Below the pieces are notes generated by a model. The model was not told the origin of the DNA and did no database searches. It saw nothing but the letters and a program-made list of their open reading frames with translations. Positions 1-29,073 of a stretch of DNA of 29,073 nt are shown piece by piece. The stretch is from a virus. The translations under genes were made by a program, and so were the position numbers. The stretch's first letter is position 1. Every line of letters begins with the position of its first letter. Where the stretch lies: IMG/VR virus record IMGVR_UViG_3300033150_001342, positions 1 to 29,073 of that record. One strand, written 5' to 3'.

Positions 1-38
1 ATAGTCATAGATTTTCCCTTTTTTGTTTATTTTAACCA

Positions 39-70
39 TTTATATAAAAAAAAGCAAAAGTATTTAAATG
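39..70 (+). promoter_or_regulatory. Late promoter copy A (portal)
   Basis: TTATATAAA is followed by GCAAAAG and TATTTAAA, with the portal ATG about 20 bases after the second AT box. GCAAAAG plus TATTTAAA reads as an archaeal BRE/TATA pair and predicts a leaderless or nearly leaderless mRNA. The same composite element recurs at 1683 and 14999. The promoter role is inferred from position and repetition. Confidence 0.6.
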
Positions 71-89
71 TTACTATTTTTAATAAAAT

Positions 90-1682
90 ATGCAAAAAAA
101 TCAAAAAAAATCGAAAAAAATTGAAAAAATTGCTCATTTAAGGGGATTGGAATCAGAATATGTTCCTCATGCAGAAACATCTCCAAATTATAAATCTATA
201 TTCACAAGTGAAAAAGGGACAGATATAAACACTTTATATAATGTTGTGAAAACAAGTCCTGAAGTTTCTGGTTGCATCAATGCGATTGTTGAGGATATTA
301 TGGCTGATGGTTGGAGATTTATTGGTGCAAAATCTCCTGTTGTGAATGCAACAAAATTCCAAATAGAATCAAACTTTTTTAGAGTTCTTACAAATGCTCT
401 AATTGATTTATTGATTACTGGAAATGCCTATATTCTGAAATTAGCAGTAAGAGAAGAAGAAATCAAGAATGTTATGGTCAGTTTATCAAAAAGTCTTGCA
501 GAGAAATATGGGGTTAAAATGACTAAAAAAATCATTGGCAAGGTTGTAAACCAGCCAGAGTTTAAAAAGCCAAAAGATTTGCAGTTATTAAAATCTGGAA
601 CAGTTTCAATTAATTTTGATGAAACTGGCAAAGTAATCAGCTATCAGCAAAAAGTGCAGTCAAATACAAGAATATATCCTGCAGAAGACATAATTCACCT
701 TTCATTTATGAATATTGGCGGACAGCCATATGGTTTTACTCCTTTAGAACCTTTATTATCTGATATTGGAACTTTAATTTTTGCAAAAGAATTTGCAGGA
801 AAATATTTTGAAAATGATGGAATTCCTTATTTTATGTTTAAGCTTCCTAAAGCAAATCCAGGAGATAGAAATTATAAACTTTTAAAGAAGGAATTAAATG
901 ATTTAAATAAAAAAGAAAATAAATATAAAGCAATGGTGGTGACTGGAGAAATTGAGGCAGAGCAGATAAACAAATTTAATAAAGATATGGAGTTTGCCAA
1001 ATTAATCCAGCATTTCACTCAAATAATTCTTATGTCTATGGGTGTTCCAGCTCACAGAATAAATCTCACAATAGATGTTAGACAGGTAGGAGGAGCAGTA
1101 AATAGGGCATATGAGGGATATTATAAAAAGATAGCATTTATGCAGAAAGCAATAGAAAATTCTTTAAACAAGGAATTATGGAAAAAATATTTTAATGTTG
1201 AGATGAAATTTAGAAGAACCTACAAAATAGATGAAATGAGAGAAGCACAGATTATCCAAATTCTTACCCAAGTTGGAGCAATAACTATCGAGGAAGCAAG
1301 AGAAATGATGGGATTAGACCCTCAAAAGCCGAAAGGCACAGAACCAGTAGCAACAGGAGATAACAATGCAATTAATTTCAGGCAGGATAAAAGGAGAGAA
1401 CAGGGAGTAGAACAAATACCAGACAACACAGACAACAAAGTTAAAGGAATATCTGATGCTATTGAGGTTAGCTGGTCTAAATTTAGGAGAATTGTAGAAA
1501 GCCATGTAGGTTATGGCAGATTTGACCAAGCAAACATAGTTTATATTGAAACTAATGAGGAATTTATCTTATTTTTCACAGGGAAACAATGGACCTACAA
1601 AACAAGAATACCAAAAAGTGAGATAGATGAAGAAACATTCATAGTTGAAAATCTTTCTAATGCTGTTAAAATCAAATTATAG
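90..1682 (+). CDS. Phage portal protein (HK97/PBSX type) with C-terminal extension
   Basis: This 530-residue protein reads as the portal, the dodecameric ring at the capsid vertex through which DNA enters and leaves. Visible portal hallmarks are the N-terminal segment on chain entry and 'sectional' residues (about 45-75), the stretch around 215-240 (HLSFMNIGGQPYGFTPLEPL) and the helical stem/crown region with SMGVPAHRINL near 325. The family fold usually ends near residue 425. Here about 100 more residues follow, and the last 80 look like a small separate beta-rich domain with many aromatics. It is the first gene of the late operon, directly after promoter copy A, and the protease and capsid genes follow in the standard HK97 order. 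The ATG is about 20 bases from the TATA-like box, which supports this start. Confidence 0.9.
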   Translation: MQKNQKKSKKIEKIAHLRGLESEYVPHAETSPNYKSIFTSEKGTDINTLYNVVKTSPEVSGCINAIVEDIMADGWRFIGAKSPVVNATKFQIESNFFRVLTNALIDLLITGNAYILKLAVREEEIKNVMVSLSKSLAEKYGVKMTKKIIGKVVNQPEFKKPKDLQLLKSGTVSINFDETGKVISYQQKVQSNTRIYPAEDIIHLSFMNIGGQPYGFTPLEPLLSDIGTLIFAKEFAGKYFENDGIPYFMFKLPKANPGDRNYKLLKKELNDLNKKENKYKAMVVTGEIEAEQINKFNKDMEFAKLIQHFTQIILMSMGVPAHRINLTIDVRQVGGAVNRAYEGYYKKIAFMQKAIENSLNKELWKKYFNVEMKFRRTYKIDEMREAQIIQILTQVGAITIEEAREMMGLDPQKPKGTEPVATGDNNAINFRQDKRREQGVEQIPDNTDNKVKGISDAIEVSWSKFRRIVESHVGYGRFDQANIVYIETNEEFILFFTGKQWTYKTRIPKSEIDEETFIVENLSNAVKIKL

Positions 1683-1713
1683 TTTATATAAAATTAGCAA
1701 AAGTTATTTAAAA
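1680..1713 (+). promoter_or_regulatory. Late promoter copy B (protease)
   Basis: Starting in the portal stop codon TAG, the sequence AGTTTATATAAAATTAGCAA continues into AAAGTTATTTAAAA. It matches copy A (39-70) and is nearly identical over its first part to copy C (14998-15031). The protease ATG at 1734 lies about 25 bases beyond the TTATTTAAA box, as expected for an archaeal TATA promoter. Confidence 0.6.
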
Positions 1714-1733
1714 AGTTATTTCTTCTATAATTC

Positions 1734-2765
1734 ATGCCAGTACCAACTCCGCAACAAGGCGAGGAAAGAAATGATTTTATTAGCAGGTGTATTAGTACAA
1801 TGAAAAAACAAGACCCAAATAGGGATGATAAACAAATTCAAGCAATTTGTTATGATACATGGAGAAAAAAGAGAAAAAGTTTTAAATTTATATCTCCAAT
1901 CACGAAAGCGTGGAAAGAGCCAATAACAGAAAAAGGAAAACAAATTGGGGAACACAGATTAATGGAAGTCACAATAAGTGGATTAAAAGAAGATAGGGAT
2001 GGTGAAATGATGTCCCAAGAAGCGATTAATCATATGATAGAACAGATTAAAAGTCAAACAATAGGCTTTTTCCCAAATCATGGGGAAATGCTGCCATCTG
2101 GAGAAAGAATATATAAATGGCAGGATATGATGGGAGTATGGGTTGATGCTTACCAGGAAGGACCTCATTTAAAAGCAGTAGTTAGATTAAACAATTCACA
2201 TCCAGAAGCAGATTTATTCTGGAAATATGCTGTAGAAGAAAAAATGCCTTTGGCATTCAGTATTGGGGGAAAACCATTAGAAGAACCAAAAGAAATTGAA
2301 ATTGAACAATCAGAAAAGGTTGAATTAGAAAAAGCAAGAGGAGAAGGAATTGGTGCTGGTGGTGAAAGGCAAGGAGATGGCGGAGCAGATATATGCAAAT
2401 GCCCTAAATGTGGATACACAATTAAGCATGAAAAAGGAACCCCCTGCCAAGAAATAAGTTGTCCGGAATGCGGAACAAAAATGGTTGGGACCCAAAAAAG
2501 TGTAAAAGGGAAAATAACAAATTTTGAAGAAAAAAGAAAACAATTAGGAATGTCTGTTGAGGAATTTTATGCAATTCCAAGAGACCCACCAAGTTCAAGC
2601 AAACTGCCTATATTTGATGAAGCACATGTCAGGAATGCGATGGCAAGATTTAATCAGGTTCAGGGAGTTTCAGAAGAAGAAAAAAGAAAAGCATATAGAA
2701 AGATTTTGGCAAGAGCAAAAAAATATGGAATAGACACATCTGGATTTGAAGAAAGATATGGTTAA
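1734..2765 (+). CDS. Prohead maturation protease, N-terminal part (S78-like) with inserted zinc ribbon
   Basis: This 343-residue protein carries the catalytic half of an HK97-type prohead protease, which cleaves capsid and scaffold inside the procapsid. Residues 1-46 form a small Cys-containing domain often seen at the front of such proteases. Residues 75-180 hold the protease core, with candidate catalytic His116 (FFPNHGEM) and Ser176 (LAFSIGG). The family normally continues quickly to a strand like 'DLMEISVVGIP'. Here about 160 residues intervene: a zinc ribbon (C223/C226, C243/C246) and a helical domain at 290-335 (HVRNAMARFNQ) resembling DUF6582. The expected strand lies in the next reading frame, at about 2810. 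The protein is therefore either split or completed by a frameshift near 2750-2765. The call is firm for the family; how the two halves join is open. Confidence 0.85.
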   Translation: MPVPTPQQGEERNDFISRCISTMKKQDPNRDDKQIQAICYDTWRKKRKSFKFISPITKAWKEPITEKGKQIGEHRLMEVTISGLKEDRDGEMMSQEAINHMIEQIKSQTIGFFPNHGEMLPSGERIYKWQDMMGVWVDAYQEGPHLKAVVRLNNSHPEADLFWKYAVEEKMPLAFSIGGKPLEEPKEIEIEQSEKVELEKARGEGIGAGGERQGDGGADICKCPKCGYTIKHEKGTPCQEISCPECGTKMVGTQKSVKGKITNFEEKRKQLGMSVEEFYAIPRDPPSSSKLPIFDEAHVRNAMARFNQVQGVSEEEKRKAYRKILARAKKYGIDTSGFEERYG

Positions 2766-3270
2766 AATGAAAAAGAAAAAGAAAGTAAGAGTTTATGGGA
2801 AAGTTGATTTAATGGAAATATCAGTTGTGGGTATCCCATCATATCCTTATGCCCACTTAAATTATTCATCTTCACTTGTCAAGGCACTGCATAGTGCTTT
2901 TGACAAACCTAACCTAAATTTAAATGTGAAAAATATGTCAGAAGAAGAAACACAGACAGAAGAAGAAGGATCCACTGAAGCTGAAGAATCTGCTGAAGCA
3001 GAAGCTGAAGCAGAAGAACCAGAAAAACCAGAAGAAACAGAAGAAGAAAAACAAGAAGCTTCTGAAGAAGAATCTAAAGAGGATATTTCTGAAGAAGTTG
3101 AAAAACTTGTTTCAATAGCTGTTACTAAGGAATTGAAGCGATTAAGTGAAGAAAAGAGAGGATTAGTAGATAAAGGGAAAATCCAGGAATTATGCAAAAA
3201 AGCAGAACCTGGAGAATTGGCAATGGCTTTGGGGCTATTCCAAGTGCCTGAAACATATAAACTACCTTGA
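2758..3270 (+). CDS. Prohead protease C-terminal strand plus acidic scaffold-like domain
   Basis: The chain opens with a Lys-rich stretch, then VDLMEISVVGIPSYPYAHL, the usual C-terminal core element of prohead proteases, which is missing from the preceding frame. After a linker (about 35-60) comes a very Glu-rich segment and then a helix-prone end (LVSIAVTKELKRLSEE...), typical of scaffolding tails that precede the capsid gene. The ATG at 2758 overlaps the upstream stop; TTG 2746 and ATG 2767 are other possible starts, and none has a clear Shine-Dalgarno. An in-frame ATG at 2935 would give the acidic part alone (MSEEETQ...), much as lambda makes scaffold from inside its protease gene. The scaffold role is inferred from composition and position. 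Confidence 0.75.
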   Translation: MVKMKKKKKVRVYGKVDLMEISVVGIPSYPYAHLNYSSSLVKALHSAFDKPNLNLNVKNMSEEETQTEEEGSTEAEESAEAEAEAEEPEKPEETEEEKQEASEEESKEDISEEVEKLVSIAVTKELKRLSEEKRGLVDKGKIQELCKKAEPGELAMALGLFQVPETYKLP

Positions 3271-3272
3271 AA

Positions 3273-4217
3273 ATGGCAGATATAATTAAAGCACTAAGAG
3301 AAGCAACAGGAAGCGAGGGTGGTTATTTGGTTCCAGAGGAATTTTCAGCAAGATTATTGGAACTTATACAGGCAAAAACAGTTTCGTTGCAGGATCTTGA
3401 GCAAGTCAAGATGAATGCACAAGTTATGTATATTCCAAAAGTAACTGCTGGATCAACTGCCTATTGGGTAAATGAAACAGGAACTATAACTGCTTCACAG
3501 CCAGAATATGGCAGAATAACACTGACTGCAAAGAAAGTTGCAGCTTTGGTAGAAGCTTCATCTGAAGTCCTTGAAGATGCAAATGTTTCTATGGCTAATC
3601 ACATTGTTGACCAAATGGCAACTGATATTGCTTTAGAGGTTGATGATGAGATTATAAATGGAACAGGCGGAACTTTTGATGGACTTAGATATACAGGAAG
3701 CTTTACAAATGCTGTAGATGCAGGAGATAGTGGTACTTTGGGTACAGGAGCTACAAGTGCGGCTAACATAAGTCTTACTGTAGTTTCAAAAGCAATAACA
3801 GAAGTCCTTAAAGACAACCATGAACAACCAGATGTTTCTTATTGGAATCCAAGAACAGTTGGGAGCTTAATGCTTTTAACAGATAGTTCAGGGAGACCAA
3901 TGTTAAATCAAGAAACATGGGGAAGTCCTTTGTTAAGAGAAGGTGTAATGTACACACTTTACGGAACAAAGGTAAGGTCATCAACACAAATGCCAATAAA
4001 CCTTTCTTATGGAACAGGTTCTGGAGAAACTACTTGTGCAGATGCACTTGTTGGTAAATCCAAAATGTTTGGTATTTATGGAAACAGAAGGGGATTTATA
4101 TGGAAAACAGACTATGTTATTGCAAGTGATAAGTATCAGTATCAAACCACTATGAGAGCAGCTTTCAGTGTAAAATATCCTGATGCTTACTGTCTAATCC
4201 GTGCTATAAAGGACTAA
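3273..4217 (+). CDS. Major capsid protein (HK97 fold)
   Basis: This protein forms the icosahedral shell. It opens with KALREATGSEGGYLVPEEF, the typical start of a mature HK97-type capsid protein. Further hallmarks are VYIPKVTAGSTAYWVNE (spine helix and E-loop region) and the P-domain/A-domain pattern EVDDEIINGTG...LRYTGS. The C-terminal end, around YQTTMRAAFSVKYPDAYCLIRAIKD, is also typical of the fold. At about 314 residues it is the size of a mature form without a fused delta domain, which fits a separate scaffold encoded just upstream. The ATG at 3273 lies two bases after the upstream stop; a TTG two codons earlier is the alternative. A T-tract follows the gene. Confidence 0.93.
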   Translation: MADIIKALREATGSEGGYLVPEEFSARLLELIQAKTVSLQDLEQVKMNAQVMYIPKVTAGSTAYWVNETGTITASQPEYGRITLTAKKVAALVEASSEVLEDANVSMANHIVDQMATDIALEVDDEIINGTGGTFDGLRYTGSFTNAVDAGDSGTLGTGATSAANISLTVVSKAITEVLKDNHEQPDVSYWNPRTVGSLMLLTDSSGRPMLNQETWGSPLLREGVMYTLYGTKVRSSTQMPINLSYGTGSGETTCADALVGKSKMFGIYGNRRGFIWKTDYVIASDKYQYQTTMRAAFSVKYPDAYCLIRAIKD

Positions 4218-4228
4218 AATTTTAATTT

Positions 4229-4254
4229 AATTTTTTATTTTTTTTTATTTTTTT
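4229..4254 (+). terminator. T-tract after the capsid gene
   Basis: Nearly pure T, broken by single A residues and with no hairpin, between the capsid stop and the connector ATG. This is the usual form of archaeal intrinsic terminators. It may cause partial termination, so that capsid mRNA exceeds tail mRNA (inference). Confidence 0.5.
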
Positions 4255-4271
4255 AATTTGGAATATCGAAG

Positions 4272-5063
4272 ATGCCTTTAAATACCTCACACGAAGTGTG
4301 GAAAACTCTTGGAAAGGATGCCTATAGTAAGGTGCGTTCCGAGATAGTAGGAACAGGCGATGGGACTACTTCTGTCTTTGATTTAGACCACGATAATGTT
4401 ATTTCTGGTTCTGAAACAATCTATACTGGTGGGACAACTGCTTCTGTTACTATAAATTATGATGATGGAAAAATTACTTTTAGTTCTCCACCCCCAAGTT
4501 CATCTGAAATTACTGCAGACTATGATTATGCAGATGTTCCAGACAGCGTAACCCAAGACATATTAGATAAGGCATATAATTTTCTTACAACATCTACTGG
4601 AAGAACATTTACTACTGGAAGTTCAACAGAATATATTGATGTTGGAAATAAGGAAGATGAGTTTTTTTTATCAAATTATCCAGTCACCTCAATAAATTAT
4701 GTTTCATGCAATACTGCAAGTTCTGTTACAGATACTCCTGCCTGGAGTGCTTCAACAGAAGGAGTTGGAAATGATTACTTGCTTTATTCAGACGAAGGAA
4801 AAATAAGATTTATAGACAATCATCCATTAAAAGGTCCAAAAAGAATTAAGGTTGATTATGTTTATGGGGTTGAAAATTTAGGTTTAGCAAAAGAATTGGA
4901 ATTGCTTTTGGCTCAAAGGCAAATGATAAATTCTGCTGTTTATAAATCTATATTCAAAGGATATGATAATTTTACCCCTGTTCGTCTCGATGAGATTGAA
5001 AATAGAATAAATGAACTAATGTCTATGTTAAGAAAACAAAGTATGGATGTTGTTCCTGATTAA
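4272..5063 (+). CDS. Head-tail connector (adaptor) protein
   Basis: The position immediately after the capsid gene is that of the adaptor that docks under the portal. The 263-residue protein has an N-terminal beta-rich region (about 30-95, GTGDGTTSVFDLDHDNV and a Tyr/Asp-rich strand). A helical part follows (about 97-120, VTQDILDKAYNFLTTSTGR), then a beta segment with YPVTSINYVSC, and then a C-terminal helix (ELELLLAQRQMINSAVYKS). The pattern of 'x-DxY-FLxxxTGRxF' then 'YPVTSI' is typical of the gp6/gp15-like connector family, here enlarged by an extra N-terminal beta domain. The next gene begins one base after its stop. Confidence 0.75.
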   Translation: MPLNTSHEVWKTLGKDAYSKVRSEIVGTGDGTTSVFDLDHDNVISGSETIYTGGTTASVTINYDDGKITFSSPPPSSSEITADYDYADVPDSVTQDILDKAYNFLTTSTGRTFTTGSSTEYIDVGNKEDEFFLSNYPVTSINYVSCNTASSVTDTPAWSASTEGVGNDYLLYSDEGKIRFIDNHPLKGPKRIKVDYVYGVENLGLAKELELLLAQRQMINSAVYKSIFKGYDNFTPVRLDEIENRINELMSMLRKQSMDVVPD

Positions 5064-5064
5064 A

Positions 5065-5499
5065 ATGTCTTTGACGAAGTCAAACTTGTATAGTGAAGGA
5101 TTTAGTATTTGGAATTCTTTTTTGAAAAATAATATTACAGACCCAAGAGGGAGATATAAAGATGATTGGATACATGCAAGTATGCCAAACATTAATTCAA
5201 AGGGTTTTTCTGGGTATCCTTTTATTATTTTGAGCATTAATATAGAAGAAGATAATAATTCTTTTGATGGAGTTATATCTCAAAAAATATTCAGAATTTT
5301 AATTTCTGTATTTTCAGATGAGGCAACAGATGTAGATAGTATTTCAAACTCAATATATAATAGTATAAAAGATGAAACAAAATTAACTGAATTTAAAGTT
5401 ATTAGATTGGATTCAAGCAATTTTAATTGGGATTTAGATAAGAATGGGAAAAAAATAATCTTTAGGGATATTGATATAATAGCAAGGAGTAGAATATGA
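5065..5499 (+). CDS. Putative tail terminator / head-tail joining protein
   Basis: The 144-residue protein has a mixed alpha/beta pattern: an N-terminal helix (SEGFSIWNSFL), a strand with a conserved-looking Pro (YPFIILSINIEE), a strand pair (KIFRILISVFSDEATDVD), a helix (SISNSIYNSIKDE) and closing strands (IIFRDIDIIARSR). This order fits tail terminator proteins that cap the tail tube below the neck. The sequence is divergent and the exact role could be exchanged with the next gene. The ATG at 5065 follows the previous stop by one base; a longer in-frame start at 5047 would overlap that gene. The stop overlaps the next ATG (ATGA). Confidence 0.55.
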   Translation: MSLTKSNLYSEGFSIWNSFLKNNITDPRGRYKDDWIHASMPNINSKGFSGYPFIILSINIEEDNNSFDGVISQKIFRILISVFSDEATDVDSISNSIYNSIKDETKLTEFKVIRLDSSNFNWDLDKNGKKIIFRDIDIIARSRI

Positions 5500-5888
5500 T
5501 TCAAATAAATGTAAATGCACAAAGAGCAATAAGGAATTTAGATAGGTATGCAGAAAGAATAAAAAGCATAAAAGATGATGTTTGGTTTATAGGTGAATCT
5601 GCAAAAAATAGATTAAAAATAAAATTCCCAGATTTAAATATATTCGGGAAATTCCATCCCTCTGAAATTTCCTATTTTATCATAATTGAAACTGGACAAG
5701 GAAAATTTAAATGGATATTTTGTCCTAAGTGGCACACATATTTTAAAAGGAGTGTTGGTCAAACTACTGGGCAAGAAATGAGGTCTAACATTCCGGAATT
5801 AAATTCCACTATTAAGAAAGAAACTGAAAAAATCTTTAAGGAATTAATTAAAAGGATTAATTCAAAAATTAAATATCTTTCATATTAA
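5496..5888 (+). CDS. Putative neck / tail completion protein (gp10-like)
   Basis: A 130-residue basic protein lies between the connector and the tail tube, the usual place of the HK97 gp10-like tail completion protein. Residues 1-45 form an amphipathic helix (RAIRNLDRYAERIKSIKDD) like that family's start. A central stretch with Tyr, Trp and His (YFIIIETGQGKFKWIFCPKW) and a C-terminal long helix (ELNSTIKKETEKIFKELIKR) follow. The similarity is in pattern only, so the assignment rests mainly on gene order. The start is fixed by the ATGA overlap with the upstream gene. Confidence 0.5.
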   Translation: MIQINVNAQRAIRNLDRYAERIKSIKDDVWFIGESAKNRLKIKFPDLNIFGKFHPSEISYFIIIETGQGKFKWIFCPKWHTYFKRSVGQTTGQEMRSNIPELNSTIKKETEKIFKELIKRINSKIKYLSY

Positions 5889-5928
5889 CGAAATGATTGA
5901 AATGGTAATGAAAATTTAAGGAGAAAAA

Positions 5929-6498
5929 ATGGCTATATCAACAAATAAAGCATGGTACAACAAATGCTTTGTGAGTGTTGCTCAAAAAAATGGAAGTGAA
6001 GTGCAGTTAACTGCAAAAACAACCAACCTGCAAATTACAGGAATGAACTTTGATTTAGAAAGTGTAGATACATTCAAGGGGCAAATAAAAAGACCTGGAA
6101 GAAGGGAAGACATAGAAATAACTTTTGAGGGAATACCTACTGGAGTTCAGTCATTTGATTGGATTTTTCATGGTGCAACAAGTTCAGCAACTTCAATAAC
6201 TACAAGCACTATAAAGGATTACAGAATTACTTTCCTTTGGACAGACCAGACAGGAATTACTTCAGCAACTCAAGCAATAGATACCTCAAGTGAAGCATAC
6301 AGGCATATTTATGCAGAAGCTAATTGCACTGCATTAGAGTATGAGATGGCAGCAGGAGAACATTTGAGAGTTCCAACATTTACTTTCAGATTAGCTTATG
6401 AAGATGATACTGGCAGTTTGAATTGGAAGAAAGAAGAATGCGATACTTCATCAGCATTATCAGCAGTTCCAGCTTACACTTCAGCAGTTAAATTTTAG
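5929..6498 (+). CDS. Major tail tube protein
   Basis: The 189-residue beta-rich protein is likely the repeating subunit of the tail tube. It begins with a short basic end followed by strands and LTAKTTNLQITGMNFDLESVDTF, a pattern common in tube proteins. Alternating Thr-rich strands continue to the end, with EDDTGSLNWKKEECDTSSAL closing the fold. It has a good ribosome binding site (AAGGAG, about 6 bases before the ATG) and a leading gap of 40 bases, unlike its tightly coupled neighbours, which fits strong expression. Position before the chaperone-like and tape-measure genes supports the call. Confidence 0.8.
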   Translation: MAISTNKAWYNKCFVSVAQKNGSEVQLTAKTTNLQITGMNFDLESVDTFKGQIKRPGRREDIEITFEGIPTGVQSFDWIFHGATSSATSITTSTIKDYRITFLWTDQTGITSATQAIDTSSEAYRHIYAEANCTALEYEMAAGEHLRVPTFTFRLAYEDDTGSLNWKKEECDTSSALSAVPAYTSAVKF

Positions 6499-6525
6499 TA
6501 TATATCAATATATACAATATATACT
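6499..6525 (+). repeat. Short tandem ATATATAC-type repeat
   Basis: Three imperfect 9-base units (TATATATCA, ATATATACA, ATATATACT) fill the gap between the tail tube stop and the next gene's TTG. It may act as a promoter or as a spacer that reduces translation of the next gene; nothing more can be said. Confidence 0.5.
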
Positions 6526-6744
6526 TTGGAAGAAATAGAAAATCAAATAAGGACAAGCTTTAAAGTAACGAATATCCCAGTCGGAGAACTAAAAAAATTC
6601 AAGAAATTGTGTGATAAAGAATTTGGAAATGTATATTGGGTTGGAATTGTGCAATTAATGAAAATCAAAGAAGCATATGAATCATTATTAAAACTTTTGG
6701 ACGAACCAAAAGAAGAAAAAACAAGAACATTTCAAGATGAGTAA
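6526..6744 (+). CDS. Small conserved-looking protein in tail module, possible DNA-binding fold
   Basis: The 72-residue protein starts at TTG because the only in-frame ATG (6658) would delete two thirds of the chain. The stretch SFKVTNIPVGELKKFKKLCDKE followed by GNVYWVGIVQLMKIKE looks like a strand followed by two helices, as in ribbon-helix-helix or similar small folds found in viruses and plasmids of archaea. It lies between the tail tube and chaperone-like genes and overlaps the latter by 8 bases. A tail-assembly role or a regulatory role are both possible; I do not recognise the family with certainty. Confidence 0.55.
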   Translation: MEEIENQIRTSFKVTNIPVGELKKFKKLCDKEFGNVYWVGIVQLMKIKEAYESLLKLLDEPKEEKTRTFQDE

Positions 6745-7018
6745 ACTAAACTCTTTAATTGGAAAGCCGAAGACTTTCAAGATTGGTGGAATTGAACTTG
6801 AGTTAAAACCAAGAACAATAAAAGACATAGATGTGATAAATCGGTTCGCAGAACCAGAAACAAGAGGACAAGCAATGAGGGAATTAATTGTATCCACATT
6901 GAAAGAAGCTGTCCCAGATGCAACTGATGAAGAAATAGACAGCATATCTTTTAAGTATTTTCAGGAATTAACAGAAGCAATTCTTGAAGTTAATGGCTTT
7001 AAAAATGTTAAGCAATAA
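6737..7018 (+). CDS. Putative tail assembly chaperone (G-like)
   Basis: A 93-residue protein placed just before the tape measure, where dsDNA tailed viruses encode the chaperone that coats the tape measure protein during tail assembly. Residues 10-30 form strands (FKIGGIELELKPRTIKDID) as in many such proteins, and the rest is helical and acidic. Its 3' end overlaps a second small ORF in the +1 frame (6993-7190), which matches the G/GT arrangement, where a ribosomal frameshift makes a longer second product. No classic -1 slippery heptamer is present, so the frameshift is only a possibility. Confidence 0.65.
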   Translation: MSKLNSLIGKPKTFKIGGIELELKPRTIKDIDVINRFAEPETRGQAMRELIVSTLKEAVPDATDEEIDSISFKYFQELTEAILEVNGFKNVKQ

Positions 7019-7190
7019 AATTGAAAGTTTAATAGGAAAAAAGAATGAAAATATAGCAGAGCTTATTTATCTGCTTATGAGATATTTACATCAGCCATAT
7101 TCAGAAATATTAAAAATTCCTTTGCCTTTGGCACAAGAATTAATTAAATTATTTGAAAAAGAGGCAAAAGAAGCAAGGAGGAAGAAATAA
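6993..7190 (+). CDS. Putative T-like tail assembly chaperone partner
   Basis: A short helical, basic protein (about 65 residues; LIGKKNENIAELIYLLMRYL, then a Lys/Glu-rich end) overlaps the end of the upstream chaperone in the +1 frame and ends at the tape measure start (TAATG). It could be translated independently from ATG 6993 or 7005, or as the C-terminal extension of the upstream protein by a +1 or -2 frameshift around GGCTTTAAAAATG (6995-7007). Gene order is the main evidence. A Shine-Dalgarno (AGGAGG) for the tape measure lies inside its end. Confidence 0.6.
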   Translation: MALKMLSNKIESLIGKKNENIAELIYLLMRYLHQPYSEILKIPLPLAQELIKLFEKEAKEARRKK

Positions 7191-8419
7191 TGCCGCAAGA
7201 AGATGTAATAATAAGGATTAGAGCAATAGATGAAGCAACACAGAATATAACAAAAATTTCAGCTGCTTTAAAAGAGCTTCAGCAGCCGTTTGTGGATTTA
7301 AATGATGGAATTAAGAGAACAACTATAATAACTCAAAAATTCAATGATGGAATGGAGAAGGGAGCTGGAAAAACAAGAAGATTTAGGGGGGAATGGTTGA
7401 GTTTGATGTTTGCTGGAATGGCTTTAGACAGGGTATTTGGAGGATTAGTTAGAAACCAATTAACATTATTTGGGGTTTCTGAAATGTTAAGTCAGGCTTG
7501 GACAGTAGTTTTGCTCCCAGTAATGGAATTAATTGTTCCACTCCTATATAAGCTTTTAGATGCTTTTATGAATTTGCCACCAGATATGAAGATGACTATT
7601 GGGGTTTTTGTTTTATTGGGAGCAATTTTTGGGAAAGTTTTAATGAGTCTTGGTATGCTTGTATTAGCATTAGAAGGAATAGCAGTAGTTTTTGGAACTA
7701 CTTTTGGGGGAGCCATAGCCATTGTTGGTTCATTAATAGCTGTTTTTGCTGGTATTGGGTTGATTGTAGCTGGGGTTGTTAATATAGTCAAAGGAAAATT
7801 AGAAGGAATTGGATTAGTAATTATGGGTATTGGAGCAATTTTATTATTATTTATTGGTTGGTGGGCATTAATTCCTATTGCTGTGGGGGCGGCAGTTTAT
7901 TTTATAATCAAAAAATGGGATAAAGTAAAGGGATTTTTTATAAAGGTATTCACAGTTATTAAAGATTTTTTTAAGAAATGGATTATAGATAAATTTAAAG
8001 AATGGATTTCATCTTTATGGGGTTGGATAAAAAATCTCTTTAATAAAATAAAAAGTTTTATTACAGATAAACCTAAAGAATGGATTTCATCTTTATGGAA
8101 TTGGATAAAAAATATTTTTAATAAAATAAAAAATTTCATAATTAGATATAATCCTTTTAGGGGGTTATTTGATATTGGAAAAAACATATTTGGATTTGGC
8201 AGAAGGTTGTTTGGATTTCAGGGTGGGGGATTAGTCCCAACAACAGGTCCATATATTCTCCATTCTGGAGAGAGAGTAATTCCTTCTGGCAGAGCTTCAT
8301 CAGTAGTTGTTAGTCCAACATATAATGTTTATGTGCATGATAAGTTAGAATTAGAAAGAGTTTTAAAGGCAAATAACGATAAATTAGTGCAAGAAATAAA
8401 GAGGCAAATTCCAATATGA
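7190..8419 (+). CDS. Tape measure protein
   Basis: This 409-residue protein likely sets tail length and occupies the tail lumen. The N-terminal 70 residues are helical (IRAIDEATQNITKISAALKELQQP), a typical tape-measure start. Residues 115-260 are a long hydrophobic, membrane-like region rich in Gly, Val and Ile, as usual for these proteins. Next comes a basic aromatic zone with a 26-residue tandem repeat (KEWISSLWGWIKNLFNKIKS and a near copy). The C-terminal part has Gly-rich FQGGGLVPTTGPYILHSGE, a motif seen at tape-measure ends, and a final basic helix. At the known 0.15 nm per residue the tail would be roughly 60 nm, a short siphovirus tail. AGGAGG lies just before the ATG. Confidence 0.88.
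   Translation: MPQEDVIIRIRAIDEATQNITKISAALKELQQPFVDLNDGIKRTTIITQKFNDGMEKGAGKTRRFRGEWLSLMFAGMALDRVFGGLVRNQLTLFGVSEMLSQAWTVVLLPVMELIVPLLYKLLDAFMNLPPDMKMTIGVFVLLGAIFGKVLMSLGMLVLALEGIAVVFGTTFGGAIAIVGSLIAVFAGIGLIVAGVVNIVKGKLEGIGLVIMGIGAILLLFIGWWALIPIAVGAAVYFIIKKWDKVKGFFIKVFTVIKDFFKKWIIDKFKEWISSLWGWIKNLFNKIKSFITDKPKEWISSLWNWIKNIFNKIKNFIIRYNPFRGLFDIGKNIFGFGRRLFGFQGGGLVPTTGPYILHSGERVIPSGRASSVVVSPTYNVYVHDKLELERVLKANNDKLVQEIKRQIPI
7997..8146 (+). repeat. Two 78-base tandem repeats in the tape measure gene
   Basis: Unit 1 (7997-8074) and unit 2 (8075 to about 8146) share long identical runs such as AAAGAATGGATTTCATCTTT and encode two copies of a 26-residue Trp/Lys-rich helix. The near-identity at DNA level points to a recent duplication, or frequent gain and loss that would change tail length by about 4 nm per unit. 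Confidence 0.8.
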
Positions 8420-8835
8420 CAGACAACATAACAATAAGCAAAGGTGGAATAAGTGTTACAATACACACTCTTGAAATTAATGATAATTATAAAAATACTC
8501 TCATAAGTTTTACTCCACCACAGCCAAAAGAAAAACAAGCAACTGGTCCAAAAACAACAAAAGTTATAGATTTATTAAGAATTACTCATTCAATGAAAAT
8601 TGACGGGGTTTTAACCAACGATACAGATAGAAATAATTTAATAACTATTGCTAAAGGGGCAAATACTCGCGGTGGTCCATGTTCAGTTACTTATGAAGGT
8701 TATCCAGGGTCTCCATTGAGTATGTTTTTAGAAGATTTAACTATTACAGAAGTGGCAAGAGAAAAAGATGCAATATCAGGAAATTATAAATATTCTGTTC
8801 AATTTCAATTAATAGAAGGCACATATGTAGGATGA
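8416..8835 (+). CDS. Putative distal tail / baseplate protein
   Basis: A 139-residue beta-rich protein coupled by ATGA overlaps to the tape measure before it and to the long surface protein after it. The order tape measure, small beta protein, then hub is typical for distal tail proteins that close the tube end. Visible features are Thr/Ile strands (ITISKGGISVTIHTLEINDN) and a paired strand segment TKVIDLLRITHSMKIDGVLT, similar in style to small tail proteins of archaeal siphoviruses. The role is assigned by position and secondary-structure pattern only. Confidence 0.55.
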   Translation: MTDNITISKGGISVTIHTLEINDNYKNTLISFTPPQPKEKQATGPKTTKVIDLLRITHSMKIDGVLTNDTDRNNLITIAKGANTRGGPCSVTYEGYPGSPLSMFLEDLTITEVAREKDAISGNYKYSVQFQLIEGTYVG

Positions 8836-11399
8836 AAAGAATTTATTGGGAAACTATAAAGAAATGGGCGATTAATGCAGGGATACCTATAGGAATTGTG
8901 GGATTTACTTTGCTTTTTATGTATCTGAATTATTTGGGTCTTATTAATGTTACAGGATATTCAGGAGATTCAGTTTGTGCAGGAACATTAGAAGATCCTT
9001 GTTATGCTTATATTAATTTTACTGTTAAAGAAGATTTATTTATTTATCCTATTGGATATGACCCATATGGAAGGGATACTCCCTTTTATACAGATAAAGC
9101 ACTTAAAGAATGGAAGATTTATAGAAAATGGGGTGCTGGTTGGAGAGAAATAGATTTAACTGATACTTGCAAAGGAACTTGGTGTGGTGGCAAGTATGGA
9201 GTAACAGATAATAAATATTCATACGCATTTAGAAAAGGAAAAGATTATCAGATAAAAATTGAAGCTTATAAGGAAAATGCTTTTGAGGATATTAAATGGG
9301 GATTTGGACCTGTAGATCCTGTCTGGAAAGGACTTGATTGGATAATTGAAGATAATTCTGTTTATATTAATGATTCTAAAGTTTTCATTTCAGTAACTCC
9401 TCATACAATTTATAGTTCTGATTACATCCAAATTGATTTTATGAGCAAGGTTTATTCTGGGGATATAGATTTCTTAATTGGTTTTGCAGATGAAATAAAA
9501 CCAAGTAAGGCTGAAATTTATTCTCCTCATTATATTAACAAAACAAGAAATCTCACTTGCAATTATGATTTTGGTTATATTTTAATTCCTGAAAAGAGAG
9601 CATGGTGTTTTTACAATGAGAATGGAACTAAAAGTTATATTTTTAATCATACTTTTGAATGGGGTTCTATACAGGAAAAGACAATCTATTGGAATGAAAC
9701 AACTTATAAAGAATGGAAATCATTTAAAAAGTTTAAACATATTAACTATGACTTTCAGGGAATAAATAAATGGTATTATTTATCTAATGTTCCTATACAA
9801 ACAAATCACTATTATTCAATAAGAAGTTATTTAGAAGTTCCTATCAATTCAAAAGGAAAATATTGGATTGCTTTAAAACCTTCTGATGAAACTTTGCAAG
9901 AAGCAATCCAAAATAATCATCTTTATTATCTTGACCCCTGGTATAATTCCTCTTTTAATTACAAAAAAGAAATTAATATTATAGAACTTAGTGGAAAGGA
10001 TTTATATCAATATTCAATTAGACTTAATGTTACAAAAGAAAGTGGCATGAGGTCTGATTATGGCGATTTAAGATTTGTAAATTCAACTGAAACAGGTGAA
10101 TTAAGTTATTGGATTGAAAATTTTACTGATGATTATGCAATAGTTTATGTTAAAATTCCTAAATTAACTGCCAATATAAATACTACAATTTATATGTATT
10201 ATGGCAATGCTGGAGCAACTTCAAAATCTAATGGGAATGATACATTCATTTTCTTTGAGGGTTTTGAAGATGGTGATGCTTCTGATTGGTCTTCAATATT
10301 TGGGTCAGGAACTATGACTGCTACAACTGATATAGCAAGAACAGGAAACTATTCTGGAGAATTATATTCTACTTCCAATAATGTTAGAGGAAAATCATTA
10401 GGTTATACTTTTTCAGGAACTACAAATCCCGCATTAGGATATAGTTTTTATAAAATTTCTGGAACACCTGATTCTTCTGCTCAAGTTAGTGAAACTTCAG
10501 GATATGATGTATCAAAAAATTCTATGAATCAAGGAATGGCAGTTCCAGACAATATGATAAGTTATAGAGATTCTTCTTCATATAAAGGTTTTAGAGATAT
10601 GAATATTAATATATTTTATAAAGTAGAAATGAATAATATTAATTATGCTACAGACACTTATGATATTTATATAAATGATGTTTTAAATAAAACATTAGCA
10701 GATTTTAGAAATGATGTAAGCACTGGAGCTTACTTTCAAATATTTACTTCTACTGGTGATTATCTTTACATAGATAATATTTATATAAGAAATTGGACAG
10801 ACCCAGAACCAAACTATTCATTTGGTCCAGAGCAATCAACCAATCCACAGATAGGTTTAGAGATAATATCCCCTTTAGGAAACATAAATGTTGTTCAAAA
10901 TCAGTCTTTTAGTGCAATAATTAATGTAACTTGTTTGCAGGCTGATTGCGGTGAGATAAATGTGAGTTTGGACCCTTCAAATATAAATTTAACTGCAGGA
11001 AATATAACAGAAGATGGATATGTCCAGCTGACTTTTGAATGGGAAAGAGATACAACAAGCACAGAAATTTTAGCAAGTGATTCAGGAGACCAGTACGGAT
11101 TTATAGAATTTGACACTTCTGCAATTCCAGATGGAGCAACAATAAATTCAGTAAAACTCAGGATTTATGCAGACAATCCAATTCCAGCACCGCAGGATTT
11201 ATATATCAAGAGCATGTCTGGAAAGAAGTTGTCAGATTATTCTAATGATGATTCTGGAAATGAAGATTTAAAAAATGACATAATAGGAGCAAGTTCAATA
11301 GGCTCTGAAAGTTTGTCAGCTTCTACTGCAGAATGGGTTGAAATCACATTAGATTCTAATGCAGAAACTTATCTGCAAAACCAGTTAGGAGATGATTAA
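8832..11399 (+). CDS. Giant sequon-rich surface/adhesion protein, N-terminal part (ends at in-frame TAA)
   Basis: The 855 residues start with a short basic end, one membrane segment (about 17-37, IPIGIVGFTLLFMYLNYL) and then an all-beta exterior. About 23 N-x-S/T sequons occur by hand count. Residues 375-465 match the DUF2341 pattern (YKKEINI ... YDDLRFVNSTETGELSYWIEN ... IYMYYGNAGA), followed by a lectin-like jelly roll (FFEGFEDGDASDWS) near 475-660. The end (about 735-855, YGFIEFDTSAIPDGATINS) is a DNRLRE/CBM96-like beta-sandwich that is cut short by TAA at 11397. Without any frame change the same domain continues after the stop (TADSYVEVGAEDGSNDPVL). It is coupled by ATGA to the preceding tail gene. 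It could be a tail-tip adhesin, or a membrane-anchored protein displayed on the infected cell. Confidence 0.7.
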   Translation: MKRIYWETIKKWAINAGIPIGIVGFTLLFMYLNYLGLINVTGYSGDSVCAGTLEDPCYAYINFTVKEDLFIYPIGYDPYGRDTPFYTDKALKEWKIYRKWGAGWREIDLTDTCKGTWCGGKYGVTDNKYSYAFRKGKDYQIKIEAYKENAFEDIKWGFGPVDPVWKGLDWIIEDNSVYINDSKVFISVTPHTIYSSDYIQIDFMSKVYSGDIDFLIGFADEIKPSKAEIYSPHYINKTRNLTCNYDFGYILIPEKRAWCFYNENGTKSYIFNHTFEWGSIQEKTIYWNETTYKEWKSFKKFKHINYDFQGINKWYYLSNVPIQTNHYYSIRSYLEVPINSKGKYWIALKPSDETLQEAIQNNHLYYLDPWYNSSFNYKKEINIIELSGKDLYQYSIRLNVTKESGMRSDYGDLRFVNSTETGELSYWIENFTDDYAIVYVKIPKLTANINTTIYMYYGNAGATSKSNGNDTFIFFEGFEDGDASDWSSIFGSGTMTATTDIARTGNYSGELYSTSNNVRGKSLGYTFSGTTNPALGYSFYKISGTPDSSAQVSETSGYDVSKNSMNQGMAVPDNMISYRDSSSYKGFRDMNINIFYKVEMNNINYATDTYDIYINDVLNKTLADFRNDVSTGAYFQIFTSTGDYLYIDNIYIRNWTDPEPNYSFGPEQSTNPQIGLEIISPLGNINVVQNQSFSAIINVTCLQADCGEINVSLDPSNINLTAGNITEDGYVQLTFEWERDTTSTEILASDSGDQYGFIEFDTSAIPDGATINSVKLRIYADNPIPAPQDLYIKSMSGKKLSDYSNDDSGNEDLKNDIIGASSIGSESLSASTAEWVEITLDSNAETYLQNQLGDD
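11397..11399 (+). other. In-frame TAA inside a domain
   Basis: The frame open from 8832 continues past this TAA to 13571 without another stop. The residues on both sides belong to one predicted beta-sandwich (GDD, stop, TADSYVEVG). One base change (for example TAA from TAT or TCA) would restore a protein of about 1579 residues. Genes in the window use TAA, TAG and TGA as ordinary stops, so a changed genetic code is unlikely. Confidence 0.85.
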
Positions 11400-11453
11400 A
11401 CAGCTGACTCTTATGTTGAAGTTGGAGCTGAAGATGGCTCAAATGACCCTGTC

Positions 11454-13571
11454 TTGATTGTTGAATATGAATCTGCAGAAGGAGGGACAAAAGGTTTAAT
11501 TTCAACAACAATAGGAGATACTCCTTTCTACACAAATGAATCAAATCCAAGAAGCATAACTTTAAATAAAGATGAATCCCAAATAATTACTTTCTGGGTA
11601 AATGCAACTGGAGATATAGGGGATAGTTATGAATTCTTTGCATATGCAAATGTAACTTCTGATATGTCTATAAGCAATTATACAAGCAGTTGGAATGTTA
11701 GTATTACAGCACCACAAAATATATTTATTCAACACAAAAATGTAGAATTAGGAACACCAAACAACATTAATTATACTGATACTGGAACATTATGCTTAAA
11801 TATTGACCATCCAGAGGGGGGAATTTTTTGCGGCAATAATTTTGCTAATGCAACTGTAAATATCACTTATTTCAGACGAAGTCTATTTAATGATTCTAAA
11901 TCTTATCAAAATATTTCATTTAATAGCAACAATAAAACTATCTATATTAATGCACATCAATATGATGAAGTAATCTCATTATCATTGAATTTAACTGCAT
12001 ATGAATCAAATAATTCTTATCCCCAAGATGTTAAAATTTATGTTAATGGTTCATTAAGCAATGTAATTGGAGATATGACTTCCTCTGGCGGAGAAGTAAC
12101 TAAATTAAGCAATGGAAATTCTTCAGAAAAAATTGCAATGAGAGGGGCAACTGAAACAAGATATATTAAACTTCCAAAAAATGCCAATATAAATTCTGCT
12201 GTTTTTAATATTAGTGGGTATGTTTCAATTAATGGCACTTGTTATCAGGAGACTGCAAATGAATCTACAAGTTGTGGGGGGGTAAATAGTGGAAATTATG
12301 TTTTTAAAGATAGTGAAAAGTCAATGTATATTAATTATACCCGGATAAATAACACTGGTCTAATAATTTGGCAAGTCAAACATAGTAATTATACAATATA
12401 TAATGTGACTATCCCTTCAGGTTGTGATAAAAATACCATTGTATTTAGATTTGAAACAGGGAGAATTACAGGAGCAGTAGGAAGTTGTTATAGTTCTTCT
12501 TGGACTGTTTTAACAAAGGCTTCAAATTGGACAGGGTGTATGTATGTTGATAAAAGTTATGATGCTACAAAAAATCTTTATGATGGAGATTGGGATAGTT
12601 TGGCATTTCAAAATGGGGATGGGTGGGTGAATAATTCAGATTTAGGGATTTGTCCTAATCAATTTTGGGCACATATTTATGAAGAAGCAATTATATGGGA
12701 TATAAGACCCCCTTTAAACCCATATATAGAAGTAGGAATTTCTGATGGAGATAGAGAATGGAATTATAGTGGGATATATAATATTTCCACAACAATTCAA
12801 TCTGAAGATTTCAGTAGTGAAATTAATAGTTATCTTGCAAATTGTTCAGAAGATGATGAAGGAAATTGTTTAGTCCCAATTTATTTTTCTTCTGATAACC
12901 AATATGGAGAATTATATATAAAAGATATTGCAATTACTTATTCATATGACATAAATCCCGTACAAATAGATACAGACCTAATTTCAAACTTTTTAAGCGA
13001 ATCATCAAATAATACCCAAATTCCAATAACAATAGAGAATTCAGCAAATGGAACTCTCTATATAGATGACCTTAGATATGATTATAGAGGTGGAAATTCT
13101 TCAATACTTGTTTGGGCTTATGAAAATTCTACTCCAGAGAACAATCAAACAGACTCTTTCTATGTTTATTATTCTAACTGGAATTATAGTTTTCCTCAAT
13201 TTGTATATTATTTAGAATTTATCCCAACAACTCCCACAACAAAAAATGTAACTCCTTATGGTCAAACACCAAACAGACCAATTCTTAATTTTAGTTTTTT
13301 AAATTATGGTGGAAACATGAACTTTTCAATTTATTTAAACGAAACCCACGAATGCGTGAATTTAACTGCAAGCACTACAAATAGTAAGGATGATGGATTT
13401 TTACTTAACAATAGTTGGACAACATTATTCACAAATAAGAAATATCTTGAAAATCAGGGAATTTGGCTGTGGGCAGACTATTCGTGCAGTTATTCAACTT
13501 GGAGAGAATGGGTTCCAGACCTATATCTTAGAGGTTGCTGTGTTAATTGCGCATGTTCGGAGGATATTTAA
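11454..13571 (+). CDS. Giant surface/adhesion protein, C-terminal part (same frame as upstream half)
   Basis: The open frame starts right after the TAA at 11400; the first usable start is TTG 11454, and no Shine-Dalgarno is evident there. This suggests that it is the second half of one gene. The roughly 705 residues are all-beta with about 39 N-x-S/T sequons, repeated immunoglobulin-like Thr/Asn-rich strands, and several Cys pairs (C-x6-C style, as in TGTLCLNIDHPEGGIFC). It ends in WVPDLYLRGCCVNCACSEDI, a Cys-rich tip with five cysteines within about ten residues. No membrane segment is seen here. If the stop is read through or is a sequencing error, the full protein is an unusually long fibre or host-surface mimic. 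Alternatively the two halves may be separate polypeptides. Confidence 0.65.
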   Translation: MIVEYESAEGGTKGLISTTIGDTPFYTNESNPRSITLNKDESQIITFWVNATGDIGDSYEFFAYANVTSDMSISNYTSSWNVSITAPQNIFIQHKNVELGTPNNINYTDTGTLCLNIDHPEGGIFCGNNFANATVNITYFRRSLFNDSKSYQNISFNSNNKTIYINAHQYDEVISLSLNLTAYESNNSYPQDVKIYVNGSLSNVIGDMTSSGGEVTKLSNGNSSEKIAMRGATETRYIKLPKNANINSAVFNISGYVSINGTCYQETANESTSCGGVNSGNYVFKDSEKSMYINYTRINNTGLIIWQVKHSNYTIYNVTIPSGCDKNTIVFRFETGRITGAVGSCYSSSWTVLTKASNWTGCMYVDKSYDATKNLYDGDWDSLAFQNGDGWVNNSDLGICPNQFWAHIYEEAIIWDIRPPLNPYIEVGISDGDREWNYSGIYNISTTIQSEDFSSEINSYLANCSEDDEGNCLVPIYFSSDNQYGELYIKDIAITYSYDINPVQIDTDLISNFLSESSNNTQIPITIENSANGTLYIDDLRYDYRGGNSSILVWAYENSTPENNQTDSFYVYYSNWNYSFPQFVYYLEFIPTTPTTKNVTPYGQTPNRPILNFSFLNYGGNMNFSIYLNETHECVNLTASTTNSKDDGFLLNNSWTTLFTNKKYLENQGIWLWADYSCSYSTWREWVPDLYLRGCCVNCACSEDI
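13559..13564 (+). promoter_or_regulatory. Ribosome binding site that fixes the hub gene start
   Basis: GGAGGA lies ten bases before ATG 13574, which follows the upstream stop by two bases. A longer in-frame start (TTG 13547) would precede this site, so 13574 is preferred. Confidence 0.6.
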
Positions 13572-13573
13572 AA

Positions 13574-14998
13574 ATGCCTGTAAGAAGTTTAAGGAGAATC
13601 CCAGTTTATACATGGATTCCCCCAACAGAAGGAGTAATTTATAAGATAACTGTAAATGATGAAGATATAACAGATGAAATTCTTTCAGGAGAAATTGCAA
13701 ATTCAGCAACAGAAAAAATAGGGTCTTTCTCTTTTACTTTATCCAATGCTTCAGAAACCTACACAAATAAATGGTCTGGGGGGGAGATAGTTAAATTTTA
13801 TGCAGATTATGGCTCAACAGCTTCAACTTTAAGATTTAGAGGAACTATAGAAAAAGTTTCTTACAACTCAAATAAAGTAACTTTAACAGGCAGAAGCTAT
13901 CCCCAATTATTAGAAATCACAGTAACAAAAAGCTATTCAGGTATGACTGCAGATACAATTTTAAAAGATTTAATTGATACATATTTGACTGGATTTACTT
14001 ATTCGAATGTAAATTCATCAACAAACTATTTGGTTATTAATTGGTATCAAAAACCTTTTTGGGATTGTGTAAAGGATATATGTTATGCTTCTAATTTTGA
14101 TTGTTATGTGGATTCAAACCAGGATTTTCATTTTTTTGAAGTAAATTCTATTAAAAATTCTACTGAAATTGCTGTTCATGATTATAATATTCTTGAAGTT
14201 GGAGATTTTGGCAGGGACTTGTCTGCAATAAAAAATAAAATAATAATTTATGGAGCTAAAGTAGAAGATTTGCCATTAATATATACAAAAAAAGATGATG
14301 ATTCTATTGCTCAATATGGAGAAAAAGAATTAGTTATAAATGACCAAAATATTACTACAATCCAGCAAGCTCAAGAGAGAGTAGATTATGAGTTATCTTT
14401 TAATAAAGACCCCCCAATAGTGGGAGATGTTACTTGCATTGGTCTGCCAACACTCCAGCCAGGAGAAAATATTAGAATTTCTGCACCATATGATAATCTT
14501 CCACCAGCTTATTATAAAATTATATCTTTTACTCATGAATTTGGGGATTTTTTTAAAACAACTTTAAATATAGAAAAAGAAGGTTCATCAATTCCGAGAA
14601 TTATCAGCAATAGAATTAATGCAGAACAAAAATTAGCAGATATGCCAAACCCAAATGAAATGAATTATTCATGGAATTTTGACTTTAATACAGATTCTGG
14701 AACCCATTCAAGCACAGAAATTGTTGATGGATATTTGCATGCCACTTCAAGTCCTGGAACATGGATTAGTGAAACCAACACTACCCAAGATAATGTGTCT
14801 GCAGTTGAAATTCGTGTTACTGGAGATAATTTAAGCGGGGTATCTTATTATGCTTCAGTAGATGATGGAGTTACTTGGTATAATCTTACATTAAATACGC
14901 AAAAAAATGTAACTCCTGGAAACTTTTTAAAAATTAAAGTTGTTCTTACTGATACAACAACAAAAATAGATAGTTTGGCGTTATTATATAAAACATAG
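13574..14998 (+). CDS. Baseplate hub / tail-tip protein (gp27/XkdQ-like)
   Basis: The 474-residue protein follows the pattern of phage hub proteins. Residues 15-110 form a beta domain (ITVNDEDITDEILSGEIA ... FRGTIEKVSYNSNKVTLTGRSY), then the helix-loop MTADTILKDLIDTYLTGF. Next comes a second beta domain with WDCVKDICYASNFDCYVDSNQDFHFFE and VGDFGRDLSAIKNKIIIYG, and then LQPGENIRISAPYDNLPPAYYKIIS. These are hallmarks of the 'late control gene D / XkdQ' superfamily. The last 100 residues (NYSWNFDFNTDSG...) are an added jelly-roll-like domain that probably binds host surface sugar. The gene ends at promoter copy C. Confidence 0.85.
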   Translation: MPVRSLRRIPVYTWIPPTEGVIYKITVNDEDITDEILSGEIANSATEKIGSFSFTLSNASETYTNKWSGGEIVKFYADYGSTASTLRFRGTIEKVSYNSNKVTLTGRSYPQLLEITVTKSYSGMTADTILKDLIDTYLTGFTYSNVNSSTNYLVINWYQKPFWDCVKDICYASNFDCYVDSNQDFHFFEVNSIKNSTEIAVHDYNILEVGDFGRDLSAIKNKIIIYGAKVEDLPLIYTKKDDDSIAQYGEKELVINDQNITTIQQAQERVDYELSFNKDPPIVGDVTCIGLPTLQPGENIRISAPYDNLPPAYYKIISFTHEFGDFFKTTLNIEKEGSSIPRIISNRINAEQKLADMPNPNEMNYSWNFDFNTDSGTHSSTEIVDGYLHATSSPGTWISETNTTQDNVSAVEIRVTGDNLSGVSYYASVDDGVTWYNLTLNTQKNVTPGNFLKIKVVLTDTTTKIDSLALLYKT

Positions 14999-15031
14999 TT
15001 TATATAAAATTAACAAAAATAATATAAATAC
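14996..15031 (+). promoter_or_regulatory. Late promoter copy C (holin/fibre operon)
   Basis: TAGTTTATATAAAATTAACA is almost identical to copy B and, as there, begins in the stop codon of the upstream gene. It continues to AAAAATAATATAAATACTTA. The next ATG at 15050 lies about 25 bases beyond the TATAAATA box. The long identity between B and C suggests a shared viral upstream activator element besides the TATA box. Confidence 0.6.
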
Positions 15032-15049
15032 TTAAACACTTCAAATAAA

Positions 15050-15262
15050 ATGGCAAATAATGGGTGTGCATATGGCAGAGAAACGAGGCAGATGGTTAAG
15101 GATATCCGAGAGGACATAAGAGAGATAAAAGATAGATTAACTGATTTATCTAACCATTATTCTAAAAGAATTCCCCCAATTATCTCTGCAATTATCGCTT
15201 TTTTAACTACAATTATTGGTGTGCTAAGCACAATCATATTCACCTTATTAAAAAGTTCATAA
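15050..15262 (+). CDS. XhlA-like holin / hemolysin-type membrane protein
   Basis: The 70-residue protein has a charged coiled-coil N-terminal part (MVKDIREDIREIKDRLTDLS) followed by one membrane segment (about 43-66, PPIISAIIAFLTTIIGVLST). This is the layout of XhlA-type proteins, which assist holins in permeabilising the host membrane. It is the first gene after promoter copy C and is joined by a TAATG overlap to a second membrane protein, making a likely lysis or egress pair. No cell-wall hydrolase is present nearby, which fits an archaeal host without murein. Confidence 0.65.
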   Translation: MANNGCAYGRETRQMVKDIREDIREIKDRLTDLSNHYSKRIPPIISAIIAFLTTIIGVLSTIIFTLLKSS

Positions 15263-15456
15263 TGGCAAAAAAAATCAGCAAAACTAAAATTGGTGCAACC
15301 CTTATAGGACTTGGAGTTATTTTAGGAGCTTTAGGCAATAGCATATTGGGAAATACAGATTTAACAAATGCAGTAATTGCCATCTTGGAAGGGATTGGGG
15401 GGATTTTAACTGCATGGGGTATAAGGGACTGGCCGATTATAAATAAAAAAAGATAA
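15262..15456 (+). CDS. Small membrane protein, holin-like
   Basis: A 64-residue protein with two hydrophobic segments (about 9-27, TKIGATLIGLGVILGALGNS, and 33-52, LTNAVIAILEGIGGILTAWG) and a basic end (KISKTK at the front, INKKR at the back). This size and Gly-rich hairpin type is common among phage holins and tail-region membrane proteins. The ATG overlaps the stop of the XhlA-like gene. A lysis function is inferred. Confidence 0.6.
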   Translation: MAKKISKTKIGATLIGLGVILGALGNSILGNTDLTNAVIAILEGIGGILTAWGIRDWPIINKKR

Positions 15457-15457
15457 A

Positions 15458-15724
15458 ATGTATGAAGATAAAATATCTGAAATAGAAAAAGCTACTTGGG
15501 GTGGTTTGACACATCAAGACCAAAAAGCAATTTTAATTGAACTATATAAAAAATTAGATTGGTTTATGGAAAATATGATTAATGATTATTTAAACCAGAA
15601 TACAAGAACCATCCTTAAATCAATAAAAAAAGATAATCCCCCTAAAGAAGTAAGAGAAGAATTAGCAAATTATGAAAAGAAACATAAAAATAGAAAGAAA
15701 ATAATAAAAGTATTGGAGGATTAA
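15458..15724 (+). CDS. Small helical protein of unknown function
   Basis: The 88-residue protein is strongly helical and charged. It has an N-terminal ISEIEKATWGGLTHQDQKAI part and a C-terminal Lys-rich tail (KKHKNRKKIIKVLE). I do not recognise a family. It lies between holin-like genes and the fibre-anchor genes in the same operon (one base after the previous stop, and its stop directly abuts the next ATG), so it may be a fibre-assembly helper or a lysis accessory. Confidence 0.6.
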   Translation: MYEDKISEIEKATWGGLTHQDQKAILIELYKKLDWFMENMINDYLNQNTRTILKSIKKDNPPKEVREELANYEKKHKNRKKIIKVLED

Positions 15725-15868
15725 ATGGCTGATGAGAAGGTTCATATTGGAGATATAGAACAGATTCAACATCATGATTCAGGATATTTAAAAGCTTTAG
15801 CTTATGGTAGAACTACTGGGGGGGATTATGTTCCTTTATTATTAAATGATGATGGGAGTTTAGCATGA
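15725..15868 (+). CDS. Stand-alone 47-residue fibre-anchor domain
   Basis: This short gene starts directly after the previous stop with GGAGG ahead of it, and its TGA overlaps the ATG of the tail fibre (ATGA). The protein (MADEKVHIGDIEQIQHHDSG, then LKALAYGRTTGGDYVPLLLN and DDGSLA) aligns clearly with residues 1-50 of the next protein, sharing the core YG-x-TTG-x-DYVPL and DDGSL. This YGxTTGxxxVPLxVDxDG pattern is common at the N-terminus of phage tail fibres and is thought to attach the fibre. The gene encodes only this domain, so it is probably a duplicate that became a separate baseplate or competitor subunit. Confidence 0.75.
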   Translation: MADEKVHIGDIEQIQHHDSGYLKALAYGRTTGGDYVPLLLNDDGSLA

Positions 15869-17043
15869 CTTTAGAAAAGAAAAAGGCACCCGCAGATATA
15901 ATTCAAGATGAACATCATGTTTTAGCAAAAGCTAAAAAAGTCTTACTATATGGGAAAACTACTGGTTCAGACTATGTTCCACTTCAAGTAGGTGATGATG
16001 GAAGTTTGGGTGGTTCGAATATTACATTGCAGGATGCTTATGATAATGGTTCTGGGGTAAGAGAAATTAATTTAAACGGAATCAATGCAGGATTGACTAT
16101 AAATGTGAAATATGAGTCAAGAAATTTAAATTACTTTAAATTAATTTCAGACATAGGAACACCTCTTCTTGAAACATATAGGGACAAATTTACAACTCTA
16201 TTAAGGTTCAACATAGATAGTAGTGAAAGTAATGCTTCAGTTAGAATAAGGGATGAACATACAGATACAATTTTGTTTCAGTCAGGATATTTTAAGGGTG
16301 GATTGAGGAATATGAGCCTTCATTGGGAGCCAATAGATAATAATACATATGACTTAGGAGCTGGCGGTAATTTGTGGAGAGATGTATATGTTGCAGGCAG
16401 CCTCAAAGATGGAACTAATTCAATTCCAATAGCAAATATTTTGGATAAAATCAACGGAGGTAAGATAGGCGACCAAACCACAAACTACATAAACTTTTCC
16501 TCTACAGGCTCACTCACTTTACACGGAACAGCAAGAGTAACCAGGGATCTATGGATAGATTCAGCAGGAATTAAAGCTCCTGGAGCAAAACCAGCTACAG
16601 AAGTATCGTTTGGAGCTTTAGAAACTTCTGCCTGGGAATTTTCTAATGAAGGAGTTGAAGCAAACCAGGAAAGCGTAAGCTGGAGGATTGCCATTCCTTA
16701 TGACATGGACAGAAGCGAAGCTCCGATAATCAGGATAGGCTGGAGTTCAGCTTCAACTGGAAATGTTAAGTGGCAATTGAAATACAGATGGTTTTCAGAA
16801 GACGAGGATTTAACCCAAGACGGAGAGGAAACTCTAACTATTGTAGATGCTGCCTCTACAACTTCAAACGGGTTAGTGCTAAGTGAGGTTACAGGAATTA
16901 ACCCGCCAAGCAGCACAGACGCAACAATAGCTTTCAAATTAACCAGGCTTTCAGCTGACGCAGAAGACACGATAAACGATTCAGTAGAACTGCATGGAGT
17001 ATGCTTCAATTATACTTCAAATAAATTAGGCGAGGCATTATGA
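15865..17043 (+). CDS. Tail fibre / receptor-binding protein
   Basis: The 392-residue protein has three parts. Residues 1-50 are the anchor domain (VLLYGKTTGSDYVPLQVGDD), homologous to the preceding small protein. Residues 55-210 are beta-rich shaft repeats including YDLGAGGNLWRDVYVAGSLK, a motif common in tail fibres. Residues 230-392 are a beta-sandwich receptor-binding domain (WEFSNEGVEANQESVSWRIA; IAFKLTRLSADAEDTINDSV). DNA for the last third (about 16450-17040) is much richer in G+C (around 45% by hand count of sample lines) than the first half (around 25-30%), which suggests that the receptor-binding end was acquired by recombination. Confidence 0.78.
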   Translation: MTLEKKKAPADIIQDEHHVLAKAKKVLLYGKTTGSDYVPLQVGDDGSLGGSNITLQDAYDNGSGVREINLNGINAGLTINVKYESRNLNYFKLISDIGTPLLETYRDKFTTLLRFNIDSSESNASVRIRDEHTDTILFQSGYFKGGLRNMSLHWEPIDNNTYDLGAGGNLWRDVYVAGSLKDGTNSIPIANILDKINGGKIGDQTTNYINFSSTGSLTLHGTARVTRDLWIDSAGIKAPGAKPATEVSFGALETSAWEFSNEGVEANQESVSWRIAIPYDMDRSEAPIIRIGWSSASTGNVKWQLKYRWFSEDEDLTQDGEETLTIVDAASTTSNGLVLSEVTGINPPSSTDATIAFKLTRLSADAEDTINDSVELHGVCFNYTSNKLGEAL

Positions 17044-17237
17044 TGGCTCTTGAAAATAAATTAGAAGAAATGAGAGAAAAAGAAAATGCAAGAATCCTAA
17101 ATAAACTTGAACAACTTTCACCAAAAGAAAAACAAATATATATGAAAGCATATAGTGATGCACTTAATTATGCACACAATTTTTTTGAAGTAAAAGATAG
17201 AAATAGAGCAGAAGTTATGGAGGATTACCTACCATAA
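17040..17237 (+). CDS. Small helical protein at end of fibre operon
   Basis: The 65-residue protein is coupled to the fibre gene by ATGA (a second ATG follows at 17043). It is helical and charged (ENKLEEMREKENARILNKLE, then LSPKEKQIYMKAYSDALNYA). No family is recognised. The return to A/T-rich coding here after the G+C-richer fibre end is notable. It could be a fibre chaperone given its position (inference). Confidence 0.6.
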   Translation: MMALENKLEEMREKENARILNKLEQLSPKEKQIYMKAYSDALNYAHNFFEVKDRNRAEVMEDYLP

Positions 17238-17250
17238 AGTTTAAATAGTA
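17234..17250 (+). promoter_or_regulatory. Promoter-like BRE/TATA box
   Basis: ATAAAGTTTAAATAGTA just after the stop of the previous gene resembles the BRE/TATA boxes elsewhere in the window. It stands about 50 bases before ATG 17298, leaving room for a leader that carries the Shine-Dalgarno AAGGAG. Confidence 0.4.
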
Positions 17251-17297
17251 TTGTGAGTTATATATATTAACCTAAATTAAATTTTAAGGAGTGAAAG

Positions 17298-17777
17298 ATG
17301 GAAAAACATGTTCAGGGCTTATTGATAGTCCTTGCAATCTTATCATTACTTGTCGGTTTTGCTGTCGGCAATGTGGTAGGACCAAAGACCGAAATTGTTA
17401 AAGAAATTCCAGTTGAAAAAGTTGTAACACAAGAAGTAGTTAAGGAAGTTCCTGTTGTAAAAGAAGTAATAAAGGAAGTTCCTGTCACAAAAGAAATAAC
17501 AAGTGATGAACTTTTGCAAAAAGCAATATCTACTTTTAAAGAAGAAAAGTTAGATGATTTGCAAAAAAAAAAAAATGAAGAATATGACTCAGACCAGATA
17601 GAAGTTAATAAAGTATATGACCAATATACAATTAACTTTGACAAAGATAAGCAAGAAGTTGAGTTTAAAATAAAACTCAAATATCTTGATGAAGATGTCG
17701 GAGACAAATGTTATGCAACTTACAATGTGGAAGTTATCTTTGAAGAAGATGAAGAACCAATAGTAAATCTTCAATAA
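17298..17777 (+). CDS. Membrane-anchored protein with KEVPV repeats
   Basis: The 159-residue protein has an N-terminal membrane segment (about 7-26, GLLIVLAILSLLVGFAVGN). Next come about 40 residues of Val/Lys/Glu/Pro repeats (IVKEIPVEKVVTQEVVKEVP and on), a charged helix with a Lys run (about 80-95), and a beta-rich acidic end (KQEVEFKIKLKYLDEDVGDK). Extended V-K-E-V-P repeats behind a membrane anchor resemble stalks that cross an envelope space, and a spanin-like or surface role is possible but unproven. It has its own promoter-like box and Shine-Dalgarno and ends at a strong T-tract, so it is probably a separate transcription unit. Confidence 0.7.
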   Translation: MEKHVQGLLIVLAILSLLVGFAVGNVVGPKTEIVKEIPVEKVVTQEVVKEVPVVKEVIKEVPVTKEITSDELLQKAISTFKEEKLDDLQKKKNEEYDSDQIEVNKVYDQYTINFDKDKQEVEFKIKLKYLDEDVGDKCYATYNVEVIFEEDEEPIVNLQ

Positions 17778-17784
17778 AAGCAAA

Positions 17785-17813
17785 TTTTTTTTCTTTTTTT
17801 TTCTTTTCTTTTT
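17785..17813 (+). terminator. T-tract terminator of the late module
   Basis: A run of T broken only by single C residues, with no hairpin, directly after the last late gene and before the promoter of the structured RNA. This is the expected archaeal termination signal. Confidence 0.65.
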
Positions 17814-17817
17814 AACA

Positions 17818-17832
17818 GAAAAATTTATAAAC
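17818..17832 (+). promoter_or_regulatory. Promoter of the structured RNA
   Basis: GAAAAATTTATAAAC contains a BRE-like purine-A stretch and the TATA box TTTATAAA. A transcription start about 25 bases downstream would fall at about 17850, right at the left edge of the G+C-richer structured region. Confidence 0.55.
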
Positions 17833-17849
17833 TATAATTCTTTTATTAT

Positions 17850-18206
17850 ATTGAATGCTTGCGTGCCGGGTAAGGGAGATTAACAGGAGACACTCCAAGA
17901 GGGTATACGCTATGTGAGCTGCACGCAGAAATCAATTAATTTGCTATCGGACAAATTAGTGTCCCCACTATGTAAGTGTGGCGGCTTCGGTCCGCATGGT
18001 ATTTAACGGGGTTAAATCTGTGTTAAACTTTGGAAGATAGCCAAATTATGCGATTAATGATGTGTGTATATGATAATAGCCTATATATGGATCCTCCATA
18101 TCAAAAAAAAGGAAGTGATGGCTATTCACATAACCAAGAATGGGGCATTCTTGAGCCAGAAGTCCAATAGCCATATAGGGAAAGAATAGAAATCCAGATT
18201 TTTTTT
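17850..18206 (+). ncRNA. Large structured RNA of unknown class (about 350 nt)
   Basis: No protein frame is open here, yet G+C rises to about 43-52% in sample lines against about 30% around it. Several helices can be drawn by hand. Helix 1: TGCGTGC 17860-17866 with GCACGCA 17921-17927. Helix 2: GCTATC 17943-17948 with GATAGC 18036-18041, enclosing hairpins 17949-17953/17960-17964, a UUCG-capped hairpin 17981-17995 and the hairpin 18001-18007/18011-18017. Then hairpins 18085-18091/18095-18101 and 18135-18142/18146-18153, the latter inside helix 18119-18126/18166-18173. A TATA box precedes the region and a T8 tract (18199-18206) follows. It does not show the signature motifs of RNase P, SRP, tmRNA, group I/II introns or tRNA that I know. 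Function unknown: regulatory, packaging or scaffold RNA are all possible. Confidence 0.65.
18199..18206 (+). terminator. T8 tract ending the structured RNA
   Basis: Eight T residues follow the last recognised helix after a short A/G-rich linker. This is a plausible archaeal 3' end for the RNA on the plus strand. Confidence 0.5.
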
Positions 18207-18232
18207 CAAAAATTTGTTCTTTCTTTATATAT

Positions 18233-18276
18233 ATGCAAAATTATATACTCCAACATATATGTTGCAAAATATATTA
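18233..18276 (+). promoter_or_regulatory. Operator-like palindrome and flanking direct repeats
   Basis: The perfect 14-base palindrome CAACATATATGTTG (18251-18264) overlaps the second of two direct repeats (TGCAAAATTATATA from 18234, TGCAAAATATATTA from 18263, 29 bases apart). The site lies just upstream of the TATA box of the winged-helix gene, a natural place for autoregulation. Confidence 0.45.
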
Positions 18277-18283
18277 TATATAA

Positions 18284-18300
18284 TAAAAACATTTATATAT
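18284..18300 (+). promoter_or_regulatory. Early promoter
   Basis: TAAAAACATTTATATATA gives an A-rich BRE and TATA box about 25-30 bases before ATG 18321, predicting a leaderless early mRNA that begins the 18321-25697 gene run. Confidence 0.5.
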
Positions 18301-18320
18301 ATGTGTGTATGTGTATATGT

Positions 18321-18641
18321 ATGGAAAAATCATTTTGGACACAACAAAAAAGACTACAAATAATGAATTCTGTTTTATCATGGATTAGACAGGCATATTT
18401 TCAAAATAAAGAAGTTGATAAAAGAAAATTAATTTCAAATATGATGTTTGAATTTGGCTGTTCAAGAACCAAAGCATTAGAATATCTCAATATATTAGAA
18501 GCTACAAATAAAATAAGCATGACTCAGAAGATTGTTTCTTATATCCCAAAAGAAGGAGATAAAAAAATTGAAGAAGAATTCAATAATCAAATAAATAATA
18601 TAACAGGAGGTCAAAATGGAAAAAGCAAAAGGGAAAGTTAA
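18321..18641 (+). CDS. Small winged-helix DNA-binding protein, likely early regulator
   Basis: The roughly 106-residue protein (MEKSFWTQQKRLQIMNSVLS...) has an N-terminal helix pair and a helix-turn-helix-like stretch (KRKLISNMMFEFGCSRTKAL, EYLNILEATNKI), followed by a wing-like strand (ISMTQKIVSYIP) and a charged tail. It resembles short winged-helix regulators of archaeal viruses. It starts at ATG 18321 because the TATA box is about 25 bases upstream; the in-frame GTG 18303 would add only Cys/Met-rich residues. Being first after the control region with a palindrome, it probably represses its own promoter and perhaps the divergent or late genes. Confidence 0.65.
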   Translation: MEKSFWTQQKRLQIMNSVLSWIRQAYFQNKEVDKRKLISNMMFEFGCSRTKALEYLNILEATNKISMTQKIVSYIPKEGDKKIEEEFNNQINNITGGQNGKSKRES

Positions 18642-18999
18642 ATATCTAAAAAAGGATGGAACAGCAGTTTGTATTGAGGTTGAGGGAATTGAACAATGGT
18701 TTAATTTGTCAAAATATGTAAAACCAAGTTTTTGCAGGGTTGGAGAGGAATGCGACATTTCTTATGAATTGCAGGATAAAGGAAACCCGGTTTTAAAATA
18801 TATAACGTGTGGAGGAGTTAAGATGGAAGAAGTAAAGATAGAGAAGGCAAGCGACATAAACAAAATATCTGAAGAAATGATAAGAATGAATGCAACAAAA
18901 ACAGCAAGCCAAGTTTTTGCAGGCACATCAGAAGTTGATGGGTTTAAGGAACTTGTGAAAGAAGTTATAAATTTCATCAAGACTGGAGAATGGGATTAA
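18616..18999 (+). CDS. OB-fold-like protein, possible ssDNA-binding accessory
   Basis: Residues 1-62 (KGKVKYLKKDGTAVCIEVEG, EQWFNLSKYVKPSFCRVGEE) look like a five-strand OB barrel of the kind used for short single-stranded DNA-binding proteins in viruses. The remaining half (EEVKIEKASDINKISEEMIR...) is helical and could mediate partner contacts. A good Shine-Dalgarno (AGGAGG) precedes the ATG, which lies inside the end of the regulator gene. The neighbours are replication/recombination-type genes, so a DNA-handling role is reasonable but inferred. Confidence 0.6.
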   Translation: MEKAKGKVKYLKKDGTAVCIEVEGIEQWFNLSKYVKPSFCRVGEECDISYELQDKGNPVLKYITCGGVKMEEVKIEKASDINKISEEMIRMNATKTASQVFAGTSEVDGFKELVKEVINFIKTGEWD

Positions 19000-19256
19000 A
19001 AACTTTGAAAGATATTGAAGATGTAGATTGTTATATTTATTTTGAGGGTGAAGAAACAATAAGAGCAATTCCAGAGTTTAGACTGAAACAAGAAGCAATT
19101 AAGTGGATAAAAGAATTAATGCAATTTAAAGATAATAAAGAATATACAAAGGTGTGGCAAGAAGATGGGAAAATTAAAAAATTAGATTTGCATCCAAGAA
19201 CCTTGATTAACTGGATAAAACATTTCTTCAACATCACAGAAAAAGATTTAAAATGA
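18990..19256 (+). CDS. Small protein of unknown function
   Basis: An 88-residue protein that overlaps the previous gene's end by ten bases and ends in an overlap with the nuclease gene. It has a beta-start (DVDCYIYFEGEETIRAIPEF) and a helical second half with aromatics (HPRTLINWIKHFFNITEKDL). No family is recognised. The tight coupling to the OB-fold-like protein and the nuclease suggests a DNA-metabolism partner. Confidence 0.6.
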   Translation: MGLKTLKDIEDVDCYIYFEGEETIRAIPEFRLKQEAIKWIKELMQFKDNKEYTKVWQEDGKIKKLDLHPRTLINWIKHFFNITEKDLK

Positions 19257-19867
19257 TAGATAAAAAGAAACAAGGAAAAAGAAACTTAGAAAAAGGAAGA
19301 AGATTTGAAAATTTAGTAAGAAAAGATTTAGAGAGTAAGGGTTGGATAGTTAGCAGATGGCAGAATAATGTTGATATTAAATGGATTAAATTAGAAGATG
19401 AAAAAACATTTAAACAAAGAGAAAATCTACTCAACAAATGTTATAGAGAAGTTAAAATAAATGATGCTCCAACATTATGTCTAAGTAAACTAATCCCAGC
19501 AAAACAAGGAAAATTCAGAAAAACAAGCACAGGATTTCCTGATTTTATTGCTTATAAAATACAAAGAATCTATATATCTTTGCCAAAAAATGTAACACAA
19601 AAAGAAGCAATCCGGGTAATGAATATTTTTGAAGAGGCTATGAAAAATAATAAAAAAGTTATCGTAACAGACCCTGATGTAGAAATAACTCCTGAAAATA
19701 TTATAATTGGTATAGAATGCAAAACAAATGGTTATCTGACAAGAGAAGAAAAAGAGAAATGCGAATGGTTATTAGAAAATAAAATATTCAGCAAAATACT
19801 TATAGCCTCAAAAGGAAAAAAAGGAGAAATATTATATAAAAATTTTAATTATCTTTATAAAATTTAA
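19253..19867 (+). CDS. PD-(D/E)XK nuclease, Holliday-junction-resolvase-like
   Basis: The 204-residue protein shows the order of an archaeal resolvase-type nuclease. A basic N-terminus leads into GRRFENLVRKDLESKGW (catalytic-site Glu19). GFPDFIA follows with Asp97, then GIECKTNG with Glu155 and Lys157 (the E-x-K part), then a helix and SKILIASKGKK. About 55 residues lie between the Asp and the E-x-K motif, longer than in Hjc-type enzymes, and suggest an inserted helix pair (QKEAIRVMNIFEEAM). The enzyme probably cuts branched DNA during replication or packaging. The RuvB-like ATPase at 25688 could act on the same substrates. Confidence 0.75.
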   Translation: MIDKKKQGKRNLEKGRRFENLVRKDLESKGWIVSRWQNNVDIKWIKLEDEKTFKQRENLLNKCYREVKINDAPTLCLSKLIPAKQGKFRKTSTGFPDFIAYKIQRIYISLPKNVTQKEAIRVMNIFEEAMKNNKKVIVTDPDVEITPENIIIGIECKTNGYLTREEKEKCEWLLENKIFSKILIASKGKKGEILYKNFNYLYKI

Positions 19868-19886
19868 ATTTGTTAAAATTTGGTAA

Positions 19887-20087
19887 ATGAAAATAATTGA
19901 TTTAGGAAATTTAGTTATTAAGAAAGACAGAAGAAAATCCAAAAATGAAGGTATAGCAGAGAATTTAGATGTTTATCTTAATGGAGAAGATATTTCAGAC
20001 CAAGTCAGTGAAATAATTATAAAAATAAAAGCTGGCGAACCAATAAGTTTTACAATGTATAATTATGCCTCCCCTCTACTAAAATGA
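19887..20087 (+). CDS. Small protein of unknown function
   Basis: A 66-residue basic-to-acidic protein that begins after a short A/T-rich spacer (possible TATA-like TTAAAATTTG). It has strands (IIDLGNLVIKKD; LDVYLNGEDI; SEIIIKIKAGEPISFTMY) and no recognised motif. The phrase 'DVYLNGEDIS' resembles small beta proteins seen in phage early regions, but nothing firm can be said. Its stop overlaps the next small ORF. Confidence 0.55.
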   Translation: MKIIDLGNLVIKKDRRKSKNEGIAENLDVYLNGEDISDQVSEIIIKIKAGEPISFTMYNYASPLLK

Positions 20088-20206
20088 AAATTAAAGAAAT
20101 AAAATTAATTTGCAAGAAAGTTTTATTAATCTTTCTTGATAAAACTGGTTGGCAAACCCTATTAAAAAAAAATGAAAACAGAAGAAGAAGTAAAAGAAAA
20201 GATTAA
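20084..20206 (+). CDS. Very short ORF, doubtful gene
   Basis: A 40-residue ORF that overlaps the previous stop by ATGA, the style of this operon. The product is basic with one hydrophobic stretch (KLICKKVLLIFLDKTGWQTL). It overlaps the next small gene by 35 bases in another frame, which argues somewhat against it. It may be a real micro-protein or only spacing. Confidence 0.3.
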   Translation: MKIKEIKLICKKVLLIFLDKTGWQTLLKKNENRRRSKRKD

Positions 20207-20312
20207 GAAATTAATTCGCAAGAAAATGGATTTCCAAGAAAGATTAACAAAACGATGGACAAGATATAATTATGGTTGGCTTAGAGCCCTTCAATGGGTA
20301 TTAAAAAAATGA
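20172..20312 (+). CDS. Small helical protein of the 'LxWVLxK' phage type
   Basis: The 46-residue protein (MKTEEEVKEKIKKLIRKKMD and on) is a charged helix ending in YGWLRALQWVLKK. Short proteins with a coiled-coil front and a terminal A-L-x-W-V-L element are frequent in phage and archaeal virus early regions, though their function is unknown. The ATG at 20172 lies just upstream of the next gene's start, and the end overlaps that gene by a few bases. Confidence 0.6.
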   Translation: MKTEEEVKEKIKKLIRKKMDFQERLTKRWTRYNYGWLRALQWVLKK

Positions 20313-20503
20313 GGGAGGTAGCCCCCTATATTAAGAAAATGAAAATAAGCAAATCTCAAAGGTTACAGGAATTAAGAGAATGTTTTATAGAGCAAGACCC
20401 CTTAGAAATTTTTAAGGGAGATAATCTTATAGCCTTAGCAGTTCTCGGTGCTTTTGAAGTATTTGATAAAGATTTGATTAGAATTATAGAAAATGATAAC
20501 TAA
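20309..20503 (+). CDS. Small protein of unknown function
   Basis: The roughly 64-residue helical protein has a basic front (APYIKKMKISKSQRLQELRE) and a C-terminal hydrophobic/acidic part (IALAVLGAFEVFDKDLIRII). I choose ATG 20309 because it overlaps the previous stop as ATGA; ATG 20294 (five codons longer) and 20339 are alternatives. No family is recognised. It overlaps the next gene by 11 bases. Confidence 0.55.
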   Translation: MREVAPYIKKMKISKSQRLQELRECFIEQDPLEIFKGDNLIALAVLGAFEVFDKDLIRIIENDN

Positions 20504-20840
20504 ACAAACCAAAACAAAAAAACCAGAATTCAATAATGGATTTATTATAGCTATGGCTTTATTTTTAGAACATAAAGATAATTGGCAGAAAACTGAAAGA
20601 AGTGATTTAAGACTTTATGGAGCAACAGACCATTTATATGATATGGAAATTCCAGAGAACTTATCAGCAAAGCTAATAAAGAGAATAATAAGATGGAGAG
20701 AAAGGTGTTTTCATTATAGATTAGAAAATTTTAAAGATAGTAGGATTACAGATAGTTTGTTTAAAGAAGCAGAACAGATTTTGAAAGCAATAGATGAAGA
20801 AGTATTTAAAACTAAAAAAGTAATTATGAGGTATAGATAA
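20493..20840 (+). CDS. Helical protein of unknown function
   Basis: The 115-residue protein is helical with a conserved-looking core (GFIIAMALFLEHKDNWQK; LRLYGATDHLYDMEIP; KRIIRWRERCFHYRLENFKD). Its amphipathic helices and several Arg/Trp/His residues suggest nucleic-acid or protein binding, but I do not recognise a family. It sits in the run of small early genes, tightly spaced with both neighbours. Confidence 0.6.
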   Translation: MITKQTKTKKPEFNNGFIIAMALFLEHKDNWQKTERSDLRLYGATDHLYDMEIPENLSAKLIKRIIRWRERCFHYRLENFKDSRITDSLFKEAEQILKAIDEEVFKTKKVIMRYR

Positions 20841-20841
20841 T

Positions 20842-21270
20842 ATGAAAACTAAAAAACCACAACCTTTGGATTTGGAAGGAATGGAGAATGAAATAGTAGA
20901 AGGAATTTTTGATATAATAGAAGATGGATTAACATACTTCTACGAGCAAGTAGGACTAAGTAAGTTAAGAGATATTCCATTCAATACATTTGAATGTAGC
21001 CTTTTCTTAGAAGAATATCTAAAAAATAAGGACAAAAAACAATTTCTAAAAAGAAAAATATCTAAATTAAAACAATGCCTCAAATCAGCATGTGAGTTTT
21101 ATTTGAGATATAAAGACAAGCCAGAGTTGCTGATAAAAGAACATTCTGAATATAAGAAAGAATTATCTTCAAATCTATTACCTATATACAAATTATCTTA
21201 TTGGGAGCGATTAAAATACAACGAATGGCTCTTCAAACTCACATTTAAAGATGTTTTTAAGGAAAAATGA
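20842..21270 (+). CDS. Helical protein of unknown function
   Basis: The 142-residue protein is mostly helical. An acidic front (LDLEGMENEIVEGIFDIIED) is followed by aromatic and Lys-rich parts (TYFYEQVGLSKLRD; KQFLKRKISKLKQCLKSACE; YWERLKYNEWLFKLTFKDVF). No domain is recognised. It starts one base after the previous stop and overlaps the methyltransferase gene by four bases (ATGA), so it may be co-expressed with it. Confidence 0.6.
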   Translation: MKTKKPQPLDLEGMENEIVEGIFDIIEDGLTYFYEQVGLSKLRDIPFNTFECSLFLEEYLKNKDKKQFLKRKISKLKQCLKSACEFYLRYKDKPELLIKEHSEYKKELSSNLLPIYKLSYWERLKYNEWLFKLTFKDVFKEK

Positions 21271-21779
21271 AAACTAAAAAACTAAAAATTCAAATGAATG
21301 GAAGACCAGATGAATTTCAAACTCCCGAGCATGCAGTAGATATTTTAGTTCCTTATCTTAAAAGAGCGAACATAAAAATTATCTGGGAATGTGCAATAGG
21401 GAAAGGTCTTTTAGCAGATGCTTTAAATAAAAGAGGTTTTTTTATTATAAAAATTTATGGAGATTTTCTTAAAATAACACCTCATGATGATTTTGATTGT
21501 ATAGTAACAAATCCCCCCTATTCAAAAAAAGATGAATTTTTAGAAAAAGCATACCAAATGGGAAAACCTTTTGCTTTTCTATTGCCTTTAACAGCATTAG
21601 AAGGAAAAAGAAGGCAGAAGTTGTATAAAAAATATGGAATTCAATTAATAATCCCAAATAAAAGAATAAACTTTATTACTCCCTCTGGAAAAGGCTCTGG
21701 AGCCTGGTTTCAGACAGCGTGGTTTTGTTGGAAATTAAATCTTCCTCAACAATTAAATTTCGTGGAGGCAACATGGTAA
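21267..21779 (+). CDS. DNA N6-adenine-type methyltransferase, short
   Basis: The 170-residue enzyme-like protein has the SAM-binding motif I region (WECAIGKGLLADALNKRG, residues 40-57) and the catalytic motif IV TNPPYSKKDE (NPPY at 82-85), as in amino-methyltransferases for adenine. It lacks a clear target-recognition domain, so specificity may be low or provided by a partner; RNA is another possible substrate. Phages use such enzymes to protect their DNA from host restriction. No restriction nuclease gene lies next to it. Its stop lies seven bases into the start of the next gene. Confidence 0.75.
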   Translation: MKTKKLKIQMNGRPDEFQTPEHAVDILVPYLKRANIKIIWECAIGKGLLADALNKRGFFIIKIYGDFLKITPHDDFDCIVTNPPYSKKDEFLEKAYQMGKPFAFLLPLTALEGKRRQKLYKKYGIQLIIPNKRINFITPSGKGSGAWFQTAWFCWKLNLPQQLNFVEATW

Positions 21780-22162
21780 CAAATACAAAAAAACTAATCT
21801 CAAACTTGAAGAAGGAGATTGAGAGAATTAATAATCAACCAAGCATTTCTGGAGGACATAAAGTTAAATGTCCCATTTGTATGAAATATATAAAACATTA
21901 CACAAGTAAAGTTTCTGTTGTGTTAGATAGAAATTTTGGTCTAAATCAAAAAACAGGCTTATATAAATTCAAGAAAAAAACAATTAATTCTTTTCATCCA
22001 ACTTGTTATGATAATTTAAAACAAGCACAACTCAAATTTGCAGAAAAATTAATTAAAGCAATTAAGGAAGATATTAAATCAATTAGAAAAGATAAGAGCA
22101 TACTTACTGATTATGAAAGATTGGATATTATAGGTCATATTTTAGATGAGGCAATCAAATGA
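21773..22162 (+). CDS. Zinc-finger-like small protein
   Basis: The start is ATG 21773, with GGAGG just upstream; a longer GTG frame (21719) would be a shadow of the methyltransferase. The 129-residue protein begins with a coiled-coil helix (TKKLISNLKKEIERINNQ). Then comes a metal-binding pattern CPIC ... H ... SFHPTCYDN (C-x2-C and H-x2-C). It ends in a long charged helix (AQLKFAEKLIKAIKEDIKS). This layout fits a small treble-clef or C2HC finger used for nucleic-acid or protein contact. Function unknown. Confidence 0.6.
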   Translation: MVTNTKKLISNLKKEIERINNQPSISGGHKVKCPICMKYIKHYTSKVSVVLDRNFGLNQKTGLYKFKKKTINSFHPTCYDNLKQAQLKFAEKLIKAIKEDIKSIRKDKSILTDYERLDIIGHILDEAIK

Positions 22163-22365
22163 CAAAAGAATTTAATTTAAGCGAAAGAAGAAGGGTTTTT
22201 AAAGAAGGAGAAGAAGTATGGACTGATGAAATTTTACTTGTAGAAGATGTAAAAAAGTTTATTAGATTAGAAACAAAATTAATCAATGACTTAATTTCAG
22301 AGGAGATTAGTAGTGGACAATTTTGGAATAAAAGAGATAAATTAGCAGGAGATAAACTAACATGA
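22159..22365 (+). CDS. Small acidic/basic protein of early region
   Basis: The 68-residue protein (MTKEFNLSERRRVFKEGEEV and on) follows the pattern FNLS-x-R, E-E-x-WTDEIL-x-VEDVKKFI, ending in KRDKLAGDKLT. Similar short proteins with 'VEDVKEFI...DKLAG' occur in many phages and archaeal plasmids; they have no known function. The ATG overlaps the previous stop and the end overlaps the next ATG. Confidence 0.6.
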   Translation: MTKEFNLSERRRVFKEGEEVWTDEILLVEDVKKFIRLETKLINDLISEEISSGQFWNKRDKLAGDKLT

Positions 22366-22670
22366 AAAAATATAATAGGAATGTTAAAAAATGTGAATTG
22401 TTTGCTATTCAAACAGATAAAGGTTTCCTTTTTACAGATGCAAATGGAGATTTTTGGCTTGGTGGAAGCCCATCTGGAATTGGACTGGCAATATTCTTTA
22501 CAAAAGATGAAGCAAATGCTTTCCGTAGAAGAGCAAAAAGAAAGAGACCTGATTTATTTGAATGGACTAAAATAGTTAGGTGTTGGGTAGTTACCCCTAC
22601 TCTTAAACAAAAGATTATGAAGGAGATGCTAATCAAACAAAAAGCAGGAGAAAAACTTATGAGGAATTGA
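22362..22670 (+). CDS. Small protein of unknown function
   Basis: The 102-residue basic protein has a beta front with glycine turns (FLFTDANGDFWLGGSPSGIG) and a helical basic part (DEANAFRRRAKRKRPDLFEW). The end is Lys-rich. No family is recognised. The small beta-then-basic-helix layout may bind nucleic acid. It is coupled to neighbours by overlaps of a few bases. Confidence 0.6.
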   Translation: MKKYNRNVKKCELFAIQTDKGFLFTDANGDFWLGGSPSGIGLAIFFTKDEANAFRRRAKRKRPDLFEWTKIVRCWVVTPTLKQKIMKEMLIKQKAGEKLMRN

Positions 22671-22674
22671 GAAA

Positions 22675-23187
22675 ATGAGTAAAAAAATAAAAGAAATCTT
22701 GGAAGGTAAAATTATCCTTGATGTTGCTTGTGGACCTAAACTATTTTGGTTTAATAAGAATCATCCAAAGGTTTTATATAATGATATAAGGATTAGAAAG
22801 AAAGGGTATAATGATTATAGACCAAATATGGATATAATACCAGATACAAATTTTGATTTTAGAAATCTTCCATTTTTAGATAAATATTTTAAATTAGTTG
22901 TTTTTGACCCTCCACACATATTTTCAAGAGGAGAGAATTTTAGAATGGTTAAGACTTATGGTTATTTGAACAAAAATACTTGGAAAGAAGATATTAAGAA
23001 AGGTTTTGATGAATGTTGGAGGGTTTTAGACGATTATGGGGTTTTAATTTTTAAGTGGAATGAAACATCCATAAAAAAGAAAGAAGTTTTAGAAGTGATA
23101 GAAAAAAAACCGCTTTTTGGTCATCAAATTTTAAGTAAAATACCAACACATTGGTTTTGTTTTATGAAAATACCAGAAAATGAGTAA
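22675..23187 (+). CDS. SAM-dependent methyltransferase (DPPH-type)
   Basis: The 170-residue protein has motif I as LDVACGPK (residues 15-22), an acidic loop (YNDIRIRK) and a catalytic-type motif LVVFDPPHIF (DPPH at 78-81). Then come a helix with DECWRVLDDYGVLIFKWNET and a C-terminal strand pair. This is a class I Rossmann enzyme. DPPH-type motifs occur in phage adenine or tRNA methylases, and the substrate cannot be decided. It overlaps the next methyltransferase by eight bases, so the two are translated together. Confidence 0.72.
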   Translation: MSKKIKEILEGKIILDVACGPKLFWFNKNHPKVLYNDIRIRKKGYNDYRPNMDIIPDTNFDFRNLPFLDKYFKLVVFDPPHIFSRGENFRMVKTYGYLNKNTWKEDIKKGFDECWRVLDDYGVLIFKWNETSIKKKEVLEVIEKKPLFGHQILSKIPTHWFCFMKIPENE

Positions 23188-23974
23188 AACCTACTATAAA
23201 AATTTAGAAGAATGGAAAAAAGCAGGAAAACCTATAAACTCAATAGTCTGTTGTGATTGTATTGAAGGATTAAAAGAAATACCAGATAATTATGTTGATT
23301 TGGTTGTGACTTCGCCACCTTATAATATTGGAGGAAATAATATGATTTCTTATGAAAGAAACAAAAGAAAATCAAAGTCAAAATATCTTAATTATGATGA
23401 TAATATGGATAAAGAAGAATATTTCAATTTTTTAAAGAAAGTGATTTATCAATTATTAAGAATTGTAAATAAATATTCCTTTTTCAATATAGCACCTTTG
23501 AGTAATAATAAAGATGCTGTATTTAAGTTAATGGGATTATACTATAATAAAATCAAGGAAATATTAATATGGAATAAAAAGTATGGGGTTCCCGCAATAG
23601 AGAAAGGAGTTCTTAATTTTGCTTATGAATTTATAATTGTATTTTCAGAAAAAGAAGGCGACAAAAGAAAATTTAATTTTTGCAATTTTGAAAGAGGTAA
23701 AATAAATAATGTTTTTGAATTTAAAAAAAGATATAAAGAAGAACAAATTAAAGAACATAACGCAGTATTTCCTTTAGAATTACCAACAAAACTTATGAAG
23801 ATGTTCTCAAACCCAAATGATTTAGTATTAGACCCATTCTTAGGTTCAGGCACAACTGCAGTAGCCTGCAAAAGATTAAATAGAAACTTTTTAGGTTTTG
23901 AAATAAACCCAGATTACTGCAAAATTGCAGTAAAAAGATTAGAACAGGAAAATATACAAACTTGGATAAAATGA
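23180..23974 (+). CDS. DNA (N4-cytosine or N6-adenine) methyltransferase, beta class
   Basis: The 264-residue protein has the catalytic motif TSPPYNI (44-50) near the N-terminus and the SAM motif DPFLGSGTTAVACKRLNR (218-235) near the C-terminus. That order defines the beta class of DNA methyltransferases; TSPPY favours N4-cytosine but N6-adenine is also known. Between them lies a variable region that should read the target sequence (about 55-190). It ends with GFEINPDYCKIAVKRL, the usual family end. No matching restriction enzyme is present, so it is probably a protective methylase or a solitary enzyme. Confidence 0.88.
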   Translation: MSKTYYKNLEEWKKAGKPINSIVCCDCIEGLKEIPDNYVDLVVTSPPYNIGGNNMISYERNKRKSKSKYLNYDDNMDKEEYFNFLKKVIYQLLRIVNKYSFFNIAPLSNNKDAVFKLMGLYYNKIKEILIWNKKYGVPAIEKGVLNFAYEFIIVFSEKEGDKRKFNFCNFERGKINNVFEFKKRYKEEQIKEHNAVFPLELPTKLMKMFSNPNDLVLDPFLGSGTTAVACKRLNRNFLGFEINPDYCKIAVKRLEQENIQTWIK

Positions 23975-24210
23975 GAAAATATTTATTTATAAGAGCAAAA
24001 AATTTAAAAGATAAAGTGAAAAAAGTAAGTGAAAGTGAGAATCAAGCATTTTTTGAATTAAATTTAACTGAAGTATCCCACATAATAAGAATTTATTACA
24101 AAAAAAACAAATTAAATTTCAGCTGCACATGCCCCCATTATTCAATTCAAGGAAGAATATGCAGCCACATATTAGCATGTTTAAATTATATGATAGAAAA
24201 TGCCAACTGA
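23971..24210 (+). CDS. SWIM zinc-finger protein 1
   Basis: The 79-residue protein (start ATG 23971, ATGA overlap with the methylase stop; a TTG at 23962 is less likely) ends in the SWIM zinc-finger pattern C-x-C-x9-C-x-H (C52, C54, C64, H66; SCTCPHYSIQGRICSHILAC). The N-terminal half is a basic beta-rich part. SWIM domains bind DNA or proteins in recombination and transposition factors. Nearly the whole protein is this domain, so it is likely an adaptor. An unlinked second SWIM gene follows at 24540. Confidence 0.75.
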   Translation: MRKYLFIRAKNLKDKVKKVSESENQAFFELNLTEVSHIIRIYYKKNKLNFSCTCPHYSIQGRICSHILACLNYMIENAN

Positions 24211-24403
24211 AAAACAAAAAAGAGTTTTAAGAGAATTAGTAAAATTCAAATGTGAATTATGCAAAAAACATGAAAAAGAATGTGGAAAATTAGAACCCCA
24301 CAGAATTTTAAGAGGTTATGCAGGCGGAGAATATATCCCCAGAAACATTTTAATGATATGCAAAAAATGCCATAAAGCTCTCCACCAATATGAATTTAAA
24401 TGA
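24200..24403 (+). CDS. HNH endonuclease-like protein
   Basis: The 67-residue protein holds a complete compact HNH: two metal-binding pairs (FKCELCKKH and MICKKCHKALH), the catalytic-type PHRI (LEPHRILRGYAGGEYIPRN) and the following Asn. It is very short for an HNH nuclease and lacks extra DNA-binding parts. In HK97-like phages an HNH protein beside the terminase genes is needed for DNA packaging cleavage, and this gene lies two genes before a terminase-small-subunit-like one. Homing or other nickase roles are alternatives. Confidence 0.75.
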   Translation: MPTEKQKRVLRELVKFKCELCKKHEKECGKLEPHRILRGYAGGEYIPRNILMICKKCHKALHQYEFK

Positions 24404-24567
24404 AAGGCAAATGTAAAATATGTGGGAAAAGAAAAAAATTAACAAAACATAGTCTACTTGGCAGTCACAGACCCCCTTATATTTATATTTGCAGAAACTG
24501 CCACAACAAAATTCATAATATAAAAAAATATGATAGAAAATGGAAAAAATCTCGCAACAGGAAATAG
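24400..24567 (+). CDS. Second short HNH-like zinc protein
   Basis: This 55-residue ORF is coupled to the first HNH gene by ATGA. Its protein (MKGKCKICGKRKKLTKHSLL and on) has C-x2-C, then TKHS, then ICRNCHNKIH, the same frame as the first HNH protein but with a much shorter middle. It may be a degraded or specialised partner of the first. It overlaps the second SWIM gene's start by 28 bases. Confidence 0.65.
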   Translation: MKGKCKICGKRKKLTKHSLLGSHRPPYIYICRNCHNKIHNIKKYDRKWKKSRNRK

Positions 24568-25001
24568 AAGCAGAAAGGTTAAAAAAAAGAGCCTTAAATA
24601 TAAAAGAAAAAGAAGCAACAAAAGAAGAACCGCCCAAAATATTTACAAAACAAAATGTAATCTACTGGTCAAATACCCTCAAACAGCTTCAAATGCTGGA
24701 TGAACAAGGAATTAGAACCTACTCAATAATAGAAAAAGCAAAAAGATTTTTAGAACATGATTGCATAGATTATGTCAAAAAAAACAAAGATTTAAATACT
24801 GGAGGATATTATATTTGTAAGCCCATAAAAGGATATAACAAAACAACTTATAAAATAATAAACAACAAAGGAAATTTTGAATGTTCCTGCCAGTTTTATA
24901 ATAAAGTTGCAAAAAAAATCCCAAATTTAATATGTTCGCATATTTTAGCTTTAAAACTCCAGTTAAAAATCTGGAATAGTGAAAAATGGACAAAAAAATG
25001 A
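24540..25001 (+). CDS. SWIM zinc-finger protein 2
   Basis: The 153-residue protein has a charged helical front (ISQQEIEAERLKKRALNIKE), a central helical region (IEKAKRFLEHDCIDYVKKNK) and a C-terminal SWIM finger C-x-C-x14-C-x-H (C115, C117, C132, H134; FECSCQFYNKVAKKIPNLIC then SHILAL). It is a longer relative of the SWIM protein at 23971; together they bracket the two HNH genes. Its stop overlaps the next small ORF. It probably binds DNA during packaging or recombination (inference). Confidence 0.72.
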   Translation: MEKISQQEIEAERLKKRALNIKEKEATKEEPPKIFTKQNVIYWSNTLKQLQMLDEQGIRTYSIIEKAKRFLEHDCIDYVKKNKDLNTGGYYICKPIKGYNKTTYKIINNKGNFECSCQFYNKVAKKIPNLICSHILALKLQLKIWNSEKWTKK

Positions 25002-25144
25002 AGGAAAAAATAAAAGAATTAAAAAAAAAGTATGGAAAAAGATGGAGAAAATTATTTAAACTAAAGAAAAATTATCCTTTTGGAAAAAAATCTAAACCAA
25101 GATACACCTTAAAAAATGCTAAAAGTGGAAGAATTATCACCTAA
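24998..25144 (+). CDS. Small strongly basic protein
   Basis: A 48-residue ORF coupled to the SWIM gene by ATGA, with a product that is about 40% Lys/Arg (MKEKIKELKKKYGKRWRKLF and on). Such small basic proteins near terminase genes may bind DNA, but no family is recognised. It overlaps the terminase-like gene by 29 bases in a different frame, so it is only moderately supported. Confidence 0.45.
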   Translation: MKEKIKELKKKYGKRWRKLFKLKKNYPFGKKSKPRYTLKNAKSGRIIT

Positions 25145-25697
25145 ACTGCAAGACAAAATAATAACCTTAAAAGCTCAAGGATATTCAAATCAGGCAGTTG
25201 CAGATTTAATAAATAATGAGTTTGAAACAGACCTAACTAAACATGAAATAGTATCCTATTTTAGAAAAAGAAGGGATAAATCAATAGAAGTTTTAAGAAA
25301 AGATAAAAAACTTCAAAAAAAACTTGCAGAAAGATATTTCAACACAATAGAACAAATTAATATTCTAAATCACGAGATGTGGGAATTTTGGTATAGCTTA
25401 AAGAAATCTCCAGAAACAAGTTTCAAGCGCCTTAAATGTCCTAAATGCGGGAAAGAAATAAGCATAGAAGAAAGAAACTATAAAACCCTTTTAAAAGCTG
25501 CAGAGCAAATTTTAAAGCAGATTGAACATGTAGATAAAGTAATCGGGCGTTTAAAGAAAGAGAACTTAACAATTAATATAGATACAGTAGATTTAAGCAA
25601 AAATTTAAGCGTAGTAATCCCCAGATTATTGGAAAGATTAGAAAAGCAAGACATAATTAAGATTAAAAAGAAAAGATTAATCCAAGATTATAAATAA
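25116..25697 (+). CDS. Terminase small subunit-like protein
   Basis: The 193-residue protein has an N-terminal helix-turn-helix (LSPKLQDKIITLKAQGYSNQ, AVADLINNEFETDLTKHEIV, then YFRKRRD), the DNA-recognition part of many small terminases. A long helical middle with one Cys pair (RLKCPKCGKEI) comes next, followed by an oligomerisation-type helical region (KAAEQILKQIEHVDKVIGRL). It could instead be a general HTH regulator. Its 3' end overlaps the convergent RuvB-like gene by ten bases. The expected large terminase is not found next to it. Confidence 0.55.
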   Translation: MLKVEELSPKLQDKIITLKAQGYSNQAVADLINNEFETDLTKHEIVSYFRKRRDKSIEVLRKDKKLQKKLAERYFNTIEQINILNHEMWEFWYSLKKSPETSFKRLKCPKCGKEISIEERNYKTLLKAAEQILKQIEHVDKVIGRLKKENLTINIDTVDLSKNLSVVIPRLLERLEKQDIIKIKKKRLIQDYK

Positions 25698-26860
25698 TTA
25701 TCAAAATAACTATCTTTTATCTTTTTGTCTGTACCAAAGCTTGCAAAATCAATCAAATCAGGAGAAATGCCTTCTGCAATTTTTTCAGCAATAAAATCAA
25801 CCAACTCAAAATACCTGTTTCCAAATTTTTCTTTTAATTGTGTGTTATAATTTAAGTATTCTATTGCCAACTCTCTTTCATTTTGTGAATATTTAGAATG
25901 ATGCCTATTACTTTCTTTTTTCAAATTTTCATAACTAAAATCTGCAAATTCAGGATTAAGCTCTCTCCCCCTGCTTGTTACCAAAATATATTTTTTCTTA
26001 ATTAATTCAGGTTCTATCTCATTCATAATATAATTAGAGGATTTTCCCAAATGCAGAGATAAAGTTCTCAAACTTGCTTTTTTTATTTCTTTTAGAATGT
26101 CTAAATATTTCTCCTGCAATTTACTTAATCCAGAATAAATATTAATTCCCCTCAATTTGAATACTTTTTTTAAATTAGATAAATTTATTTTTCCATATAG
26201 ATTGATTGTGTCTAAAATATTATTTAATACTCTTGTATTTGTAGTATAATTTAAAAGCAATTGTGTAATTTCTTCTGAACAACCCCTCAATTTTAATAAT
26301 TCTTCTAATTTATCCTTGCTTAATTCTTCTAACTCAATTTCTTTAAATCTATCCCTTAATGGCTTTAAAAGTGATTGAGGTTCTGTTGTTGTCCCTATAA
26401 AGCATAAATCTTTTAGTTTTTTTCTTTCCCCATCTATATCAATCTCATTATCTTGAATTGCAGGATATATGATTTCTGCAACTTTTTCTGGCAAATTATG
26501 TATTTCATCAATTAAAACAATAGAATTTTCTTTTGCATTTAAAAGCATATTATTGATTTTCTTTTTAGCCATGCTCCCAGTTAAATAAATTAAGTGTCTT
26601 TGCGTCTCACAAGCCAACATTTTGGCAGTTGTGGTTTTGCCTGTCCCTGCATTCCCATATAAAAGAATATTAAAATTTTCAGTTCTCAATTTTTCTAAAA
26701 TAAGCTTAATTGCCTCTTTAACATTATCTTCATAAATAACTTCTTCAAAAGAAGGTCCATTTAAAAGAGTGCCAACTTCAAAATTTTCTGTTGAGGGTGA
26801 AATTATAGTTTTCCTTTTAATAAATTTCCCATTTTCATAATAATCAAATATCCTAATCAT
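25688..26860 (-). CDS. RuvB-like AAA+ ATPase
   Basis: The 390-residue protein has an AAA+ core: Walker A GNAGTGKTT (69-77), Walker B IVLIDE (114-119), sensor-1 region FIGTTTEP (154-161) and the arginine-finger-like LLKPLRDRF (164-172). Its C-terminal part (about 245-320; GLSKLQEKYLDILKEIKKAS, RTLSLHLGKS, then KKYILVTSRGRELNP) matches the RuvB winged-helix, which in bacteria drives Holliday-junction branch migration. Cellular archaea generally lack RuvB, so the gene probably came from bacteria or a virus lineage. The C-terminal 70 residues are additional. The PD-(D/E)XK nuclease at 19253 could resolve its substrates. An upstream AGGA precedes the ATG. Confidence 0.8.
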   Translation of the reverse strand: MIRIFDYYENGKFIKRKTIISPSTENFEVGTLLNGPSFEEVIYEDNVKEAIKLILEKLRTENFNILLYGNAGTGKTTTAKMLACETQRHLIYLTGSMAKKKINNMLLNAKENSIVLIDEIHNLPEKVAEIIYPAIQDNEIDIDGERKKLKDLCFIGTTTEPQSLLKPLRDRFKEIELEELSKDKLEELLKLRGCSEEITQLLLNYTTNTRVLNNILDTINLYGKINLSNLKKVFKLRGINIYSGLSKLQEKYLDILKEIKKASLRTLSLHLGKSSNYIMNEIEPELIKKKYILVTSRGRELNPEFADFSYENLKKESNRHHSKYSQNERELAIEYLNYNTQLKEKFGNRYFELVDFIAEKIAEGISPDLIDFASFGTDKKIKDSYFDNYL

Positions 26861-26870
26861 TTTCCTATCT

Positions 26871-26900
26871 AAAATAAAAAAAAGGGAAAAAAAAAGAAAA
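26871..26900 (-). terminator. T-tract (minus strand) after the coiled-coil gene
   Basis: On the minus strand this is a run of T residues with few interruptions between the coiled-coil gene (26915-27340) and the RuvB-like gene. It probably reduces or stops transcription before the ATPase. Confidence 0.45.
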
Positions 26901-26914
26901 TTATAACTTAAATT

Positions 26915-27340
26915 TTATACCTTAAATTTCTTAAATTCTTCAATCAATCCCATAACTTTTTTATCACAATCAGCACACAGAATTTTTAAAGTCATTTCCT
27001 CTAATTTCTTATTTAATTTCTCTTTTAGTTTGTGTTCTATTGTGTAACTATCTGCTCTTATTGTTACTTCTAAATAATCATCCCTAAAAGATGCATCAAA
27101 TTTCTCTGCATATTTCTTAATTTCTTTTTCTGTTTTGTCTATCTCTTTATTTAGCTTCTCTTTTTCTTTCTTTAAATCAGAAAGTCGTTTTAATTTCTGC
27201 TTTGTCTGACTTAATTTATTTATCTCTCTTGTTTTTCTGTCTGCTATTTTTATTGCTTTTTCCTCTATTTCTCTCTTTTTGCTTGTTGCTATTCTCTTTA
27301 AAATTCTTATGATTTGTTCTTTTTCACTTTTGTTTAACAT
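26915..27340 (-). CDS. Coiled-coil protein with one Cys pair
   Basis: The 141-residue protein is dominated by a long charged coiled coil (residues 1-75; KKREIEEKAIKIADRKTREI and LKKEKEKLNKEIDKTEKEIK). A short segment with strands follows (DDYLEVTIRADSYTIEHKL), then a C-terminal part with CADC (DKKVMGLIEEF). No family is recognised; the coiled coil suggests oligomerisation. The gene is preceded by the repeated G-rich leader found before three other minus-strand genes. Confidence 0.65.
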   Translation of the reverse strand: MLNKSEKEQIIRILKRIATSKKREIEEKAIKIADRKTREINKLSQTKQKLKRLSDLKKEKEKLNKEIDKTEKEIKKYAEKFDASFRDDYLEVTIRADSYTIEHKLKEKLNKKLEEMTLKILCADCDKKVMGLIEEFKKFKV

Positions 27341-27343
27341 TTT

Positions 27344-27357
27344 ATACCCCCTTACAT
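27344..27357 (-). promoter_or_regulatory. Repeated leader motif (minus strand), copy 1
   Basis: Read on the minus strand it is AATGTAAGGGGGTATAAA, directly before the ATG at 27340. Related forms precede the genes at 27811, 28123 and 28739. The G-run looks like a Shine-Dalgarno, but the flanks are conserved too. Confidence 0.5.
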
Positions 27358-27367
27358 TTTTTATATG

Positions 27368-27385
27368 AAAATAAAAATAAAAAAT
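27368..27385 (-). terminator. T-tract (minus strand)
   Basis: Nearly all T on the minus strand just after the acidic protein's stop (27392) and before the leader of the coiled-coil gene. Confidence 0.45.
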
Positions 27386-27391
27386 TAACTC

Positions 27392-27811
27392 TTAAAACAC
27401 GTGTATTATAAAGCCATCGTCTAAATCTTCACCGAGTTTTATTAAATCTGTTCTTTCGTTTAGCCACACTTCCATATACTCGTTTAGAAAATCCTTAAAG
27501 TCCTGTTCTGTATAGTTCTCTTTTAAATATCCATCTGCCTCCTCTAAAAACTCCTTTAATGCTTCTTTTTCTATTTTCTCTTTTTGTTGTTCTGATAAAT
27601 AGTTTAAAAAATCTTCTGTGTCTTCGTATTCTTCATAATCACAACATAACCCTATAACATCCATTTCTAAATTTTCGCCTATTTCTTCGCTTAATTCCAC
27701 TAAATAATTATATAGAGCTCTTCTACCTTTTACTGAAAAATTGTTTCCTCTGTCCATATCTTCAAATGCCTGTATAAATTCGCTTTCGCTTATATTATTT
27801 ATTATTCCCAT
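27392..27811 (-). CDS. Acidic conserved phage-type early protein
   Basis: The 139-residue, strongly acidic protein contains ISESEFIQAFEDMDRGNNFS followed by GRRALYNYLVELSEEIGENL and MDVIGLCCDYEEYE. That order (F..aF.d..R..FS..g...L..YL.e.e...g..iElDvIa.CC.y.EY) is known in many phages of bacteria and archaea; the function is not established. It is flanked by a T-tract and by the repeated G-rich leader (AATGTAAGGAGGTTAAAA), which contains a clear Shine-Dalgarno. Confidence 0.72.
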   Translation of the reverse strand: MGIINNISESEFIQAFEDMDRGNNFSVKGRRALYNYLVELSEEIGENLEMDVIGLCCDYEEYEDTEDFLNYLSEQQKEKIEKEALKEFLEEADGYLKENYTEQDFKDFLNEYMEVWLNERTDLIKLGEDLDDGFIIHVF

Positions 27812-27820
27812 TTGTTTTTT

Positions 27821-27833
27821 AACCTCCTTACAT
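27821..27833 (-). promoter_or_regulatory. Repeated leader motif (minus strand), copy 2
   Basis: On the minus strand AATGTAAGGAGGTT, ten bases before ATG 27811. It holds AAGGAGG, a strong Shine-Dalgarno. Confidence 0.5.
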
Positions 27834-27843
27834 TAGTTTAATT

Positions 27844-27873
27844 GAAAATAAAAAAAATAAAAAAATTAAAAAT
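27844..27873 (-). terminator. T-tract (minus strand)
   Basis: T-rich on the minus strand following the gene that stops at 27890; it precedes the leader of the acidic phage-type gene. Confidence 0.45.
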
Positions 27874-27889
27874 TAATTTTCTAAACATT

Positions 27890-28123
27890 TTAACTTAAAT
27901 CTTCTTTTATTTCCTCGTTTAGCCCCTGCCTTATTGCCCCCTCAAACCTGTTACTATCAAATAAACCATTTTGCCACCTGCAAAAACCTTTAATTTCCTC
28001 TAAAATTATTGTAGTTATTTGTTTCCTTGCTAACTTGTTTAAATCTGTTTCTTCTCTAATCCTGTTTAAAATTCTTGCTATGTCTGACGCCAAAACCTTA
28101 AAATCTTTTCTCGTTAAACTCAT
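27890..28123 (-). CDS. Small protein of unknown function
   Basis: The 77-residue helical protein begins MSLTRKDFKVLASDIARILN and includes a Cys-Arg-Trp segment (IKGFCRWQNGLFDSNRFEGA). The pattern 'RKDF..lA..i......' and 'F..W...NP.FD..RF' is found in many small phage-plasmid proteins without a known role. A G-rich leader precedes it (motif copy at 28134-28146). The 18-base gap to the next gene also suggests co-transcription. Confidence 0.6.
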   Translation of the reverse strand: MSLTRKDFKVLASDIARILNRIREETDLNKLARKQITTIILEEIKGFCRWQNGLFDSNRFEGAIRQGLNEEIKEDLS

Positions 28124-28133
28124 TTTTCCTTTA

Positions 28134-28146
28134 AACCCCCTTTCAT
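28134..28146 (-). promoter_or_regulatory. Repeated leader motif (minus strand), copy 3
   Basis: On the minus strand AATGAAAGGGGGTTTAAA, ten bases before ATG 28123, with an AAGGA closer to the ATG. It lies at the very end of the upstream gene. Confidence 0.5.
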
Positions 28147-28550
28147 TTATTTTTGAACATCCTAAAATTTATTTTTTTAATAGTTAGTTTATATTTATTT
28201 TCAAATCCAGAAAAAACATTTTTATAAGTTCCTGATATTTTTAAACCCAACTCTAACAACTCTTTATTGTTAAAATCATAAACATAAACTCTTTTAATGT
28301 TGTAATCTACCAGACATTTTAAAGCATTCTCTTTTAATCTTTTGCTTTTTGTTTTAAAATTTAATATATAAAAAACAACCTTTTTTAAATCTGAACAATC
28401 CAAAGTGTAAACATCAATATATTTATTAAGTGTTTTATTGTTAAAATAGTTTATTCTACTGAATATATCCCCATCTATCGTATAAACCCGCTCTTTTATA
28501 AATTCTCTTAATTTCTTCTCTTTTATTTGTTCTAATTCTTTTAATATCAT
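28143..28550 (-). CDS. Protein of unknown function
   Basis: The 135-residue basic protein has a helical front (LKELEQIKEKKLREFIKERV), then strand-like aromatic parts (VYTIDGDIFSRINYFNNKTL; VVFYILNFKTKS) and a second half with alternating strands (KRVYVYDFNNKELLELGLKI). No motif is recognised. The alternating structure could be a small nuclease or a regulatory fold, but no catalytic set is visible. Confidence 0.55.
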   Translation of the reverse strand: MILKELEQIKEKKLREFIKERVYTIDGDIFSRINYFNNKTLNKYIDVYTLDCSDLKKVVFYILNFKTKSKRLKENALKCLVDYNIKRVYVYDFNNKELLELGLKISGTYKNVFSGFENKYKLTIKKINFRMFKNK

Positions 28551-28577
28551 TTTCAGTTTTAACCTTTTATACTCATT

Positions 28578-28739
28578 TTATCTTAAAGATTTTACTAAAC
28601 TTAAACATAAATCTATCATATTAAGCAAATTAATTAAATTTATCTTATTGCACTTTTTTAAATCCAGACTATCAAGATAACTAATTAAAATATCTCTTTT
28701 CTCTTTTATTTCTTTTATTTTTTGTTGTTCTGTTATCAT
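28578..28739 (-). CDS. Small helical protein
   Basis: A 53-residue ORF absent from simple length filters. It is preceded by a G-rich leader (AGGGGTTAAAA on the minus strand) like its neighbours, and read on the minus strand it encodes MITEQQKIKEIKEKRDILIS followed by a mixed helical end. The leader is the main reason to accept the gene; the function is unknown. Confidence 0.55.
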   Translation of the reverse strand: MITEQQKIKEIKEKRDILISYLDSLDLKKCNKINLINLLNMIDLCLSLVKSLR

Positions 28740-28742
28740 TTT

Positions 28743-28750
28743 TAACCCCT
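28743..28750 (-). promoter_or_regulatory. Repeated leader motif (minus strand), copy 4
   Basis: TAGGGGTTAAAA on the minus strand directly before ATG 28739 is a shorter form of the leaders before 27340, 27811 and 28123. Confidence 0.4.
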
Positions 28751-28763
28751 ATTTCTGAGTATC

Positions 28764-29057
28764 TTATTTATTAATTTCCTTTACTCCCATCTCTTTTAAT
28801 TTATTATAATCTTCTAAACTAATCCTACATAAAAAATAATCTTTATAACTTGATGGTTTTTTATTTATATAAAAACCCTCTATTGAATTATGTTTAATGT
28901 AATCATTAACCATCATAGAAAAGCCATTTTTTAATAGTTTATTTATTGCTTTTCTGTGTGTAATTTCAAAAACTAAAAACTTATAACCTAAAAAGGAAGA
29001 GCTTAAATAACTATTAATTCCTTTAAATATTTCTCTTATCGTGTTTATTTGTTGCAT
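28764..29057 (-). CDS. Protein of unknown function
   Basis: The 97-residue protein starts near the window edge (MQQINTIREIFKGINSYLSS), then has a hydrophobic/aromatic middle (FLGYKFLVFEITHRKAINKL) and ends in a mixed Lys/Glu part. No motif is seen. The promoter must lie beyond or across the window's right edge, so it is not visible. Confidence 0.5.
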   Translation of the reverse strand: MQQINTIREIFKGINSYLSSSFLGYKFLVFEITHRKAINKLLKNGFSMMVNDYIKHNSIEGFYINKKPSSYKDYFLCRISLEDYNKLKEMGVKEINK

Positions 29058-29073
29058 ATTGTTTAATTCAGTC

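Follow-up and report, generated by a model that had tools for sequence, protein, structure and literature searches.

A candidate structured RNA gene at the late/early junction of a head-tailed, very probably archaeal virus

Introduction

To our knowledge, archaeal viruses have so far yielded few structured RNAs. The phi29-like pRNA is a virus-encoded structured RNA of a few hundred nucleotides or less with a fast-evolving sequence. GOLLD and ROOL are large structured RNA genes of tailed viruses that encode no protein, are often found near tRNA genes and have no known function (PMC12286853). The haloarchaeal tailed virus HRTV-DL1 has a non-coding transcript with palindromes which derives from a palindrome-associated element (PATE) (PMC10544981). 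In AT-rich genomes, high G+C in long intergenic regions is a mark of structured RNAs (PMC2704228).

Here we describe a candidate structured non-coding RNA of about 350 nt (17852–18206, + strand) in the virus record IMGVR_UViG_3300033150_001342, whose full length of 29,073 bases is referred to as the window. It combines the features by which non-coding RNA genes are generally recognized: no ORF, a predicted promoter and terminator of its own and raised G+C. An earlier note on this DNA had proposed that an RNA gene lies at the junction between the late and early modules and is served by a separate promoter and terminator, and the composition, the placement of promoter and T-tracts, the hairpins and the absence of ORFs all point to such a gene.

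The Virus and Its Likely Host

The window encodes an HK97-type head-tailed module on the + strand, with a portal (90–1682), a major capsid protein (3267–4217; PF05065, E 1.9e-38) and a tape measure protein (7190–8419) adjoined by tail genes. The tail region also contains an 855-aa protein with a DUF2341 domain (8832–11399; E 2.7e-23), a possible receptor-binding or surface protein. Past the tail genes, small early-type genes extend up to 25.7 kb, and a block on the − strand begins at 25,688 and includes a RuvB/clamp-loader-like ATPase. One early gene (24200–24403) is unusually conserved: its 67-aa HNH-like product (PF01844, E 2.5e-4) has 60–68% identity in several relatives. The terminase gene is missing at the contig end.

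Within IMG/VR we identified 31 portal relatives and further relatives of the major capsid protein, the ATPase and a SWIM protein. Archaeal-type TATA boxes are found ∼25–30 nt ahead of many start codons in these related genomes. Based on these boxes and on the related contigs, the host is very probably an archaeon, a point on which the earlier note had been silent. A motif scan found sigma-70 promoters and hairpin terminators at chance level only, as expected if this is the case. Searching bacterial and archaeal genomes with the major capsid protein gave a single distant match in Streptomyces, which is probably unrelated. Two relatives, G017 (L057 15743–17134) and G021 (L060 8712–10127), have a gene for a Cpn60/TCP-1 family chaperonin (E about 1e-95) that possibly serves virion assembly.

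An ORF-Free, G+C-Rich Block Between Late and Early Modules

Positions 17778–18302 are the only gap of at least 220 bp in the contig without an ORF of at least 65 aa. By G+C the gap falls into three parts, with 12.3% (17778–17850), 41% (17850–18198), and 13.5% (18199–18302). The local rise in G+C reported in the earlier note is therefore real, at 41% against 12–14% in the flanking spacers, and its statement that no protein frame is open here also holds, since the longest reading frames within the block do not exceed 46 codons.

The last gene of the late module (17298–17777, + strand) encodes a 159-aa protein with an N-terminal hydrophobic segment, and its homologues in G021, G041, and G043 are likewise found at the late end. 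It is followed by T8 and T9 tracts (17785–17802, + strand), presumably an archaeal terminator, and by an A-rich BRE-like stretch and TATA box (17818–17831, + strand). The TATA box itself reads TTTATAAA (17824–17831) and is A-rich immediately upstream. As the center of archaeal TATA boxes lies about 27 nt ahead of the start (PMC5316973), transcription would be expected to begin near 17853–17856, and the box seen in the earlier note lies at the expected distance. A similar TATA box plus a TAATTC(A/T)-like element was found in G017, G041, and G021; the promoters of G017 and G041 are 86% alike across 36 nt, and the TATA region of the window resembles both.

The block ends in a T8 tract (18199–18206, + strand), as noted earlier, which is presumed to be the 3′ end of the RNA. 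Runs of eight or more T residues occur only five times on the + strand of the 29 kb. Three of them are located here, two (17785 and 17794) just behind the late operon and the third at the block end, and the TATA box and these rare tracts bracket precisely the G+C-rich block. Downstream, the first gene of the early module has an ORF from GTG 18303 to 18641 (+ strand), with ATG 18321 as the more likely start. A TATA box of its own (TTTATATA, 18292–18299, + strand) lies about 25 nt before this ATG, which is a leaderless spacing. The next gene on (18616–18999) has homologues in G004, G021, and G047. Judged from sequence, the bracketing by TATA box and T8 together with the separate promoter of the early gene suggests that the block forms a separate transcription unit.

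The block could instead be a cis-acting leader of the early operon, such as a riboswitch or an attenuator, with the T8 tract as a leaky terminator. It does lie on the same strand as the first early gene and just upstream of it, and competing pairings are available, with AAUUUG able to pair with either of two CAAAUU and GGCUAUU with either of two AAUAGCC. However, a separate TATA box precedes the early gene at leaderless spacing, so that the RNA would not be its leader, and the genes past the block in L197 and G041 likewise have TATA boxes of their own. About 100 nt of spacer with 13.5% G+C also separates the block from the early gene, and no Rfam leader matched. We therefore regard a leader as very unlikely.

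Hairpins and Predicted Fold

The 355 nt of the block (17852–18206) contain four perfect hairpins with stems of 7–8 bp. In 5000 dinucleotide shuffles the mean was 0.13 such hairpins, with three reached in two shuffles and four in none. Compared with the contig's own hairpin rate (26 others), the Poisson probability of at least four is 3.5e-4. The four, all read on the + strand, are a 7-bp hairpin TAATTTG/CAAATTA (17937–17958), two further 7-bp hairpins, ATTTAAC-GGG-GTTAAAT (18001–18017) and ATATGGA-TCC-TCCATAT (18085–18101), and an 8-bp hairpin CAAGAATG-GGG-CATTCTTG (18135–18153; pair probability 0.7). Perfect helices, as described in the earlier note, are present; its UUCG-capped hairpin, GCGG-C-UUCG-G-U-CCGC (17981–17995, + strand), contains a bulged U and accounts for only about a third of the predicted ensemble (pair probability about 0.35).

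In the full RNA the first hairpin has a predicted probability of about 0.01, and it is mutually exclusive with a long-range helix in which AATTTGCTAT (17938–17947) pairs with ATAGCCAAATT (18037–18047). This predicted helix of 10 bp with one bulge closes a domain (17938–18047, + strand) and encloses a multi-branched region, with a pair probability of about 0.8. Local folding of 17930–18055 gave a z of −1.7, and the minimum free energy of the whole block is at shuffle level (z 0.02 and 0.16). We infer that the fold is real but modestly stable, and possibly protein-dependent or switching. CAAATTA occurs twice (17952–17958 and 18042–18048) against one TAATTTG, and these alternative partners would allow two mutually exclusive folds. 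Copies of AATAGCC similarly compete for one GGCTATT (sites 18075–18081, 18120–18126, and 18166–18172), which would also allow mutually exclusive folds.

Palindromes can also act as double- or single-stranded DNA, and the block might be a DNA element such as a replication origin, a packaging site or an attachment site. Its short palindromes are perfect, it is intergenic and lies between modules, and its total RNA folding energy is at chance level, as such an element would allow. On the other hand, the cumulative GC skew climbs past 18 kb without a turn and reverses only near 25.7 kb, at the switch in gene direction. There are no iterons or repeated units, and no integrase was recognized among the scanned window proteins. 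The framing of the block by a TATA box and a T-tract also speaks against a DNA element, which leaves the raised G+C between promoter and terminator in several relatives unexplained. This explanation appears unlikely.

Two of the four perfect hairpins overlap a 46-codon frame with a weak coding signal (18030–18170, + strand), which has weak profile matches and a DPPY motif like motif IV of adenine methyltransferases; the hairpin at 18085–18101 also forms the codons for YMDPPY. According to a further alternative the block is a decayed or very short protein gene, whose 3′ half is the remnant of an adenine methyltransferase and whose raised G+C reflects a foreign origin. The frame reads LYMDPPYQ...DGYSH, and the best weak matches are all DNA methyltransferases; 28 residues align with a methylase of a Lactococcus phage at 46% identity. 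Its codon bias (z 2.25) is within the range of real gene fragments, and the G+C by codon position is 0.51/0.30/0.28. Yet every match is non-significant (Pfam D12, E 0.19; PHROG, E 0.054; tblastn, E 0.1), several peptides having been tried in these library searches (E 0.05–0.2), and a [DN]PP[YFW] word arises in 1.8% of shuffles. A frame on the reverse strand has a higher coding score (z 3.0), none of the frames tested in the 5′ half gave a coding signal (z ≤ 0), and the peptide is encoded by no related virus searched. Coding would also leave the hairpin excess unexplained. The methyltransferase resemblance is probably due to chance, although it possibly reflects a gene remnant, and we consider this protein-gene interpretation quite unlikely.

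Searches for Known RNA Families and Homologues

A scan of the whole window against Rfam 15, which covers GOLLD, ROOL, HEARO, OLE, RNase P, SRP, and group I and II introns among other families, gave nothing above the gathering thresholds. A lax Rfam search gave chance-level matches only (best E 0.63). This agrees with the earlier note, which had seen no signature of a known family. ARAGORN found no tRNA or tmRNA genes in the window.

No sequence homologue of the RNA was found by blastn in about 50 related viral records, a set from which the very closest ones may be absent, and blastn against phage records gave one chance match of 42 nt. Scanning IMG/VR for the pattern of the helix arms gave three matches, all of them unrelated and due to chance. 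Queries with the portal, major capsid, clamp-loader, SWIM and small-terminase-like proteins identified more relatives but none closer. The new viral RNA class proposed in the earlier note is not established by these results, as no homologue of the candidate was found and the relatives' junction blocks match it neither in sequence nor in any detectable fold. What the locus offers is a credible orphan RNA gene, predicted from sequence and new to Rfam.

Two other candidates were rejected. The longest complement to the opposite strand of the viral genome does not exceed 12 nt, which argues against an RNA antisense to the viral genome, and no long repeats of template/variable type were found as would be seen in a diversity-generating retroelement.

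The Late/Early Junction in Related Viruses

Four relatives have a different ORF-free block behind its own TATA box at the same junction: G017 (3724–3985), G041 (38330–38105, − strand), G008 (41440–41125, − strand), and L197 (6803–7185). These blocks are 226–383 nt long with 37–43% G+C. In three of the four the block has a higher G+C than its own contig; the exception is G008, where a contig of 42% G+C gives no contrast. Junction blocks without an obvious adjacent promoter are found in G004 (36978–37200) and L196 (3314–3560). The G004 block has a better folding energy than its shuffles (z −2.5), and its 5′-end GGAACGAGA can pair with its 3′-end TCTCGTTCC. G023 has a tRNA-Met(CAT) gene at the junction (L065 3276–3352). 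In G021 and G020 an ORF-poor stretch comes after a small ORF, and no clear junction block was seen in G043 or G047. The recurrence of junction blocks among the relatives is partial.

No shared sequence motif or fold was detected among the blocks. Words of 7–9 nt common to seven junction blocks occur at shuffle level only, and Sankoff-type structural alignment of eight pairs gave no common fold (z −1.3 to 1.7). Those blocks of relatives that were scanned gave no Rfam match. Covariation of a 5′ helix across the window, G017, and G021 was considered and rejected because the G021 bases belong to a small ORF (MHEQ...); the idea is also undercut by the low probability of this helix in the window. 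The capsid proteins are still 60–67% identical between viruses with unrelated junction blocks.

Several other features were seen in these genomes. A small zinc-ribbon family (C..C...C..C, ending in S(K/R)(T/S)G...(W)M(R/Q)) lies beside the junction blocks of relatives (G004 36787–36978, G017 4044–4199, G021 44590–44796, and G023 43858–44021) and is absent from the window. G023 has a second tRNA-like gene, called as tRNA-Thr CGT, 1.6 kb beyond the tRNA-Met gene (L065 4953–5034). In the early region of G008, about 4 kb from its junction block, six tRNA genes are clustered (Trp, Ile, Asn, Thr, Asp, and Met; L053 16523–17101, − strand). G047 has a further stretch poor in ORFs (21480–21900; L183 1480–1900), which contains strong inverted repeats and a TATA box; it is found in a different place, ahead of the clamp-loader-like gene, and has no Rfam match.

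As relatives carry sequence-unrelated look-alike blocks or a tRNA gene at the same position, the junction may be a fast-changing slot for exchangeable or fast-evolving RNA genes. In its full form, this would mean that a group of archaeal viruses keeps a dedicated slot behind a TATA promoter of conserved type, and that each virus fills it with its own unrelated structured RNA (about 220–390 nt) or a tRNA, either by exchange or with homology lost through fast evolution. We put this forward as a tentative proposal. If true, recurring unrelated G+C-rich blocks at one slot would point to RNA-based host takeover or counter-defense, and the slot would hold an arms-race class of trans-acting viral RNAs. 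Genes in such a slot would escape homology-based surveys that depend on Rfam or covariation. More of them could be sought by inspecting the region between the T-tracts of the late operon and the first early TATA box. The possible slot is more interesting than the single locus.

A Probable Trans-Acting RNA Gene

Our preferred interpretation, with a probability of about 0.62 on the sequence evidence, is that this head-tailed, very likely archaeal virus carries at 17852–18206 a structured RNA gene that is transcribed independently and acts in trans. Host RNA polymerase would start at the TATA box at 17824, just past the end of the late operon, and terminate at the T8 tract that ends at 18206. The resulting RNA would fold into a multi-branched 5′ domain (17938–18047), followed by a 3′ part that has two strong hairpins. 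As a decoy or a regulator, it may bind a protein or an RNA of the host or the virus during takeover. Since a separate leaderless promoter serves the early operon, the RNA would not be a leader and would have to act in trans, which makes a trans role appear the likelier of the two. An RNA that binds a partner is also favored because turnover in a fixed slot is expected of accessory genes under host pressure. If transcribed, the candidate would be a new orphan viral RNA.

Comparison With Known Systems

The earlier note had suggested packaging as one role, for which the phi29-like pRNA would be a known counterpart. The relatives have a Terminase_6 large subunit (Terminase_6N/6C in G017 and G021) rather than a phi29-type motor, and the candidate RNA sits between the late and early modules. 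A packaging role is therefore disfavored, as the large terminase of the relatives is an ordinary one.

The PATE-derived transcript of HRTV-DL1 resembles the candidate in its palindromes and in coming from an archaeal tailed virus, whereas the candidate lacks TnpB, is single-copy and has its own predicted promoter and T-tract. The strong expression of PATE in HRTV-DL1 (PMC10544981) and the palindromes in the block would be compatible with what is left of an IS200/605 PATE, or with a HEARO/omega-RNA-like guide for TnpB/IscB. However, PF07282, the TnpB/IscB-type domain, was found in none of 14 related records while the control genomes were positive, which disfavors a TnpB guide. No such domain was seen among the scanned window proteins either, the block occurs once in the contig, and HEARO did not match. 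This origin seems highly improbable.

The high-GC intergenic non-coding RNAs of the Pelagibacter type have the same signature as the candidate, a long intergenic region of raised G+C in an AT-rich genome (PMC2704228). They are backed by conservation, whereas no homologue was found for the candidate.

GOLLD and ROOL are longer (about 600–800 nt compared with about 350 nt), and the sole GOLLD alignment, which lies on the opposite strand, scored 8.7 bits where the cut-off is 150. The candidate further differs from them in having no sequence conservation even among relatives and in its archaeal-type promoter. Like them, it would be a structured RNA gene of a tailed virus without a protein product, and the relative G023 has a tRNA-Met gene at the equivalent place, as GOLLD and ROOL often lie near tRNA genes.
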